Positions 1 to 64,000 of a stretch of DNA of 64,000 nt are shown one piece after another. Source of the stretch: Candidatus Bathyarchaeia archaeon (lineage in GTDB: Archaea; Thermoproteota; Bathyarchaeia; 40CM-2-53-6); NCBI GenBank assembly GCA_035935655.1, contig DASYWW010000013.1, positions 1 through 64,000 on the forward strand, in the 5' to 3' direction. Under the pieces are notes generated by a model. That model ran no database searches. It was given only the letters and a program-made list of their open reading frames with translations, and was not told where the DNA came from. A program made the position numbers and the translations under genes. Within the stretch, counting starts at the first letter, position 1. Every line of letters begins with the position of its first letter.

Positions 1-964
1 GTCCCCCGATTACAAACCCGACAATCGCCAAGAGACCAAACGTCAGATGCAGAAATATCGTGTTCGCGTTAGCGGGTATTATCGCGTGCGGATCTTTGTA
101 ATTAGCTCGTAGTATCCTGACCGCCTTTAAAGCAAACGGCAGACTGAACAACGCAATGAGCGTCGCAAAACTTGTGATTGGGACAGAGACAAACACCTTC
201 AGAACTGCATAGAGGAGAATTAGGAAGTATGATGTCGCTAATAGTCCTACGTAGACTGCGACAGACCTCATGTAGCCTAGCCTCAAGACCAGAGTCTTCT
301 TTCCAACCGCCTTGTCCGCGTCCATGTCAGGGAACTCGTTGATCCACAAAACCGCCGCAATGAGCAATCCGACAGGAATTGATGCGAGCAAAGGCACGGT
401 CGCACCTGCGAGGCTTCCAGTTTGGACGTAGAAGGCGCCCACAGTCATTACGGGCCCGAAATTGAGTCCAACGAGAAATTCTCCAACCCCTCGATACGCC
501 AGTTTGAAGGGAGGACCGACATAGAAGTAGGTGGATATGACACCGATCAATCCGAACCAGAATAATTGGTAGAGTCCGAGGGCGAAGATCAGGTAGAATC
601 CTATGAGGGATCCGAGGATCAGACAGGATGTCGATACGATCAAGTGGGTTGATGGCCGAATCAAGCCCGCTGTCAGTATTCTTCCGCCACCGGCGAACGG
701 GTTCTGGTGTCGAACCTGGAGATCATTTCCGCTCTTGAAATCAAAATAGTCATTGAACATATTACTTGCAATCTGGATCAAACTCGCACCGAGTAATGTG
801 AGCAGGAAAGTGCCCCAGTTGAAAGCCCGGACTGTTTCCCAGGCAATGACAGTCCCAAGGATGATCGGGACGAACGTGGCCTGTAGAAATGGGACCCGCA
901 TCGCCTTAAGCCACAACCCGATGAAAGGCGGCTTTTTCGCATCGATGCTCGGGTTCGATGTCAT
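1..964 (-). CDS. UbiA-family prenyltransferase (MenA-like), cut by window edge
   Basis: Integral-membrane prenyltransferase that joins a polyprenyl chain to an aromatic or glycerol-phosphate acceptor. Reading the minus strand from an ATG at 962-964 gives 321 codons with no stop before the window edge, so the C-terminus is missing. Both metal/diphosphate-binding motifs are visible: NDYFD at about residue 67 and the DMDAD segment at about residue 192. The rest is hydrophobic and fits seven to nine membrane helices. The first motif reads NMFNDYFDFKSG, as in 1,4-dihydroxy-2-naphthoate prenyltransferases, so menaquinone synthesis is likely; archaeal ether-lipid synthases are the alternative. It is divergent from a geranylgeranyl reductase gene with about 130 bp between them, which supports a lipid or quinone role. 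Confidence 0.85.
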   Translation of the reverse strand, partial: MTSNPSIDAKKPPFIGLWLKAMRVPFLQATFVPIILGTVIAWETVRAFNWGTFLLTLLGASLIQIASNMFNDYFDFKSGNDLQVRHQNPFAGGGRILTAGLIRPSTHLIVSTSCLILGSLIGFYLIFALGLYQLFWFGLIGVISTYFYVGPPFKLAYRGVGEFLVGLNFGPVMTVGAFYVQTGSLAGATVPLLASIPVGLLIAAVLWINEFPDMDADKAVGKKTLVLRLGYMRSVAVYVGLLATSYFLILLYAVLKVFVSVPITSFATLIALFSLPFALKAVRILRANYKDPHAIIPANANTIFLHLTFGLLAIVGFVIGG

Positions 965-1094
965 TACGGGCTATCTCTCCGGTTTGAAAAAATCGGCTCG
1001 CCGGAGGTGATATAAGGCTAATTCCCCGAGTTTATTGAGTTGAGAGGCAAAAGGCTAAAGCGTGTTCGAGAGTCCACGATAGACTCCTAATACC

Positions 1095-2510
1095 GTGATG
1101 AATTTGGCCGAAAACTGGGACGTAGTAGTTGTTGGAGCCGGTATAGCGGGCTGCATGACAGCCGGCACCGTAGCCCTGAAGGGCAAAGGCAACGTAAGCG
1201 TTCTCCTCATGGACCGAAACCCGCCCACAGAAGCGGGAAAGAAAACAGTTCTAGGCTGGGTCTGCGGTGACGCAGTCGGCGAGCATCATATCAAGTACAT
1301 TCACGACCACATCGGGACAACCTACGGCAAGCCTGAGATGGAGAACAGGGTAACCGCAGTCTACGTCTACTCCCCCGACATGAAAGTCAGGGTCCCATTC
1401 GAAGGCCCGGGATACGTTCTCGACCGGCCAAAGTTTGCGAAACGCCTTCTCGACGATGCTCTGAAAGCGGGCGTCGAATTTCGCGGAAGCGTCCAGGCAA
1501 CCGATCTAATCGAGGAAAACGGAACAATCGTCGGATTGCATGGTCAAACAGTTGGACCAGGGGTGAACCAGCCGTTCGAGATCCGATCCAAACTGATCAT
1601 AGATACCTCGGGAATGTCTACTAAGCTTCGTCGTAATCTTCCGATTCCAAGTCATATCGAGAAAGAGATCAACAAGGACGATGTAGAGCCGACAGCGCGT
1701 CTGAACGCGAAACTTCGAGACGGAATTGAGGTGGAACCTTTCCACTGCGACATCTACCTCGATGCGGAAAAAGCGCCTGGGGGTTATCTCTGGCTCTTTC
1801 CGAAGTCCGAAGACAAAGTCAACATCGGCCTCGGGATCCAGCAGAAAAGAAGCCCCAAGCCGCTCAGCGCGCTCCTGAAGGATTGGTTGGCAGCAGATGA
1901 CCGATTCAAGGATATTCAACCACTGAGCGATGACAGCAACCTAACAGGCTCCTGGCAGGTATCTGTTCGACACCAGAACGATTGCCTCGTCGCCAACGGC
2001 TACATGATCTGCGGAGACGCAGCATGGTTCCCCAACCCGATCAGCGCCGGCGGCATCGGTCCCGGACTAATAGGCGGGATCATGGCCGGAGAAGCCGCAG
2101 TCCGAGCAATAGAGGCGAACGACTTCAGCGAGAAACAACTCTGGCAGTACAACATAGACTTCGTCAACCACTACGGCAACAAGACGGCCGGGCTGGAAGT
2201 ATTTCGAATGTACCTGCAGACACTCAACAATGACCAGATCAACTACGGTATGAGACACTTCCTATCATCAGATGAAGCTACAGAAATATCGCTGGGAGAA
2301 ATGCCCCACCTCTCCACCGCCAAGAAAATAGTCAAACTGTTCAGAGGCTTGGGATCGTACAAGGCGTTCAGCGGACTCGTGTTCACGATGGCCAGGATGC
2401 GAGCGCTCAACGAGCTCTACCAGAACTATCCGAAAGACCCGGCCCAGTTTGACGCTTGGAAAGCAAACGTCGATTCTATCCTAGCTCAGGGCCGAGCCCG
2501 TTTCCACTAA
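1095..2510 (+). CDS. Geranylgeranyl reductase family FAD enzyme
   Basis: Flavoprotein that saturates isoprenoid double bonds, in archaea usually on membrane ether lipids or the menaquinone side chain. The N-terminal dinucleotide-binding motif VVVGAGIAG lies at residues 11-19, and the second FAD-binding segment CGDAAWFPNPISAGGIGPGL near residue 305 is typical of this family. The length of 471 residues is somewhat above the usual 380-460. The start is either the GTG at 1095 or the adjacent ATG at 1098. The divergent UbiA prenyltransferase next door suggests the two act on the same isoprenoid product. The substrate cannot be decided from sequence alone. Confidence 0.87.
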   Translation: MMNLAENWDVVVVGAGIAGCMTAGTVALKGKGNVSVLLMDRNPPTEAGKKTVLGWVCGDAVGEHHIKYIHDHIGTTYGKPEMENRVTAVYVYSPDMKVRVPFEGPGYVLDRPKFAKRLLDDALKAGVEFRGSVQATDLIEENGTIVGLHGQTVGPGVNQPFEIRSKLIIDTSGMSTKLRRNLPIPSHIEKEINKDDVEPTARLNAKLRDGIEVEPFHCDIYLDAEKAPGGYLWLFPKSEDKVNIGLGIQQKRSPKPLSALLKDWLAADDRFKDIQPLSDDSNLTGSWQVSVRHQNDCLVANGYMICGDAAWFPNPISAGGIGPGLIGGIMAGEAAVRAIEANDFSEKQLWQYNIDFVNHYGNKTAGLEVFRMYLQTLNNDQINYGMRHFLSSDEATEISLGEMPHLSTAKKIVKLFRGLGSYKAFSGLVFTMARMRALNELYQNYPKDPAQFDAWKANVDSILAQGRARFH

Positions 2511-2571
2511 ACCACGAACAGTAACATCGTCAATAAATAAGGGCCGCCGGAACAGGCCAACTTAGAAACTA

Positions 2572-3129
2572 TTGCCTTCTCCAGAACTCGGCCAATCCTT
2601 CGACGCAAGACCACTAGACGATCAGACACTAGTAATGAACATGCTATCATCCGAGAACGACGCGACCTACAGTTTCCAAGGAATGAAGAGAAGGCTAGGA
2701 CTACACCAAGAAAAACTAACGCGCATCCTCAAACGCCTCGAGGACGACAATCTCGTCTTGAAGACGGACGATGGATACAAGGTCCTACACCACTCCAGAA
2801 AGACGACACGCCACCTCGACGAGGGAGAGCCTGTCATTCGCGGTCAGCTTCCTCCAGGAATCGACTCTAATGTCCTCACTTCGAAACTGAAGGGTCGTTG
2901 GTTCAAAAATTTCCGATGGCTAGGATACTCGACCAACGAATCAGGCCAATCGCTCTACTGGATCACCGAGGACGGACGCTTCCAACTAGTAGTTCGGCTC
3001 GCTTCTGCGGAGATTCTTGTATGGAGCCAACCTACGAACGAGCTTGAGGCACAATCTTCGATAGCTGCGGGCTACGAACTCTTCGACAGAATTAGCCGCA
3101 TCCTACCTGAGACCGAAGACAACAGCTAG
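2572..3129 (+). CDS. Winged-helix DNA-binding protein
   Basis: Probable transcriptional regulator of 185 residues. Residues about 20-70 form a MarR/ArsR-like winged helix: a helix-turn-helix around FQGMKRRLGLHQEKLTRI, then LEDDNLVLKTDDGYKV as the beta wing. The C-terminal half (about 85-180) is an uncharacterised alpha/beta domain rich in Trp, possibly a ligand sensor. The start is a TTG; an in-frame ATG at 2635 would remove 21 residues but keep the domain. The gene lies 61 bp after the geranylgeranyl reductase on the same strand and could be co-transcribed with it. The target is unknown. Confidence 0.7.
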   Translation: MPSPELGQSFDARPLDDQTLVMNMLSSENDATYSFQGMKRRLGLHQEKLTRILKRLEDDNLVLKTDDGYKVLHHSRKTTRHLDEGEPVIRGQLPPGIDSNVLTSKLKGRWFKNFRWLGYSTNESGQSLYWITEDGRFQLVVRLASAEILVWSQPTNELEAQSSIAAGYELFDRISRILPETEDNS

Positions 3130-3143
3130 CTGTCCCGGTTTCG

Positions 3144-3171
3144 TTGACTGGATAACCTTCTCCCCAGTCAA
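3144..3171 (+). terminator. Inverted repeat after the winged-helix gene
   Basis: TTGACTGG and CCAGTCAA form a perfect 8-bp stem around a 12-base loop, 14 bases after the stop codon of the upstream gene. A role in transcript ending or 3' stability is inferred from position only. Confidence 0.4.
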
Positions 3172-3554
3172 TATCCCAAACCCCACGTATGGGTATAGTA
3201 GAGAAAACATGCGAAAACGAACCTCCATAGCCGTACGATTCAGCTCAGGAATGTTCCGACAGGACTGGCAACCGATGGAGCGTCACCCCAGACCCTTGAA
3301 GCGCAGAAATCCCAACGAAATGGGCACGGCTCCAGAAAGGGTGCTCAATGCACGTTCCCGTCCTTGAATCAACACGGATTCCTAGACTGATATCCTTCGA
3401 CCCGCCGACGACCCAGTTTGCAGTCTGAACAATCTTCTTGCTCTAGTTCTGGCAAACGGCTAATACTGGCAGGCACATGTCGGAACGTATCGTTGAGAAA
3501 AGAAAGTTTACACGGTAACCGCGCCATGTTAGGGCCATAGAGCACCTGGTTTAG
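3172..3554. other. Gene-free stretch
   Basis: I see no coding sequence with archaeal codon use, no tRNA and no repeat here. The bases just before 3555 should hold the promoter of the DCC-family gene, but no clear TATA box stands out. Confidence 0.4.
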
Positions 3555-3833
3555 TTGCCAGTCGAAATGATCGTTGGTCGTCCTATTCTTCTCTACGATA
3601 ACGATTGTAGAATCTGCACACGATTCGCGATGGTTGCCAGTTCTCTATCGAAGGGGTGGATTGACATGGTCGGGTTATTCACCGATAGAGGAGCTAAGGT
3701 AAAGTCGGAGTTCTTTCGTCCCATTGATAGACCGGATGAAATGTTTTGGCTATTGTTGGGAGATACAGGGTACGGTGGTAGAAGCGGGCTCCTACCATTG
3801 GCACGGGAGGTCATTAGGGGGAGGGTGCTTTGA
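3555..3833 (+). CDS. DCC-family (DUF393) thiol-disulfide oxidoreductase-like protein
   Basis: A 92-residue protein with the DCC signature near its N-terminus: ILLYDNDCRICTRFA, a DxxCxxC motif after a short beta strand. This is the redox-active pair of the DUF393 family, which has a thioredoxin-like fold. Family members usually run 110-140 residues, so this one is short. The first start is TTG at 3555; an ATG at 3567 still keeps the motif. The C-terminus (GGRSGLLPLAREVIRGRVL) resembles the end of the family domain, so the protein looks compact rather than truncated. The redox partner is unknown. Confidence 0.6.
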   Translation: MPVEMIVGRPILLYDNDCRICTRFAMVASSLSKGWIDMVGLFTDRGAKVKSEFFRPIDRPDEMFWLLLGDTGYGGRSGLLPLAREVIRGRVL

Positions 3834-4027
3834 GCGAACAATCGGGCGAAAGCTGCCCGAGGCCCAGGAACGCGGTCCAGCGGGTACTCGGCACCCTACG
3901 GAAAGGAAGAGTTGTCAAGAGAAGGAGAGCGTAGTGATCCCGAATAAAGCCCCGGTAGACTCGTAAGTGAGCATGTAATGATTCGAGGCTCTTCTAAACA
4001 GGGTTCTTTGGTTTCAAAAAGTGTCCT

Positions 4028-4867
4028 GTGTATGGAGAATTGAACGTCGGCCAACCCTCTTTGCCTCGGCTAAAACGACTCACCAGGAATGAGCTGAACC
4101 GGCATTATGGCGAGACAACACGTCGCGCGGTTGCTCTCGTGAAGAGAGAATATCCCAACTTGGTTGGCTTGCTGGTTCACGGAAGCGTCGCGAGAAGAGA
4201 GCCGGGACCTTTTAGCGACATTGACCTGTCCGCTATAACGAGTGGTGGAAAAAAACCGTCCGAGTTCTCCTACTTCGATGGAGACATCTATGTTGGTGTG
4301 GGGTTTCTCCGGGTTGCAGAGTTGGAGAGAGAGTTCAGCGATCCCGAAGCTTTCTTCTGGGCCCGCGGGAGCGCCAAAGCAACCAGAGTGTTCCATGACC
4401 CCAAGAAAATTCTGAAGCGGATTCTAGGTCGCTGGAGACTAGCGGAGCCTTCGCGACAAATCCTGGAGAAATCTCTCTGGGACGCGTACCACAACATTAT
4501 CGAATATTCCGGAAAACTAAGGAATGGTTGGGTCGATCAGGACGAGTACAATACCAGACACGCTGCACGTGTCATTGGCCAGTACGTTGAAAGAGCGATC
4601 ATCACTTTGAATGAGATCTCAATTGTCAGCGAGAACTATCTGTGGCATCATGTCCTGAAAGCTAAGAAGAGACCGAGACATCTCGCAATGGACTATCCCG
4701 TTGCTCTTGGAATAAGAGGAACCAAACAGACCGCTGAGGTCTATCAATCAGCGATGAGGCTCTGCGGTGAAACCCTGCGCTTAATCAGAAACAACTTTCG
4801 AAAAAAGGCCCGGCACAAACGATTCCGGGCTTTGCTGGCTGAACCGTTGGAAAAGCATGGACTCTAG
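4028..4867 (+). CDS. Nucleotidyltransferase-domain protein with helical C-terminus
   Basis: The N-terminal 130 residues are a minimal nucleotidyltransferase domain of the polymerase-beta superfamily: GSVARREPGPFSDIDL at about residues 51-66 carries the GS...DxD metal-binding signature. The C-terminal half (about 145-270) is helical and basic and may be a HEPN-like or substrate-binding domain, as in MNT-HEPN fusions, but no clear RxxxxxH motif settles this. The start is GTG at 4028. The gene stands alone, with no partner antitoxin nearby, and its stop is only 20 bp from the convergent radical SAM gene. Function could be nucleotide or antibiotic modification, or a toxin-antitoxin-type role. Confidence 0.65.
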   Translation: MYGELNVGQPSLPRLKRLTRNELNRHYGETTRRAVALVKREYPNLVGLLVHGSVARREPGPFSDIDLSAITSGGKKPSEFSYFDGDIYVGVGFLRVAELEREFSDPEAFFWARGSAKATRVFHDPKKILKRILGRWRLAEPSRQILEKSLWDAYHNIIEYSGKLRNGWVDQDEYNTRHAARVIGQYVERAIITLNEISIVSENYLWHHVLKAKKRPRHLAMDYPVALGIRGTKQTAEVYQSAMRLCGETLRLIRNNFRKKARHKRFRALLAEPLEKHGL

Positions 4868-4886
4868 AGAGGGACAGGGCTTCGTC

Positions 4887-6437
4887 CTAGTTTAGTCGAA
4901 GGCTCTTGTCAGCATCGTAGCCCAGGGATCGTCCCCAAGCTTTGATGCTATCCAGGATCTTTTTCGAGCCGAACCAGCACAGGGTCGTGAAGATGGCTTT
5001 GAAGGCCGGGTTCAGCTTCATGAGCGTTGGCGGCATGTTGTGAAGCTCTAGAACTGTATGTCTCCAGCTTCTGTAGATGACCCAGAACCTCGCCTCATCT
5101 ATTGCTTCGTCGATGTTGAAGAAGCCCTTGTTCTTCAGAACGCCTAGCGGGACGAAGCTGAGAGGCGTGACCGTGAAGTGAGCCCTGTTTCCGATCTCTT
5201 TTCTGAGTCCATGTTCCATCTTATCGATCAGTCTGACTGTCTCGATCGCGTCGTCAGTTGTCTCTCCGGGTAATCCAACGATGATCGTGTAGGCTGGGAA
5301 CCAGTAGTTCTCGTTGAAGATTCGCGTGCCGTTGTAGATGACCTCCTGCCATTCGCTCGGGCTGAAAGGTTTCACCTTCAAGGGCATGTACTTGCGAATC
5401 AGCTCAGTAGAACCCGTCTCGAGTCCTGACTGTATACCGATGTACTTGTCATCCTTCGCACGGACCGTCTCAGAAATTTCCTTGATGAGTTCTGGATCAG
5501 CCGCTGCCGGGGCCGTTGTTCCATGGGTCGGGTTCGCATAAGTAATGCCGCCCTGGGTCATCACAGTCTTGAAGAGGTCAACGACGGCCTCGTGGTTGGG
5601 CATGAACCCGTTCTTGTCTTCAAGCTTGTAGAGGAAAATGTCCTCGCTGTGAACCCAGACATTAGGGTTTCCAATCTTCCTGTTAACCGCAATCTCCCGC
5701 TCGATCTTGTCAGTCGGATAGTACTTTGCCACGCGCAAGTTCGGCTCGCAGAACTGGCAGTTGCGGCCACAGCCTCGCATGACCTCAACAAGCCCGTGAG
5801 TTGATGCTCCGACGATGTCCGGGATCTGCTCGAGCTTAGGTCCACGGGGAACGTGGATGAATTCTGGTGCACCGTTGAATTCTATGTCGTTGTAGATGTC
5901 CTGTATGACATGGTCGCACTCTCCGATCACAGTATGGTTTACTCCAAGACCCCGTGTCACCTCGTCCTTAGTCTCCATCTGCCAGGCACCTGACCCGCCA
6001 AGCACCAGCTTGGCCTTGGGGAATCTCTTCCTCGCCTGGTTGATGCTGTAGACGAGCTCAAGGAATTTCTTCTTCGTATAAGCCGTCAGTTGGCCACCGT
6101 CCGTGAACATCATGCTGACCGGTCCAAGACCCAACGGGTCCATCGTGGATATTCCGATTATCCGGGTGTCTTCGTTGACGAACTTTGAAATGTGGTCAGG
6201 ATGGGCGATAACGACTTCCTCCGGCTTGTAAGTTCGAAGGATTGACGCTTCTAGCTTCCGGAGCCCGTAGGGCGCCATTCGTGCGACTCCATTCTCGTGT
6301 TTGACCTGAGGAGAAAGAAAGTCGAATACGATTCGGGGAACTTTTTCAGCGGGTGCACAGCTGAAGAAGGGGAGCAATGGTATTCCCCAGTATTCGCTCA
6401 TCTGGGTTGCGTCAGCTGTGAGTACTATTCTTGCCAT
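4887..6437 (-). CDS. B12-binding-type radical SAM protein
   Basis: A 516-residue radical SAM enzyme. The N-terminal ~200 residues form a Rossmann-like cobalamin-binding-type domain with the segment STMDPLGLGP at residues 97-106. The radical SAM core starts with C223-x3-C227-x2-C230, which binds the catalytic 4Fe-4S cluster. The classical DxHxxG cobalamin motif is not evident, so B12 use is inferred from architecture. Such proteins do methylations or rearrangements in lipid, tetrapyrrole or natural-product pathways; the substrate here is unknown. It is monocistronic, with an AT-rich TTTTAAAC stretch near 6531-6540 that could be its promoter. Confidence 0.8.
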   Translation of the reverse strand: MARIVLTADATQMSEYWGIPLLPFFSCAPAEKVPRIVFDFLSPQVKHENGVARMAPYGLRKLEASILRTYKPEEVVIAHPDHISKFVNEDTRIIGISTMDPLGLGPVSMMFTDGGQLTAYTKKKFLELVYSINQARKRFPKAKLVLGGSGAWQMETKDEVTRGLGVNHTVIGECDHVIQDIYNDIEFNGAPEFIHVPRGPKLEQIPDIVGASTHGLVEVMRGCGRNCQFCEPNLRVAKYYPTDKIEREIAVNRKIGNPNVWVHSEDIFLYKLEDKNGFMPNHEAVVDLFKTVMTQGGITYANPTHGTTAPAAADPELIKEISETVRAKDDKYIGIQSGLETGSTELIRKYMPLKVKPFSPSEWQEVIYNGTRIFNENYWFPAYTIIVGLPGETTDDAIETVRLIDKMEHGLRKEIGNRAHFTVTPLSFVPLGVLKNKGFFNIDEAIDEARFWVIYRSWRHTVLELHNMPPTLMKLNPAFKAIFTTLCWFGSKKILDSIKAWGRSLGYDADKSLRLN

Positions 6438-6885
6438 TCATCTATACCTCAAACACACTTGCTTTAGTTAGGATTAGGTCTCTCTTCCGACCGGTTCTTC
6501 CCTAAAACAACCTGTTTTCGAGGTGCTATGTATTTTAAACTAGTGTTTTATGTTAACCGCAAAATCATCAAATGCTCCTTTGGACGCCCTCAGTGGATTG
6601 AACGAGCTCTCTTCCCGATAGAACCGCTATAGGCTGTTGAAGGCGATTTTTCCGGATCGACGTGATTGTGTAGCCCTTGAAAAAGTGTTGAGAGTTCAAC
6701 GGACTTTTCGAAGAACTCTCTCAATGAGAATCCAGTATCTATCTCGTTCTCTAATCGGATCTCTTCGACACATGTAACACCTAGGGCCCGGCATGTAGAA
6801 GGCTTGGAGAGCAGGGAGAATCAGACAGTTCTCTCTTAACACTGAACGATGTTCATAAAAGAGACGACGATTCCTTGACAAAATC
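6438..6885. other. Divergent intergenic region
   Basis: This 448-bp gap separates the radical SAM gene and bcp, which diverge. An A/T-rich stretch (ATTTTAAACTAG, about 6531) fits a minus-strand promoter, and TTCATAAAAG (about 6852-6861) lies roughly 30 bp before the bcp ATG and fits a TATA box giving a nearly leaderless transcript. The remainder shows no recognisable gene. Confidence 0.4.
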
Positions 6886-7341
6886 ATGCAAGCAACCACG
6901 AATATCCAAGCAGGAATGCGCGCTCCTGAGTTCACATCTCTCTTGACTACGGGCGATGTTGTGAAGCTCAATGATTACGAAGGGAAGAAGGTAGTTCTCT
7001 ACTTCTATCCGAAAGACGACACTCCCGGCTGTACCATAGAGGCATGTGGTCTCCGGGATCAATACGAGAAAATTCGCGAGCTAGGCGCTGAAGTCTTGGG
7101 TGTGAGCGTTGACAACGTCGTATCCCACCAACACTTCACGCAAAAGTTCAACCTTCCGTTCCAGTTGGTCGCGGATTCGGACAAGACCATCACGAAGGCT
7201 TATGGCGTTCTGAACGAGAAATCTAACATGGCCCGGCGGGTTACGTTCATCATCGATGAAAAGGGGATCGTCGAGAAAGTATTCGATCCGGTCAAGGCTG
7301 ACGCCCATACGCAACAAGTAATCGACGCACTGTCTCAATAG
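6886..7341 (+). CDS. bcp: Thioredoxin-dependent peroxiredoxin (Bcp/PrxQ type)
   Basis: Reduces hydrogen peroxide and organic hydroperoxides in the cytoplasm. In this 151-residue protein the peroxidatic Cys49 lies in DTPGCT and the resolving Cys54 five residues later, which defines the atypical two-Cys PrxQ group. The length is typical. The ATG start sits about 30 bp after a TATA-like element. The gene is convergent with nnrE and stands alone. Confidence 0.92.
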   Translation: MQATTNIQAGMRAPEFTSLLTTGDVVKLNDYEGKKVVLYFYPKDDTPGCTIEACGLRDQYEKIRELGAEVLGVSVDNVVSHQHFTQKFNLPFQLVADSDKTITKAYGVLNEKSNMARRVTFIIDEKGIVEKVFDPVKADAHTQQVIDALSQ

Positions 7342-7390
7342 CTATTCGGGTCCCGGCCTAAGACCCGAACTTCAAAATAGTCAGCGACTC

Positions 7391-8125
7391 CTACTCCGTT
7401 GGAGGGAGAGGAATCTTCAACAGAGTGTCCTTATGAAAAATGACGCTCTTCTGTCCGAACCTCTTGTAGACATTTCGAGGTATCGAGATGTCAGCGAGAT
7501 ACAGGTCACCCACATATGGTGAGGCGTCAAATGGAAGGAAGCAGGTCTTTGGTAACGCTAACGTGAGGGTTGCGGTTGCCCTCATACAGGGATCATAGAC
7601 TTCACCGGTTGTCGCGTTCATTCCGGACGGAAGGTCCAACGCCAATATGGGGCGACCGCTCGCGTTAGCGTCCTCGATAATTTTCGCTATCTTGTCCCGA
7701 GGATTGCCCTCAAGCCCATAACCGATAAGCGCATCGATAAGCAGGTCATAATCCCTCAGATCGTATCCAGTTGACACGATGGGGATTTCCATTTTTTCGA
7801 GAATTTGCAATTGTCCAAGGGGTACGCCTTTCATTCTGTCTCTGGTTGTGCCGACCATCACGTCGACTTCGGCGCCCCAGTTAGCCAAATGTCTCGCAGC
7901 AACCATCCCATCCCCGCCGTTGTTGCCTCCTCCGATGAGGAAGGCGACGCTCTTTCCTATTGTTGTCCCTAGCATCATCTGCCTGGCTAAGATGGCTGCG
8001 GCTCTGCCTGCATTTTCCATCAACGAGAGGACGTTTACTCTCGGCTCTTGAATTGTAAGGGCGTCTAGCTTGCGCATCTCATCAGCTGTGAGATAGACAA
8101 TTCCAGCCCGTTCCTGCATGCTCAT
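7391..8125 (-). CDS. nnrE: NAD(P)H-hydrate epimerase
   Basis: Interconverts the R and S forms of NAD(P)H hydrate so the dehydratase can repair damaged cofactor. The 244-residue protein is a stand-alone YjeF_N domain: the nucleotide-binding motif GGGNNGGDG lies at about residues 65-73, and the ALDLPSGMNATTG segment near 162-174 holds the catalytic Asp and substrate loop. In many archaea this domain is fused to the dehydratase domain; here the dehydratase is a separate gene at 55553-56437. The start at 8125 is followed by a second Met two codons later. Confidence 0.9.
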   Translation of the reverse strand: MSMQERAGIVYLTADEMRKLDALTIQEPRVNVLSLMENAGRAAAILARQMMLGTTIGKSVAFLIGGGNNGGDGMVAARHLANWGAEVDVMVGTTRDRMKGVPLGQLQILEKMEIPIVSTGYDLRDYDLLIDALIGYGLEGNPRDKIAKIIEDANASGRPILALDLPSGMNATTGEVYDPCMRATATLTLALPKTCFLPFDASPYVGDLYLADISIPRNVYKRFGQKSVIFHKDTLLKIPLPPTE

Positions 8126-8213
8126 CCCGCGCTTCCTAAGCAGATATATTCAGACTCCTACTCGCGTGCAATATTCAAAGCTTGAATGAGAAAAGAAGTA
8201 GTGAAGTCGAAAA

Positions 8214-9395
8214 TTGAATCTTCTAATTGACGATGTTCAGCTCTGGGACGGCACAGGCTCACCAGACCAGTCCAAGATGTCCGTAGAGGTTCAAGATGGC
8301 CGGATCAAGTGGATCGGGGCAGCGTCTGATTGGCAGGGTAACCGAGCCAGGGTCCGAGTTGTTGATGGAAGGGCCCGGACATTGATTCCTGGAATAATGG
8401 ATTGTCACGTTCACTACAGCAGTCCAGGTGGGCCCGAGTGGATCGCTCGATTTACCGATCCTCTACCAGAAATCTCCATGCGTGCGATCGAACTTGCCGA
8501 GACCAGCTTACGAAGCGGCGTCACAACTGCCCGAGATGTTGGTGCCCCTCATGGGGTCAGCATAAAGCTCGCACGCGCAGCACGAGCAGGAGAGATTCGT
8601 GCTCCTAACATTCGGGCTGCGGGAGCCTGGATCGCCCATCGCGGCACCTACGTACTCTTCGCGAGACTTTTCGAGGAAACTAGCGAGCTACGAGACGCGA
8701 TTAGGACGGAGATTGAGGCTGGAGCGGACCTCATCAAGGTGGCACTAGCAGGCTGGAATGAAGGAGTCCGACCACAAGATGCGCCAGACATTCCATTCGA
8801 CAAAAAGCTCCTAGCTGTAGCCGTTGAAGAAGCTCACAAAGCAGGGTTCAAGATCGCGTGTCATGCGAACGATCCGACCAGCTGTCGCATAGCCGCCCGT
8901 GCGGGTGTTGATTCGCTCGAGCATGGGATGTTTCTCGAATCGGACGACCTTGAAGCGATGGCCAAGAACAATACGTACCTGGTTCCGACTATGTCAGTCT
9001 GGGACGCTATGCTCTACTACTCCAAAGCAGTTGACTGGCCTGAAGCCCGTAGGAAGCGGGCCGAAGATCTGCGACAGGGATCGCGTGCGGCAGTCAGAGC
9101 GGCCATCAAGGCCGGGGTGAAGATAGCGCTAGGAACTGATGCAGGTGGTGGAGCCACGCGTCATGGTCGCATTGCGCGGGAGGCGGAGCTGATGGTTGAG
9201 TGCGGGATGGAGCCACAGGATGCTCTCAGAGCCGGAACCTCTAGCGCAGCAAGTCTGATCGGCGAGGCTGAACGCGGTACGATCGAGAAGGGAAAAATGG
9301 CGGACCTAGTCTTGCTCGACGCGAACCCCTTGGAAAACATGAGTGCGCTAAGGTTGGTTGCGGCCGTGTTTCAAGAAGGGCATCGCGTAGCATAG
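8214..9395 (+). CDS. Amidohydrolase (imidazolonepropionase/prolidase-like)
   Basis: Metal-dependent hydrolase of the TIM-barrel amidohydrolase superfamily, 393 residues. MDCHVHYS (about residue 62) is the HxH metal motif at the end of strand 1; ACHAND (about 222) and SLEHGMF (about 243) carry later His ligands; GTDAGGGA (about 305) carries the catalytic Asp. The closing segment KGKMADLVLLDANPL is the usual beta-sandwich return of the family. Members cleave imidazolonepropionate, Xaa-Pro dipeptides or lactams, and the substrate cannot be called. The start is TTG at 8214. It is divergent from nnrE with 88 bp between. Confidence 0.82.
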   Translation: MNLLIDDVQLWDGTGSPDQSKMSVEVQDGRIKWIGAASDWQGNRARVRVVDGRARTLIPGIMDCHVHYSSPGGPEWIARFTDPLPEISMRAIELAETSLRSGVTTARDVGAPHGVSIKLARAARAGEIRAPNIRAAGAWIAHRGTYVLFARLFEETSELRDAIRTEIEAGADLIKVALAGWNEGVRPQDAPDIPFDKKLLAVAVEEAHKAGFKIACHANDPTSCRIAARAGVDSLEHGMFLESDDLEAMAKNNTYLVPTMSVWDAMLYYSKAVDWPEARRKRAEDLRQGSRAAVRAAIKAGVKIALGTDAGGGATRHGRIAREAELMVECGMEPQDALRAGTSSAASLIGEAERGTIEKGKMADLVLLDANPLENMSALRLVAAVFQEGHRVA

Positions 9396-9426
9396 ACGCA
9401 TGGGGTCTGACGGCGCTAGAGATTTT

Positions 9427-9549
9427 TGGTGGACCGGGCGGGATTTGAACCCGCGACCTTCCGGTCTCTAGACCAATTTCCTGGTTTGCAAACCGGACGT
9501 TCTTCGGCCTGACAACGTTCGTCAGCATACCAGGCTGAACTACCGGCCC
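9427..9549 (-). tRNA. tRNA-Ala(UGC) with two introns
   Basis: Acceptor strands GGGCCGG and CCGGTCC pair fully and include the G3-U70 wobble that marks tRNA-Ala. The anticodon loop TTTGCAA carries UGC and is closed by TCCGG/CCGGA. The T arm is GCGGG-TTCAAAT-CCCGC and CCA is encoded (9427-9429). The 123-nt gene is about 46 nt too long. A 21-nt insert lies at the canonical 37/38 site, between TTTGCA and ACCGGA. About 25 nt sits inside the D arm, between GTTCAGCCTGGTA and GAAC, and contains the hairpin CTGAC-GAACGTT-GTCAG. The exact D-arm splice points are uncertain by a base or two. Confidence 0.88.
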
Positions 9550-9646
9550 ACTCGGTCCGAACCCGATATTCTAGCCCGGTTAAAGCCTTTGACGACGGTC
9601 CCGGCTGTAATGCTTTCCAAATCAACAAACACTTTCGTTTACGTCT

Positions 9647-10606
9647 ATGAACCTTCAAAGGGCAAAGAGAACAGATTCTGCGATGTCCCTATCCTCTGAG
9701 TTCCATATGTCTCCAGATGTGGCAGCTGAAACTGGAATCCATATCGGAGATGGCGGGCTCTCCATCAAGAGAGGAGGACCCCACGGTTCTTATCTGTATG
9801 AGGTAACGGGACATGCGCTCGAAGATCAGCTTTACTTGATCGGCACCGTAATGCCCACAATCTCCGCCGCGTATGACCTCCAACGACCGGGATTGTACAT
9901 CAACCCTGAACAGACCTGGATCTCGTTAAGATATCAGAGCAAAGCCGTTGCACTCTTCAAGCACGAAACTCTCGGGCTTCCCAATGGCAGGAAACGAAAC
10001 CTCTCGATCCCGGAGTCCCTGAGTAGCGATCCCCGGTTGATGAGACTTCTTGGGAGAGAGCTTCTAGCGACGGATGGCCTCCTTGGGTTTTACAGCGCTA
10101 ACCAAGGCGGAGCTCACAAATATCCTCGAATTCAGTTCAAGATGAATGCCGGACACGTAATTGATCAACTATCAAACTTCTTGAGAAATGAGTTAGGAAT
10201 TTCTTTCCTAAGAAGAACTGAGCGGGTGGCTCACAACGGATGGGGAGTCAGTCATCAACAAATTCTGCAAATCAGCCGCTCGGACGACATAGACACTTGG
10301 AGGAGAGAAATTGGCTTTTCGAATCCGTCCCATATTTCTCGCATGATGATCTTCGAATCTCTGGGAGAGTGCATTCCTCGAACCAGTATTGTAGATCGTT
10401 TGTCGTTTCTAAGCGGTCGCACCTCAAGATTTGAGACTTCAGGCCCGATTACTCCCTACGATCTTCTCTCAGTCGTCGATAAGATGAGGAGGAATTTTGG
10501 ATTTCCGCAGATAAGAGGAGAGGCGATTCTTCAGAAGATGCGGGAAATCAACAGGCATTTGCAGTCAGGTCTGGGTCGCGGGCTTCCTGTCCTCGTCGAT
10601 TCTTGA
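9647..10606 (+). CDS. LAGLIDADG homing-endonuclease-like protein
   Basis: A 319-residue protein with two LAGLIDADG-like halves. The first half contains ETGIHIGDGGLSI (acidic residue Asp35) and the core LLGRELLATDGLLGF with Asp143, the positions where this family carries its catalytic acids. It is followed by PRIQFKMNAGHVIDQLSNFL, typical of the saddle domain, and by EIGFSNPSHISR near residue 221, a common C-terminal signature. It is not inserted in another gene but stands between intron-bearing tRNA-Ala and tRNA-Phe, stopping 2 bp before the tRNA-Phe 3' end. It may be a free-standing endonuclease or a derived regulator; activity is untested. The start could be ATG 9647 or 9683. Confidence 0.68.
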   Translation: MNLQRAKRTDSAMSLSSEFHMSPDVAAETGIHIGDGGLSIKRGGPHGSYLYEVTGHALEDQLYLIGTVMPTISAAYDLQRPGLYINPEQTWISLRYQSKAVALFKHETLGLPNGRKRNLSIPESLSSDPRLMRLLGRELLATDGLLGFYSANQGGAHKYPRIQFKMNAGHVIDQLSNFLRNELGISFLRRTERVAHNGWGVSHQQILQISRSDDIDTWRREIGFSNPSHISRMMIFESLGECIPRTSIVDRLSFLSGRTSRFETSGPITPYDLLSVVDKMRRNFGFPQIRGEAILQKMREINRHLQSGLGRGLPVLVDS

Positions 10607-10608
10607 GG

Positions 10609-10731
10609 GGCCGCCGGCGGGAGTTTCGCGTCTACTACAGGCGCTTCGAACCCGCCCCGCAGGCTCCATTTGCCAGGGCCGCTCTTCGGGACCCTTCAGG
10701 CCTGTACGCTACCAAGCTACGCTACGGCGGC
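10609..10731 (-). tRNA. tRNA-Phe(GAA) with two introns
   Basis: Acceptor GCCGCCG pairs perfectly with CGGCGGC. The D arm is GCGT-AGCTTGGTA-GCGT. The anticodon stem CAGGC/GCCTG encloses CTGAAG and, after the intron, A, giving anticodon GAA. Two inserts explain the 123-nt length. A 28-nt intron lies at 37/38. A 22-nt intron lies in the T loop between positions 59 and 60, splitting GCGGG-TTCGAA from T-CCCGC. Removing both leaves 73 nt. Base 73 is C instead of the usual A, it can pair with the G just before position 1, and CCA is not encoded. A TATA-like TTACATATT lies about 30 bp upstream (10760-10768). Confidence 0.85.
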
Positions 10732-11023
10732 CACGCGGAAGACCCGAGAGGGGCGGGGAATATGTAAGTTTGCAAACTCCACGCGACAGAATCTTGCACT
10801 GGTCCCAGCAATACCTGCACGCGTGAAGTCGAACCCGCGCTCCAAATGTTACACCAATCCATCCATTTTTCCGACTGAGAGAATGTATTATTTCAATGAA
10901 CGTGACATTCTTCATGTTCAAAACAACCCGAGGCCGCGCGAGCCCATCGAGAGATGAGCCCCGAGTTTCTGCAAAACCGCTATGAAATCCCTGACCGTCT
11001 AACAGTCACTCTAGATGTAGAAA

Positions 11024-11281
11024 ATGGCAAGTGCGAAAAACGAGCTTCTCCTGTTAAGGACTTTCAGGCTCGCCCTCCCCGCAGCTCTACTAGCCACCCT
11101 CCTCTGGACACTTGAATTCGGCGAACCCACGAGACAATGGATCTACAATGGACTAGGCGCAAACGCAAACAACATCGTCTTCATACTCGGGCTAGTACTC
11201 GTCGTTGGACTCTACTGGTTCATGGGCGTGTACGAACGGAAGATCCTCTACGAGAACCGGCACACAAGACCCGCATTCTAA
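11024..11281 (+). CDS. Small two-helix membrane protein
   Basis: An 85-residue protein with two hydrophobic segments (about residues 15-30 and 50-68), the second being NNIVFILGLVLVVGLYWFMG, followed by a short basic tail. It starts at ATG 11024. I do not recognise a family. It lies 292 bp after tRNA-Phe and 126 bp before endonuclease IV on the same strand. It is probably real because both helices are sharply defined and codon use matches its neighbours. Confidence 0.5.
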   Translation: MASAKNELLLLRTFRLALPAALLATLLWTLEFGEPTRQWIYNGLGANANNIVFILGLVLVVGLYWFMGVYERKILYENRHTRPAF

Positions 11282-11406
11282 CCACCAGCGGAACCTATCA
11301 ACGCCTCCACTTTCTTACTTCATCCCCCAGATTCTTCAAGAATAGTTTTCGAGAGCCAAAGCTATCTACCACGAGACGCCTCGACAAACGGTGGTAGAGT
11401 CCGAGT

Positions 11407-12246
11407 TTGAAGGTTGGAGTACACGTATCCATCTCAGGTTCTATAGGCCAAGCGGTTGATCGGGCTACGGAAGAAGGCTGTGATGCATTCCAGGTGTTCA
11501 CTCGAAATCCTCGGGGTTGGAAATTCGCCGACCTAGATCCCGAAGAGGTCAAGAGTTTCAAGGAAAAACTAGCCCAGTCCAACCTAGGACCTGTCGTGGA
11601 TCACATGCCCTACCTTCCCAACTTGTCCTGTCCCGAGGACGAGCTGTACGAAAAATCCACCGCCACACTCTTAGCAGAAGTGGATCGTTGCGGGACCCTC
11701 GGGATCCCCTACCTAGTTTGCCATCTTGGCAGCCACTTGGGAATGGGGAGAGATGTTGGCTTGCAAAGAATCACCGACGCTCTAAACATGGCTGTCAAGC
11801 GCGTCAAGAAAGACCCTTGGATACTATTGGAGAATATGGCGGGGCAGAGGAACAGCATGGGCTCAAACTTTCCCGATATCCGAGAGATCATCGAGGGAGT
11901 GAAAAAGAAAGAACGACTCGGCGTCTGCCTCGATACCTGCCACGCCTACGCCGCAGGCATGGATCTCCACACCGAGAAGGGCGTGGGTCAGACCCTTGCG
12001 AGTTTCGGCAAAGATATCGGCTTTGACAAGCTGAAGGTGGTCCATTTGAACGATTCCCGCGGCGGGCAAGGGTCAGGACTCGACCGCCACGAACACATCG
12101 GCATGGGCTACATCGGGGCAAAGGGGTTCAAGACGATTCTACATCACGAGGCTATCCGGGACCTGCCCTGGATTTTGGAAACGCCCGAGGATGAGAGGCG
12201 CGATGATAGGGGTAACTTGGAAACAGTTCGCAAGCTGGCAAAATGA
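11407..12246 (+). CDS. nfo: Endonuclease IV (AP endonuclease)
   Basis: Cleaves DNA 5' of abasic sites in base-excision repair using a trinuclear zinc centre. The 279-residue TIM barrel shows the family signatures: VGVHVSISGS at the N-terminus, VCHLGSHLG near residue 101, LLENMAGQ (Glu ligand) near 142, CLDTCHAYAAG near 178, HLNDSRGGQGSGLDRHEHIGMG near 216 with its Asp and His ligands, and ILETPED near the end. The start codon is TTG. Its last 4 bases overlap the endonuclease III gene (ATGA), so the two act as one repair operon. Confidence 0.93.
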   Translation: MKVGVHVSISGSIGQAVDRATEEGCDAFQVFTRNPRGWKFADLDPEEVKSFKEKLAQSNLGPVVDHMPYLPNLSCPEDELYEKSTATLLAEVDRCGTLGIPYLVCHLGSHLGMGRDVGLQRITDALNMAVKRVKKDPWILLENMAGQRNSMGSNFPDIREIIEGVKKKERLGVCLDTCHAYAAGMDLHTEKGVGQTLASFGKDIGFDKLKVVHLNDSRGGQGSGLDRHEHIGMGYIGAKGFKTILHHEAIRDLPWILETPEDERRDDRGNLETVRKLAK

Positions 12247-12959
12247 AAACGCCGGTCGATCTACAATCAGCCGGTGCAATTCACCGGATTATCGGAGATG
12301 CCGCTCTAGCAGTTGACAGAGCTAGAAAGGATGATCCAACAGCTTTGCAGGAGATTAGCGAATCGACCGATGGTGATCCTTTCAGGGTCCTAATTGCGAC
12401 TGTGCTTTCTCATCGAACCAAGGATCCTGTTACCGCACTCGCCTCATCTAGGCTCTTCGCCCGCTTCCCTAATGTCAAGAGTTTGGCTGCTGCAAATCCT
12501 CGGACAGTCGCGAGACTCATCAAGCCCGTAGGCTTCTACAATACGAAAGCGCGAACTGTCAAGAAGATCTCAAGGATCTTGCTCGACAAGTACAGTGGCA
12601 AAGTACCCGAGAATATGGATCAGCTTCTCGAGCTCCCTTCTGTTGGACGTAAGACTGCGAACTGCGTTTTCGTTTACGGGTTCAAGACACCCGCGATCCC
12701 TGTCGATACTCATGTGCATCGAATTTTCAACCGTATTGGAGTAGTTGAGACCAAGACACCTGAGGATACTGAGAAGGAGTTAACCCGGTTAGCCAACCGG
12801 AAAGATTGGCTTCCGCTTAACGAGGTCTTCGTAAGATTCGGCCAACTGGTCTGCAAACCTATCGGGCCACACTGTTCGGATTGTCCGCTGAATGACAGGT
12901 GCAAATACTACAAGGCTGACTATCTTCCTCGCATCAAGAAAAAGCAACAACGAAAGTAG
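12243..12959 (+). CDS. nth: Endonuclease III (DNA glycosylase/AP lyase)
   Basis: Removes oxidised pyrimidines and nicks the resulting site. The 238-residue protein has the helix-hairpin-helix LPSVGRKTAN with catalytic Lys137, the catalytic Asp155 in VDTHVHR, and a complete 4Fe-4S loop C204-x6-C211-x2-C214-x5-C220. It overlaps nfo by 4 bp, which implies translational coupling: Nth creates or meets abasic sites that endonuclease IV processes. Confidence 0.94.
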   Translation: MKTPVDLQSAGAIHRIIGDAALAVDRARKDDPTALQEISESTDGDPFRVLIATVLSHRTKDPVTALASSRLFARFPNVKSLAAANPRTVARLIKPVGFYNTKARTVKKISRILLDKYSGKVPENMDQLLELPSVGRKTANCVFVYGFKTPAIPVDTHVHRIFNRIGVVETKTPEDTEKELTRLANRKDWLPLNEVFVRFGQLVCKPIGPHCSDCPLNDRCKYYKADYLPRIKKKQQRK

Positions 12960-13026
12960 AGAAACGGCGTCCTTCGATCCCTCATAGTACCATCCAGGCG
13001 ATTAGCCGGCCCGTTCAGCGAAAATC

Positions 13027-13209
13027 TCATGCCGCTACTTGGCTGGCTATTCTCAGGCTGGGAGGATTATTTGTCGGCCCTAGCTTCTCAACATCGAATG
13101 TCATATGACAGAGGCCGCATGTGTGGTCATGGCCGATCGGGTCGTAACACTTGTCCAGTCGCGCACAGAAGGGACATTTCACTCGGTCGCTCGACGCATA
13201 CGATTTCAT
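13027..13209 (-). CDS. Small zinc-ribbon protein
   Basis: A 60-residue protein with KCPFCARLDKCYD and HTCGLCHMTFD, giving two CxxC knuckles about 20 residues apart, enough for one zinc site. It begins at ATG 13209 and lies alone in the gap between nth and sufB. Such ribbons often bind nucleic acid or a protein partner; no more can be said. An overlapping plus-strand frame of similar length lacks any motif. Confidence 0.45.
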   Translation of the reverse strand: MKSYASSDRVKCPFCARLDKCYDPIGHDHTCGLCHMTFDVEKLGPTNNPPSLRIASQVAA

Positions 13210-13413
13210 TGTCGTCTCTTCTATGGTTTATAGCGTTGGCATAATCCAATGTTTTTGACCGGTTGTTCAGGGGAATTTACTGGGCTTGTTCAGCCTTCTT
13301 GAATGTCGGAGCGCGGGCGTTCGAGTCATCGTAAGGTAAGACTTTAGAGTAATCGACCCATTCCGGGGTCTTCTACTGGCTCTCGAACGACCCGCCAGGC
13401 TTGAGACGGAACC

Positions 13414-13451
13414 TGTAAATAGCGAGCGGTCCCAGTATAACATACGTCATA
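13414..13451 (+). promoter_or_regulatory. sufB promoter with palindromic operator-like site
   Basis: TGTAAATAGC (13414-13423) fits a TATA box. It is followed by the 16-base imperfect palindrome TATAACATACGTCATA at 13436-13451, which would overlap the transcription start. The sufB ATG is at 13468. Near-identical 16-mers occur upstream of sufC and the ZIP gene, so a shared repressor is inferred. Confidence 0.6.
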
Positions 13452-13467
13452 AAGAGAGAACGAAACG

Positions 13468-14868
13468 ATGGCCAAGAATAGTTACCTCGACCTAGATTAC
13501 GCAAAATACGACTTCAAGGATACTCAGAAGCCTGTCTTCAAGTCCGAGAGAGGACTCTCTCGCGAGACGGTCGAACAAATTTCTGATATGAAGAAAGAGC
13601 CTGAATGGATGAAGAAATTCAGGCTAAGAGCCTACGAACATTTCATCCAGCGGCCCATGCCCACGTGGGGCGGCAACCTGTCCCATATCGACTTCAACGA
13701 CATCTACTATTACCTAAAACCCACCGACAAGGTGGAGAAGAGCTGGGACGATGTCCCTGAGAAGATCAAGAAGACCTTCGACAGGCTAGGAATACCTGAG
13801 GCCGAGAAGAAGTTCCTGGCAGGAGTAGGCGCTCAATACGAATCAGAGGTTGTCTATCACAGCCTCCTGAAGCATTTGGAGGACAAGGGTGTAATCTTCT
13901 GCGACACTGATACAGCGCTCAAGTTACACCCGGAGATTGTCAAGAAATATTTCGGAACAATCATTCCGCCTGAAGATAACAAGATGGCCGCGCTCAACAG
14001 CGCTGTCTGGAGCGGCGGCAGCTTCATCTACATTCCCCCAGGCGTCAAAGTCGACCTACCACTACAAGCGTACTTTAGAATCAACGCGGCAAACATGGGA
14101 CAGTTCGAGAGAACCCTGATCATCGCAGACGACTACGCAGACGTGCAGTACATCGAAGGCTGTACGGCCCCTGTCTATTCCACAGACTCTCTCCACTCCG
14201 CGGTCGTCGAGATAATCGCGAAGAAGGGAGCTAAGGTCCGCTACACTACTCTCCAGAACTGGTCGTCCGACGTCTACAACCTCGTCACCAAGAGAGCCTA
14301 CGCCTACGAAGACGCAAGCGTCGAATGGATCGACGCAAACGTCGGCAGCAAACTCACAATGAAGTACCCGTCCGTCTACCTTGTCGGACCAAGAGCGAAG
14401 GCCGAGATAGTCTCAGTAGCATTCGCAGGCAAAGACCGCCACCAAGATACAGGCGCAAAAGCCGTCCACCTCGCTCCTTACACCAGTTCCAGAATCACAG
14501 CAAAATCCGTTAGCAAAGATGGCGGATTGACAACATACCGAGGACTAGTCCACGTCGCCAAGGGGGCCGTCGGAGTAAAATCCAGTGTCCGATGCGACGC
14601 CCTACTAATGGACGCGCAATCAAAAACATCAACCTACCCCTACATGGAAGTCAACGAAGACGACGCCACAATAACTCACGAAGCAACAGTTGGACGGATC
14701 AACGAAGACCAGTTATTCTACCTCATGTCCAGAGGCTTGACCGAAACCCAAGCACTCAGCATGATAGTCACAGGATTCATGGAACCATTCACAAGAGTAC
14801 TCCCGATGGAATACGCGGTCGAGTTTAACCGACTAATCGAGATGGAAATGGAAGGCGCCGTCGGCTAG
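13468..14868 (+). CDS. sufB: Fe-S cluster scaffold SufB
   Basis: Core scaffold of the SUF iron-sulfur assembly machine, working with SufC and SufD. The 466-residue protein has the usual parallel beta-helix core. The C-terminal conserved block contains [18 protein letters not shown] (the conserved Cys), followed by [19 protein letters not shown]. The ATG start is preceded by a clear TATA/operator region. sufD follows 54 bp later on the same strand; sufC and the rest of the system are on the opposite strand at 18.5-21.4 kb. Confidence 0.95.
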
Positions 14869-14922
14869 ACACCGAAGAAACCCAAACCTTCTAACATGCC
14901 AGCATTCTAACGGTAGCCAGCC

Positions 14923-16344
14923 ATGGGCAAATCGCTCGCTAGTCCCACGGAAGGCATGATCAAAGAAGTCTCAGCATCCTTCTCTGAACCCCAAGAGCTC
15001 AGTCGAGAAAGATTCCTTGCTCTCGACTATTTCAACAAGCTACCTCTGGAGAAGTCCACACTCTACACGAAGTATGTGGACATTCTATCCGGGCTTACGT
15101 TAGATTCGTTTGAACCTGGGCTGCCGTCTCACATCAAATCTACACCGCAGGAGATCGCCCATCTCGTCAGGGAGAGAGACGAGCCGACTCTATCTCTCCA
15201 AGTCGATTCTCAAATGGTCCGCACGGAAATTCACGGGACCCTGGAGAAAGAAGGAATCATATTCTCGAACATCCACTCAGCCATAGCCAACAACCCAGAG
15301 CTGACTCGAAGCCACTTTACCAAGGCGATTCCACCCGACGACGACAAATTCGCAGCTCTCAACAACGCCTTCTTCACCGCGGGCACATTCCTATACGTCC
15401 CGAAAGGGCTCAACATCAAAATCCCGTTCCGAAATATTGTCCTGCTCAAGACCCGCCGTCAAGCGGCATTCACCCACAACATCATTATCGCAGAAGAAGC
15501 CAGCAAGCTGAGCTTTCTTCAGGAAGCCTACTCAAAACTTGACCCCTCCCAACAGGGATCCGCACTCTACAGTGAGGTGACCGAAGTCTATCTCGGCGAA
15601 GATGCAGAGGTCAACTTCGCTAGCCTGCAAAACTTCGAAGGTGACGTTCATTCAACACTCAACAGACGATGCGTTGGCCAGAAGGATTCTCGCATGAACT
15701 GGACCATCGGCCACATTGGCGGTGGGACGACCCGCTCCAGAGTAGAGAGTGTCATGAACGGACCCGGGGCAGCCGCGGAGGACGTCGAAATCGTCTTCGG
15801 TTCGGGGGCTCAGCGAGTTGACGCAGTCACCGATCTTACCCACAGATCCACCAACACAACGGGACATGTGCTCGCACGGGGAGTGTTGCGAGACACGTCA
15901 CGTACCATATTCAAGGGCATGATACGGATCGAAGAAGGAGCGAAGAACTCGAACTCATACCTTGCAGAACACGCAATGATCCTGAGCAAGAAAGCAAGGG
16001 CAGACGCCATACCGGGTCTAGAGATCATGACGAACGAGGTGAAGGCCACTCATTCAGGATCTGTAAGCCAGGTGGACGAGGAACAGATTTTCTATCTAAT
16101 GTCTCGTGGCTTGACCCAGAGCGAAGCCCAGAGAATGATCATCATCGGATTCCTACACCCCGCTGTTCAACGGATACCTTTGAAGACAGTAAGAGCCGCT
16201 ATACAATACCTCATCGAAGAGAAGTGGCTAGGAAGGGGCGGACAAATCCCTCCAAGCCCAGAACAACTACCGGAATTCGAAGAAGAACCCGAGAAAGAAA
16301 GCGTATCCTCCGATCTTTTCGAGAGGCACTACAAGTACCGGTAG
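14923..16344 (+). CDS. sufD: SufD/SufB paralogue
   Basis: Second SUF scaffold subunit, 473 residues, partner of SufB in the SufBC2D complex. The N-terminal ~120 residues are divergent, followed by a beta-helix and the family C-terminus ARADAIPGLEIMTNEVKATH and [18 protein letters not shown]. The SufB-type catalytic Cys in the AxRCDA block is replaced here (KKARADAIPGLE), which fits SufD. It lies in one operon with sufB and, 8 bp later, the Rieske ferredoxin. Confidence 0.92.
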   Translation: MGKSLASPTEGMIKEVSASFSEPQELSRERFLALDYFNKLPLEKSTLYTKYVDILSGLTLDSFEPGLPSHIKSTPQEIAHLVRERDEPTLSLQVDSQMVRTEIHGTLEKEGIIFSNIHSAIANNPELTRSHFTKAIPPDDDKFAALNNAFFTAGTFLYVPKGLNIKIPFRNIVLLKTRRQAAFTHNIIIAEEASKLSFLQEAYSKLDPSQQGSALYSEVTEVYLGEDAEVNFASLQNFEGDVHSTLNRRCVGQKDSRMNWTIGHIGGGTTRSRVESVMNGPGAAAEDVEIVFGSGAQRVDAVTDLTHRSTNTTGHVLARGVLRDTSRTIFKGMIRIEEGAKNSNSYLAEHAMILSKKARADAIPGLEIMTNEVKATHSGSVSQVDEEQIFYLMSRGLTQSEAQRMIIIGFLHPAVQRIPLKTVRAAIQYLIEEKWLGRGGQIPPSPEQLPEFEEEPEKESVSSDLFERHYKYR

Positions 16345-16352
16345 CGACTCTC

Positions 16353-16664
16353 TTGGGAACTCTCATCAAAGCGTGTTCCCTCTCAGAGCTCCCGCCCGGG
16401 ACAATGAAGGGAATAGAGCATGAAGGCAAGAGAATCCTAGTTGTCAATCTTGAAGGAGCTATCTCTGCATGGGATGGAACATGTACACATGAAGAGTACG
16501 ATCTTTCGATGGGCTTTCTCACCGGAGACAGCGTCACCTGTTCACTACACTTGTCACGTTTCAATCTACTAACCGGAGAAGCCGTTAATCCGCCCGCGGA
16601 GAAACCGCTTGGTAGACATCAAGTAAAGATATCCAATGGAGAAATCTTCGTCGAAGTAGAATGA
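16353..16664 (+). CDS. Rieske-type [2Fe-2S] ferredoxin
   Basis: Small soluble electron carrier. From a TTG at 16353 it is 104 residues. C44-x-H46 (GTCTHEE) and C63-x2-H66 (CSLHLSRF) are the Cys/His ligands of a Rieske cluster. A longer frame reaches back to 16224, but its first 43 residues are Arg-rich, lie inside sufD out of frame and look non-coding, so the TTG 8 bp after the sufD stop is preferred. Rieske proteins commonly travel with suf genes in archaea, perhaps as electron donors for assembly. Its stop overlaps the ATG at 16661. Confidence 0.85.
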   Translation: MGTLIKACSLSELPPGTMKGIEHEGKRILVVNLEGAISAWDGTCTHEEYDLSMGFLTGDSVTCSLHLSRFNLLTGEAVNPPAEKPLGRHQVKISNGEIFVEVE

Positions 16665-16852
16665 AGCATGCCAAAGCCCTAGCCTCGACTTTTTCCAATC
16701 AAGATTACTTCGCCTCGTCTGTTCTTACTCGCCCTCGCAGTTTCAAGTTACATGGCCCTTTAGTCAACTCAACCTACTCTTCACATCAATCACCGAACGG
16801 TTTCGATGTGGGACAACCAAGAACGAGGCGAAAGCGAGGAAAGAGGGTAGGT

Positions 16853-18460
16853 TTGTCGGATCTGAGAAGATACATTCTCCTTCCATTCCTAGCGGCGCTT
16901 CTATTCATCACAATCTTCAACCCTCCAGTTCACGCCGCAGGCGAAACCTACACTCTCACAACCTCTGTTGCTCGATTGCAGGAGAGTAACACCGCGAACA
17001 CTTTGCTCATTCTAAACGTGTCCATCGCTAGCACGCTCACGCCCTATGCATTCACGTGGCATGTAAAAGATCCAAGCGGTACCGTCCGTCAGGCCAACAA
17101 CCAAACCAATGCGCCGCATCCAGCGTCCTTCGTGGAGAGCGTTGCCTATCCTGGTAAATTTGGTGCAGGAGCGAGCCTATCATACACGGGCACTTACGCG
17201 GTATGGGTCAATCAGACCCAGCCACCGCTAGTAGGTTCAACGGGTGTGGCAAGCGGACAATTTCAAGTGGGTCTGACAGATGGTCTCAGCTATCCGAGAC
17301 TTGCTCCTGTCTCAATCAAGGCGGTAAATTATCAGCCCAACGGAAACGTAACCATCAGAGTCTCTGGCCTGAGCGGCCTCGTTGCGGGTTTTCCGCTAAA
17401 TAAGACAGCAGATGGCAGCGGTGTCCTCTCATACACTTGGCCGTCAATACCTGCCTCACTTCCCGTTGGGAACTACAACGTATCCCTCACAGGCATTCCC
17501 GCGAAAACCCCACCTGACATTCAATCCTTCAGTGTAACTGCGATCAATGTGACAATTTCTTCTCTAATCATCAGCCGAAGCTTATTGCAAACGTCTCAAA
17601 CCGAGGACTTCCGTTTCTCGGCCACGTATCCAAATGGTGCTTCGGTCAAAGTAGGTTCCGTGAATCTACGTCTAGTTGAGGCAGACGGATTGACATCCCA
17701 CTATGTCGTAATGGCTTATAGTTCGACTTTGGCCGCGTTTCATGGAAGCTTCCAAATCCCTCTGAGCAGCGATGTCGGTCCCTGGGTCGCCACAGTCGAG
17801 GTTAACAGCTTCGACGATGGTTATGGGAACAAGGGACCAATCTCAAGTGTGTTGAAGCCTTTCACAGTGTCACCGGCGATACTAAGTGTGTCTGCCAACA
17901 CGAACTACAACAACTACACAATCGGAGGCATCGTGGCGATCTACGCATCTGTCGTGACTCCTGGAGGGTATAACTTCACGACCGGGACGGTCACCGCTAC
18001 AACGTATCACTCTTCGAGCCGAATCGGTAGTCCATTATCATTGTTCTATGACGCGAGTCGAGGCAAATGGGTGGGCAGCTACACGGTCAACTCAACCAAT
18101 CCAGCTGGTATTTGGCAAATACAGATCAACGCAACGGATAGTTACGGAAACTCGGGGCAAGGCTCCACATCTACTCTAGTCAGCATCCCTCCCGCGACCC
18201 CTCCACCTCAGCAAAGTGCCACGTTCAATTATCTTCTAGTATTGCTGATAGTGATAATCGCTGGGTTTGCGGTTCTAGTTTCCTGGCTCGTCTTTGGGAG
18301 GCGAAGGGTTCTGAGAAGGGTGCTGAAGGTCGATCTTGAAGCGATCCATGCGGAGGCGAAGAAGGTTGCGAACCAGGATTTCTTCAAGAAGGTTCAGGAG
18401 CAACTGAAGCAGCAGAAAATGGAAAGCAGCGGAGGTAAGGACAAAGAGGCAAACGCTTAG
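16853..18460 (+). CDS. Secreted Ig-like repeat protein with C-terminal membrane anchor (paralogue 1)
   Basis: A surface protein, about 536 residues from the TTG at 16853. That start puts a signal peptide (YILLPFLAALLFITIF, ending PVHAAG) at the N-terminus and matches its paralogue at 38313. The open frame extends back to ATG 16661. Four or so beta-sandwich (Ig/big-like) modules follow. A single membrane helix near the end (FNYLLVLLIVIIAGFAVLVS) precedes a basic cytoplasmic tail with VDLEAIHAEAKKVANQDFF and a Lys/Gln-rich helix. The ectodomain and this tail are conserved in the second copy, which is coupled to a MinD ATPase. Here the upstream neighbour is the Rieske gene and no ATPase is adjacent. 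Confidence 0.75.
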   Translation: MSDLRRYILLPFLAALLFITIFNPPVHAAGETYTLTTSVARLQESNTANTLLILNVSIASTLTPYAFTWHVKDPSGTVRQANNQTNAPHPASFVESVAYPGKFGAGASLSYTGTYAVWVNQTQPPLVGSTGVASGQFQVGLTDGLSYPRLAPVSIKAVNYQPNGNVTIRVSGLSGLVAGFPLNKTADGSGVLSYTWPSIPASLPVGNYNVSLTGIPAKTPPDIQSFSVTAINVTISSLIISRSLLQTSQTEDFRFSATYPNGASVKVGSVNLRLVEADGLTSHYVVMAYSSTLAAFHGSFQIPLSSDVGPWVATVEVNSFDDGYGNKGPISSVLKPFTVSPAILSVSANTNYNNYTIGGIVAIYASVVTPGGYNFTTGTVTATTYHSSSRIGSPLSLFYDASRGKWVGSYTVNSTNPAGIWQIQINATDSYGNSGQGSTSTLVSIPPATPPPQQSATFNYLLVLLIVIIAGFAVLVSWLVFGRRRVLRRVLKVDLEAIHAEAKKVANQDFFKKVQEQLKQQKMESSGGKDKEANA

Positions 18461-18481
18461 CGGATTACTGGTTCAAAGGAA

Positions 18482-18892
18482 TTAGAGGCCTGACAGTTCT
18501 TCATTAGTCGCATCGGTTGAGCCGATGTAGTTGTAGACTCCTGTCTTCAATACTTTTAGAGACAGTAGGGCACATTTCAATCTCACAGCCGTCAGCTGTC
18601 CTCCTATCAACGATAGGACGTCTTCTTTGGATATCTTGCGGGCATCATCGATTGTTTTTCCTTTTACCAATTCTGTCAGCATGGAGGCTGAGGCCTGGCT
18701 TATTGCGCAGCCTTGGCCGTTAAACTTCACATCTTTCACCGTGTTTTTTTCATCTAGCTCAAGTTCCATCTCGACAATGTCGCCGCAGAGCGGGTTGGTG
18801 TCTCGGGCGTGGATCTGAGGATGGGGGAGTGTCCCTTTGTTTCTCGGATGTCTATAATAGTCGAGAATTATTTCGGAATAGATCGAGCTCAT
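18482..18892 (-). CDS. sufU: SufU/IscU-type Fe-S scaffold or sulfur acceptor
   Basis: Accepts sulfur from SufS and passes it on to cluster assembly. The 136-residue protein has three conserved Cys: C36 in NPLCGD (next to the key Asp38), C62 in GQGCAIS and C107 in LKCALLS. There is no sign of a C-terminal NifU domain. The start overlaps the sufS stop by 4 bp, so sufS and sufU are translationally coupled. Confidence 0.92.
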   Translation of the reverse strand: MSSIYSEIILDYYRHPRNKGTLPHPQIHARDTNPLCGDIVEMELELDEKNTVKDVKFNGQGCAISQASASMLTELVKGKTIDDARKISKEDVLSLIGGQLTAVRLKCALLSLKVLKTGVYNYIGSTDATNEELSGL

Positions 18893-20373
18893 ACCTTGAA
18901 CACTCCCGCTGCTCTCTCTACGGATCCTACTAGTCGATCAATCTCGTCCTTGACATTGTAGATGTAGAAACTGGCCCGGGTAGTAGAGGTTACACCAAGT
19001 CGATCCATCAACGGCTGTGCGCAGTGATGCCCAGACCTTACGGCGATTCCGTCTTCGTCTAGCAGAGTCGCCATGTCGTGGGCGTGAACGTCTCCCAAAT
19101 TGAAACTTATCACCCCGACCTTTGTATTCGTATTCTCAGGACCGTAGATTTTGACTCCTTTGATTTTTCCCAACTTATCATGCGCATACTCGGTCAAGTC
19201 CTGATCATGAAGTTGAATGTTCCGAAGCCCAATCTCCGACAAGTAGTCTACCGCCTTTCCCAAACCAATGGCTCCCGCAATATTGGTGGTTCCCGCCTCA
19301 AACCTATACGGAGGATCCCTCCACGTCGACTCGTAAAGATGGACTTCACGGATCATTTCGCCTCCTCCATGATATGGGGGCATCTCTTCCAGAACCGACT
19401 TCTTGGCGTATAACACTCCGATACCGGTTGGCCCACACATTTTATGGCCTGAGAAAGCAAGAAAGTCACAGTCCATGTCTTGAACATCAACGGGTATATG
19501 CGGCACAGATTGGGCGGCATCGAGAAGCACCCGACAACCCTGCTTGTGGGCCTCGCGGATATACTCGCGAACTGGATTAATTGTTCCCAGAACGTTAGAG
19601 ACGTGGGTCATGGCAACTAGCTTGATCCCGCCGGATTCCAGATGTATGCGAAAGTCCTCATGGACAAGGTGACCATCATCAGTTAGGCCCACGTACTTCA
19701 GATGTGCGCCTTTCTGAGTTGCGAGTAATTGCCATGGGACGATGTTGCTGTGATGCTCCATCTCGGTTAGGATGATTCCGTCCCCGAGACCGATGTTTGA
19801 CCGGCCCCAGGATTGAGCAACCAGGTTGATTGCTTCAGTCGTTCCACGGACGAAAATGATCTCGTTCGGACTGCTGGCATTTATTAGTCGTGCAATTTTG
19901 GCTCGCGCCTCTTCATAGGCGGCGGTTGCCTCTTCGCTGATCTTGTAAACTCCACGATGAACGTTCGCGTTGTACTCGTTGTAAAAACGAGTCACTTCAT
20001 CTATTACATCTCGAGGTTTCTGCGTGGTAGCCGCATTGTCAAGATAGGCTAGCGGCCTTTTGTTGATTATGCGTTTGAGAATCGGAAAATCATGCCTGAC
20101 CTTGTCGACATCGTATCGCTTCTTTCGATGAATGTAGGCTATCGCCTGTTTTTGCGTGGCGTATCCCCTGACAGTGCTTTGGGCAAGCTGTCCGGGAAAA
20201 GTTAGAGGAGGCTTAGTAGTGCGCGTGGTGCTCTTCGGGACTGCGAGCCCCTGTGGCCTGTTCCTTGCCTTTTGGTACGAAGCTGTGGCCGCAGCCGCAG
20301 GTGAGGTAGCTTTCGGGGAAATTGAACTTGAAGCCGCCACCCATTTCCGTTTCAACATAGTCGATCTCAGCAT
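18889..20373 (-). CDS. sufS: Cysteine desulfurase SufS
   Basis: PLP enzyme that takes sulfur from cysteine for SUF. The core starts near residue 87 (YDVDKVRHDFPILKR), with the substrate segment LDNAATTQKP, the PLP-Lys in FSGHKMCGPTG and the active-site Cys in RSGHHCAQPLMDR. The N-terminus is a puzzle. The family normally begins at the YDVDKVR block, but no ATG, GTG or TTG exists in frame between the sufA stop (20213) and that block. The only standard starts (20373, 20358) lie inside sufA and give an 86-residue Ala/Ser/Lys-rich extension overlapping it by about 160 nt. A rare ATT/ATA start or a sequence error is possible. Confidence 0.9.
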   Translation of the reverse strand: MLRSTMLKRKWVAASSSISPKATSPAAAATASYQKARNRPQGLAVPKSTTRTTKPPLTFPGQLAQSTVRGYATQKQAIAYIHRKKRYDVDKVRHDFPILKRIINKRPLAYLDNAATTQKPRDVIDEVTRFYNEYNANVHRGVYKISEEATAAYEEARAKIARLINASSPNEIIFVRGTTEAINLVAQSWGRSNIGLGDGIILTEMEHHSNIVPWQLLATQKGAHLKYVGLTDDGHLVHEDFRIHLESGGIKLVAMTHVSNVLGTINPVREYIREAHKQGCRVLLDAAQSVPHIPVDVQDMDCDFLAFSGHKMCGPTGIGVLYAKKSVLEEMPPYHGGGEMIREVHLYESTWRDPPYRFEAGTTNIAGAIGLGKAVDYLSEIGLRNIQLHDQDLTEYAHDKLGKIKGVKIYGPENTNTKVGVISFNLGDVHAHDMATLLDEDGIAVRSGHHCAQPLMDRLGVTSTTRASFYIYNVKDEIDRLVGSVERAAGVFKV

Positions 20374-20593
20374 CTCCTAGGAGATCTGCGCTCTTTGGGT
20401 CAGCTACAATGTTGACCCCGTTCCTGTGTTCGATAACGTCGCTGTCACTAGTCTTGTCTAGCTTCAGACCGAACTGGTATCCCGCACATCCGCCAGCTTT
20501 GACGAAGATGCGGAGAGCGAGTGACTGGTCGCTTACTTGTTTGAGGTAGTCTTGGACCTTGACCGCTGCTTTTTCGGTTATACTAATTGCCAT
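20213..20593 (-). CDS. sufA: A-type Fe-S carrier (SufA/IscA/HesB)
   Basis: Carries assembled clusters to target proteins. The 126-residue protein has the three ligand cysteines C36 (GGCAGYQ), C99 and C101 (TCGCGHSF). About 20 residues extend beyond the usual end (VPKGKEQATGARSPEEHHAHY), and this stretch is where the sufS open frame overlaps. It is 14 bp downstream of sufC on the same strand. Confidence 0.9.
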   Translation of the reverse strand: MAISITEKAAVKVQDYLKQVSDQSLALRIFVKAGGCAGYQFGLKLDKTSDSDVIEHRNGVNIVADPKSADLLGDAEIDYVETEMGGGFKFNFPESYLTCGCGHSFVPKGKEQATGARSPEEHHAHY

Positions 20594-20607
20594 ATTCTCT
20601 ACCTGGC

Positions 20608-21381
20608 CTAGCTCATGACTTCCTTTTTAACCCAATCGTAACCCCTCGCCTCCAGAACGTCCGCGAGCTCTGGTCCCCCCGACTTGACCATTCGACCATC
20701 GAGGAGAATGTGCACGTGGTTGGGTTTGATGTATCGCAGGATTCTCTGGTAGTGTGTGATGATCATGACTCCCATTTCGGGCCCTACCAGCTTGTTCACG
20801 CCTTCTGCGACTATTTTGACCGAATCTATGTCCAGTCCGGAGTCTGTTTCGTCCAGAACGGCTATTTTCGGCTGTAAAACAGCCAGTTGGAGTATTTCGC
20901 AGCGTTTCTTTTCTCCACCGGAGAATCCTTCGTTGAGGTATCGTGTTGCGAAAGAGTCGTCCATATCCAGGAGCTTGAGTTTTTCTTTCAAGAGCTTTCT
21001 GAACTCGAGTACCGATACCATCTCTTGGCCCAGGTCTCCTTTCTTCCCTCCTTGCCTGACTGAGTTGTAGGCTGTTCGAAGGAACGTAGCGAGCGACACC
21101 CCGGGAACTTCGTATGGATACTGGAATGCGAGAAACACGCCTTTCCTAGCTCGTGCGTCCGGTGCTAGGTTGAGGAGTGTTTGTCCGTCAAAGCTGATGT
21201 CGCCTTTGGTTACCTTGTACTTCGGGTGTCCCATTATAGTGGATGCGAGGGTGCTCTTGCCCGAACCGTTTGGTCCCATAATCGCGTGTATTTCGCCCTG
21301 TTTGACCTGGAAGTCGACCCCTTTCAGGATCTCTTTGCCTTCAATGGAAGCGTGCAGATCCTTGATTTCTAGCTGACTCAA
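20608..21381 (-). CDS. sufC: SufC ATPase
   Basis: ABC-type ATPase that drives the SufBCD scaffold. The 257-residue protein has Walker [11 protein letters not shown] at residues 35-44, the signature [11 protein letters not shown], Walker [13 protein letters not shown] and the H-loop ITHYQR. It heads the sufC-sufA-sufS-sufU operon on the minus strand, opposite to sufB-sufD. Its promoter region holds the shared palindrome at 21458-21473. Confidence 0.95.
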
Positions 21382-21457
21382 TTTACTCTTCTTCCTACTT
21401 TCTCACTTGCGTTCTATACGTGTCTTATCGCGTTTTTTCTGTTCTCTGCAAGAGCGT

Positions 21458-21480
21458 CATGACATACGTCATATTTAAGG
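21458..21480 (-). promoter_or_regulatory. sufC promoter with palindromic operator-like site
   Basis: On the minus strand CTTAAATAT (21479-21471) fits a TATA box. Directly beyond it lies the 16-mer that on the plus strand reads CATGACATACGTCATA (21458-21473), matching the sufB site in 14 of 16 positions. The leader to the sufC ATG would be about 65 nt. Confidence 0.55.
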
Positions 21481-21737
21481 GCGCCAAAACCTCGCCATGG
21501 ATTTGCGCGAGTCCGTTCTCGGCCGATGCCCGAGACCACGGTCCACACTTGACATCTCCCAGGCAATTTCTCAACATTTCTAGGAATCGAACAAGAGTTG
21601 CCTTTACAGCGCCCTGTTATTTCCTACATTGTTTCGGGGTAGGGCAATCTGTGACTTTCCGCTTTACCCCGCAGTTACGCCCTGATTATCGCTAGGGAAG
21701 GGCTAGGCTCTATCTAACCGGCTGGCTGGCAGAAAAA

Positions 21738-21923
21738 ATGGCGATACGACTCACGCCCACAAAGATCAAGGGAAGCAAGTACCTGCTGATTCCAAAGGAC
21801 CTTGCACGGCTCCTCGAGATCGAGGATGGGAGCATACTTAATCTGACCATCGAAGAATCCCCTAAGGGTCAGCGCCTCGTCTACGCGATCCTCGAGAGAC
21901 CTAGTAACGCAATCGAGAACTAG
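21738..21923 (+). CDS. AbrB/SpoVT-like DNA-binding protein
   Basis: A 61-residue swapped-hairpin-type protein: KIKGSKYLLIPKDLARLLEIEDGSILNLTIEE follows the AbrB pattern of a strand, a PKDLA turn and a loop with DG. It resembles the copy at 33580-33798, which has SAYLRVPKDVAELLDI in the same place. It precedes two membrane-protein genes in the same orientation, and a local regulatory role for the surface locus is inferred. The start is ATG 21738. The 350 bp before it hold the sufC promoter and no other gene. Confidence 0.6.
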   Translation: MAIRLTPTKIKGSKYLLIPKDLARLLEIEDGSILNLTIEESPKGQRLVYAILERPSNAIEN

Positions 21924-21955
21924 GGACATAGTTCTAGATCTGAAAGAGAGCAGGC

Positions 21956-22552
21956 TTGGTACCAGAGTTCTTCATGGTGCTGGGGATCTTTGTCTTCCTC
22001 GCCATGAGCATCCTAAGTGCCCTCCTTGAGAACGACTTGCCATCGATTCTTCAATACGTGTTCCAGGTAGTGGCTGGAGGGGGTCTTGGACTGCTTCTGA
22101 TGGATCAAGAATTCGTCAACATCGGAATGTTGGGCCGAAGCCTAACCGACCCGGCGCGCTTCATGATAAGCGTCGTCTACCTCGCATCAGCAATTTCCAT
22201 CGCAGCAGGGATCAACGTCTATCTTGCCATAATACGTCGGAAAATGGCTCTATCGTCAATCCTCTCGGGCACGGTGACAGTGCCTACATTCATGATTTCA
22301 GCGGTCCTCGTTTCATCCTTTCTTGCAACGGGAGGAGGCCTAACCTTCTCCCCCACAACAATATTGATTCTCGCAGTATCAGCCTTCGCAATCGGTCTAA
22401 GCTTGCTCGAGTTCCTCCGTGAGACGCGCATGCACGCCAGAAATTCCTCCGTTATAGCACGATTAGTGTCTGCTGGTCCAGTGTCAATACCCTCTATGCA
22501 AAGAAAAGATGACTGGGAGGAATCTCCGAAGAAAAAAGTGAGTGAAGGATAG
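21956..22552 (+). CDS. Multi-pass membrane protein of the surface locus
   Basis: A 198-residue protein with four predicted helices (about residues 3-25, 35-50, 67-90, 100-150 region) and a charged tail, RLVSAGPVSIPSMQRKDDWEE. The last helix plus tail (TTILILAVSAFAIGLSLLEFLRETR) is clearly related to the next gene (TIFILAVSAFIISVSMFAFLREAR). I know no family for it. It begins with a TTG or GTG near 21956 and ends 3 bp before the next start, so the pair forms an operon. Confidence 0.6.
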   Translation: MVPEFFMVLGIFVFLAMSILSALLENDLPSILQYVFQVVAGGGLGLLLMDQEFVNIGMLGRSLTDPARFMISVVYLASAISIAAGINVYLAIIRRKMALSSILSGTVTVPTFMISAVLVSSFLATGGGLTFSPTTILILAVSAFAIGLSLLEFLRETRMHARNSSVIARLVSAGPVSIPSMQRKDDWEESPKKKVSEG

Positions 22553-22555
22553 AAG

Positions 22556-22972
22556 ATGAAGAGCTTCAAACAGATTTTTGATCCAAGGAATGAAAAATTT
22601 CTCAGGTTGGGGCTCTTACTACTCTCGGCACTATTCATCGGTAGCGCGTCGATACTTTTCTATGATGGGATGGTCTCTGAGAAGCCACTCAGCGTGGGTG
22701 GTGGAGGCACGGGCACCACCGCGGCAAGCTCGACGACGCGAACCGTAGTAAACGTCTCGCCCCCAACAATATTCATTCTGGCAGTGTCGGCGTTCATTAT
22801 CAGTGTAAGCATGTTCGCATTTCTTCGTGAAGCGCGCAAGCACATCAGAATCTTATCAGATAAGAGCGGACCATTGCCAACCGGTTCGGGATCTATACCT
22901 CTAGGAAAGGAGGAGTGGGAGGAAGCTCCGAGGAACGACGATGAATCCTCTGCATCATCATCCTCCGGATAG
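22556..22972 (+). CDS. Two-helix membrane protein related to its upstream neighbour
   Basis: A 138-residue protein: one helix near residues 18-35, an extracellular Gly/Ser/Thr-rich loop, a second helix (residues about 75-95) and a cytoplasmic tail with GSIPLGKEEWEEAP followed by a Ser/Asp-rich end. The second helix and tail match the upstream protein. The ATG start is 3 bp after the upstream stop. Function is unknown; it may anchor or assemble the large surface protein encoded downstream. Confidence 0.6.
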   Translation: MKSFKQIFDPRNEKFLRLGLLLLSALFIGSASILFYDGMVSEKPLSVGGGGTGTTAASSTTRTVVNVSPPTIFILAVSAFIISVSMFAFLREARKHIRILSDKSGPLPTGSGSIPLGKEEWEEAPRNDDESSASSSSG

Positions 22973-23067
22973 TACCACCTCAGTTCGCGCTTGGTAACAC
23001 AGGCTAGAAGAGAGCGGCCGGCGCGCCTCCCGGAAGATATGGAGTGGGAAGGAGGTGAGTGTGTGAA

Positions 23068-23766
23068 TTGAAGTTTCTCAAAGTAGAATGGACAAAGAAG
23101 AGGAGTGCCATCGCACTCTTAGCAACAGGTTTGGTCGTCACGAGCTTCATTCTCGGTGGCTACGTAGCTACCGGGAACTTGAATCCATGGGGCAACAGAC
23201 ACTACTACCAGGTACTAAACGCGAACTTCCAAGAATGCTATACCCCTGCTGGCGGCGTTCCTGTGTGTCAATCAAGTCATAATGTACTGTTCAACACTGG
23301 TGCTCAGTATGTAGAGAAGTTGGTCATCTCCAACAACGAAGGCTTCTGTACCGTAGCGGCGGCTTGCAGCTTCCATTTCGTTGCTATGTCAAATAACGCC
23401 GTCGCTCCTACTGCTACCATGTCGTCCACGGGCACGACTACAGCTGCAACCAGCGGAGACTGCGGCGTCGCAGGAGGTACTGGAGGCGGTGGTCAGAACG
23501 GCTCAGAGCTTACGACTAACGGTTTCGCAGCTGCAGCAGGCGCAGTGACAGACATTTCAGGCAGTTCTCCACAAAGTTCGACCGTCATCAACACCTTCAC
23601 TGACAATACGGCTGCGACGACGGTCCAACAGAGTTGCTTAGTCAACCAAGCGGCGAACGGATCTGCCAACAGAGTCAACCTCGCCGCCGCAACCTTCACC
23701 GCCGTCACTCTCCAGATTGGAGACACCATACAGATAACGTGGACCATAACCTGGACCTGGAGCTAA
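23068..23766 (+). CDS. Secreted or pilin-like surface protein
   Basis: Probably 232 residues from a TTG at 23068. A strong ribosome-binding site GGAGGTGA (23051-23058) abuts the alternative GTG at 23059 with no spacer but lies about 10 bases before this TTG, which decides the start. A basic N-terminus (VEWTKKRS) is followed by one hydrophobic helix (AIALLATGLVVTSFILGGYVA), which could be an uncleaved anchor or a class III-type pilin signal. The rest is Thr/Ser/Ala/Gly-rich beta sequence with several Cys, ending in the aromatic WTITWTWS. No family is recognised. Confidence 0.6.
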   Translation: MKFLKVEWTKKRSAIALLATGLVVTSFILGGYVATGNLNPWGNRHYYQVLNANFQECYTPAGGVPVCQSSHNVLFNTGAQYVEKLVISNNEGFCTVAAACSFHFVAMSNNAVAPTATMSSTGTTTAATSGDCGVAGGTGGGGQNGSELTTNGFAAAAGAVTDISGSSPQSSTVINTFTDNTAATTVQQSCLVNQAANGSANRVNLAAATFTAVTLQIGDTIQITWTITWTWS

Positions 23767-23994
23767 GTGCCACGCATACGGCTGAAGAAAGCTAAACCGG
23801 AAACTCGGATGTTTCAATCTCCGAGTAACCTCCTACCGATCACCCATTGAGCATCAATGATGCTCGCTGAGCTAAGCCTCTGCTTTGTCTAGCAGTTTCG
23901 TATGCCAAACATCACTTGTTACAACATGCGTATTCACGCTGTATCGCACGTTACTCTGAAAGCCAGGACCAACTCATAGGTTTCTGGAGGGAAC

Positions 23995-26900
23995 TTGAAA
24001 GCGCGAAAATTATCACTGATCACACTATTGACGCTTGCAATTATTCTAGCGGTAAGCGTGCCCGTTGCTAACGCGACCAATAACGTTCACACTTTCTACC
24101 TTGGAAATTCTTCTGTAGGAACTTGTTCCGGCAAGTGTGAAGGCTTCACAACGGCGTCTGGGACCCCGGACACAGGGACGAGTCAGAGTATCAGCATCGG
24201 TAGTGCCCCTGCCATAGACTCGAATGCGAATGCGAAACAGACTGGAACATGGAGCACTGGTACTACTTTCACAATCACTGGACTAACCACGACCTCCAAT
24301 CCTGACTCGATTCTTGTTGTAGTGGTCGAAAATCCGACCTCAATTACAGTCTCGAGTCTTTCGGCTTCAGGCATCACATTCGACGCTTCCGCGCGACTAG
24401 CGTTCAATCCTGGTGGTGGCGCGGTATCAATCGAGGAATGGCATGGGGTTGCTTCAGGTACACTATCGTCTGTCACTATTACAGTGACTTTGAGTGGTAC
24501 TCCGACTTCAGCAAGCGGTGAAGCTATTGCAATAAATGGTGCTGAAGATCCTGCTGCATCCTTCACTGTCTGGGATAAGGCCGCGGGGTATCCTGGTACT
24601 GCATCCAAAACAAGTAGTGCCGGTGGTTCAACTTCCCCGGTCCTAGGGGGAGGTATTACGGCTTTGAACGCGAACGACTTGATTATTGCATTGTTCGGTT
24701 CTTCGAATGCAGTGACAGAAACCTCCGGTACTGGCTTTACTCTTGACCTGACTGTATCTTCCACCGCGTCCATTGCTGTTGAGCACAAGACGGACACTTC
24801 TCCAACTGCTGAAACTTGTCCATACGGAACTAGCAACCAGAGATGGGTTCTCATTTGTGATGCTTACCAGTCTGCTCCAAAGTATTTCGTCGTCAACCCT
24901 GATGTTGCTTCGACCACAACAAGCGCTAGTCCGAGCACCTCGACGCCGAGTGGATATGCATGGATTTACAACACTGCTGGTATCCAGCCTAACCTGAACG
25001 ACATACAGTCAGGGACCTGGCAGATTGATGAAACTACCAGCTGGATTTCAATAGGTGGATCTCCGAAAGGCTTTCTCTTTGCAACAGCATGGCAATGTGC
25101 CACCAACAGTCTTGGAACATGCACCAACATCTGGAAGAATTGGGATACCGTTACAAACATCATGGGTACAACCACAACGACCAAGAATACCTACACCACA
25201 GCAAGCATCGCGCAGCTCAACGGTTGGGCTGGTAAGTATCTTGCTGTCGAATATTTTGTTGTCATCCAGTACTCGGCTTTAACTACCGCGAGTACGATGA
25301 CCGAGACTACTGTCTCCACAGCCTCAGATGTTATCTCTCCCGGATGGGATCTCGCTACGGGTCTCAGCAGCTCCCTAACCCAAGCCTCAACGTTTACTGA
25401 GCACAGTTCCTTGCTCAGGTCTTTCTCTGATTCGCTAGGTCTTGTAAGTGCCCAATCCCAGTCTCACGGTCTTGTTAGGTCGCTCACAGACTCGTTGTCC
25501 TCCGCCGCAAGTCTTGCCGAGAAGAATTCGCTCTTTAGATCTCTAACCGGCTCGCTAACATTAACCTCAACTGTCACAGTGAAGAGTGGAATCCTCAGAA
25601 CGCTCTCCGCCTCAATTGCAATCACACTCGGCAATATGGTTGCAAACGTAGATTCCGGAAAGATGATTTGTAACTCTAGTCCTCGCTCCTGTTCAACCAG
25701 CCTGACCGCAACTTGGACTATCACCGCAGGTCTTGCCCAAGGTCGTGCCTACTTCAGGTCCCTAACTGGCTCAATGTCCTTTACTACTTCTCAGGCTAAG
25801 GGCTTTGCAAAAGCTTTCACTAGTTCGCTATCCCCTGCCTCAAGTCTTGTGGAGAAAAGCTCCTTTTTCAAATCGCTGACTAGTTCACTAACTCTAGCCT
25901 CGGCCTTTGCCGAACACTCTTCAGTGTTTAGATCTTTGGCCGGCTCGATCACTCTCGCTTCCGGTTTTCTGGAGAAATCTTCTCTCTTCAGGTCGTTTAG
26001 TGATTCGTTGTCTCCGTCCACAGGTTTTGCACCTAAGAATTCTCTGTTTAGGTCTTTTACAGGTTCATTTTCTCTGGCGGCATCCGAGGTGAAGAGTTTC
26101 GTCAGGGGTTTGACCGGTTCGCTCGGATCTAGTTCGACTTTTGCAGAGAAGAGTTCGCTGTTCAGATCTCTGACTGGGTCTCTATCTTTGGGCTCGGGTT
26201 TGGGGGAGCATACTGCGCTCTTTAGATCTCTGAGTGGATCGTGGACGATAACTTCTGGCTTTGTTGAGAAGTCTTCGATCTTTAGGTCTTTGACTAGTTC
26301 GTTTACCATGACTTCCAGTTTCGCTGGGCATAGTTCATTGTTCAGATCTTTAACGGGTTCGGTAGCTTCGGCGTCAAGTTTTGTCGAACGATCTGCCCTG
26401 TTCAGGTCGTTTTCCGGCTCGCTAGGTATTGCTATTTCTGAGAGTAAGGGTTTTCCGAGAACATTAACTGCATCATTGTCTTCGGTCTCAAGTTTTGCAG
26501 ATCACGTTTCGTTGTCCAGAGCCTTCTCTGACAGTCTGGGCTTTGCAAGTTCGGTGTTGAAGGCCCGAGCGGTAGGATTGAGTATTACGGTCGGGTCATC
26601 CGCTAGTCTTTCCGAGAAGAATATGCTGTTTAGAACTGTGACTGGTTCGCTGGGCTCTGCATCGGGTCTATTGGAAAAGAGTTCGTGGTTTAGGTCTCTC
26701 AGCGGTTCTCTGAACTTAGCCTCTGGGTTAGTTGAAGGGAGATTGTTCTTCAAATCTTTGAGTGCATCTATGTCTCTCGCGTCGAGCATAGCTGAAAAGA
26801 ATACACTGTTCAGGTCGATGACCGCATCTCTGACATCGACTTCAAGCTTTGCTGAGAAAACTTCGTTCTTCAGATCATTCACAGGCTCATTGGGATCCTC

Positions 26901-29900
26901 CTCAGGCCTTACTGAGAAGGGATCCTTCTACAGATCACTAAGCGGCACAGTAGCCATGGCCTCAAGTTTCGCCCAACATATTTCGGCGTTCAGATCCCTG
27001 ACTGGTTCACTCTCTCTCGCCGCTGCTGAGACCAAAGGCCTTACCAGGTCTTTCACTAGTTCCCTAGGATCATCCTCATTTTTCGCCGAAAGGAGTTCAT
27101 TGTTCAGATCGCTGACTGACTCGCTCGGTTTTGCTGAGTCTCAAAGCAAAGGCTTTGGCAAGTTCTTGACTGCATCACTAGCTGGCTCCTCGAGTATTGC
27201 GGAGAAGAATTCATTCTTTAGAACCTTCATCGATTCTCTGGGATTAGCTGGTTCTCTAACCAGAGGTCGCTCTGTAAGCTTGAGTGCCTCAATGGGATCA
27301 GCCTCTAGTCTTGTGGAGAGAAGTTCATTCCTTAGGTCTTTCATCGACTCTCTGGGTCTTGCGAGTTCTCTTCTCAGAGGACGAACAGTGACGCTGAGTG
27401 CTTCCCTGGGCTCAGTCTCAAGCCTTACCGAGCACAACTCACTGTTTAGAACTCTTAGTGGTTCGCTGAGTCTCGCTAGCTCCTTCTTCAGAGGTCGCAC
27501 CATTAACTTGATCACATCCATAGGGCCATCTACAAGCTTTGCCGAAAAAAGTTCGTGGTTTAGATCATTCGCTGACTCGATGTCTTGGACCTCGAGTTTT
27601 GCAAAGCAAAATTCGTTCTCGAGAGTTTTGAGCAGTTCGCTCGCTATGGCCTCAAGCCTTGCAGAGAAAACCTCTGCCTTCAGATCCCTGTCAGGCTCCC
27701 TGACATCAACTTCAGGTTTTGCTGAGAGAAGCTTACTGTTCAGGTCTCTAAGTGCCGCACTAGGCTCATCCTCGAACCTTGTGGAGAAAGCGTCCTTCTA
27801 CAGGTTGCTAAGCGATTCAGTAGCCTCGGCGTCAAGCTTTGCCGAAAAGGGCCTGTTCATCAAATCAATGTCTAGTTCCTTGGGGATCATGAGTTCTGAG
27901 ACTAAGGGATTCGTTAGAGGCTTTAGTGCCTCCGTAGGCTCAGTTTCAGGCTTTGTAGAGCATGCTTCATTTTTCAGGTCTTTTGCCAGTTCCATAACTG
28001 TTGGAACTTCCTTCTTCAGAGGTCGTACAGTGAACTTGAGCGCCTCACTAGGATCATCTTCAAGTTTCGCTGAGCACACATCATTGTTTAGATCTCTAAC
28101 CGACTCTCTGAGCCTTGCAGGTTCTTCGTCTAGAGCCCGGACCGAAGTCTTGACTGCGTCGCTAGGATCGGTCTCAGGTTTCGTGGAACACGGATCGTTC
28201 TTCAGATCTCTCAGCGACTCGTTGAGTTTTGTGGCTTCTTTCTTCAGAGGCCGCACCGTAAACCTGAGCGCGTCATTAGGTTCATCCTCAAGCTTTACTG
28301 AGCATACTTCACTGTTTAGATCTTTGACCAATGCGCTTGGTTCAGCCTCCGGTTTCGCCGAGCATGTTGCACTATTCAGGTCTCTATCTGGGTCAATTGC
28401 TTCGGCCTCAAGCTTTCTAGAACACTCGTCAGTCTTCCGATCCCCGACTACCTCAATAGGTTCAACTTCAGTTTTCAGCGAAAAGAGTTCATTGGTTAGA
28501 TCTCTTGCCATGTCATTAGGTTCATCCTCAGGTCTGCTGGAGAAATCTTCCTACTTCCGCTCTTTGAGCGATTCATTGGCGATGAGTTCAAGTCTTGTGG
28601 AAAAGGGGGCGTTCGTCAAGTCTCTGTTCAGCTCGCTAGGCCTTTCAAGTTCTGAGAACAAGGCCTTTGCTCGGACTCTGGGCGCTTCGCTAGGCTCAAC
28701 TTCCAGTTTTGTAGAACACGCTTCAGTGTTCAGGTCCTTAACCGATTCTCTTGGCCTCGGAACCTCCTTCTTTAGAGGTCGAACAGTGACCTTGAGCGCT
28801 TCATTTGGTTCAACCTCAAGTTTTGTAGAACACATCTCACTCTTCAGAACCCTGTCTGATTCGTTGGGTTTTGCAGAATCATTCTTCAGAGGTCGTACCG
28901 TAACCCTAACCGCGTCAGTGGGTTCAGCCACGGGTTTTGTAGAGCATGCTTCAATGTTCAGATCTCTCAGCGACTCACTGGGTCTTGTAGCCTCCTTCTT
29001 CAGAGGACGCACAGTCAACTTGAGCACCAACCTCGGTTCGGCTTCAAGCATCGCCGAACACTATTCGTTCTTCAGGGCTTTCACTGGTGCACTTGGTTCG
29101 GCTTCGAGTCTCGTAGAGCACACTTCGTTGTTCAGGTATCTTTCCGGTTCGCTTGCATCGGCCTCAAGTCTCATCGAGAAATCATCGCTTTACAGGTCTC
29201 TGACCGGTTCGTTCTCGTGGACTACCGGACCTGCTGGGAGGACTCTGTTGTACAGGACTTTCAGTACTTCGTTCGGCCAAGCGTCTAGCGCGTCAGATCA
29301 CTCTTCGTGGATCAGATCTCTCTCCGGGTCAATGGCTTCAGCTTCGAGTGTCGCTGAGAAGAACTCGTTGTTCAGGTCTTTGAGCGGCACGCTAACCTCG
29401 GCTGGTTCTCAGACCAAGGGTTTCGGTTGGGTTTTGACAGGTTCGCTGGGATCAGGATCAGGATCTGCGGAGCATGTTTCGCTATTCAGGTCGCTAGCTG
29501 ATTTTCTGGGTCTTGGGACTTCCATCTTGAAAGGTCGCTCTATAACCCTGATCGCTTCCATAGGATCAGGCTCGGGTATTAGTGAGAATCGCTCGTTCTT
29601 CAGAACTTTTAGCGATTCGGTGAGTTTTGTGGCTTCTTTCTTCAGAGGACGTGCTATCTACCTGGGTGCTTCGGTAGGTTCAACTTCGGGTTCTGCGGAC
29701 CAGGTTTCGTTCTATAGATCTCTGACCGACTCAGTGACGTTCGCTTCGGGTTCTGGAGAAAAGCTCTCATTGTTCAGGTCTTTGAGCGGCTCGTGGACAA
29801 TGCACGGGAGCCGTGGTTTGCTATTCATAGAGAACCTTGGTGGGAGCTTCAACACGAGAACGGGTATCTCTGGACACTCTGACTGTTCCGAGACCATTAT

Positions 29901-30078
29901 CAGCAACTGCGGCAGTTCAACCGCTTCCTTTGCGTTTCTAGTACTTGGCATTGGAGTTTCAATTTTTGGCGTCTACGCAGTCAAACAACGCCGACGAGTT
30001 CGCGCGCCCAGGTCAGAGAAAAAGGATGAGAAAGTTATCGTTGATCCAGAAGGCTGGGAAACGAAGCATAGGAGCTAG
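23995..30078 (+). CDS. Giant 2,027-residue surface protein with 20-residue tandem repeats
   Basis: Starts at TTG 23995 behind a GGAGGG site. A signal peptide (LITLLTLAIILAVSVPVANA) covers residues 7-27. Residues about 30-450 form a beta-rich Thr/Ser domain. From about 458 to 1935 the chain is a near-continuous run of 20-residue units of the type E[KH]SSLFRSLTGSLxxASxF, interleaved with a second type, SFFRGRTVNLSASLGSxS. A break near residues 545-570 and a segment near 1955 each hold a Cys pair. A single membrane helix (SFAFLVLGIGVSIFGVYAV, about 1975-1993) and a short basic cytoplasmic tail with DPEGWETK close it. This looks like a membrane-anchored surface stalk or adhesin. No known repeat family is recognised. 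Confidence 0.8.
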   Translation: MKARKLSLITLLTLAIILAVSVPVANATNNVHTFYLGNSSVGTCSGKCEGFTTASGTPDTGTSQSISIGSAPAIDSNANAKQTGTWSTGTTFTITGLTTTSNPDSILVVVVENPTSITVSSLSASGITFDASARLAFNPGGGAVSIEEWHGVASGTLSSVTITVTLSGTPTSASGEAIAINGAEDPAASFTVWDKAAGYPGTASKTSSAGGSTSPVLGGGITALNANDLIIALFGSSNAVTETSGTGFTLDLTVSSTASIAVEHKTDTSPTAETCPYGTSNQRWVLICDAYQSAPKYFVVNPDVASTTTSASPSTSTPSGYAWIYNTAGIQPNLNDIQSGTWQIDETTSWISIGGSPKGFLFATAWQCATNSLGTCTNIWKNWDTVTNIMGTTTTTKNTYTTASIAQLNGWAGKYLAVEYFVVIQYSALTTASTMTETTVSTASDVISPGWDLATGLSSSLTQASTFTEHSSLLRSFSDSLGLVSAQSQSHGLVRSLTDSLSSAASLAEKNSLFRSLTGSLTLTSTVTVKSGILRTLSASIAITLGNMVANVDSGKMICNSSPRSCSTSLTATWTITAGLAQGRAYFRSLTGSMSFTTSQAKGFAKAFTSSLSPASSLVEKSSFFKSLTSSLTLASAFAEHSSVFRSLAGSITLASGFLEKSSLFRSFSDSLSPSTGFAPKNSLFRSFTGSFSLAASEVKSFVRGLTGSLGSSSTFAEKSSLFRSLTGSLSLGSGLGEHTALFRSLSGSWTITSGFVEKSSIFRSLTSSFTMTSSFAGHSSLFRSLTGSVASASSFVERSALFRSFSGSLGIAISESKGFPRTLTASLSSVSSFADHVSLSRAFSDSLGFASSVLKARAVGLSITVGSSASLSEKNMLFRTVTGSLGSASGLLEKSSWFRSLSGSLNLASGLVEGRLFFKSLSASMSLASSIAEKNTLFRSMTASLTSTSSFAEKTSFFRSFTGSLGSSSGLTEKGSFYRSLSGTVAMASSFAQHISAFRSLTGSLSLAAAETKGLTRSFTSSLGSSSFFAERSSLFRSLTDSLGFAESQSKGFGKFLTASLAGSSSIAEKNSFFRTFIDSLGLAGSLTRGRSVSLSASMGSASSLVERSSFLRSFIDSLGLASSLLRGRTVTLSASLGSVSSLTEHNSLFRTLSGSLSLASSFFRGRTINLITSIGPSTSFAEKSSWFRSFADSMSWTSSFAKQNSFSRVLSSSLAMASSLAEKTSAFRSLSGSLTSTSGFAERSLLFRSLSAALGSSSNLVEKASFYRLLSDSVASASSFAEKGLFIKSMSSSLGIMSSETKGFVRGFSASVGSVSGFVEHASFFRSFASSITVGTSFFRGRTVNLSASLGSSSSFAEHTSLFRSLTDSLSLAGSSSRARTEVLTASLGSVSGFVEHGSFFRSLSDSLSFVASFFRGRTVNLSASLGSSSSFTEHTSLFRSLTNALGSASGFAEHVALFRSLSGSIASASSFLEHSSVFRSPTTSIGSTSVFSEKSSLVRSLAMSLGSSSGLLEKSSYFRSLSDSLAMSSSLVEKGAFVKSLFSSLGLSSSENKAFARTLGASLGSTSSFVEHASVFRSLTDSLGLGTSFFRGRTVTLSASFGSTSSFVEHISLFRTLSDSLGFAESFFRGRTVTLTASVGSATGFVEHASMFRSLSDSLGLVASFFRGRTVNLSTNLGSASSIAEHYSFFRAFTGALGSASSLVEHTSLFRYLSGSLASASSLIEKSSLYRSLTGSFSWTTGPAGRTLLYRTFSTSFGQASSASDHSSWIRSLSGSMASASSVAEKNSLFRSLSGTLTSAGSQTKGFGWVLTGSLGSGSGSAEHVSLFRSLADFLGLGTSILKGRSITLIASIGSGSGISENRSFFRTFSDSVSFVASFFRGRAIYLGASVGSTSGSADQVSFYRSLTDSVTFASGSGEKLSLFRSLSGSWTMHGSRGLLFIENLGGSFNTRTGISGHSDCSETIISNCGSSTASFAFLVLGIGVSIFGVYAVKQRRRVRAPRSEKKDEKVIVDPEGWETKHRS
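25370..29800 (+). repeat. About 74 tandem 60-bp units coding for 20-residue repeats
   Basis: The reading frame repeats with a 60-base period for about 4.4 kb. The units are diverged at the DNA level but keep positions such as TTCAGRTC followed by a TCR/TTG pair, so they look like old duplications held by selection on the protein. Insertions are nearly always whole units. Confidence 0.75.
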
Positions 30079-30197
30079 ACAATTAACTGTTCAGCTTAGG
30101 ATGAGAAAGTTCGCCCACCCTCAACTTTCTGGGGCCCAACCACTACCCATAAACCGCTAAATAGAGTAAGCGTCGGTCTGAACGACGGTTTTCTAGA

Positions 30198-30551
30198 TTG
30201 GACAAGATGGAGAAATCCACGGGGAAGAAGAAAGGATTTGTCAAGGAATTCATGGACTTTCTTCAGACCTTCGGAATCATCGGGCTTGCAATTGCCTTCA
30301 TCATTGGCGCCGCAGCTTCCGCAGTCGTGAATGCACTGGTCAAAGATCTCATTAATCCGCTTGTCGGCATCTTCCTTCCCAGCGGCAACCTCTCTTCTCT
30401 GAACGCCACTGTCACATCTCCGGTCTCGCAGAAACCAGCCGCTTTCCTCTATGGAGACTTCATCTCACAAGTCCTCTACTTCATCATCATCGCCATAGTC
30501 GTCTTCTTCCTTTACAAACAGCTAAAGCGTGCAGGTCTGGCTAAGATGTAG
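30198..30551 (+). CDS. mscL: Large-conductance mechanosensitive channel
   Basis: Opens under membrane tension to release solutes on osmotic downshock. The 117-residue protein has the MscL pattern: N-terminal KEFMDFLQTFGIIGLAIAF amphipathic helix and TM1 with AFIIGAAASAVVNALVKDLINPL, a periplasmic loop, TM2 (VLYFIIIAIVVFFLYK) and a short basic tail. Starts are TTG 30198 or ATG 30207. It follows the giant surface gene by 120 bp on the same strand. Confidence 0.88.
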   Translation: MDKMEKSTGKKKGFVKEFMDFLQTFGIIGLAIAFIIGAAASAVVNALVKDLINPLVGIFLPSGNLSSLNATVTSPVSQKPAAFLYGDFISQVLYFIIIAIVVFFLYKQLKRAGLAKM

Positions 30552-30572
30552 CTGCGTCAGCTCTTCAGAATC

Positions 30573-31184
30573 TCAGTGTGGAGGATAATAGAACTGGATT
30601 CCGGCAAGAATGTATTGCACAGCTATGGCAGCGATGAACAGCGACATTATTCTGGCTATTACAGCAGAACCGGTTCTGCCTAGCATGCGGTAGATTCTAT
30701 CGGTCTGTCTTAGAACGACCCAGCTAGCTAACATGACTACTACGATGGCAAGAAGTGCTACGACTATTCCGTATGTCTGAATCGAGATCAGGGTCAAGGT
30801 TATCGCCCCAGGACCCACTAAGAGCGGGAAGGCTATTGGGAAAACCGCAGTCTCCTCCGCCGTAACAAGAGCTAGCTTATCGAATCGTTCTCCCCGAAAT
30901 ATTATCTCAATCGACAGTAACAGAAGAACCAGCCCTCCTGCAATCTGGAAACTCTGGAGCGATATCCCGAACAATAATAGAACTTCCTGACCGACGAGCG
31001 CGAAAATTGCAAGCAACACGGATCCGATTACTGCAGCTGTTCTGAAGACCTTTCGCTTCTCACCGATGCTCATTGATTTTGTCAGTCCGGCAAAAATCGG
31101 AACGGGCCCCAAGGGGTCCACTATAACGAAGAGAGCAACGGTTGCTTTCAGAAGATCGAAAAGAGAAACATCGAGCGAACTCAT
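30573..31184 (-). CDS. MarC-family membrane protein
   Basis: A 203-residue integral-membrane protein of the MarC (UPF0056) family with about six helices. The N-terminal ALFVIVDPLGPVPIFAGLT and mid-protein AVFPIAFPLLVGPGAITL are the two family repeats, each with the conserved Pro-Gly turn. Transport function is suspected but unproven for the family. It is convergent with mscL. Confidence 0.85.
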   Translation of the reverse strand: MSSLDVSLFDLLKATVALFVIVDPLGPVPIFAGLTKSMSIGEKRKVFRTAAVIGSVLLAIFALVGQEVLLLFGISLQSFQIAGGLVLLLLSIEIIFRGERFDKLALVTAEETAVFPIAFPLLVGPGAITLTLISIQTYGIVVALLAIVVVMLASWVVLRQTDRIYRMLGRTGSAVIARIMSLFIAAIAVQYILAGIQFYYPPH

Positions 31185-31223
31185 TCTTGCATATCATCAC
31201 TTTCTATCATTTCGGGATCTTTG

Positions 31224-31320
31224 TGGTGGGCCGGGAGGGATTTGAACCCACGACCTTCGCCGTGTGAGGGCGACGTCCGTTCTGCGCAATCGGGTGCTTA
31301 CCAGGCTGGACTACCGGCCC
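31224..31320 (-). tRNA. tRNA-Val(CAC) with D-arm intron
   Basis: Acceptor GGGCCGG/CCGGCCC, anticodon stem-loop TCGCC-CTCACAC-GGCGA (anticodon CAC), variable AGGTC, T loop TTCAAAT, discriminator A and encoded CCA (31224-31226). The D stem GTCC/GGAC is separated by about 19 extra nt after AGCCTGGTAA, so a non-canonical D-arm intron is inferred. The T stem GTGGG/CCCTC has a U50-U64 mismatch. Confidence 0.87.
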
Positions 31321-31387
31321 TATGGGGACGGATTCGAGGGCGAGTATATTTCATCTTTCGAGGAGAAAGGCTTTCGAAGAGTTGGTT

Positions 31388-31750
31388 CTAGCGGAGAAGC
31401 CTAACGTTCGTACCCTGAGGGTTCTCTTCTATCAGCCGAAACAAGGGAATACATCTCCCTCCAGCTTTCTCAATCTTCACAAGAGCTCTAGGCGAGAACT
31501 TGAAGGCTGCTATCGTAAGCTTTTCTTTCGGTATTCCAGATCCCAGAACCTTTCCTGGGACAACGATAACATCTCCGGCCTTGGCAAGTCTCGACACTTG
31601 TCCTAGGTTGAGAACTATTCTAGTTCTTCGTGACTTCCCCAGGAAGCTTGCGACTGTTAGCCAGAGGGGGGCTTGGTGTTGCCTGCCAGCACGTTTGAGA
31701 TAACTTATCGTGTTCAGCATTTCTGGATTGGTAGGTCGATGGTCTCGCAT
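31388..31750 (-). CDS. rpl18e: 50S ribosomal protein L18e
   Basis: Large-subunit protein of archaea and eukaryotes. The domain runs from RDHRPTNPEMLNTISYLKRAGRQ through VIVPGKVLGSGIPKEKLTIAAFKFS. ATG 31750 is chosen over a start 16 codons upstream because it gives 120 residues, the family length, and has a GAGGAG site about 8 bases before it. It is next to tRNA-Val and upstream of the pyruvate kinase gene on the same strand. Confidence 0.93.
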   Translation of the reverse strand: MRDHRPTNPEMLNTISYLKRAGRQHQAPLWLTVASFLGKSRRTRIVLNLGQVSRLAKAGDVIVVPGKVLGSGIPKEKLTIAAFKFSPRALVKIEKAGGRCIPLFRLIEENPQGTNVRLLR

Positions 31751-31850
31751 GGAGGACTCCTCTTGGCAGGGAAGCGTTTCATCCTGAATCGGTACCAATA
31801 AAGCCTTTGGAGATCAAGCTCGAATTTCTGAACATCAGCGTTGGTAGTGA

Positions 31851-33302
31851 CTAGCTTATCGTCTGGACCTTCAGAATCTCTGTCTTGCCAGAGGGACCCT
31901 TAGGGTCCCCAGCAATTATGACGATTCTGTCGCCTTTCTTTGCAAGCTTCATCTTAACCACCGTTTTCTCGGCTTCGCGGAAAATTTCCTCGCTAGTACT
32001 AAATTCCCTAGTCAGCAGAGATTGAACTCTCCAAGAGAGCAATAGTTGCCGTTGCACTTCTGGATGAGATGTCAGGGCAATAATTGGCAGTGGAGGTCGA
32101 TATTTGGAGACGAGACGAGCGGTCCGGCCAGTACGGGTTGGCGCGACGATCGCTGAAGCCGAGACTTGTAGCGCTGTTTCGCAAGCACCCAGTGCTAGCG
32201 CGTCGGCTTGACCGTGTTCATACCATGCTCGACGTTGAGGTGAGATCTCCTTCGGAAGGAATCGCTCAGTCTCTTCCGCGACCCTTCCTAGAATCTGAAC
32301 TGCTTCGACCGGATACTTGCCTATCGCTGTCTCTTCGGACAGCATTACCGCGTCTGTACCATCTATGATCGCGTTCGCGACATCTGTTACTTCGGCTCTA
32401 GTTGGTGTGGGTGAGGAGACCATTGACTCGAGCATCTGGGTGGCGGTTATCACCGGCCTTCCGAGCCTGTTGCTCTCGTGAATGATTCTTTTCTGTATTA
32501 TAGGGACAAGTTCGAGTTTGAGTTCTACTCCAAGGTCGCCCCTTGCAACCATGATCCCGTCCGCTTCCTGGACGATCGCTTCGAGATCGTCAACTGCTTC
32601 CCGCTTCTCTATCTTGGCAACGACAAAGATCTTACGCCCGCTGGTCTCCGCGACTTTCCTCGCTGCACGGATGTCGTCAACTTTCTGGACAAAGGATACT
32701 GCGATAATGTCGACTTTGTTCTCCATTCCGAACTTGATGTGTTCCTTGTCATCGCTCGTTATCGCAGGAACTCTGATTCTAAGTCGGGGAAGATTGACTC
32801 CTTTTCCTGAAGTCAGATCGCCACCGTTGATTACTCGTCCTTCGACTCCGTCCCTTTTGGTTCGCAAGACTTCGATCCTGATCGTTCCATCGGCCAGGAA
32901 TATTGTATCGCCTTTCCTGACGGCTTTGGGAAGGTCGGGGTAAGCGATTGGGATTTTCGACTTGGCATTCGTTGGTTTGGTCGTCAAGGTAATCCTATCG
33001 AGCCTTTGTAGGCGGAGAGGTTCGGCTGTGAGTTTGCCAACTCGGAGTTTTGGTCCAGGAAGGTCTTGGAGTATGGCGATAGGTCGATGAAGACGCTGGC
33101 TAACTTGTCGAATCGTCTTGATAGTGCGAACGTGTTGCTCATAGGTCCCGTGTGAGAAATTGATGCGTGCGACGTCCATCCCCGACTGTGTCAGTTGAGT
33201 TAACACTCTGGAGGAGTCTGAGGCAGGACCTATTGTACAGACTATCTTGGTGGCAATAGTGCTTGCTTTCGTTGTCAGTGTTGCGGCAACCCGGCGGCTC
33301 AT
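31851..33302 (-). CDS. pyk: Pyruvate kinase
   Basis: Converts phosphoenolpyruvate and ADP to pyruvate and ATP, the last glycolytic step. The 483-residue protein shows RINFSHG, ILQDLPGPKLRVG, the active-site KIEKREAVDDL, MVARGDLGVEL and TQMLESM motifs, then a C-terminal regulatory domain ending in KGPSGKTEILKVQ. With ApgM at 45.8 kb this indicates a working lower glycolysis. Confidence 0.95.
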   Translation of the reverse strand: MSRRVAATLTTKASTIATKIVCTIGPASDSSRVLTQLTQSGMDVARINFSHGTYEQHVRTIKTIRQVSQRLHRPIAILQDLPGPKLRVGKLTAEPLRLQRLDRITLTTKPTNAKSKIPIAYPDLPKAVRKGDTIFLADGTIRIEVLRTKRDGVEGRVINGGDLTSGKGVNLPRLRIRVPAITSDDKEHIKFGMENKVDIIAVSFVQKVDDIRAARKVAETSGRKIFVVAKIEKREAVDDLEAIVQEADGIMVARGDLGVELKLELVPIIQKRIIHESNRLGRPVITATQMLESMVSSPTPTRAEVTDVANAIIDGTDAVMLSEETAIGKYPVEAVQILGRVAEETERFLPKEISPQRRAWYEHGQADALALGACETALQVSASAIVAPTRTGRTARLVSKYRPPLPIIALTSHPEVQRQLLLSWRVQSLLTREFSTSEEIFREAEKTVVKMKLAKKGDRIVIIAGDPKGPSGKTEILKVQTIS

Positions 33303-33579
33303 CTGATCCGATTATTCATAACACATTCTCTCGACGGTCTTGGAGCCTACTTTCCTCTCGGAAAGACTTAGCGGAGCGGTCGGTCCCCAGAGGGAGAATG
33401 GAGTCAAAGATTCATTGCCTACCGCGTGAGGAAGTTTCTGCTGGAACTCGGTTTCCACGCCGGTTAGCAGAGACGAGGTTCCAAATGTCGTTGACTAGCA
33501 TTTCTTTAATGGATTGTGAAATTAGAAAAAACCCTTTTTTGCTTTGCGGGGAGTCTGACTGTCGTTGCCCTTGGGTTGC

Positions 33580-33798
33580 TTATTGTGCGGCGACCAGTAT
33601 TTCGACTGGTTCGGGCTCTTCTGTGATAGCTCGCGCTGGCCTTGCGAAAGTGTAGACGAGAGCACAGCCCTTTTCATCGATCCGAAGTTCCACGGCACCG
33701 GTCGGTGCGCCCATGATGTCCAGTAGTTCAGCGACGTCCTTTGGTACTCGAAGGTATGCTGATTGTTTGATGAATAACGGTTTCACGCTCTGGGTCAA
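33580..33798 (-). CDS. AbrB-like protein (second copy)
   Basis: A 72-residue protein with the core KQSAYLRVPKDVAELLDIMG and a following two-stranded part ending in YTFARPARAI. It matches the gene at 21738 in the PKD(L/V)A turn and in the LVYxxxRPxxAI ending. It lies beside a MinD-like gene, just as the first copy lies beside surface genes, so a role in the same kind of locus is inferred. Confidence 0.55.
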   Translation of the reverse strand: MTQSVKPLFIKQSAYLRVPKDVAELLDIMGAPTGAVELRIDEKGCALVYTFARPARAITEEPEPVEILVAAQ

Positions 33799-34058
33799 GT
33801 CACATCTTCCAAGACACTAATTGTTGGAACGTCCAATTTCCGGTTTCGGAACCGTTCCTACTTTGGACCCGTGCCTCAGAAGTAAAGGGTGTGCGTGTTC
33901 GTGTCTGTACATGACTCGGCGAGGTCTGAATGGTCCTTTTTGGTAGAGCTGGAGGCTACTCGTACCTGTCTTTGCTAGTAACATGCAGTTTTAGTCGAGT
34001 GATACACCCTCGACGCACGGACTAACGATTCGGAGACCGTGCCGGATAGACGTGGTGA

Positions 34059-34890
34059 CTGAGCTTAGCAACAATACTAGCGGTTCAATCTTTCAAAGGC
34101 GGAACAGGAAAGAGTACGATTAGTGCCAATCTTGCCGTTACGCTCGCCCGGCTAGGCAAAAGAGTCGCAGTGATAGATCTAGACTTGGAAGGACCAGGGC
34201 TCCACGTTATTTTTGGCGTTTCAGACGGAGAGATTCGGGCGACCATAAACGATGTTCTTCAGCGTCCTATTCCCATCAGAGACGCTGTCCTCGATCTGAC
34301 TCCGAGACTGGGAATTGAATCGGGATGCCTTCTCTTCTGTCCAGCTGGACACAGGCTTGAAGAGATTCTTGCCATGGTCGACACGGGTTTCAACCTTAAC
34401 CGCTTCAAAAGCAATACTCAACAACCTGGCGACAGAATACCATCTCGACTATCTCCTAATTGACAGCCACCCCGGAATCGAAAAAGACACAATTCTCTCG
34501 ATGGCAGTCTGCGACGTAGTCGTACTCTTGTCTAGGGTTGACCATCAAGACATGTTCGGAAGCGGCGTTATGAATGAAGTGGCCAGTCAGCTGAGGAAGC
34601 CGGTGGTTCTGATCCTGAACATGATTCCGAGTAGCGTCGGGGATAAGGAGTCCAAGAAGATAGGAGAGAGAATAGCGCATCTCTTTAACCTGCAAGTCTT
34701 GACCGCTCTGCCCTTCAATTCCGACGTCTTCGAAAACCTTAGCAGAGGAGTATTCGTTCTAGAGCATCAGAAAGATCCGCTGACCAGGAAATTCACGGAG
34801 CTCGCTGAGAACATGATAGGCATCATCGATCGATCCCTGGAAGGTGGAGAGAATTATGATAGCGGATCTACTCCACAGGCAATTCGCTAA
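34059..34890 (+). pseudogene. MinD/ParA-type ATPase broken by a frameshift
   Basis: The first part (34059-34406) encodes SFKGGTGKSTISANLAVTLA with a deviant Walker A and VIDLDLEGPGLHV. The second (34411-34890, next frame) encodes YHLDYLLIDSHPGIEKDT and the rest of the ATPase. The join falls at AAAA 34407-34410. Dropping one A restores an alignment with the intact paralogue at 39883 without gap. The N-terminus also lacks a standard start: after an in-frame TGA at 34056 the first codons are CTG AGC TTA, with no ATG, GTG or TTG before the P-loop. It is either a decaying copy or an assembly with two indels. Confidence 0.8.
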
Positions 34891-35127
34891 CACGTAGAGA
34901 TAAGACTGAATTCTCTGAAGGAGTCAAAGAATTCTTACTCGGCTTGCATTGGCAAATCTGCACATACTGATGAGCTGAGTCTACTTGTTCCGACGGATTT
35001 CAAACTCTTTACAATTGTTGTTCCAATTTCACTAGACTGAGCTAAAGTTCAATCGAGTTCTATCTGAAGGCGGAAAATTTTCCAAATCTTCTATAACCCC
35101 TATGTCCACCCCTCTCGCGGCCTTACC

Positions 35128-36330
35128 TTGAGCTACCAGTTGGCAGACGAGTATTTCCAGCGAATACACCGGATAATGTCTCTCCTTGACGATGAGAATG
35201 TGGAGATCATTGGCGCGATGAAAAAGTTCGGACCTCGAAACCTTCAGTCAATCGCCCGAAAATCAGGCGTCCCATACCCAACCGTCTATACCCGCGTAAA
35301 CAAGCTCGGTTCCCAAGGGCTGCTCGACACTTGGACATACCCCAATCTGGCCAAGATCGGATTGGCCCGCTCAATGGTTCTCCTGACGCCGTCCCCAGGT
35401 CGAGAGGTTACGGCTAGCGAAGCCCTGAAGATTCCTGGCTATTGGCTCTGGATCGCAAGATGCACGGGCGAATGCAACGGATACTACTCACAGCACGCCG
35501 TCCCTGTCGAGAACAGGCAAGACTTTGTACAGTATCTCGATCAGATTGTGTCATCGGGCCTCGCCACTGGTTATCGGATATTCTGGCTTGGCGACTACCA
35601 CTCCCACATTCCAAATTTCGAATATTACGACTTCAAGAAGAGAGCTTGGCGATTCGACTGGCCTGGATGGCTGAACCTTTTCACAAAGGGCAAGGTGCAG
35701 AACGTTCCTGAGGAGAAGGAGTCGTCGAAGGATGATTTTGACAAGAATGATCTGTTAATTCTAAAGGAGCTAATGAAGGATGCTCGCAAGAAGCTCTCCG
35801 AACTGTCGCAGCTAATCGGGATGACGCTTCCAGCTGCCAAGTATCGGTTTGACAACCTTGCTCGTCGAGGATTCCTGCAAGACTACGTTGTCCAAGTCTT
35901 GCCCTACCCACCTGAGATATCGGATCTCTGCGAGGTTCGATTAGACTTTGGTGAACACAAAGCGATGATGGCGAAGGAGAACCTCTTCAAACGTCTACCC
36001 TTCGTGTTGAACTACTCACGAATCAAGGGCACCAACTCGATAACTATCAGAATCTACCTCCCCAGAACAGAGGTCAACAATCTCCTAACGCTGTTATCGG
36101 CTCTCGTCAGAGCAAGCGCAATCGATCGCTTCTCATACATGCTCTTGGATCCTATGACAATCCAGTCTCAGACATTCCACTACAAGGCGTTCGACGACAA
36201 GTCAGGATGGCACTACGACAACCACGAGTACCTTAGCGCTCTCCGAAAGCTTGCATCATCCATCGAAAAGGCGGAAACCTCCCCCGTAACCTTCCAGCCG
36301 GCGAAAAGCCTAACCGTTACGATGATGTAG
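35128..36330 (+). CDS. Lrp-like regulator with two winged helices (copy A)
   Basis: A 400-residue regulator. An N-terminal winged helix (about 20-75, FGPRNLQSIARKSGVPYPTVYTRVNKLGSQGLL), a middle domain, a second Lrp/AsnC-type winged helix (about 205-260, DLLILKELMKDARKKLSELSQLIGMTLPAAKY in two steps) and a C-terminal alpha/beta domain follow each other. It is about 50% like the convergent gene at 36386-37675 over the full length. No ligand-binding RAM domain is obvious. The start is TTG 35128. It may control the MinD/surface genes around it. Confidence 0.7.
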   Translation: MSYQLADEYFQRIHRIMSLLDDENVEIIGAMKKFGPRNLQSIARKSGVPYPTVYTRVNKLGSQGLLDTWTYPNLAKIGLARSMVLLTPSPGREVTASEALKIPGYWLWIARCTGECNGYYSQHAVPVENRQDFVQYLDQIVSSGLATGYRIFWLGDYHSHIPNFEYYDFKKRAWRFDWPGWLNLFTKGKVQNVPEEKESSKDDFDKNDLLILKELMKDARKKLSELSQLIGMTLPAAKYRFDNLARRGFLQDYVVQVLPYPPEISDLCEVRLDFGEHKAMMAKENLFKRLPFVLNYSRIKGTNSITIRIYLPRTEVNNLLTLLSALVRASAIDRFSYMLLDPMTIQSQTFHYKAFDDKSGWHYDNHEYLSALRKLASSIEKAETSPVTFQPAKSLTVTMM

Positions 36331-36385
36331 CGGCCTTCTGATTGAGCTCGACCTTGATCCTGAAAATCAAGTCGAGCATTGATAT

Positions 36386-37675
36386 CTACTGGAAGATAGA
36401 AACAGACATGTTCTGGAACGTGACCTGCATACCGTCCTCCTTCTCGAAGGCGAGTGACACCTTTCTCAGCTGTTCAAAGTATTCTAGATTGTCGTAGTGC
36501 CAACCGGTGTTATCATCGTAGGACTTGTACGCGAAGGTCTGTGTCCGGATAGTCATAGGATCAAGGAGAACATAGGTGAACCCTGTAAGTACTCCTTTTC
36601 GGGAGAGGGCAGAGAGCATGGTGAGAAGATTGTTCATCTGGGTCCGTGGAAGATACATCCTCACGGCAAGGGAGTTGATGCCTTCTATCCGTGAAAGAGT
36701 CATGACCATTGGAAGACTACTCAGCAGCTTTTCCCCTTGAGATAGGCTATCTCTCGATTTGAAGTCCAAAATTATTTCGTAGAGGTCGGAGATTTCGGGG
36801 GCGAAAGGCAGCATGTCAATGACGTATTCTCGTATGAATCCAGATCGGGCTAGATTGTCGAAGCGATACTTGACCGCGGGGACGGTCATGTTCAGCAGCT
36901 CAGCTAGTTTGGTCAGTTTTATTCGGCCGTCTTTGACCAACTCTTTCAAGATGATCAAGTCTTTCTTGTCAAAGGTGCCGGAAACAGAGGTCTCCTTGCG
37001 TGGAGTCTGAACGGGCTTGGTTGCAAGCGCTTCGAGCCATTTTGGCCAATCAAATGTCCATGTCTTCTTCTTCGGGTCATAGTAGCTAAAATCTGGGAGC
37101 GGTGATCTGGCTTCTTCTAGCCAGAGGAGACGGTACTCCGTGGCAATTCCCGATGAGACAATCTTCTCAAGGTACTGTTCAAAGTCCCAGCGTTTCTCGA
37201 ACGGAATCGCGTGAGTCGAGTAGTGTCCGTTGTACTCCCCCATACAGCGAATGAGTCTCAACCAGTACCCGGGAACTCGCAACGCTTCAGGGGCAAGCAA
37301 TTCCTTGCCTGGTTTCGTGGCAAGTAGGACCATCGCTCTCGCCAACCCTAGCTTCGCGTAGTCGGGATGGATCCAGGTTCGGAGAAGCCCTTCTTTCTCG
37401 AGTTTGGAGACTCTCGCGTGGACTGTTGGCCGAGGAATGTTCGTCTTGTTAGCTATGAGTTGGAGGTTTCGGAGGCCATATTTCCTCATTGCCGTGACAA
37501 TCTTGATGTTCCCAGGGTCCAAGAAGGAGACAAATCGATTGATCTTCTCCAAGTACTCCGCTGGGGCGATCTGGCTCAAAGATGGTCTGAAAGAAATAGG
37601 GGACAATGGGAACTTTTCAATGTTTTGCCTACATTGGAATAGTTTTGGGAGTGGGGGGCCCGTTGTCGCCTTCAC
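36386..37675 (-). CDS. Lrp-like regulator with two winged helices (copy B)
   Basis: A 429-residue paralogue of copy A, convergent with it 55 bp away. An N-terminal winged helix (KYGLRNLQLIANKTNIPRPTVHARVSKLEKEGLL), a second winged helix (DLIILKELVKDGRIKLTKLAELLNMTVPAVKYR, in parts) and a shared C-terminal domain (FTYVLLDPMTIRTQTFAYK) are all intact. The N-terminus is about 30 residues longer, and an internal start near the YLEKINRFVSFLDP block is possible. An element TGACATAAGTTA, like the core of the ZIP operator, lies just upstream at 37716-37727. Confidence 0.7.
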   Translation of the reverse strand: MKATTGPPLPKLFQCRQNIEKFPLSPISFRPSLSQIAPAEYLEKINRFVSFLDPGNIKIVTAMRKYGLRNLQLIANKTNIPRPTVHARVSKLEKEGLLRTWIHPDYAKLGLARAMVLLATKPGKELLAPEALRVPGYWLRLIRCMGEYNGHYSTHAIPFEKRWDFEQYLEKIVSSGIATEYRLLWLEEARSPLPDFSYYDPKKKTWTFDWPKWLEALATKPVQTPRKETSVSGTFDKKDLIILKELVKDGRIKLTKLAELLNMTVPAVKYRFDNLARSGFIREYVIDMLPFAPEISDLYEIILDFKSRDSLSQGEKLLSSLPMVMTLSRIEGINSLAVRMYLPRTQMNNLLTMLSALSRKGVLTGFTYVLLDPMTIRTQTFAYKSYDDNTGWHYDNLEYFEQLRKVSLAFEKEDGMQVTFQNMSVSIFQ

Positions 37676-37740
37676 GCGACAGGAGAATCACCTCGCATGC
37701 TGAGCGATAACTGTTTAACTTATGTCAGCCTAAATGAGGC

Positions 37741-38115
37741 TTGCCGAGCGGAATCTTAACAATACACCGAGGTAGGTTTATCTCCGCTCGAGTGCTCCCA
37801 TTGAACGAGGTAACGGCGCAGTTGGAAACTAAGATGGAAGAGGAAAGGGCAGCATCACAAGAGAAAGTCAGGGAGTTTCTCGGACGATATCCGGAGTACG
37901 AGAAGACACTTCGATTAGCCATTGCCCATGAAGAATCCGCAAGCTCCTCGGACGGCCAGGGATGGCAATGGCACGATGTCGATACGCACCCTACCAAGCT
38001 AATTCGGCTTGTCACTGAAGGAATCGCGAGGATAAGTCTCAGATCAAGGCAGGCCACTTACTACCTTCTTAGGGAGAAAACTGTGGTAAAAAAGAGCCTT
38101 CACGAGCTCGCTTGA
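37741..38115 (+). CDS. Small protein of an unknown duplicated family (copy A)
   Basis: Up to 124 residues from TTG 37741; an ATG at 37834 leaves 93. The conserved part is LRLAIAHEES, then GWQWHDVDTHPTKLIRLVTEGIARI and RSRQATYYLL. The same blocks occur at 41512-41919. The pattern suggests a small winged-helix-like or RNA/DNA-binding domain, but I do not recognise it. It sits directly before the Ig-like/MinD gene pair on the same strand. Confidence 0.55.
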   Translation: MPSGILTIHRGRFISARVLPLNEVTAQLETKMEEERAASQEKVREFLGRYPEYEKTLRLAIAHEESASSSDGQGWQWHDVDTHPTKLIRLVTEGIARISLRSRQATYYLLREKTVVKKSLHELA

Positions 38116-38312
38116 AAGATGGGGACTAGACTTGAGAGGGCAACTCTAAATTCAAAGAGACTTGCTAGGATGATCTCCAAGTGTCCGCGCATACACCCCT
38201 AACGGTAGTCATTCATCTGTCGACAAGAGACAACTCTCACAGTTACACTATCCTAAACGTTCACGGTTTCCAAATCCAAAATCATTAGAGAATGCCATAG
38301 GCCGTACTTTAG

Positions 38313-39890
38313 TTGCAAAGACGTCTACTCAAGCTTGCCCCGTTCTTAGTACTAGTAGTCAGTATCATGTTCTCCGGTTTCTCAAACCAAGCTAGAGCAG
38401 TAGAAATGTACAGCCTGATCTCTTCTCCAAGCAGGATCTTGGAATCAACTTCCTCAGGCGTAACAGTCACCATCTCGGTAAACAACGCCCTGTATTCTCC
38501 TCCGACCCCCTACGTGTTTTCCTGGTCCGTCACAGATCCATCGGGCACCTCACGGTCCGCTACAAGCAACGTCGTCTCTACGACCCCTTCATGGTCATTC
38601 TCGAAGATCTATCCGGCCAATTTCAGCGGTGCTTCCCTAAGCCTTCCAGGAGTATACTCTGTTAACGTATCAGAAAGTCTGCCCACTTCATCTGCAAATG
38701 TGGTGACGGGCACATTCACTGTGGCTATTACCGATAGTAGCTCCTATCAGCGAACCTACCCGGTCGGAATGCAGGCTGGGGGTTATCTGCCCACTGACCT
38801 TGTCAATGTAACAATCACTCGGTCCGGTAATCCAGTCGCAACGCTCTCAACGTCAAGGACAGCGGATAGCAATGGTTTAGTCACAGCCTCCTGGCCGACC
38901 CTCCCCGGCACAAGTACAGGAAATTACACCGTAGCCGTAGTTGGAAAAAACACTCTCCCAAAGGCAGTTCCTGACACGCAACAGTTCATGATTTATCCGA
39001 CAAACATCACCACGACAGGATTCACTACCGGGACGACTTCCCTGGAGAGATCGGAGACCCAGGGATTCAGATTTGATGCGTCCTACTTAGCCGGACAAGC
39101 AGCTACTCAAGCATCATCGATGATCCGGCTCACCGAACCAGATGGACTGACGACACATCTTGTGCCCGCATCATACAATTCCACGCTCGGAAGTTATGCT
39201 GCGGCCTTCCCAGTCCCGATGAGTGCTCAAACTGGAACCTGGACTGCTTACCTGGATCAAAAAAGTCTCACGGACCCCTACGGGAACGGCGGTCCACTCC
39301 AAACCGCTAGCTCGACATTCAATGTACTCCCCGCCATCCTCTTAGTTACGCTGGCATCGCCCGGCACAGTCTTCGCCGTCGGAGACACACTTACGATTCA
39401 AGCGACGGTGGTCGTCCCAGGCGGAGCCGTCTTCAATCAAGGAGCGGTACAATCCTCAATGACACTTTCTGGCAAGCAGGTAGGATCCCACTTGAGTCTC
39501 ACATACGATCCCACCCGCGGACAATGGATCGGGAACTACAAGATTACCGCGTCCGACCCGTCGGGCACTTGGCTCGTAACTGTGAGCGCATCTGATAATT
39601 ACGGAAACACGGGTCAAAGCTCAGTCGTCGAGTCAGTCAACGTTTCCAGCGCACAATCAACTTCCATGCTCTGGAGCTACATTGTGATTGTACTTCTACT
39701 CGGAGTCCTCGGTTTCATCATACTAATCACCCGAAAGAGAGGATTGAGCCGAAGAGAAGTGAAACTCGATCTCACGGCCATCAAGACCCAGGCAGACAAG
39801 GTGAAGGGCGACGATTTCCTACAATCAATTCACGATCAGCTGCAGAGGAAGAAAAAGGAAGCAGGGTTAGAGAAGCTGGATCATGACTAG
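38313..39890 (+). CDS. Secreted Ig-like repeat protein with C-terminal membrane anchor (paralogue 2)
   Basis: A 525-residue surface protein starting at TTG 38313 with a signal peptide (LAPFLVLVVSIMFSGFSNQARA). Ig-like beta modules fill residues about 30-445, then a membrane helix (YIVIVLLLGVLGFIILI) and a cytoplasmic tail VKLDLTAIKTQADKVKGDDFL with a Lys-rich helix. It aligns with the protein at 16853-18460 from end to end. The stop overlaps the start of the MinD gene by 8 bp (ATGACTAG), so membrane protein and ATPase are made together. Confidence 0.78.
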   Translation: MQRRLLKLAPFLVLVVSIMFSGFSNQARAVEMYSLISSPSRILESTSSGVTVTISVNNALYSPPTPYVFSWSVTDPSGTSRSATSNVVSTTPSWSFSKIYPANFSGASLSLPGVYSVNVSESLPTSSANVVTGTFTVAITDSSSYQRTYPVGMQAGGYLPTDLVNVTITRSGNPVATLSTSRTADSNGLVTASWPTLPGTSTGNYTVAVVGKNTLPKAVPDTQQFMIYPTNITTTGFTTGTTSLERSETQGFRFDASYLAGQAATQASSMIRLTEPDGLTTHLVPASYNSTLGSYAAAFPVPMSAQTGTWTAYLDQKSLTDPYGNGGPLQTASSTFNVLPAILLVTLASPGTVFAVGDTLTIQATVVVPGGAVFNQGAVQSSMTLSGKQVGSHLSLTYDPTRGQWIGNYKITASDPSGTWLVTVSASDNYGNTGQSSVVESVNVSSAQSTSMLWSYIVIVLLLGVLGFIILITRKRGLSRREVKLDLTAIKTQADKVKGDDFLQSIHDQLQRKKKEAGLEKLDHD

Positions 39891-40647
39891 AAGCATTGCG
39901 ATACATTCCTACAAGGGAGGAACAGGCAAAACAACCCTCACCGCGAACATAGCGGTCGCCCTAGCGCTCAAAGGTCGGCGAGTCGGAATAATGGACATGG
40001 ACCTCGAAGGACCAGGGCTTCACGTGTTCTTCGACGTCGACCCGAACCAGGTTCGGTTTACAATGAATGACGTTCTGGCGGGGGTAGCCGCACCTGAGGC
40101 GGCAACCATACGTTTGAGCGAGAAGCTGGGGTTCAACCATGGTGAAATATTCTATTGTCCAGCGAGCACCCGGGTGGCTGAGATCATGCGGACCCTCAAG
40201 ACTGGGTATGAAGTGGACATGTTCGAGAACGCTGTCAAGAGGCTCCAAGAACACTTCGGGCTGCACTACCTCCTAATCGACACACATCCTGGAATCCAGC
40301 ACGACACCTTACTAGCACTGGGGGTCTGCGACCACCAGCTACTAGTTTCAAGAATAGACCAGCAGGATATCTTTGGGACTGGTGTGATGATTGAGGTGTC
40401 AACTACGTTTGAAAAACCCGTTCATTTGATACTCAATCTGATACCGCCACGTGTGCGGGAGGCTGAGGTTGCCAAGTTCGCCAGAACGCTAAGCTCGCAT
40501 TTTGCCGTAGATATGGCCGGATGGGTGCCATTCTCCGAAGAGATCATAGGCTCGCTCAGCAGAACCATCCTAACACTCAAGACCCCCAAGGATCCGATAG
40601 CTGCCCGATTTCGTGCGTTGGCGGAGAGAGTCGAAACATTCGCCTAG
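39883..40647 (+). CDS. MinD/ParA-type ATPase
   Basis: A 254-residue P-loop ATPase of the MinD/ParA/SIMIBI class. The deviant Walker A KGGTGKTT (residues 11-18), the A' motif MDMDLEGPG (36-45) and Walker B LLIDTHPG (130-137) are intact. Such ATPases dimerise on ATP and position partners on membrane or DNA. The 8-bp overlap with the Ig-like membrane protein makes its conserved cytoplasmic tail a likely partner. There is no obvious C-terminal membrane-targeting helix like that of true MinD, so binding through the partner is more plausible. Confidence 0.82.
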   Translation: MTRSIAIHSYKGGTGKTTLTANIAVALALKGRRVGIMDMDLEGPGLHVFFDVDPNQVRFTMNDVLAGVAAPEAATIRLSEKLGFNHGEIFYCPASTRVAEIMRTLKTGYEVDMFENAVKRLQEHFGLHYLLIDTHPGIQHDTLLALGVCDHQLLVSRIDQQDIFGTGVMIEVSTTFEKPVHLILNLIPPRVREAEVAKFARTLSSHFAVDMAGWVPFSEEIIGSLSRTILTLKTPKDPIAARFRALAERVETFA

Positions 40648-40847
40648 GCTCGCGCGAAACGTGTTAATGACATAAACAATTCCTCTTCTAGACTACAAAA
40701 ATCAGAAGGGTCAGCGACGCTGGAGCGGCATCGAGTCACACATTCCATTCTACTCTACGGATTACTCGATAACCTTCGATCTATCGCCGAAGATGACTAG
40801 TTCTGGAACCTCCAATTGATATACTCACGCGGAAATTCTAGAGGAAG

Positions 40848-41414
40848 ATGAAATCAGTAAACCGGACTTTCCGGCTAGATGAGGATCTTCTCAAGACCGT
40901 ACACGAGCTTGCTCACCATAAGAATGTCAGCATGAACGAGTTTGTTGTAGACGCGCTTCGACAAGCAGCTGCCGATGCACTAGTCGAAGGCCTTGAAATG
41001 GAAGAGGTGCCTAGCGCGTTCTTGATCAAGATCATGGAACACGTACCTACGGAGAGGGTGGCCGAACTGGGAAGATGGACGGCTGCAAATTTCTCGAGGA
41101 AGTTCGTATGGGACATCTTCAAGGAAATCAACTCCGATACCGTCATCAACGCCTACGAAATGTTTGCGAAGAAATACAAGAGCTTCCTCTCTTTCGAACA
41201 CCAGAAACGGGGCTCGGAGCACACTATCAAGATTCTTCACAATAGGGGACAAAAATGGTCTGTTTTCTACGCTGAGGTCATTAGGTCAGCATTCAAAGAC
41301 TTACTTGGAGTCGAACTTGAGGTTGAATACGGGCCAAACGAGATTAAGGAGAGATTCACCGAACCCAACTCCGACGCGGTCAGAAGACAACAAATTCCTC
41401 AAATTATCGAGTGA
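40848..41414 (+). CDS. Ribbon-helix-helix protein with unknown C-terminal domain
   Basis: A 188-residue protein. Residues 1-48 form a ribbon-helix-helix domain: VNRTFRLDEDLLKTVHELA gives the strand and helix A, and SMNEFVVDALRQAAADAL helix B. The rest (about 50-175) is alpha/beta, with FSRKFVWDIFKEIN and GSEHTIKILHNRGQKWSVFYAEVI; I do not recognise it. It starts at ATG 40848, 200 bp after the MinD gene on the same strand. A local DNA-binding regulator is the simplest reading; a ParB-like partner for MinD is speculative. Confidence 0.65.
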   Translation: MKSVNRTFRLDEDLLKTVHELAHHKNVSMNEFVVDALRQAAADALVEGLEMEEVPSAFLIKIMEHVPTERVAELGRWTAANFSRKFVWDIFKEINSDTVINAYEMFAKKYKSFLSFEHQKRGSEHTIKILHNRGQKWSVFYAEVIRSAFKDLLGVELEVEYGPNEIKERFTEPNSDAVRRQQIPQIIE

Positions 41415-41511
41415 CGGATAATCTTATCCCGGGAAGAATCTGGGCGCGCGGTTTGCGTGCAACAACTTGTATTTGCAACGATCTCATTTTTAATCGCCAA
41501 ATGTATCATGA

Positions 41512-41919
41512 TTGCATAGTTTGCCAAGGTCTGCGTCCTTCAGAGCGCGGCGTGGCCGCGAAGGACGCAGTGCAGCTACTCCGTCTCGACTATTAGTTCT
41601 CCTAGATTCCTTCCCGATCTACCGCAGAGTTCTCCAACTCGCAGTTGCGCATGAAGAGAGTGGACTTCACTCGCCGAAGTATTTGGGCTGGAGGTGGAAC
41701 GATGTCGAACTGCATCCCACACGGCTTATCCGACTAGTAACGAATGGAATAACCCGGATAAACCTCAGGACCCGTAAGGCGACATACTACCTGCTCAACG
41801 ACAGAGCGGAAACCAAGAGAGCGCTCGAAAGAAACTCGGCTGAAGTCAAATCGGGTGCCTTCGAGGACCCCGAGGCACCCAGACGCTCCAACAAACCGAC
41901 GATTGAAGAGAGAGTATGA
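41512..41919 (+). CDS. Small protein of an unknown duplicated family (copy B)
   Basis: Conserved blocks LQLAVAHEES, GWRWNDVELHPTRLIRLVTNGITRI and RTRKATYYLL match copy A at 37741. The N-terminal part before SFPIYRRVLQ shares nothing with copy A and is Arg-rich. It is encoded by a large perfect hairpin (41531-41570), so the true start is doubtful; TTG 41512 and 41521 are the only options upstream. An acidic/basic tail of 30 residues follows the domain. Confidence 0.5.
   Translation: MHSLPRSASFRARRGREGRSAATPSRLLVLLDSFPIYRRVLQLAVAHEESGLHSPKYLGWRWNDVELHPTRLIRLVTNGITRINLRTRKATYYLLNDRAETKRALERNSAEVKSGAFEDPEAPRRSNKPTIEERV
41531..41570. repeat. Strong two-part hairpin
   Basis: CTGCGTCCTT pairs with AAGGACGCAG (10 bp); inside it CGCGGC-GTG-GCCGCG adds 6 bp, with five unpaired bases on the left side. 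It is the most stable inverted repeat seen in the window and lies at the 5' end of, or inside, the copy B gene. Confidence 0.6.
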
Positions 41920-41938
41920 TCCCCTTCACATCTTAATG

Positions 41939-41959
41939 GACTAGTTGCGCAATCTAGTC
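41939..41959. terminator. Inverted repeat between convergent genes
   Basis: GACTAG...CTAGTC flank the palindrome TTGCGCAA, giving a nearly perfect 21-base inverted repeat 20 bp after the copy B stop. Position between convergent genes suggests a terminator or shared 3' structure. Confidence 0.4.
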
Positions 41960-42048
41960 GGATCATGTGAGGGACTGATACTCTGTGTCCAATCGTAGAA
42001 ATAGAAGGTCGCTCAAACGGGCCTTACCCACAATGGGGCACGAATTTG

Positions 42049-42369
42049 CTATTTCTGAATCGTTAGGCCAGACAACGATTGAAACTTATATCTAGCAATC
42101 TGGATCCAGTCCTTGAAGTCTCGATCCTTTCGGGTCTCAGTGGTGATGCCGACCTTTGCATTGATCCTATCTACGATTATCGTTTGAAGCACTCTAGAAG
42201 ACGCTCCAAACAATTTGGATAAGACTGAGCAGAAGGATTCTGGCTGGCTAGCAAGTTTTCCCATGTCAAAATAGAAGGCAACTGCCTTCCACACTTCGTG
42301 CCCGAGCATCTTTGATACGGCCTCTTCGGCTGAGGTGGCTACTAACTCGTCGAAGTTGTTCAGGGTCAC
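42049..42369 (-). CDS. Small helical protein, possibly a signal-transduction output domain
   Basis: A 106-residue soluble helical protein (EEAVSKMLGHEVWKAVAFYFDMG near residue 15-37). It loosely recalls the small output domains of thaumarchaeal signalling proteins (NitrOD5-like), but this is a weak resemblance. Its start overlaps the stop of the membrane gene upstream by 4 bp (ATGA-type), making a three-gene minus-strand operon (43011 to 42049). Confidence 0.5.
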   Translation of the reverse strand: MTLNNFDELVATSAEEAVSKMLGHEVWKAVAFYFDMGKLASQPESFCSVLSKLFGASSRVLQTIIVDRINAKVGITTETRKDRDFKDWIQIARYKFQSLSGLTIQK

Positions 42370-42743
42370 TTTTCTGGGGCTCCTGGATGTTTTGTGGGCG
42401 ATAGGGAAGTTTGTGGAAAGTGTGGAGGGCTGGGCTGAGGTTTTGGATGGGCGCCTAAGAACTGGAACGATCTTGCTCCAACGAATAGTGCGAACGCAGC
42501 CATTGAGATGAAGTGAAATGCGAGGCCAAGGGTTTGATACGATGTGTCATCGATGATCCCTAGAGTGCTGGCTATGTGGGGAAGTTCGGCTGCGACCCAG
42601 ATGAGGACGAAGATCGAGAGCTGGAACTGGAAGCTTCCAAGACTTTTTGATTTGAACGCTAATCTTGCGAAGATTATTGCGGCAAGAGTTACGCCTATGG
42701 ATGTGAATAGTTCAGCGGCAAAGACAATAGGATCGTCAGCCAT
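42366..42743 (-). CDS. Four-helix membrane protein
   Basis: About 125 residues from ATG 42743, which follows the upstream stop after one base; a frame extending to 42785 is less likely because it would overlap the upstream gene. Four hydrophobic helices (ITIRST-like first helix AAELFTSIGVTLAAIIFARL, then FQLSIFVLIWVAAEL and two more) end in a Pro/Ser-rich cytoplasmic tail. The layout resembles the membrane sensor part of archaeal signalling proteins, split from its output domain. Confidence 0.5.
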   Translation of the reverse strand: MADDPIVFAAELFTSIGVTLAAIIFARLAFKSKSLGSFQFQLSIFVLIWVAAELPHIASTLGIIDDTSYQTLGLAFHFISMAAFALFVGARSFQFLGAHPKPQPSPPHFPQTSLSPTKHPGAPEK

Positions 42744-42744
42744 G

Positions 42745-43011
42745 CTAGGGGACCCCCTTCTTAGAATAGTACAATCCGAATGCAAGAAGGAACACCACTG
42801 AGATCGGTTCTAACACCACTTCAGACAGAATCTCCGGGGAGTAAATGGAAGCGAGGTGATAGAGCCCGTGAGTGATAGCGAACGCTCCTAGTAGTACGGA
42901 AAGAACTCTAAGAGATTGGGTCTTCACCCGGAGGGAAATGTAGAGCGGGACTGCACCGACAGCTACTAGGGCGATGAATGTCAGAACGCCGAGAGTCGAC
43001 AGAGCATCCAT
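42745..43011 (-). CDS. Three-helix membrane protein
   Basis: An 88-residue protein, almost all membrane: TLGVLTFIALVAVGAVPLYI, LRVLSVLLGAFAITHGLYHLA and VVLEPISVVFLLAFGLYY. It is the first gene of the three-gene operon and is similar in style to the next protein; together they might form one split sensor. No family is recognised. Confidence 0.5.
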   Translation of the reverse strand: MDALSTLGVLTFIALVAVGAVPLYISLRVKTQSLRVLSVLLGAFAITHGLYHLASIYSPEILSEVVLEPISVVFLLAFGLYYSKKGVP

Positions 43012-43092
43012 CTAACTCAGTAATCAATTGTCTGTTCACTTGAGTTAGATAGGGGCCGCGTTACCTGATTAGCGACATGATGGGAATGAGTG

Positions 43093-44346
43093 TTAAGGGC
43101 TCAGTCGATTTCTGTCTCTTGGAAACATGGTTGTTTCTCTAATGTTCTCCCTGCTGGTCATCTTCATAGTCAATCTTTCTAGTCCAATCGACCAGCCTGC
43201 GTGCGGTGGGGCACCGTATCTGAAAGAGTCGATGTAGAACTTGAAGTTCTCCGGATTCAGCCCCTTGGACTTGAGCTGCTGAATCAGGAGAGCTGGCACG
43301 TGTATGCGCTGCGTTCCAGACGCTATCTCCAATCCTCGATAGATCAGGTCAAAGGCTCGGGAGGTCTTACCATCCTTGTCAGGCATCGCATAAAACGCCT
43401 TTTGCTCCGAAGGCCAGCCAACAATGAAGAATGCTTCTTCCTTCAGAAGTTGCGAGAGTTTCTTTTCCTGGGTCTTTGAGAAGTCATTTCCAACTTGGAT
43501 CTCTTCACCATTCTTCCGCAAGAGTTCGATGGCGTCTCTGTATTGTACTCGGTTTAGGGGCAAGTGCAGGGGTTCGAGTTTCTGGCTGATCTTCTCCAGC
43601 TCCTCATTGCATGACACGGTAATCTTCTTGATGCATTCTGCGAGAAATTCCTCGAGGACTTTCATGACTTCCTCATCTGTTGAGAATGCCTGTTCGATGT
43701 CCATCTGTCGGACTTCGTTGAGATGGGTGGGCTGTTCGAACTTTTCCGCCCTGAATACCGGTAGAACAGTGAATACCTTCTCGAAGGATATCGCGCACAT
43801 CTGCTTGTAGAGCTGAGGTGATTGGGCTAGATAGGCGTCCTTCTCGAAATATTTGAGCGAGAAGAGTTCTGCTCCGCCCTCGCTTGCCGAGGCGATGATT
43901 ACCGGTGGTTGTATCTCCACATAGTGTCGCGTGATGAAGAATTCTCGGAAGCTCTGCAGGATCTTGGACTGGATCTTGAAGATCGCGTTTGATTCTTCGC
44001 TGCGAAAGTCTAGGAATCTCCAGTTGAGCCTGGTCTCCAGAAGAGTGTTCTGCACCCCCCTCGGATCGAGGGGTAGAGGTGTCTCGGCTCGGTTCACCAC
44101 TTCGAGACGTTCCGGAATGACTTCGATACCTTTCTTGGCGATCTTGCTCGACACAACCTTGCCTTTGACAAGGATCACATCTTCCTGGTGAAGTGTGCCG
44201 ATTTCCTTGACGATCTCGGGGGTGACCTTTGCCTTGGGAGCGGTCACTTGGACGATTCCGCTCATGTCGCGGAGGAGTATGAAGGATATTCCTCCAAGGA
44301 CTCTAACATCGTGAACCCAGCCGGCTAGGACGACTTCCTTGTCCAA
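43093..44346 (-). CDS. aspS: Aspartyl-tRNA synthetase
   Basis: Charges tRNA-Asp (and perhaps tRNA-Asn). The 417-residue archaeal-type class IIb enzyme has an OB-fold anticodon domain (EVVLAGWVHDVRVLGG), motif 1 around FREFFITRHYVEIQPPVI, motif 2 with FRAEKFEQPTHLNEVRQMD and motif 3 GWSIGLERLTM. The first standard start is TTG 44346, but conserved-looking sequence (LKRTVLTSQL) continues upstream in frame for up to 26 codons to a TGA at 44425, with no ATG, GTG or TTG. The N-terminus may have been altered by the TnpB element inserted just upstream. Confidence 0.93.
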   Translation of the reverse strand: MDKEVVLAGWVHDVRVLGGISFILLRDMSGIVQVTAPKAKVTPEIVKEIGTLHQEDVILVKGKVVSSKIAKKGIEVIPERLEVVNRAETPLPLDPRGVQNTLLETRLNWRFLDFRSEESNAIFKIQSKILQSFREFFITRHYVEIQPPVIIASASEGGAELFSLKYFEKDAYLAQSPQLYKQMCAISFEKVFTVLPVFRAEKFEQPTHLNEVRQMDIEQAFSTDEEVMKVLEEFLAECIKKITVSCNEELEKISQKLEPLHLPLNRVQYRDAIELLRKNGEEIQVGNDFSKTQEKKLSQLLKEEAFFIVGWPSEQKAFYAMPDKDGKTSRAFDLIYRGLEIASGTQRIHVPALLIQQLKSKGLNPENFKFYIDSFRYGAPPHAGWSIGLERLTMKMTSRENIRETTMFPRDRNRLSP

Positions 44347-44427
44347 GTGCTCTTTGAGCTGAGAGGTGAGGACGGTCCGTTTGAGATGGAATGTGCGACC
44401 AGGCGCGCTGTTGGACAGGGTTGCTCA

Positions 44428-45700
44428 GCTTGGAAATGGACACGATGCTTGTTCTTTGGTTCTGTTAAGTCTTTGTCGGATTGATTCCTTTGGTCGTGGG
44501 TTGTTGACTTAACTTGCCTCCATCGACTTTGAGGATTAGGGTCGCGTTCTCCGGTTCTCGTTCCTCTACCATTGCTTCACCTGGAGGCCCGTTGGGGCTG
44601 AACCTCAGCCCTCCCGCGGCTATGTTTCTAGCCGCGTTCTCGTCCCTGTCTAGGATGGTGCCGCACTTGGGACACCATAGTCGTCGTTTGGTGCTCTCTA
44701 GGGTCTTGTACCCGCATATTGAGCACCGTTTGGAAGTGTTCCTAGGAGGAACGTACTCTACTCTGACTCCTTCCCATCGCGCCTTGTACCCTATCTGTCG
44801 CTGCAACTCTCCATAGCTCCAGCTGTTCATCCTAGCTCGATAGTTTCGGGATTGTCCGTTACCCTTACGATAGAGTCGCCTTAATCCAGTCAGCCTTTCC
44901 ATGACTATTCCGTATCGGTTGGTTTTGGCCTCTTCGACTATTCTCTTGGACACGTTGTGAAGTATTGGTTGGACACGGTTTCGTTGCTTTTCTCCGTACT
45001 TGCCTTGAATTCGTGTTCTTATTCGGAAGTCCGTTCTCTTGAATTGGCTCTGGGCGAATCGGTAGGTAGATTTGATCACGGTCGCCTTTGATACGTCGAA
45101 TGTTTTGACCGTCCCGTTTGTTGACGCGATTGTCACATTGTTTAGGTTACGGTCTACCCCAAGGTATCCCTCCGACTTGATCTCGACTGTCTCTCTCGAG
45201 TAGATTATGCTTAGCGAGTCTGGGGTTAGAGTGATTGATCGGGGGTTGAGCCCTGAGAGAACCTGGAGGGTATGACGGTTTAGTTTGACGTGAATGTACT
45301 GTCGCGGTCTTACTGGAAGTCTGAGAAGACCATTCTGGATTCTAAACCCATAACAAGTGTTCAGCATTAGTTTCTTAGCGCATGGAATCTTCGCTCGGGC
45401 GTTCCTTTTCTTGGCTTTTCGATGGTTGCGGAGCATACCAGTGGCAGCACTTATCGCGCAGAGCCTATAGTAGCTAAGTACCTTGGGGCTGAGACGATGA
45501 TAGGATTTCAACGATAGAGTCTTGAAACTGGAAATATTCTCTTCCATTCCGACGGCTATGCAGACGTTCACCATGCGTCTAAACTCGTCCGGAAGATCCA
45601 GGAGATTCGGCGAGGCATGATGCTTCTGTACGATCGCCTTCACAGCCAGCACGAACTTCCTTCCAAAGAACCGATTGCGTTTTTCGATCCGAATAGGTCA
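44428..45700 (-). mobile_element. Solitary IS1341-like element
   Basis: The element is defined by tnpB. The right end should lie within about 60 bp after the tnpB stop (44464 downward), where the guide-RNA scaffold normally ends; the boundaries given are approximate. No terminal inverted repeats are expected for this family and none are seen. Confidence 0.5.
44465..45652 (-). CDS. tnpB: TnpB (IS605/IS1341-type OrfB), RNA-guided nuclease
   Basis: A 395-residue TnpB with an intact catalytic centre: Asp167 (YLGVDRNLNNV), Glu252 (IVMERLTG) and Asp337 (LDRDENAARNIA) of the RuvC fold, and the zinc finger C310/C313/C327/C330. The N-terminal helix-turn-helix part is normal. TnpB cuts DNA guided by an RNA made from its own 3' end, which helps the element persist. 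No tnpA transposase is nearby, so it is a solitary IS1341-like copy. All key residues present suggest recent activity. Confidence 0.93.
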   Translation of the reverse strand: MLAVKAIVQKHHASPNLLDLPDEFRRMVNVCIAVGMEENISSFKTLSLKSYHRLSPKVLSYYRLCAISAATGMLRNHRKAKKRNARAKIPCAKKLMLNTCYGFRIQNGLLRLPVRPRQYIHVKLNRHTLQVLSGLNPRSITLTPDSLSIIYSRETVEIKSEGYLGVDRNLNNVTIASTNGTVKTFDVSKATVIKSTYRFAQSQFKRTDFRIRTRIQGKYGEKQRNRVQPILHNVSKRIVEEAKTNRYGIVMERLTGLRRLYRKGNGQSRNYRARMNSWSYGELQRQIGYKARWEGVRVEYVPPRNTSKRCSICGYKTLESTKRRLWCPKCGTILDRDENAARNIAAGGLRFSPNGPPGEAMVEEREPENATLILKVDGGKLSQQPTTKGINPTKT

Positions 45701-45832
45701 GAGAGGCTGACGAACAACCAGTACGGGCAACCAGTATGATCACGACGAGACTCACCAACCCGGCAATCCGACGAAGAGCTAATGCACTCTTTTTCTACCA
45801 ATTCCTAACTTCAAACTCCAGGATCCTGCATA

Positions 45833-47092
45833 ATGCTCCCAATTGTTGTGGTAGTGCTTGATGGCGCGAGTGGTAGGATTGGTGCCATAGGGTCGCCTTT
45901 GGAAGAGGCTTCTACGCCAAACCTGGACGCTTTGACCTCGCGAGGTAGTACGGGACGGATGTATACCGTTGGAGAGGGTATCGCTCCTGAGAGTGACGCC
46001 GGCGTTTTCTCCCTCCTTGGATATGATCCGCTTGAGACTCATCTGTCCCGGGGCGTGGTCGAAGCTCTTGGTGCTAATGTCGAGTTTCATGATGGTGATC
46101 TTGCGTTGCGGGCGGGCTTTGCCACTGTCAAAGGAGACAAGCTTGTCGACAGGAGAGCGGGCAGGAACCTCTCGACCCCCGAGGCTCAACAGCTCGGCGC
46201 TGCACTGAACAAGGAACTACGTCTCAAGTCGGGTGTTCGGTTTGTTTTCAAATCGACTGTAGGTCACAGGGCAGTGGCTGTCTTCCGAGCGGATGGACAT
46301 CGGTTCTCTTCTAACATTTCCAACTTTGATCCGGCATACCTTCGCAAGGGCAACATAAGTTTGGCCCAGCCTGGTGCGAAGGAGTTTGATATTCCAATGT
46401 GCGAGCCGCTGGACGGATCTGACGAAGCCATCGTAACCGCGGCCTTGGTCAACGAGTTCGGCTTCAAAGCTAGAAAGATTTTGGATAATCATCCTGTGAA
46501 CGAGGCAAGGCGGAGAAAGGGTACGGTCTCGGCGAATTTTGTATTGATGCGGGATGCGGGGACCTCGAAGCCGCAAGTCGAGGGATTTCAGGCGAGGTCG
46601 GGCTTGCACCCTCTGATGATCGCGGATCTCCCGGCTGAGCTAGGCATAGGACGGCTGCTCAGAATGGATGTCAGGGAATTGACGCCTGGGACAGGATTGG
46701 ACGATTATCGAAGCAGGGCAAAGCTTGTGCTGGATTCTCTCGGCAGATTTGGTTTTGTCTATGTTCACTTGAAGGGTCCTGACGAGCCAGGGCACGATGG
46801 ATTATTCGATCTGAAGAAGGAGAGAATTGAGGAGATTGACAAGGGCTTCTTCTCCGTCCTGTCGAAATCGTTTCGGTTGAAAGATCTTGTTATGGCAGTC
46901 ACTTGTGATCATTCTACGCCTGTGGAGGTTAGGGGGCATAGCGATGATCTGGTTCCAGTGCTTGTGATAGGCGGGAAGGCTATGCCGGACGGGTCTCGTA
47001 GGTTCACAGAGAGAGAGGCCGAAAAAGGGTCTTTGGGGACATGGGGAAAGGGCAGGATGCTTCTAGAGCGCTTGAAGCTGGTTGCCTCGTAG
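45833..47092 (+). CDS. apgM: Cofactor-independent phosphoglycerate mutase, archaeal type
   Basis: Interconverts 3- and 2-phosphoglycerate. The 419-residue enzyme of the alkaline-phosphatase superfamily has VVVLDGASGR at the N-terminus (metal Asp), ESDAGVFSLLGYDP with the catalytic Ser near residue 54, YVHLKGPDEPGHDG (metal ligands) and AVTCDHSTPVEVRGHSDDLVPV near the end. Its start is an ATG. Together with pyruvate kinase it supplies lower glycolysis or gluconeogenesis. Confidence 0.94.
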   Translation: MLPIVVVVLDGASGRIGAIGSPLEEASTPNLDALTSRGSTGRMYTVGEGIAPESDAGVFSLLGYDPLETHLSRGVVEALGANVEFHDGDLALRAGFATVKGDKLVDRRAGRNLSTPEAQQLGAALNKELRLKSGVRFVFKSTVGHRAVAVFRADGHRFSSNISNFDPAYLRKGNISLAQPGAKEFDIPMCEPLDGSDEAIVTAALVNEFGFKARKILDNHPVNEARRRKGTVSANFVLMRDAGTSKPQVEGFQARSGLHPLMIADLPAELGIGRLLRMDVRELTPGTGLDDYRSRAKLVLDSLGRFGFVYVHLKGPDEPGHDGLFDLKKERIEEIDKGFFSVLSKSFRLKDLVMAVTCDHSTPVEVRGHSDDLVPVLVIGGKAMPDGSRRFTEREAEKGSLGTWGKGRMLLERLKLVAS

Positions 47093-47098
47093 TCGCAT

Positions 47099-48007
47099 CT
47101 ATCCGATTACGATTCCGAGCAGTTGTCTGATGAGGGTTCCTGCTATGTAGAGGGCGAAGGAGGCGGCGAGTATGATTCCTGCGATCTCCGCGAATTGTCT
47201 CTTGAATTTCCTCGCTGAAATGACTGTGTCATAGTAGGTCATCGCTGCAACCAGGGCTACTCCTATGACTAGCGAGACTCCGAGGGCTGTGACCATTGAG
47301 CCGGTGAGGAAGTATGGTAAGGCGAGGAATACCGCGGTGAACATGTAAGATACGCCCGTGTAGATCGCACTCCATTTCGCTGATCCTTCGAAGCCCTGTT
47401 TGGCCTGGGCGTAGGCGGCTGATGCCATTGCAATAGATGCGGCCATTCCCGCGACAACGCCTGCGAGCCCTGCGAGACCTGTTTTCGCGTATATTCCGAG
47501 CGAGCCGGCGTGGATTCCGGATATCTCGACGACCGCGTCTGCGAGGCCGAGGACGATGAAGCTCATGTACTTGACGCGTCCTTCATGGACTTCGCCCATC
47601 AGGTATGACTCTTGGTGTTCTTCCTCTTCCATCATCGCCTCGAACCGTGCCTTGTCTGCTAGGGGGATGCTCTTCATCATCTCTCGATAGCGTTCGTGGA
47701 GGGCGTCTTCGTGTCTCTCGAGGAATTTCATGGTGAAGGTAAGGCCGAGGGTGAGGCGGAGGAGGAGGGTGAAGTAGACCTTGAGCCGGTTCACCTTAAC
47801 AGCGGTTTCGGGCGCGTATGCTTTCCAGAACTCGTAGTGTGATTGCTCGCCGCGGGCAAGATCCTCTAGGGCTTTCTTGAAGGACTGGTTCTTCTCGTGC
47901 CGGCTGAGCATCTGGTAGACGGCGCCATCTGTGTGTTCGTCCCTTGCGGACTTGGCGGCGAGCTTGACTAGTTCAGGGCTAAGGGTCTCCTGCAAGGGTA
48001 AGCTCAT
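47099..48007 (-). CDS. Ferritin-like domain fused to VIT1/CCC1-type metal transporter
   Basis: A 302-residue fusion. Residues about 1-150 are a rubrerythrin-like four-helix domain with paired Glu/His (ARDEHTDGA, GEQSHYEFW, EDALHERYR, EEEEHQESYL) that can bind two iron atoms. Residues about 155-300 are the VIT1/CCC1 membrane domain (GLADAVVEISGIHAG, then three further helices). Fusions of this kind (MbfA-type) export iron or manganese under metal stress. Convergent with apgM by 6 bp. Confidence 0.87.
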   Translation of the reverse strand: MSLPLQETLSPELVKLAAKSARDEHTDGAVYQMLSRHEKNQSFKKALEDLARGEQSHYEFWKAYAPETAVKVNRLKVYFTLLLRLTLGLTFTMKFLERHEDALHERYREMMKSIPLADKARFEAMMEEEEHQESYLMGEVHEGRVKYMSFIVLGLADAVVEISGIHAGSLGIYAKTGLAGLAGVVAGMAASIAMASAAYAQAKQGFEGSAKWSAIYTGVSYMFTAVFLALPYFLTGSMVTALGVSLVIGVALVAAMTYYDTVISARKFKRQFAEIAGIILAASFALYIAGTLIRQLLGIVIG

Positions 48008-48463
48008 CCTATGCCAGGCTGGCTCTGGTATTTAGTTAGCCCTATGGGAGGATCTTCAGGCCACGAAAGGAAGAAGGACTGAGTATGGCCGGGTGAACGT
48101 GGGATTTTCGATGCTTCACGAAGGGCGCGGCGCGGGAAAAAATGGGCCCCAGCGGGGTCACGATTTAGTTAACAGAAAAAGAAAGTTATGAAAAAAGAAG
48201 AGTTAACGGGAAAAAATAGTTCCGGGAGCAGTGCCCGGGAAAGAGGGGCTTCGCGGGTAGGAATATTACAAAGATTGACGTTCGGGAGCTCTAACGAGTA
48301 AGCTTTGCCACGTACTGTGGCACTTCTCGCCTGTTTGACCTTCTCGCCGTGCGGCGGTTGTGATAGTCCTCGACTGACTCGACTAATCCCTTCTTACGTG
48401 AATTCCCTGCGATCCATTTCTGGAAACAAACTTCCCTATCGAAGATATGCGTCGATTCACATT
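48008..48463. other. Gene-free stretch with small hairpins
   Basis: No convincing gene. CCCCAGCGGGG (about 48147-48157) and TTCCGGG...CCCGGGAA (48219-48241) can fold, and a pair of GTTAAC sites flanks an A-rich run near 48168-48216. On the minus strand 48291-48494 is open and basic but has no start codon. A small structured RNA is possible but nothing matches 7S RNA or RNase P RNA. Confidence 0.35.
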
Positions 48464-48679
48464 CTATCCAGATCCTGCTGACTTTGTGGGCATTTCAGCA
48501 ACGTGAATGATGGCATCTCGAAAGTCCAATCCGTCAATCTTGCCGTTAACGATCACGAGGTGCGTGCGGCTCTGGCATACGGGACACTGTGCCTCTCCTT
48601 CCAAATCCTCCTCCAGTCCGTTGAGCAAGATGTCAGCTCCGCAGCAAACGTATTCCTTGTTTCCTTTCTTCCAATGCAA
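48464..48679 (-). CDS. Small Cys-rich protein, MerB-like C-terminal fragment
   Basis: A 71-residue protein with YVCCGADILLNGLEED, then AQCPVCQSRTHLVIVNGKIDG. The layout of a Cys-rich start, a CPxC turn and two strands recalls the C-terminal half of alkylmercury lyase (MerB) or a zinc-ribbon of similar shape. Too short to be a full MerB. The start is TTG 48679. Mercury resistance should not be inferred without homology support. Confidence 0.45.
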   Translation of the reverse strand: MHWKKGNKEYVCCGADILLNGLEEDLEGEAQCPVCQSRTHLVIVNGKIDGLDFRDAIIHVAEMPTKSAGSG

Positions 48680-49010
48680 CTTGTATAGAGTCTGGGTTGG
48701 CGAGAGCCAATAGTCGCAGGCCTATTGTCAGAATTGTTCATTGGAAATTCTCGGCCTAACTCTCGAGAGTCTCGCGCTTTCTTTGGCGTCGTTCTCTTCT
48801 ATAACCGACTCAGAGCAGCAGCTGAGCTTTTGAGATTCAACAAACATATGATACGTACGTCATATGTCAACCTTCTCATCTTTCTTCCGAACAAGCGCTC
48901 TATGTTACTGAGCACTTGGACTCGCGGTGAATTGAGACTTCACCGGATCATTCGGAAACATACAGTTCCAAGGGAACAGTCTCTCTATTCAACAAGCAGA
49001 AATAACAAGC
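48680..49010. other. Intergenic region with a long palindrome
   Basis: A 22-base near-palindrome (48845-48866; CATATGA and TCATATG around ACGTACG) is the only clear element. The plus-strand open frame here has no homology features. Confidence 0.4.
48845..48866. promoter_or_regulatory. Palindromic operator-like site upstream of doxX-like gene
   Basis: CATATGA and TCATATG arms enclose TACGTACG. It shares ACGTCATA with the suf sites but has a wider centre, so it may bind a related or the same regulator. The gene starts about 145 bp later. Confidence 0.4.
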
Positions 49011-49610
49011 ATGGTGCCCTTGTCATGGTGTGGAGCGGGCAACGTGTCAGGAGAGAGTTCGCACACCGAAGCTAATGCTCGGCTGCAGTCCGTGGCAGGG
49101 CGCGGAAACTGGGTCGCTAGGAATGTTAGTTGGCTGAAGTCGTTCATGAGAATTATTCTGGGAGTAGTCTGGCTGATCGACGGCTACCTCAAGTTCTCGC
49201 CGGGACTGGTCGACTCCTTCCCGGCTCTGATCAAATCAGAGGGCCAACCATCATGGCTTCAGCCCTGGTTCAACTTTTGGGCCACCGTCACATCAGCCAA
49301 TGCTGCACCGTTCGTCTACAGTATTGGGACGTTGGAGCTGGCTCTCGGTGCGGCATTAGTCTTAGGTTTCATGCGAAAAATTACCTACTTCAGCGGTATG
49401 GTTCTCAGCCTATTGATATGGGCCATTCCTGAAGGCTTTGGAGGACCGTACGGCCCCGCATCCACTGATGTCGGGACAGGAGTGATCTACAGTTTCCTAT
49501 TCCTTTCGCTTATCATCATAAACACCATTTCCGGTCCCAGCAAATACTCCCTGGACTTTCTGATAGAACGGAGAAATCCCTCCTGGAAACGGATTGCTGA
49601 ATTTGGGTAG
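49011..49610 (+). CDS. DoxX/DoxD-like membrane protein
   Basis: A 199-residue membrane protein. From about residue 46 (MRIILGVVWLIDGYLKFSPG) it has four helices with the DoxX/TQO small-subunit pattern, including GTLELALGAALVLGF and PEGFGGPYG, as in the DoxD subunit of thiosulfate:quinone oxidoreductase. No DoxA partner is adjacent, so sulfur oxidation cannot be claimed. The first 45 residues are polar and may not be translated; an internal ATG at 49146 fits the domain start. Confidence 0.75.
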   Translation: MVPLSWCGAGNVSGESSHTEANARLQSVAGRGNWVARNVSWLKSFMRIILGVVWLIDGYLKFSPGLVDSFPALIKSEGQPSWLQPWFNFWATVTSANAAPFVYSIGTLELALGAALVLGFMRKITYFSGMVLSLLIWAIPEGFGGPYGPASTDVGTGVIYSFLFLSLIIINTISGPSKYSLDFLIERRNPSWKRIAEFG

Positions 49611-49677
49611 GAAGAGAACGCAAGAGCTGGATGCCTATAGCGCGGGCAAAATTTGAACTGAACGTCTCGAGGTCAAT

Positions 49678-49693
49678 TATGACATAAGTTATA
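49678..49693 (+). promoter_or_regulatory. Operator-like site upstream of the ZIP gene
   Basis: TATGACATAAGTTATA matches the suf palindromes at 12-13 of 16 positions and is itself an imperfect inverted repeat. It lies 38 bp before the ZIP start, where it would cover the transcription start. Confidence 0.6.
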
Positions 49694-49730
49694 ACATGGG
49701 GGTCAATCGTCCGGTATCCCGTGCCAAGGA

Positions 49731-50642
49731 TTGATTGACTACGTACAGCTTTTGCTGTTAGGCGCCATTGCCGGCTTCACGATCTTTCTCGGCCTGCCCT
49801 TGGCGATCCTCCAAAATGTGAGCCCGCGCAAGAAAGGTTTCCTCAACGCCCTATCAATCGGAATCCTGCTATTCCTCGTAATTGACGTGTTTAGCCACGC
49901 ATGGAACACCGCGTCATGCGTTGCATCTAGCGCCTTTACAGGAAGTGGTGCAACATGCGTAGCATCAAGCCCTGTTGCGGTAACCTGGTCCCGTGCTGAT
50001 GCCATCATGGATCTCCTTGCTGTCTTCGGAGGACTCGCGCTAGGACTGTTGGGCCTCGTCGCCTACGAGGCGAAATACATGGCAAAAGCCCCTCCTATTG
50101 TAAAGGCACGTTTGCAGAACGGACCCGAAACTGCTCGGCTAAGCGCCGCTGAGCAGGCCCAACAGATCCAGATTCTACAGGAACATCACCCCTACAGGCT
50201 TGCAATGATGATAGCGATCGGCATAGGAGCTCACAACTTCAGCGAAGGCCTAGCAGTCGGCCAATCCTACGCTGCGGGATCAGTCGGGCTAGCCCTGCTG
50301 CTCATTGTTGGCTTTGGTGCTCACAACACCACGGAAGGTTTCGGCATAGCGGGTCCTCTAGCTGGACTCATCAAGAGGCCCACCGCGCGCTTCCTAGCCG
50401 TTGCCGGTCTGGTTGGCGGGGGTCCTACGTTTGTAGGAACGGTGGTGGGAAGTTTGTGGACATCCGTGTTTACTTACGTGCTCTTCTTGAGCCTTGCTGG
50501 CGGTGCCATCCTCTACGTTTCAATGTTGATGTACAACTCGGGAAGAAAACAGACAACCAATCAGATCCTCATGATAGGAATATTCGTTGGGTTGTGCGCC
50601 GGCTTTCTTACTGATTTGATGGTAACCCTGGGAGGAGCCTAG
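49731..50642 (+). CDS. ZIP-family metal transporter
   Basis: Takes up zinc, iron or manganese across the membrane. The 303-residue protein has eight helices. GAHNFSEGLAVG (about residue 164) and GAHNTTEGFGIAGP (about 197) are the paired HNxxE metal-site motifs of helices 4 and 5. A helix-loop with many Gln lies between helices 3 and 4. TTG 49731 or a nearby codon is the start. The upstream palindrome links it to the suf promoters, which favours iron as a relevant metal. Confidence 0.87.
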   Translation: MIDYVQLLLLGAIAGFTIFLGLPLAILQNVSPRKKGFLNALSIGILLFLVIDVFSHAWNTASCVASSAFTGSGATCVASSPVAVTWSRADAIMDLLAVFGGLALGLLGLVAYEAKYMAKAPPIVKARLQNGPETARLSAAEQAQQIQILQEHHPYRLAMMIAIGIGAHNFSEGLAVGQSYAAGSVGLALLLIVGFGAHNTTEGFGIAGPLAGLIKRPTARFLAVAGLVGGGPTFVGTVVGSLWTSVFTYVLFLSLAGGAILYVSMLMYNSGRKQTTNQILMIGIFVGLCAGFLTDLMVTLGGA

Positions 50643-50718
50643 GGAAGATATTCTTTCATAACCGATCAATTATGGCCAGAGCAACCAGATCGCACGCAAG
50701 CCGCGTCGGGTCCCGAGC

Positions 50719-51390
50719 TCAGTCCTCTGAAATTGGCACGCCAATTATCCTTGACGGGGCCCCGTCTCCGTTCTGAAGCTTGATGGGCATGCAAATCATC
50801 AGGATTCTCTTTCCAACGAACTGTTTGATCGTGCGGCTCAGGGATTCGATGATGAAGATCCCGTTGCCAAGAAGAGTCTTATGCGCGACTGGAGCTTCAG
50901 CATGAAATTTCTCCACGCTCAGAAAATCTATGCCTACCGCGCGGACCTTTTTGGAGACTAGATATTCAGCGGCATCTCCTGCAAGGTAGGTGTAGTTTCG
51001 TCGTATTGATTCGTCGTCCCAGCGTTCACTGCACGCGGTATAGATGGCCACAATGTCGTCCTCGGCTACTTTCCCTTCGAGGGACTTGCGGAGGTCCTGA
51101 GCTGTGATTCCGCTGCCGATTGGCTTCTTGGACAAGTCTGTCACGTAAGCTTCTCCGACGAGTTTGCTCGGAGGAATCTGATCCACGCCAGCTCCGTTGC
51201 GAATGAAGTGTCGGGGAGCGTCGATATGGGTGCCCGTGTGTGAGCCTAGGGTCAATTTGGTCAGGTTCACCCCATCTTTCTCCAGTGTAGCGAAGCTGGC
51301 GAAGCTTGGTGATGGATCTCCAGGAAAGATCGGCATCCCGTTGTGAAGCTCGTGAGTCAGGTCAACTGCCCTTTCAAATAAGTACCGCAT
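50719..51390 (-). CDS. Cyclase-family metal hydrolase (kynurenine formamidase-like)
   Basis: A 223-residue member of the cyclase family, with the metal motif H51-x-G-T-H55-x-D57-x-P-x-H61 (GSHTGTHIDAPRHF). Members include kynurenine formamidase and isatin hydrolase. No tryptophan-degradation genes are near, so the substrate is open. The ATG start is normal and the length fits the family. Confidence 0.87.
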   Translation of the reverse strand: MRYLFERAVDLTHELHNGMPIFPGDPSPSFASFATLEKDGVNLTKLTLGSHTGTHIDAPRHFIRNGAGVDQIPPSKLVGEAYVTDLSKKPIGSGITAQDLRKSLEGKVAEDDIVAIYTACSERWDDESIRRNYTYLAGDAAEYLVSKKVRAVGIDFLSVEKFHAEAPVAHKTLLGNGIFIIESLSRTIKQFVGKRILMICMPIKLQNGDGAPSRIIGVPISED

Positions 51391-51465
51391 AGCAGGCCCT
51401 CACCTGTGGGACTCCTAATATGTGGAAGGTCTCTGCTCTGGAACCCCTTTACAGTCTTATCATCA

Positions 51466-51479
51466 CCCACGTTCGTGGG
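51466..51479 (-). terminator. Short hairpin after the DUF2795 gene
   Basis: CCCAC-GTTC-GTGGG forms a 5-bp GC stem with a 4-base loop about 57 bp downstream of the DUF2795 stop (minus strand) and upstream of the cyclase gene. Confidence 0.3.
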
Positions 51480-51535
51480 GGAGCCGGCCGCAGTATGCGC
51501 TGGGAGCCCAGAAAAAAGGAGAAGTTTGAGGAGGC

Positions 51536-51733
51536 TTAGACTTTGTTGAGGAGGGCCTTTACGACGTCTTCTGGACCCTTGTAGTTACTCTCAGGGAGAG
51601 ACTTGGCGACAAAGTCCTTGTCGATCGACGGGACGTCCGACATGTTGTTGCAGGCTGCGATGACCTGTGTTTTGTTAGCCGGGTACTTGATGTGGTGCTT
51701 GATGTGTTCGAGTTCTGTTTTCAGATTACTCAT
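51536..51733 (-). CDS. DUF2795 protein
   Basis: A 65-residue helical protein of the DUF2795 family: HIKHHIKYPANKTQVIAACNNM, then LPESNYKGPEDVVKALLNKV at the C-terminus. Family function is unknown; small members occur in many archaea and actinobacteria. It starts at ATG 51733. Confidence 0.75.
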   Translation of the reverse strand: MSNLKTELEHIKHHIKYPANKTQVIAACNNMSDVPSIDKDFVAKSLPESNYKGPEDVVKALLNKV

Positions 51734-51841
51734 GCAGTCGAAACGCTGGGCGGTGGATAAGAACCTTCTTTGTGTCTCTCTTCTGGATTTTTCCAGGTAA
51801 TTTGGTTAACGCGACTATTTGTGAAGTTTTTAGTCTCTAGA

Positions 51842-52045
51842 GTGACGCTTGATAGCACCACGCAGATCAACGGCTCGAGGTTGACAAAGACGAGTTCGAA
51901 ACCCAAGACTTTCGATTTTGCCAAGTTGGTTGAGCTGAAGTCGAAGCATAGAGACAAAGGAGTTATCGAGATTCGGGACCATAATTCACATCAATTGGCC
52001 ACTCTAAAGAGAGAATCACGTTGTAACTGCAACGCAACAAGGTGA
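51842..52045 (+). CDS. Possible small basic protein
   Basis: A 67-residue frame from GTG 51842 with a polar, Lys-rich middle (FDFAKLVELKSKHRDKG) and two Cys near the end. No family, no clear ribosome site. It lies between the DUF2795 gene and tag; it could be chance. Confidence 0.2.
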   Translation: MTLDSTTQINGSRLTKTSSKPKTFDFAKLVELKSKHRDKGVIEIRDHNSHQLATLKRESRCNCNATR

Positions 52046-52049
52046 ATGC

Positions 52050-52637
52050 TTGAACACCCGTCGATCACGCGCCGTACGCCGTTGTCACTGGGCAGAGGGC
52101 GACCCGTTGCTCCTTGCCTATCACGACGAGGAATGGGGCGTCCCCGAGCACGACGGCCGCAAACTCTGGGAGACGCTGATGCTCGAGGGCTTCCAGGCAG
52201 GTCTTTCATGGACCATCATTCTTCGCAAACGCGAAGCGTTTCGAAAGGCGTTCAAGAACTTCGATCCGGAGCTGGTGGCCCGTTTTCGCAGAGGAGATGT
52301 CGCACGACTCCTGAAAGATCCAGGTATCGTTCGATCTAAGGCTAAGATCGAGGCGACAATCGGCGGCGCTCGCGCCTATCTTGCGATGCAAGCTGCACGG
52401 AACGATTTCTCGACCTTCATCTGGGAGATCGCTGGTGGAAAACCAATTCAGAATATCGGTCACGTACCCACTAAGACTCCACTCTCTGAGGAAATATCCA
52501 AAGTATTGAAGAAGCTAGGATTCAAGTTTGTAGGTCCTGTTATCGTCTATGCGTGGATGCAAGCGATAGGGATCGTCAACGATCACGCGGTGGACTGCTT
52601 CCGTCGAAACGTGGTTCAAAAATTGGGGTCAACTTAA
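52050..52637 (+). CDS. tag: DNA-3-methyladenine glycosylase I
   Basis: Removes 3-methyladenine from alkylated DNA. The 195-residue protein has the zinc snap C12, H25, H179, C183 and the catalytic Glu46 (LMLEGFQAGLSW), all with the spacing of E. coli Tag. The family is mainly bacterial, so acquisition by transfer is likely; I see no flanking mobile element. The start is TTG 52050. Confidence 0.93.
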   Translation: MNTRRSRAVRRCHWAEGDPLLLAYHDEEWGVPEHDGRKLWETLMLEGFQAGLSWTIILRKREAFRKAFKNFDPELVARFRRGDVARLLKDPGIVRSKAKIEATIGGARAYLAMQAARNDFSTFIWEIAGGKPIQNIGHVPTKTPLSEEISKVLKKLGFKFVGPVIVYAWMQAIGIVNDHAVDCFRRNVVQKLGST

Positions 52638-52685
52638 GGAGTGGGCGATGCGTGTCGGGGGAAATCTTAGGTTCGCCTATCTTTA

Positions 52686-52725
52686 TTAGTATCCACTAAA
52701 TCTCACTAGTACGAGTATCCCACTC
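52686..52725 (+). promoter_or_regulatory. Two tandem inverted repeats upstream of mntH
   Basis: TTAGT-ATCC-ACTAA (52686-52699) and GAGT-ATCCC-ACTC (52713-52725) share the core AGTATCCxACT and end 18 bp before the start codon, a typical place for a repressor site. Confidence 0.45.
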
Positions 52726-52743
52726 AACCGGTGAAGTCTTACA

Positions 52744-54114
52744 ATGCGGTTTCCATGGAAGGGCAGCGCGAAGCCGCAACAGCAGGTCTTGGTTGAAGCG
52801 CCCGTCCAGCAAACGAGAACAGGAGTTTCGCTGCGTAGTTTCGTTCTATGGCTTGGACCCGCACTCATGGTATCTATAGCGTACATGGACCCAGGCAACT
52901 ACGGCACCGATATCGCAGCCGGGGCGGGCTTCAAGTACGATCTCCTCTGGGCCGCCTGGCTTGCAGGAGGCATGGCCATGCTCCTGCAGTACCTTTCCGG
53001 CAAACTCGGAATCGTCTCCGGCTACTCGCTCCCTGAACTAGTCAGGAAATCGCTTGTAAAGCGCAGATACGTCATCCCGTACTGGCTCGCGGCCGAGGCC
53101 GCGGCAGCAGCCACCGACTTGGCAGAGTATCTAGGAACTGTAATCGGTCTCAATCTGCTTTTCGGTATCCCTCTTCTCTACGCGTCAGTATTCGGTGCGC
53201 TCGATGTCATCCTCTTGCTCAGCATGATGGGGAGAAGATTCCGCCTAATCGAGCAATACTTCGCGATGCTGATAAGCATCCTCGTCATAGGCATCCTCTA
53301 CAACTTGGCGGTAGTAAAACCCGATTTGACACAAATCGGGTATCATTCCGTGGTACCGCTCGCGTCCAGCAACGCCGCCTTCTTGATCGTGGTTGGAATG
53401 ATCGGCGCAACAGTGATGCCGCACGCGCTGTTTGTCCACTCTTGGCTTTCGAAGAACAAAATGGATCTGTTGGGACGCAAGAATAACGGGGGAAACCTAG
53501 GCACTTCAATCACGGATTCTATGAAAGCATCCAATCATCACCCATATTCAACGGAGGAAATAAGGAGAACGAACAGGTTTCATCTCAAGGAAACTGTCCT
53601 AGCTCTGGCTATTGCGTCTGTGGTCAACGTGGGAATAGTCCTTATCGCTATACCGCTTTATCCGAACGCCAACGTCACGTTCCCCGATTTTGTCCGCGAA
53701 ATCGGTCAGATGTTCGGGCCGACGATCGCCATCATCTTCATTCTGACGCTGCTTGCATCGGGGCTTTCATCGTCCGCGCTTGGAACAATAGCGGGACAGG
53801 TGATAATGGAGGGGCTAATTGGGAAACACTGGAATGTTTGGGCAAGACGGATAGTTACGAGATTCATCAATGTGTTTCCGACCACGTTCGCGATACTGCT
53901 TGGGTTCGATCCGCTGCTCCTTCTTGTTTACAGTCAGGTGATTCTGAGTCTAATGATTCCCCTTCCGATGATACCGCTCGTCTACTATACATCAAAGAAG
54001 AAGTTCATGGCAGGGTTCGTCAATAGAAGAACTACGATCGTCCTAGCGATAGTTACTGTCGCAGTTATCTTGGCTTTCAACAGCTTCCTACTCTACGCCA
54101 TATTCACCCCATAG
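52744..54114 (+). CDS. mntH: NRAMP-family Mn/Fe transporter
   Basis: Proton-coupled divalent metal importer. The 456-residue, 11-helix protein has the DPGN motif at residues 49-52 in helix 1 and the MPH metal-site motif (IGATVMPHALFVHS, about 218-231) in helix 6. A charged 30-residue N-terminus precedes the first helix. The tandem inverted repeats upstream suggest metal regulation different from the suf/ZIP site. Confidence 0.93.
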   Translation: MRFPWKGSAKPQQQVLVEAPVQQTRTGVSLRSFVLWLGPALMVSIAYMDPGNYGTDIAAGAGFKYDLLWAAWLAGGMAMLLQYLSGKLGIVSGYSLPELVRKSLVKRRYVIPYWLAAEAAAAATDLAEYLGTVIGLNLLFGIPLLYASVFGALDVILLLSMMGRRFRLIEQYFAMLISILVIGILYNLAVVKPDLTQIGYHSVVPLASSNAAFLIVVGMIGATVMPHALFVHSWLSKNKMDLLGRKNNGGNLGTSITDSMKASNHHPYSTEEIRRTNRFHLKETVLALAIASVVNVGIVLIAIPLYPNANVTFPDFVREIGQMFGPTIAIIFILTLLASGLSSSALGTIAGQVIMEGLIGKHWNVWARRIVTRFINVFPTTFAILLGFDPLLLLVYSQVILSLMIPLPMIPLVYYTSKKKFMAGFVNRRTTIVLAIVTVAVILAFNSFLLYAIFTP

Positions 54115-54180
54115 TCGATAGCCCCTTTCGCCGGGCAAATTGGTCAGTCGTCCGCCCTGATTATCTCTGGTTCGGTTTGT

Positions 54181-54510
54181 CTAGCTGACCATTCTTTCTA
54201 CCTCTATGGTGCACTTGGTAGCGATTCCTGCGATGACGCCAATTGCGGCAAGCCAAGGCGCTAAGGCCAAGGTCGCGACAGCACCAGCTGCTCCCCACGT
54301 AAGAGGAATGGACAGGACTACCTTTCCCTTATCATCCTTGATGATCACCCTTTTCACACTTGCATCTCTAGTTAGTTCCTTGAATTTTTCGAGGAGTTTT
54401 TCAGATGAGACTTGGAAGACGTCTTTCTTGAGCCCAACCTGGGCTCCACAGGACAAACAGAACTTCGCGCCCACGGGCAGTTCAGTCCCGCACTCGAGAC
54501 ATCTAACCAT
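54181..54510 (-). CDS. Zinc-ribbon protein with DUF4342 domain
   Basis: A 109-residue protein. An N-terminal zinc ribbon (CLECGTELPVGAKFCLSCGAQ) is followed by a DUF4342 domain (SSEKLLEKFKELTRDASVKRVIIKDDKG, in pieces) and two weak hydrophobic segments (WGAAGAVATLALAPWLAAIGVIAG). DUF4342 proteins are small and often membrane-associated; function unknown. Convergent with mntH. Confidence 0.7.
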   Translation of the reverse strand: MVRCLECGTELPVGAKFCLSCGAQVGLKKDVFQVSSEKLLEKFKELTRDASVKRVIIKDDKGKVVLSIPLTWGAAGAVATLALAPWLAAIGVIAGIATKCTIEVERMVS

Positions 54511-54554
54511 TTTTCGAGCTCGGGCTGCAGAGTGTTAACGCGCATCTAAATAGC

Positions 54555-55091
54555 TTGATGGGGAGTATCAGGTCAGGGAAGAAAGCGTTGGCAATGAGTT
54601 CTATAGGAAAGCAGAGTCCTAGACATGAGTCAGGCTTGCGTTTCCAAAGAATATTAGTTGCAGTCGACGGGTCTGAAGGCTCGTCGAGAGCCTCAGAAGT
54701 CGCCGTAGATTTAGCCGCGAAATTCGACGCTCAATTCTTCGTCCTAAACGTATTCCGAGACTACCCCGAGTACATGACCGTATTTCCCTCCGCTCCAGCT
54801 CCTTCTGGAGAGGCAATCCAGGCCTACCAAGCGAATGCAAGAAAGGCCGCTTTGGAAGTAGTCAGACGAATAGCCGCTATGGCCGAGAAAAAAGGCGTCA
54901 AGGCGAAGCCTCAAACTAGCGAAACCATCGGCTCCATTGTTCAAGTAATTACGGACTACGCGTCCGGCGAAAAGATCGACCTAATTGTAATGGGGACTCG
55001 AGGAATGGGAGGCTTCAAGAGGATGCTGCTTGGAAGCGTCTCGAGTGGTGTTGTCACTCACGCTCATTGCCCCGTTCTGGTTGTAAGGTGA
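54555..55091 (+). CDS. Universal stress protein (UspA family)
   Basis: A 178-residue USP domain with a 28-residue polar N-terminal addition; ATG 54594 would shorten it. FQRILVAVDGSEGS opens the fold, and MGTRGMGGFKRMLLGSVSSGV near the end is the G-x2-G-x9-G-S ATP-binding motif. It is followed at 11 bp by a small gene that may encode a ribosome-associated factor, a pairing that fits a stress response. A TAAATAG element lies about 10 bp upstream. Confidence 0.88.
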   Translation: MMGSIRSGKKALAMSSIGKQSPRHESGLRFQRILVAVDGSEGSSRASEVAVDLAAKFDAQFFVLNVFRDYPEYMTVFPSAPAPSGEAIQAYQANARKAALEVVRRIAAMAEKKGVKAKPQTSETIGSIVQVITDYASGEKIDLIVMGTRGMGGFKRMLLGSVSSGVVTHAHCPVLVVR

Positions 55092-55101
55092 GACCTCGCG
55101 C

Positions 55102-55479
55102 TTGAGTCCAATACCGAAAGTCTCAACTCCGTTGCCCGTTTACATCGTGGGTCTCGAAATTAATGATGTCGAGTCCTCCCTGGCCGAAACAAAATTCCAA
55201 AGATCAATAGAATCTCTCAGCCACGTCTACCCCGAGATTTGGGAGGCGAGAGCCACTGTCAAGACTTTCTCCAAAGGAAAAGCGAGGAGGCATTTCGAGG
55301 TTCACGTAATGATACGAATGCCCAAGGACCAAGTCGAGTTCAGAGAAGAGGGCTGGTCCATCGAGGAGGTCTTCGAAAACATAGGATTGAAAATAAAGAG
55401 GCTCATGACAAAACCCCGCGACAGCCCGTCCCGACGCCGTCTCCCGGCAAGAGCCGAGAGAGCAATCGCCAGATTCTAG
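55102..55479 (+). CDS. Small alpha/beta protein, possibly HPF/RaiA-like
   Basis: 125 residues. ARATVKTFSKGKARRHFEVHVMIRMP followed by VEEVFENIGLKIKRLM-type helix has the beta-beta-helix order of hibernation-promoting factor (S30AE) proteins, and the Arg-rich tail would suit RNA binding; this is a resemblance, not a firm match. The start codon is TTG, 10 bp after the USP stop, so co-transcription is likely. Confidence 0.45.
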   Translation: MSPIPKVSTPLPVYIVGLEINDVESSLAETKFQRSIESLSHVYPEIWEARATVKTFSKGKARRHFEVHVMIRMPKDQVEFREEGWSIEEVFENIGLKIKRLMTKPRDSPSRRRLPARAERAIARF

Positions 55480-55552
55480 ACAATCAAGCAAGTAACCTAA
55501 AGCCTCTAGGGAAACCCTATCTTCCAACCGCCTATCACATCGGATTCTTCCA

Positions 55553-56437
55553 ATGCCCTCCACCCCAAGAAGGCAGCGAGCCGAGCCAACCCTGAACGTT
55601 CGAGACCCAAACAGAGTGCTCGATCTCAAGGAATTCTATCCGTCTCGATCTAACGACACTCGCAAGGGCGACTTCGGCAAGGTTGTCGTTTGCGGAGGGA
55701 GCGATCGCTACGCTGGTTGCCTAGCATTCAATTCCCTAGCAGCCTTGCGAGCCGGGGCGGACCTTGCAATAGTTGTCGCGCCAAGACGAGCCGCGGATAT
55801 CGTCGCAGCATATTCTCCTGATCTGATAACGGTGCCCTGCGATTCGCCCTTTCCAGATCCCAACATCACGCTCAAGTTGCTCGAAAACGCCGACGCACTC
55901 GTCATAGGCTGTGGGGTTGCCAGGACCGCCGAATCGCACAGGGCATTACTAGATATTATCCGAGGTTGCAAGACACCGATGGTTTTGGACGCCGAAGCAC
56001 TACACGCCCTGGCCGTCAACGCCGGGTCAATCAAAGGAAAGAAAACACTCTTGACACCAAACGCAGGAGAATACGAAGTTCTCTCCGGAAAACCCTGGCC
56101 GCCAACCGCCGACGCGAGAAAAATGGCCGTCAGAGCTCTGGCAAATCAGTACAATGCAGTTGTGATCGTAAAGGGGGCTCCCGACATCGTTTCGGATAGC
56201 GAGCAAAACTACATTGACCCTAGAGGTTCTCCATACATGACAAAAGGAGGATATGGCGACTTGCTCGCAGGGGTTGCAGGCGCACATCTCGCAAGAGGCA
56301 GAGCCCCACTAGACGCGGCAAGAATAGCGGCTTACATAGTTGGGAAAGCGGGAGAACTCGCCTCAGCGAAATTTGGCGAGAGCACTTTGGCAAGCGATGT
56401 CTTGAGTTTCTTCTCCTCGGCGATTCGTTCTCGCTAA
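55553..56437 (+). CDS. nnrD: ADP-dependent NAD(P)H-hydrate dehydratase
   Basis: Repairs hydrated NAD(P)H using ADP. The 294-residue YjeF_C-type domain has KGDFGKVVVCGGSDRYAG near residue 41, TPNAGEYEVLSG near 164, and the nucleotide site KGGYGDLLAGVAGAHLARG near 226 with the catalytic Asp. It is stand-alone; the matching epimerase is encoded 47 kb away at 7391-8125. The first 20 residues are basic and may not be native. Confidence 0.92.
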   Translation: MPSTPRRQRAEPTLNVRDPNRVLDLKEFYPSRSNDTRKGDFGKVVVCGGSDRYAGCLAFNSLAALRAGADLAIVVAPRRAADIVAAYSPDLITVPCDSPFPDPNITLKLLENADALVIGCGVARTAESHRALLDIIRGCKTPMVLDAEALHALAVNAGSIKGKKTLLTPNAGEYEVLSGKPWPPTADARKMAVRALANQYNAVVIVKGAPDIVSDSEQNYIDPRGSPYMTKGGYGDLLAGVAGAHLARGRAPLDAARIAAYIVGKAGELASAKFGESTLASDVLSFFSSAIRSR

Positions 56438-56570
56438 GGGAGCGACAGGATTGTCCAGAAAACGAACCCTATGTGAGAATTTGAGATGCTTTCCCTCTCG
56501 CCAATGTGAATCGCAAACGAGACTCTAGGACAAGCCTAAGAAAGGCTGGCTGAGTCAAAAGGGCCAGCTA

Positions 56571-57680
56571 ATGTCGCTTAACATCGGTAGAGTAATCGGA
56601 ATTCCGGTCAGAATCCATTACACTCTTTGGCTTGTCCTTCTATTGATCGCTTGGTCGGTTGCAGATGGCTATCTGCCTCAGAACTTAGATCTTGCGACTC
56701 GCTGGGCTGTCGGGATCGTTTCGGCGGTCGTATTGTTTGTCTCAGTCTTCCTCCACGAGCTCTCGCATTCCTACATCGCTAAGAAAAACGGGCTCCCGAT
56801 AGCGAGGATCACATTGTTCTTTTTCGGCGGAGTCTCAGAAATGAGTGAGGAGCCGAAGGATCCAGATTTAGAGGTTCGTATGGCAGCTGCGGGACCGCTG
56901 ACAAGTTTTCTGATCGCAATTATCCTAGGCGGTCTTTGGTATCTGAACGTCCTCTTGAGTGCGCCAGTCCCAGTCACTGCGACCCTGAAGTACACAGCAT
57001 ACCTTAACGGGGTCCTCGGCGCGTTCAACTTAATCCCAGCTTTTCCCCTTGACGGGGGCAGAGTACTTCGGGGAAGTCTCTGGAAAAGGTCCAAGAACCT
57101 AGTCGGCGCTACGGCGAATGCTACTCGAGTAAGCGAGGCTATCTCTTTAGTGATGATGGCGGTCGGACTGTTCTACGTCATCTTCGGCGACTTTGTCAAT
57201 GGATTATGGATCATCTTTCTAGGATGGTTCATCCGGTCAGGAGCAGAAACAAGTTTGAGACAGACCAGACTGACAGAGGCTCTAGCCGGAGTCAGGGTTG
57301 GAGACATTATGACGCGAGATCTTCTATCCGTCGCACCGGACACGTCAGTCCAACAGCTCGTCTCCGACTACTTCCTCGTCCATCCCCACGGAGGATACCC
57401 TGTCGTCTCGAACGGGAAGTTGCTGGGGGTCGTCACCATGTCGTCTGTCCGATCGATTCCGCGCGAGAAGAGAGAGATTGAGAGAGTTAGCCAGGCAATG
57501 GTCCCGTTCGAACGAACCATAATAGTAAATCCGAACACATCAGCACTTGACGCCCTTCACATAATGGCCAAGAATGCGGTGGGAAGGTTGCTCGTGATGG
57601 ATGAGGATAGAATCGCCGGGATCGTCACGCGTGGAGATCTGATGAAAACGATGCGCGCAAGACAAGAACTTGGATTGTAG
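56571..57680 (+). CDS. Site-2 protease (M50) with CBS domains
   Basis: Intramembrane zinc metalloprotease, 369 residues. HExxH is H62-E63-L-S-H66 in helix 2, and the third ligand Asp161 lies in NLIPAFPLDGGR. Two CBS domains (about 240-365: VGDIMTRDLLSVAP and VGRLLVMDEDRIAGIVTRGDL) form an energy-sensing cytoplasmic part. Family members release membrane-tethered factors; the target here is unknown. Confidence 0.92.
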   Translation: MSLNIGRVIGIPVRIHYTLWLVLLLIAWSVADGYLPQNLDLATRWAVGIVSAVVLFVSVFLHELSHSYIAKKNGLPIARITLFFFGGVSEMSEEPKDPDLEVRMAAAGPLTSFLIAIILGGLWYLNVLLSAPVPVTATLKYTAYLNGVLGAFNLIPAFPLDGGRVLRGSLWKRSKNLVGATANATRVSEAISLVMMAVGLFYVIFGDFVNGLWIIFLGWFIRSGAETSLRQTRLTEALAGVRVGDIMTRDLLSVAPDTSVQQLVSDYFLVHPHGGYPVVSNGKLLGVVTMSSVRSIPREKREIERVSQAMVPFERTIIVNPNTSALDALHIMAKNAVGRLLVMDEDRIAGIVTRGDLMKTMRARQELGL

Positions 57681-57731
57681 GATTCAACTCAGTCACCCTT
57701 ATAGTTCTGTGACCAAGTAAAGGCGCTGGCA

Positions 57732-57769
57732 ACCTACTTAGTCAGCTGGAACTATTAGGTATATATCAT
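57732..57769 (+). promoter_or_regulatory. Operator plus TATA box of the MFS gene
   Basis: ACCTACTTAGT (57732-57742), 8 bases, ACTATTAGGT (57751-57760), then the TATA box GTATATATCA. The two arms are an inverted repeat (ACCTA...TAGT). The same layout occurs at 59993-60028. Confidence 0.65.
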
Positions 57770-57827
57770 CGACCTGAAATCAAACGCAGGACGAAACAAT
57801 GGTTACAGCTGCGGTAACGCGTAAGAC

Positions 57828-59504
57828 ATGGAGTCAAGAGTGGTAGCCAGCATGGACACATCAGCCCCCTCGAGCGGACCGATGTTGGAGAGTCCCCCAG
57901 TTAGGGATCTGCCTCCGTTACGCAATGTCATTTTGATAATTGCTGGACTGATGACCGGAATGCTGCTCGGAGCAATCGACCAGACAATAGTTGCGACAGC
58001 AGGTCCAACCATCATCTCAGACCTAGGAGGAATAAGCCTCTACGCCTGGGTCTTCAGCGCCTACATCCTCACCCAAACGGTCTCAATGCCAATCTTCGGC
58101 AAGCTATCCGATCTCTATGGAAGGAAAAAATTCTTCCTTCTCGGACTTGTCATATTCATCACGGGCTCGATCCTATCAGGCGCCGCCCAGAATATCAATC
58201 AACTAATCGTATTCAGGGCGATCCAGGGCATCGGAAGCGGAGCATTCTTTCCAGTTGCTCTAGCTGTAATCGGTGTCGTATTTCCACCCCGCCTCCGAGG
58301 AAGAGTACAAGGAGTATTCGCAACCGTCTTTGGCATCGCAGCGGTAGTAGGACCCTCAGCCGGCACCTTCATTGTACAAACGCTGAACTGGAGGTGGATA
58401 TTCTACGTCAATCTGCCTCTCGGAATCGCTTCAGTATTCCTAATTCTGTTCGGGTTGAGTGAGTCAAGAAACATTGGAATGAAATCGGTGATAGATTGGC
58501 TCGGAATAGTTCTGTTGACAGGCTGGGTCGGGTTTCTCAGCTTCGGGTTCCTAAGCGGAGGTTCAACATTTCCTTGGTACTCGGTCGAGGAGACCGCCAC
58601 ATTTCTCGGTGCCGGAGCACTGTTTGTGGCTTTCATATTCGTTGAGAGAAGGTCCGAGGACCCGGTTCTTCCACTAGACCTCTTCAAGACTCGGACAGTC
58701 TCCGCCGCTTCGGCCGTCTCTTTTCTGAGAGGGGTCGCTTTTTTCGGAGCTGTGACCTTCATCCCGCTCTTCGTTCAAGCCGGGATGGGTAGACTCATTG
58801 GCGATGGTAGCCTTGTCCTGAATGCTCTCCTCATACCTATGATTGTGGGGGCAATTCTCGGAGGACAGTTGAGCACGCGCATAGGCTACCGAAACATCAC
58901 GGTCGGAGGCCTCGGAATAATGACCATAGGAATGTACCTGATGACATTCCTTAGCTCCACCGTGGCGCTCACGCAGTTGATGACAGCGGCCGCAATAATG
59001 GGCTTCGGAGTGGGCGTAACCTTTCCAACCGTTCTGATCGCAATCCAGTTCTCCGTAGATAGAAAGAGAATTGGCGTCGCATCATCTCTCTCCCAGTTCA
59101 TGGGGAACCTAGGCGGCACGATAGGGCTTGCGATTCTCGGCACCCTTCAGACAAACGTCTTCGGAACACGGCTGACCCAGTCAAATGCGCAGATACCACT
59201 GCAGTTGAGCAACCCCAGTTTCATAGGTCGGATCTTAGTCGAGCCGAACAATGCGATCTTCGCGACTTACCATATCCCGACTGCAACCATCCAAGTCCTT
59301 AGAAACGCGTTTGTTCAGTCTGTCATCCCTGTCTTCTGGGCGAGCCTGGCAGTATGCTTAGGTGCCCTTGTTGTGGGCCTTTTCGTAACGGGCTCGTTCA
59401 AGATGCAAGTAGCCGCTCAGAACGCTCGGGCAATGGCTCCGATTGCGTCACCTGCAGATCCAGATACTCCCCCGAGAGTAAAGGTTCCAAATCAACAAAC
59501 CTGA
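57828..59504 (+). CDS. MFS drug exporter, DHA2 (EmrB/QacA) family
   Basis: A 558-residue, 14-helix drug:proton antiporter. LDQTIVATAGPTI-type motif D1 appears as GAIDQTIVATAGPTI in helix 1, GKLSDLYGRKKFFL is motif A in the loop after helix 2, and GPSAGTFIVQTLNWRWIFYVNLP is motif C with the family's NWRW(I)F ending. An HxlR regulator is encoded convergently 65 bp away and the promoter shares an operator with the PPOX-HtrA operon. Substrate is unknown. Confidence 0.9.
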   Translation: MESRVVASMDTSAPSSGPMLESPPVRDLPPLRNVILIIAGLMTGMLLGAIDQTIVATAGPTIISDLGGISLYAWVFSAYILTQTVSMPIFGKLSDLYGRKKFFLLGLVIFITGSILSGAAQNINQLIVFRAIQGIGSGAFFPVALAVIGVVFPPRLRGRVQGVFATVFGIAAVVGPSAGTFIVQTLNWRWIFYVNLPLGIASVFLILFGLSESRNIGMKSVIDWLGIVLLTGWVGFLSFGFLSGGSTFPWYSVEETATFLGAGALFVAFIFVERRSEDPVLPLDLFKTRTVSAASAVSFLRGVAFFGAVTFIPLFVQAGMGRLIGDGSLVLNALLIPMIVGAILGGQLSTRIGYRNITVGGLGIMTIGMYLMTFLSSTVALTQLMTAAAIMGFGVGVTFPTVLIAIQFSVDRKRIGVASSLSQFMGNLGGTIGLAILGTLQTNVFGTRLTQSNAQIPLQLSNPSFIGRILVEPNNAIFATYHIPTATIQVLRNAFVQSVIPVFWASLAVCLGALVVGLFVTGSFKMQVAAQNARAMAPIASPADPDTPPRVKVPNQQT

Positions 59505-59569
59505 GAATAGAGGTCCGAGCTCGAGGAAACAGCAACACGCTCCTAAGACCTAGCTTATCGGGATTCCGG

Positions 59570-59983
59570 TTACTTAGCTCGGGCTAGTGGGCGGAGTTTT
59601 TCTTCTCTGATCCTTTCTGCGCCAGCAATGTCCTGCTTGTCCCACCTTTTCACCCATTCGGCGAGGTCGCCGAGAAGAGCACGCAATTCCATACCTTTCT
59701 TGGTAAGGGAATATTCAACTCTTGGCGGAGTTTCGGGGTAGACTTTTCGCTCGATGATCTTTCTCTGGTCAAGCTCGTTCAGTCTCTCAGCTAGGCTGGT
59801 GGCGCTTATGCCCTGTATCCTTCTTTTCAGCTCGTTGAATCTTGCCGGCTCCTTGAGGCCGAGTGCATGTATCACTGGAAGGGTCCAGACTTTCGTAAGA
59901 TCGTTCCAGGCAGAATGTAGAAGCTTGCATTCTTCGGTCTGCTCTTTTGTTATGTCTTGGTTAACCACGCTTGACTTACTCAA
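59570..59983 (-). CDS. HxlR-family transcriptional regulator
   Basis: A 137-residue winged-helix regulator: KVWTLPVIHALGLKEPARFNELKR and GISATSLAERLNELDQRKIIERK make the helix-turn-helix, and YPETPPRVEYSLTKKGMEL is the wing. HxlR proteins act as dimers and often sense redox or aldehyde stress through a Cys; the single Cys19 near the N-terminus (EECKLLHSAW) could serve. It starts with TTG and is divergent from the PPOX gene. The shared operators at 57732 and 59993 make it the likely regulator of both promoters. Confidence 0.88.
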   Translation of the reverse strand: MSKSSVVNQDITKEQTEECKLLHSAWNDLTKVWTLPVIHALGLKEPARFNELKRRIQGISATSLAERLNELDQRKIIERKVYPETPPRVEYSLTKKGMELRALLGDLAEWVKRWDKQDIAGAERIREEKLRPLARAK

Positions 59984-59992
59984 CTAACTAAT

Positions 59993-60028
59993 ACCCACTT
60001 AGTTTGCCTGGACTACCAAGTATATAAG
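59993..60028 (+). promoter_or_regulatory. Operator plus TATA box of the PPOX-htrA operon
   Basis: ACCCACTTAGT (59993-60003), 8 bases, ACTACCAAGT (60012-60021), then TATATAAG (60021-60028), 28 bp before the ATG at 60056, so the mRNA is nearly leaderless. It matches the MFS promoter in arms, spacing and TATA position, and lies in the HxlR divergent region. Confidence 0.65.
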
Positions 60029-60055
60029 CGTGACCGACCCATAGATCGCTCAGAC

Positions 60056-60412
60056 ATGATGCGACACAAAGACGGTGTCAGAGGGTTCACCGAGAGAGAA
60101 TACCGATACCTAATGGAGAGAAGCCTCGCAAGAATCGCGTTCGTCTGCGAGGACTCCCAGCCTCACATCGTCCCCGTGATCTATGAATTCGACGGACGCT
60201 ACCTCTACCTGAGCGGCTGGAACCTACAATATAGCCCGCGATTCCAGGACCTGGCCGAAGAGAAAATCACACTCCTCGTTGACGACTTGGAGTCAGCCAA
60301 CCGACTAATCCCACGTGGGATAGAGGTCACGGGGCTTGTTGAAACAAAAGAGAAAGATGAGAAGCTGTATCTGAGAATCACGCCAGTAGGGAAGACCAGT
60401 TGGGGACTCTAA
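60056..60412 (+). CDS. PPOX-type flavin-binding protein
   Basis: A 118-residue split-barrel protein of the pyridoxamine-5'-phosphate-oxidase-like family: TEREYRYLMERSLARIAF, then HIVPVIYEFDGRYLYLSG, typical of FMN- or F420-binding members. It has ATG at 60056. htrA follows 2 bp after its stop. The operator suggests HxlR control together with the MFS exporter, so a detoxification or redox role is likely. Confidence 0.78.
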   Translation: MMRHKDGVRGFTEREYRYLMERSLARIAFVCEDSQPHIVPVIYEFDGRYLYLSGWNLQYSPRFQDLAEEKITLLVDDLESANRLIPRGIEVTGLVETKEKDEKLYLRITPVGKTSWGL

Positions 60413-60414
60413 AC

Positions 60415-61386
60415 ATGACAACAACTCTATCCGCTCTTGAAAACCAAGTTACCGAAGCAGTCGAACGCCTGAGCGAGAGCGTGGTCAGCATTGACAGCGT
60501 TCGAGTAACTCGAGACTTCCGCTACGGTCTCGTACCGGTCGAAGGAAAAGGCTCCGGACTGATAATCGACCGCAAAGGATACGTCATAACCAACAACCAC
60601 GTGATCGACGGCGCAACAAGGGTACAGGTTCACCTGAAAGATGGTAGAACCTTCCTAGGCGAAGTCGTCGGATCGGACTCCTCCACAGACATTGCAGTAA
60701 TCAAACTAGACGCCGACAACCTTCCAGCAGCCAGCCTAGGCGACTCGGAGCACCTGAAGGTTGGGCAAATCGCCCTCGCGATAGGCAACACCCTCGGGCT
60801 ACAAGGTGGACCAACAGTCTCTATGGGCGTCGTAAGCGCGCTAGGACGCCCGTTACCCGGAACAGACTTCATCTTCGAAGGTCTGATCCAAACCGATACT
60901 GCCATCAACCCTGGAAATAGCGGCGGACCACTCGCCGACATAGGTGGAAACGTCATCGGAATGAACACAGCCATGATTCCATTCGCCCAAGGAGTAGGCT
61001 TCGCAATCCCCGTCAACACAATGAAATGGGTCGTAGGGCAGATCCTCGAAAAAGGACGAGTCGTCCGACCATGGCTCGGAATCTCCGGAGCCAACATGAA
61101 CCAGGCAATCGCCCGAAGATACGACCTCCCAGCAGCCTCCGGGGTCCTGGTGGTCGAAGTGGACTCGCGAGGACCGGCTTACGAGGCTGGAATGCGGGTC
61201 GGTGACGTGATAATCCAAATTGGATCTCATTCGGTCAAGCAGATGAAGGACATCCTGATGGCACTATCGAAGCTTTCCATAAAGGAGGAGGTTGAGGTGG
61301 GCTTCATACGGCTAAACGCAAAACGAAAAGCTTTACTGAGATTGAAGGAATCACCTATAGCAGTGTCCGCGTCGAGGCAAGAGTAG
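60415..61386 (+). CDS. HtrA/DegP-like serine protease
   Basis: A 323-residue trypsin-like protease with one PDZ domain. The catalytic triad is His62 (ITNNHVIDG), Asp92 (STDIAVIKLD) and Ser169 (NPGNSGGPL). The PDZ domain covers about residues 220-315. ATG 60415 is used; a TTG at 60400 lies inside the preceding gene. No signal peptide or membrane helix is seen, so it is cytoplasmic, unlike bacterial DegP. It is in an operon with the PPOX and DUF1512 genes. Confidence 0.9.
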   Translation: MTTTLSALENQVTEAVERLSESVVSIDSVRVTRDFRYGLVPVEGKGSGLIIDRKGYVITNNHVIDGATRVQVHLKDGRTFLGEVVGSDSSTDIAVIKLDADNLPAASLGDSEHLKVGQIALAIGNTLGLQGGPTVSMGVVSALGRPLPGTDFIFEGLIQTDTAINPGNSGGPLADIGGNVIGMNTAMIPFAQGVGFAIPVNTMKWVVGQILEKGRVVRPWLGISGANMNQAIARRYDLPAASGVLVVEVDSRGPAYEAGMRVGDVIIQIGSHSVKQMKDILMALSKLSIKEEVEVGFIRLNAKRKALLRLKESPIAVSASRQE

Positions 61387-61395
61387 AGCAATAGC

Positions 61396-62484
61396 ATGGC
61401 CAGCCTGATCGATCTCAGCCAGATAGTCAACCTCGTCTACTTCGCCTCATTCTTCCTCATCTTCTTCTACGGACAACGTCTTCAGGTACAGTGGCAACTT
61501 GTTAGCGTCAAGCGAAGCCTCGGAAAACTCGAGAGGAGTAAGACTGCCGCGCGCCAGAAATTTGTCGACTCGATATCCCGATTCCAGATGGACAAGAAGA
61601 CAGTCGAAACCAAACTCGACAGGTTAAACAATTCATTCACGATAACACCGGTAAGCCTCGATCCCTCTGGAATTGTAGGAAAACTCGAACACGTTCTGGA
61701 CACCTATGATGATCATTTGAAAATGGAAGTCAAGGCCATCGCGCCGAATGCGACAGAATCCGATGTGAACACGCTTAGCAACCAGCTTGAGATCTCGATC
61801 GGCTTGGACGGTATGTTCCGGCTTGTGCGCCACTTTTACCTACTGGCAAAGAAGACCGGTGGAATAATAGCCCTTGCCCAGCTTCAGATGGCTCTTCCGA
61901 TGATAATGGAAGAGGCTGAAGCCTACGGTGCGGCAATTGACGCTTTCGCCAAAGCCGAGCCCATAGGCGACGGAGTCGGACCACTCGTAGTAAGTCAGAT
62001 TGTGGCCGGACGACAAGGCAACGAGCTGATCAAAGACACGATGGTCTACGATGTCGACTTTGAGGGTCGGCGAGTTTGGGTCGTCCGTGCAAAAGGTCCG
62101 GGTGGGAATGTCGGAAAGCCTGGTCTTGTTGTCGAGAAACTGGTCCAGGAATCGGGGCCAATAAGTCTTGTCGTCACTGTTGATGCAGCCTTAAAATTTG
62201 AAGGCGAGCCGAGTGGAGACGTGGCGGAAGGGATTGGTGCCGCGATTGGCGGTCCTGGCACAGAACGATATCACATCGAGGCCAGCGCATCGAAGAACCA
62301 GATTCCTCTCCTAGCAGTAGTTGTGAAAATGTCTTCCAAGGAGGCAATATCTGGGATCACGCCTTTGATCAAGACTGGGGTTGACGCTGCAGTCACTCGA
62401 GTCCAGAATGAGATCAGATCTAAGTCCAAGCCGGGCGACAGCATCATCTTGGTTGGTGTCGGCAACACCATCGGCGTCGCATAA
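61396..62484 (+). CDS. DUF1512 membrane-anchored protein
   Basis: A 362-residue protein of the archaeal DUF1512 family. One N-terminal helix (IVNLVYFASFFLIFFYGQRL) is followed by a coiled, basic segment and a soluble alpha/beta domain with GGIIALAQLQMALPMIMEEAEAYG and GDGVGPLVV. The family is widespread in Thermoproteota and its function is unknown. It is next to an HtrA protease in one operon, so a quality-control partnership is possible. Confidence 0.87.
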   Translation: MASLIDLSQIVNLVYFASFFLIFFYGQRLQVQWQLVSVKRSLGKLERSKTAARQKFVDSISRFQMDKKTVETKLDRLNNSFTITPVSLDPSGIVGKLEHVLDTYDDHLKMEVKAIAPNATESDVNTLSNQLEISIGLDGMFRLVRHFYLLAKKTGGIIALAQLQMALPMIMEEAEAYGAAIDAFAKAEPIGDGVGPLVVSQIVAGRQGNELIKDTMVYDVDFEGRRVWVVRAKGPGGNVGKPGLVVEKLVQESGPISLVVTVDAALKFEGEPSGDVAEGIGAAIGGPGTERYHIEASASKNQIPLLAVVVKMSSKEAISGITPLIKTGVDAAVTRVQNEIRSKSKPGDSIILVGVGNTIGVA

Positions 62485-62499
62485 GGCGACCACCCAACA

Positions 62500-62919
62500 T
62501 TGTCATCTTCTCCGATTTCCACTACAGCGGACAAGCTATCGCTCTTCACGGATGAGAAGACTATCTGCGTCGAAACCTACCGGAAAACCGGAGTGGCCGT
62601 CCGAACACCTGTCTGGTTCGTCGAGGAAAACGGAGAACTACTTGTTAGATCTGATTCCAAGAATGGTAAGATCAAGCGAATCAGAAACAATCCGAAGGTT
62701 CGTGTAGCCCCTTGCACCTTTGGCGGGTCACTGAAAGGGGACTGGGTCGATGGGGAGGCTAGACTGTTAGGACGTGAGCAATCCGAGCATGTGTTCAGTC
62801 TGCTCAAAAAGAAGTATGGACTATCTTACCGATCGGTGAGATTGATGCAATGGGTCGTCGGCGTGTTTTCTTGGCATAAGGCCAAGCCGGTCGGTCTAGC
62901 GATCCGGACGACATCCTGA
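62500..62919 (+). CDS. PPOX-class F420-dependent enzyme
   Basis: A 139-residue split-barrel flavin/deazaflavin protein: ICVETYRKTGVAVRTPVWFVEENGELLVRS, in parts, and RIRNNPKVRVAPCTFGG match the Rv2061/Rv1155-like F420 family rather than FMN-type PNPOx. It would reduce a substrate with F420H2. The start is TTG 62500, 15 bp after the DUF1512 gene. Confidence 0.8.
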   Translation: MSSSPISTTADKLSLFTDEKTICVETYRKTGVAVRTPVWFVEENGELLVRSDSKNGKIKRIRNNPKVRVAPCTFGGSLKGDWVDGEARLLGREQSEHVFSLLKKKYGLSYRSVRLMQWVVGVFSWHKAKPVGLAIRTTS

Positions 62920-62957
62920 CACGATTATCCATAGCTAAGAAGCGCATGGTTTGAAGA

Positions 62958-63191
62958 TTGTCTAAAACATCCAAAGCAAAGGCCGATAGGCATAAGGACG
63001 ATGTGTATCCATGGGATCGTGTTCGGGGACAGGCGATCAATTGCTGTTACTGTAAGGCTGAATGCCTCTGGGTTGTCTGCAAGGAATGTAGCGAGCTGAT
63101 CGCGCAGGGCAAGCCGCCACGAACTCCAGTATACCGTCCTCCTAAGAGAGGGTTGATTCGTCGTCACACGTTCGGGGGCGAAGTCCGATAA
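62958..63191 (+). CDS. Small zinc-finger protein
   Basis: A 77-residue basic protein. CCYCKAECLWVVCKEC holds four or five Cys for a zinc site, flanked by Lys/Arg-rich ends (RPPKRGLIRRHTFGGEVR). It starts with TTG 62958. Unrecognised; nucleic-acid binding is plausible. Confidence 0.5.
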   Translation: MSKTSKAKADRHKDDVYPWDRVRGQAINCCYCKAECLWVVCKECSELIAQGKPPRTPVYRPPKRGLIRRHTFGGEVR

Positions 63192-63719
63192 GGGTCAGCT
63201 GAATCCCCATTTTTCAGCCCTGATCCCGATTCTGGGAGGTTGGCGAACAAACCCCGCTCTCTCGTTCGGTCAAAACCGGGATAATTCCTAAGCCGTCAAG
63301 CACAAAACCCGCCGTGATCGGCCAGGTCTGAAGAAGAATCCTCGTTGCAAGGCTGAGACGAGTCCCCAACTGGTACTTATCCACGCTTCCCAACTCCCTA
63401 TTGCCCCTCTCACAACAACTACGAATCATCCCGTGAAGCCTTGGAAGAGAACTCTTCTCTAGTAGCCGGGGGGTGCTAGAAAATGCGGGAGACGATCCTT
63501 CATGCCGGGTCAGGGGACCAATCAGCCAAAACATCCTGATCCTTAACAGAAACACCACGAAGGATCATTATGACAGCAGACCGCCGGTATTCACTACCAG
63601 ACAAGAGACGCTTTAGGAAAAGGGGTATGTGTTGAAAGTCTTACGGCGCAGGTTCGAGGTCTAGCGGAATTCCCACTGGCGCGAACAATAAGTTGAAAGC
63701 AGTCTCTGAGCTTGAAGGT
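63192..63719. other. Gene-poor stretch with one hairpin
   Basis: No convincing gene. A minus-strand open frame (63214-63558) has irregular composition and no motif. TGATCCTT (63537-63544) and AAGGATCA (63560-63567) form an 8-bp stem with a 15-base loop. The stretch just upstream of 63719 is the 3' flank of the ferredoxin. Confidence 0.35.
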
Positions 63720-63998
63720 CTAAGGCTCGGTGATCTTTATGGCCTGCACCGGGCACTGAATCTCGCATGCCCTGCAGAAGATACAGTCCTGTTCCCGAGC
63801 CGGGTCAGCTTTCCAGTTCGCCAATGGTGCCTTTCCACTGTCATTGGTAACGCCCTTGTCCATCTTCTCCTGTTCCCCTGGAAGCTCCATCCTGTCGAAC
63901 ACGTTGACCGGACATACGGTTATGCAGATACCGTCGGCGATGCAAATGTCAAAGTCCACACCCACATTGCTCCCGTGAACCCCGTATTCCTTGCTCAC
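63720..63998 (-). CDS. zfx-like 7Fe/8Fe ferredoxin
   Basis: A 92-residue (or longer) ferredoxin. Cluster ligands are C19-x5-C25-x3-C29-P and C72-x2-C75-x2-C78-x3-C82-P. The insert between the two motifs resembles the longer archaeal zinc ferredoxin (zfx) family. The first motif lacks one Cys of a full 4Fe site and so probably holds a 3Fe-4S cluster. GTG 63998 is 2 bases from the window edge, so a longer N-terminus with a zinc-binding His may be cut off. Confidence 0.85.
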
Positions 63999-64000
63999 TC

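Follow-up and report, generated by a model that had tools for sequence, protein, structure and literature searches.

A giant membrane-anchored stalk protein of Bathyarchaeia built from short repeats of two fixed lengths

Results

A giant surface protein and its neighbours

The window, a 64,000-nucleotide stretch of a contig from a Candidatus Bathyarchaeia archaeon, carries on its forward strand a single uninterrupted open reading frame of 2,027 residues (23995–30078). The gene starts with TTG, and a GGAGGG motif (23986–23991) lies 3 nt 5′ of this codon. From N- to C-terminus, the protein comprises a signal peptide, a β-rich head, a repetitive stalk, a short Cys-containing linker, a transmembrane (TM) helix and a cytosolic tail of 31 residues. 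The features of the locus are as follows.

21956–22552, + strand: membrane protein, 198 aa, with the tail motif DDWEESP at 22511–22528
22556–22972, + strand: membrane protein, 138 aa, with the tail motif EEWEEAP at 22913–22930
23059–23766, + strand: conserved secreted or membrane-anchored protein, 235 aa, directly upstream of the giant gene
23995–30078, + strand: giant membrane-anchored stalk protein, 2,027 aa, TTG start
23995–24078, + strand: signal peptide MKARKLSLITLLTLAIILAVSVPVANAT, residues ~1–28, read from the sequence and found at the same position in homologues
24088–25353, + strand: β-rich type I head, residues 32–453, from the alignment and AlphaFold2 strands
24184–24555, + strand: β-sandwich part of a domain insertion in the head, residues 64–187
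25354–29814, + strand: stalk of 76 repeat units, residues 454–1940, with A units of 20 aa (54) and b units of 18 aa (20)
25594–25692, + strand: 33-residue insert unit GNMVANVDSGKMICNSSPRSC, residues 534–566
27103–27858, + strand: super-repeat copy 1, 252 residues (1037–1288)
27859–28614, + strand: super-repeat copy 2, 252 residues (1289–1540), pattern bAbAbAbAAAAAA
28615–29370, + strand: super-repeat copy 3, 252 residues (1541–1792)
29923–29982, + strand: C-terminal TM helix ASFAFLVLGIGVSIFGVYAV, residues 1977–1996
30049–30066, + strand: cytosolic tail motif EGWETK within VIVDPEGWETK, also seen in homologues

The signal peptide and the C-terminal TM helix, which we read from the sequence as a cell-surface anchor, are kept in homologues, as is a Cys pair (SDC..NCG) preceding the helix. 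Together with the head, they uphold the initial annotation of a membrane-anchored giant displayed at the cell surface.

Searches of Pfam, PHROGs, PADLOC and PDB sequences returned no usable match for the giant protein, the PDB sequence matches (reovirus sigma-1, E = 0.035; haemagglutinin) being at chance level. A phage origin was rejected, with no match in the phage collection or in PHROGs. One NCBIfam model, NF033849 (ser_rich_anae_1), gave a marginal match (E = 9e-4; 16.7 bits, where the curated cut-off is 650); it shares a serine-rich repetitive stretch with the giant, but the match spans only 269 residues and is probably compositional.

Two unit lengths and their grammar

Iterated-profile segmentation of the window protein gave unit spacings of 20 (54 times), 18 (20 times) and 33 residues (once), and identity autocorrelation peaks at 20, 38, 58, 60, 76 and 78 residues. 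The array is ~4.46 kb long and contains ~27% Ser and ~8% Thr. An earlier description of some 74 tandem 20-residue units, with a 60-bp period kept over 4.4 kb without frame loss, is right as to the tandem array, the open frame and the very high Ser content; the units, however, number 76 and are 18 or 20 residues long, and no uniform 60-bp period runs through the array. What had been taken for a second, alternating unit type, FRGRTVNLSASLG, arises where an 18-residue unit (...SFFRGR) meets the 20-residue unit that follows it (TVNLSASLG...).

The A consensus reads F-R-S-L-S-G-S-L-G-S-A-S-S-F-A-E-K-S-S-L, and the b units have two residues fewer, missing from the second half. Across 21 family ORFs, the spacings are 20 residues in 675 cases, 18 in 397 and 19 in two, plus a few insert units. 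Among the 675 A units, Leu is found at position 4 in 87% and at position 8 in 69%, Glu at position 16 in 77% and Ser, Thr, Asp or Asn at position 13 in 65%; 326 of these units have an S-x-x-E-type helix cap. In the window protein, every 18-residue spacing is followed by one of 20; family-wide, this holds for 361 of the 18-residue spacings and fails for 33, nearly all of them in four ORFs (L048, L049, L051 and L053). The start of a unit also depends on its predecessor, being mostly F-R after a 20-residue spacing and mostly A/T then K/V/R after one of 18. Because homologues keep the 18/20 spacing, the periodicity is not a product of chance. As for why the lengths are quantised, structural constraint is one possible reason and an origin from two ancestral units another. 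At a higher level, 13 units (252 residues) form the super-repeat of the window protein, and most homologues have the insert unit, in variants of 33 or 39 residues, close to where the stalk begins.

Expansion or collapse of the repeat during assembly, which the initial annotation had named as a possible explanation, was checked and rejected. The A units share on average only 51% of their DNA sequence (maximum 78%) and the super-repeats 59–62%; this divergence, and the presence of the family in independent metagenome-assembled genomes (MAGs; 17 genomes of one GTDB family), rule out an artefact. Conservation of the A-unit DNA is lowest at the third codon position (0.37 versus 0.52 and 0.65), and TRF reported two short rows only for the array.

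Distribution of the family

Whole-protein and repeat-profile searches located homologues in 17 genomes including that of the window (G000), from its own genus and two further genera of a single GTDB family. The profile search proposed at the outset thus found the expected same-lineage homologues, in 16 relatives. The same searches found none in the rest of the order, and two isolated weak matches elsewhere in the class (G040 and G108) were unconvincing. A scan of genome contigs with the single protein had yielded 82 pattern matches, none of which was confirmed; a scan with the head alignment then found the homologues. Complete homologues contain 42–101 units. Their MAGs are named Candidatus Bathyarchaeota and archaeon 13_2_20CM_2_53_6 and are mostly from soil, an origin read off isolate names; one homologue record (L063) is titled ‘bacterium’. 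A few homologues (L044, L036) are broken by apparent frameshifts, which are probably MAG errors, and in one genome (G014) the repeats lie on three contigs.

Exchangeable heads

Alignment of the type I heads revealed the conserved motifs HTFY..C..C, PDV, SGYAWVYNT, DIQSGTW and KNWDT. An AlphaFold2 model of the head and first units was confident for a β-sandwich at residues ~64–187 only (pLDDT ~70–94 over most of it), and the inserted domain to which this belongs is missing from two homologous heads (L043 and L047), as shown by an alignment gap. Other homologues (L040, L041 and L051) bear a different, type II head, and two (L036 and L037) carry a second type I copy of ~207 aa within the stalk. 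In L051, two giant copies with different heads stand in tandem. The heads are therefore modular and have been exchanged between species. Foldseek comparison of the head model with the PDB gave no match at E ≤ 1e-3, the best being reelin and antigen I/II at a TM-score of ~0.1. No Pfam match was found anywhere in the protein, and the other heads gave chance-level matches only.

A conserved cassette and a shared tail motif

The gene order SufC – 198-aa protein – 138-aa protein – 235-aa protein – giant – MscL – MarC is kept genus-wide where contigs reach, with few exceptions. Pfam searches with the three proteins upstream of the giant found no match in any. The 235-aa protein and the giant share their phyletic range: of the 16 genomes with the former, 15 also have the latter, and the remaining one (G008) holds only a truncated copy. 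The giant, the two membrane proteins and the secreted protein thus form a new, conserved cassette.

All three membrane proteins share a short cytosolic Trp-Glu tail motif, also new. Giants with an intact C-terminus end in VDxEGWETK or a closely similar sequence, and in these the motif is often repeated as EGWETKPEG. The tails of the 198-aa and 138-aa proteins are divergent save for the W-E motif, and WEESP is present in nearly all homologues. A DNA pattern for [DE]WEE[SA]P occurs four times genome-wide: in the 198-aa and 138-aa genes and at two sites not recognisable as tails of membrane proteins. One of these, a DWEESP on contig C11, falls in a short ORF on the strand opposite a longer ORF, and the other, on C52, lies outside any matching tail; we regard both as chance occurrences. 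From the common motif, short as it is, we infer a shared cytosolic partner for the three membrane proteins.

Related repeats in ammonia-oxidising archaea

When the repeat profile was run against 398 genomes of the phylum, the matches outside the family were mainly giant ORFs (873–5,212 aa) in family f29 and in one 2.8-Mb genome, with E-values down to 1.9e-16. Archaeal AmoA was found in 10 of 10 tested genomes with such ORFs, which identifies these hosts as ammonia oxidisers. Their giants (L099, L100, L102, L104, L105 and L106; SLTENLGMTD / TITDSLSTDD type, for example TRTITDSLSTDDSIAVSASF and SLTENLGMTDAVTKSITK) resemble the window protein in being very large and in the core [RK]-[ST]-[LIM]-[ST]-[DEG]-[ST]-[LI]-[GS]. 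They differ in their heads and ends, and in having Asp/Glu where the window family has Gly, Ala or Ser. Of ~335 spacings between 14 and 25 residues, 149 are 18 and 136 are 20. No Pfam model convincingly covers these repeats.

Comparison of the two repeat families by hhalign gave a probability of 94.8 and E = 5e-8. In a register test, register 0 scored best and its value was reached by 1 of 1,000 column shuffles, in line with a common core motif and 18/20 spacing; when the core-motif columns were left out, 137 of 1,000 shuffles reached the value, which is not significant. Shuffled control sequences scored nothing, whereas reversed sequences of some, not all, relatives did score. Since the register test is significant only with the motif columns and reversed controls score, we regard common descent as likely and unproven, with convergence as the alternative. 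Judged by the profile matches, the repeat type is not unique to the window family. The earlier statement that the repeat belongs to no known family consequently stands for Pfam, PHROGs, PADLOC and the PDB, but must be qualified by these giants and by the marginal NCBIfam match.

The fold of the stalk

AlphaFold2 modelling of 13 units (252 aa) with a 76-row alignment gave helices at a mean pLDDT of 56 and a pTM of 0.21; the superhelical or solenoid stalk suggested by the initial annotation is not supported by this run. For the window family we lean slightly towards helices. The stalk could be a long amphipathic α-helical rod or bundle, in which S-x-x-E would cap each helix, Gly would stop it and a b unit would join two units into one helix. 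We hold this reading tentatively. It is consistent with the helices of both AlphaFold2 models, with the low-confidence helix breaks of the 252-aa model, most of which lie within an A unit preceded by a b unit, with the preference for Glu at position 16 and for Ser, Thr, Asp or Asn at 13, and with the hydrophobicity power of the window family, which shows peaks around 105 and 70 degrees and little signal at 180. These peaks are weak evidence, however, because they lie near harmonics of the 18/20-residue unit. The low pLDDT and pTM count against such a rod, as do the abundant Ser and many Gly, which are unusual in long helices, the 180-degree, strand-like periodicity of two ammonia-oxidiser relatives (L099 and L102), and the two-residue length difference, which in a continuous helix would turn the face by ~200 degrees.

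A β-solenoid or β-spiral, which we consider somewhat more doubtful, would accommodate that difference, as removing two residues preserves the in/out alternation of a strand. We had first expected a β-solenoid from the even unit lengths (almost all 18 or 20), and the S/T/G/L-rich composition and the 180-degree periodicity of some ammonia-oxidiser relatives agree with one. The periodicity analysis of the window family does not: its hydrophobicity autocorrelation at lag 2 is negative (−0.26 to −0.30) and its 180-degree power low. Moreover, AlphaFold2 predicts no strands in the array, and the quantised length may come from two ancestral units.

The composition and the low pLDDT would also suit a largely disordered, heavily O-glycosylated Ser/Thr-rich brush, like the bacterial serine-rich repeat proteins. 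This is unlikely, as strict unit length and the hydrophobic and charged positions conserved across 675 A units (Leu 4, Leu 8 and Glu 16) indicate a folded unit.

Discussion

Three parts characterise a fibrillar adhesin (FA): a region for adhesion, a stalk of repeats and an anchor (PMC9210967, PMC8286594). The giant resembles bacterial fibrillar adhesins and FA-like proteins in its great length, N-terminal head, repetitive stalk and C-terminal anchor (PMC8286594, PMC9210967), its 76 units extending over 1,487 residues, although the modelling does not support a rod shape. It differs in its TM anchor, where bacterial fibrillar adhesins have a sortase motif, and in lacking adhesive or stalk domains of any known kind (Pfam gave no match to the array), so that it is not filed as a fibrillar adhesin on domain grounds. 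The consulted texts of PMC8286594, PMC9210967 and PMC8201768 do not mention archaea, and our literature search, of incomplete coverage, returned no description of the window family.

We consider it probable, by analogy, that the giant is an archaeal surface stalk protein working like a bacterial fibrillar adhesin. In favour are the order of signal peptide, head, stalk and TM helix, the homologues in 16 relatives with 42–101 units and exchanged heads, the conserved gene order and matching range of the 235-aa protein, the tail motifs, and the core and spacing shared with the giants of ammonia oxidisers. Against it weigh the poor stalk model, the shortness of the tail motif and the fact that no head matches a known adhesive domain. 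Helical and β-solenoid or β-spiral stalks are each compatible with this function. In such a mechanism, the giant would be exported via its signal peptide and held by the single C-terminal helix, and the Ser-rich stalk, with its two fixed unit lengths, would keep one or more exchangeable β-sandwich heads off the membrane. The heads might then bind a ligand, which could be a glycan, another cell, or a mineral or organic surface. Stalk length would change over evolution as units and 252-residue blocks are duplicated or lost, while the EGWETK tail, echoed as DWEESP and EWEEAP in the neighbouring membrane proteins, may dock all three to a common cytosolic component.

A stalk of variable unit number with a distal head also recalls the periscope proteins (SasG, Rib and Sgo_0707), whose repeats are long and highly identical in DNA (PMC8201768). 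The units here, by contrast, are 18–20 residues long and ~51% identical in DNA (maximum 78%), and their number varies between species, whereas the periscope comparison concerns close strains. Rapid length switching is not implied, since the units are far more divergent than periscope repeats.

SlaB-type S-layer anchors of the Sulfolobales likewise consist of a head, an elongated stalk and a C-terminal TM anchor, and the giant resembles them in this architecture. Were it a SlaB-like membrane-anchored spacer, its heads would form or contact the lattice, and the 235-aa protein, a conserved adjacent secreted protein, would be the lattice partner. The single C-terminal helix and N-terminal β-rich head fit such a role. 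We nevertheless find it improbable: the window-family stalk is far longer than that of SlaB and variable, and some 42–101 units, swapped heads, tandem copies with different heads in L051 and repeats on three contigs in G014 are unlike a fixed lattice spacer.

A bolder reading, to which we give equally little weight, is that the four-gene cassette constitutes an undescribed archaeal envelope system. In it, a giant stalk whose repeats adopt a new fold would work with a small, obligate partner at the surface and with the two membrane proteins, and the shared Trp-Glu motif would tie them to one cytosolic hub. If this reading were true, contact outside the cell could be signalled or mechanically coupled to the inside; the locus adjoins the gene for the MscL channel.

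To our knowledge, the surface proteins of soil Bathyarchaeia are essentially uncharacterised, and the family described here is a candidate for a contact organelle that would serve an entire genus. It introduces a short repeat type, absent from the catalogues, on which giants of ammonia-oxidising archaea may also be built, and a compact, putative intracellular docking motif, common to three adjacent membrane proteins, that is open to experimental test.

Conserved features of the cassette

Two features of the cassette that encodes the giant repeat-stalk protein are kept across the genus:

window 21956-22972 and 30049-30066, proteins and site of the Trp-Glu tail motif
window 23059-23766, a protein of 235 aa, secreted or anchored

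The 235-aa protein, for which Pfam returned no match, shares its phyletic range with the giant protein. The Trp-Glu motif is short, lies in the cytosolic tails and is common to three neighbouring membrane proteins, where it reads DWEESP, EWEEAP and EGWETK.

Related loci and other genes in the window

Elsewhere in the window's own genome (G000), a separate 267-aa ORF (L052, contig C62, about 77001-77369) is weakly similar to the inserted head domain of the giant protein (32% identity, E 2e-5). Within the window, 16661-18460 and 38313-39890 encode two surface proteins that are paralogues of each other, each with an MG2 domain and a C-terminal TM helix; a ParA/MinD-like gene follows the second. 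An L18e-like ribosomal protein gene (31388-31798; Pfam L18/L18e, E 2e-9) is flanked by MarC and pyruvate kinase.

In an ammonia-oxidiser genome (L106, 6948-11876, + strand), the repeat array also has an open frame of 1,643 codons on its opposite strand, and the periodicity of the codons probably accounts for this. The cassette also occurs, with its gene order unchanged, in a record titled 'bacterium isolate Centralia_MAG_577' (L063), most likely a mislabelled Bathyarchaeia MAG.
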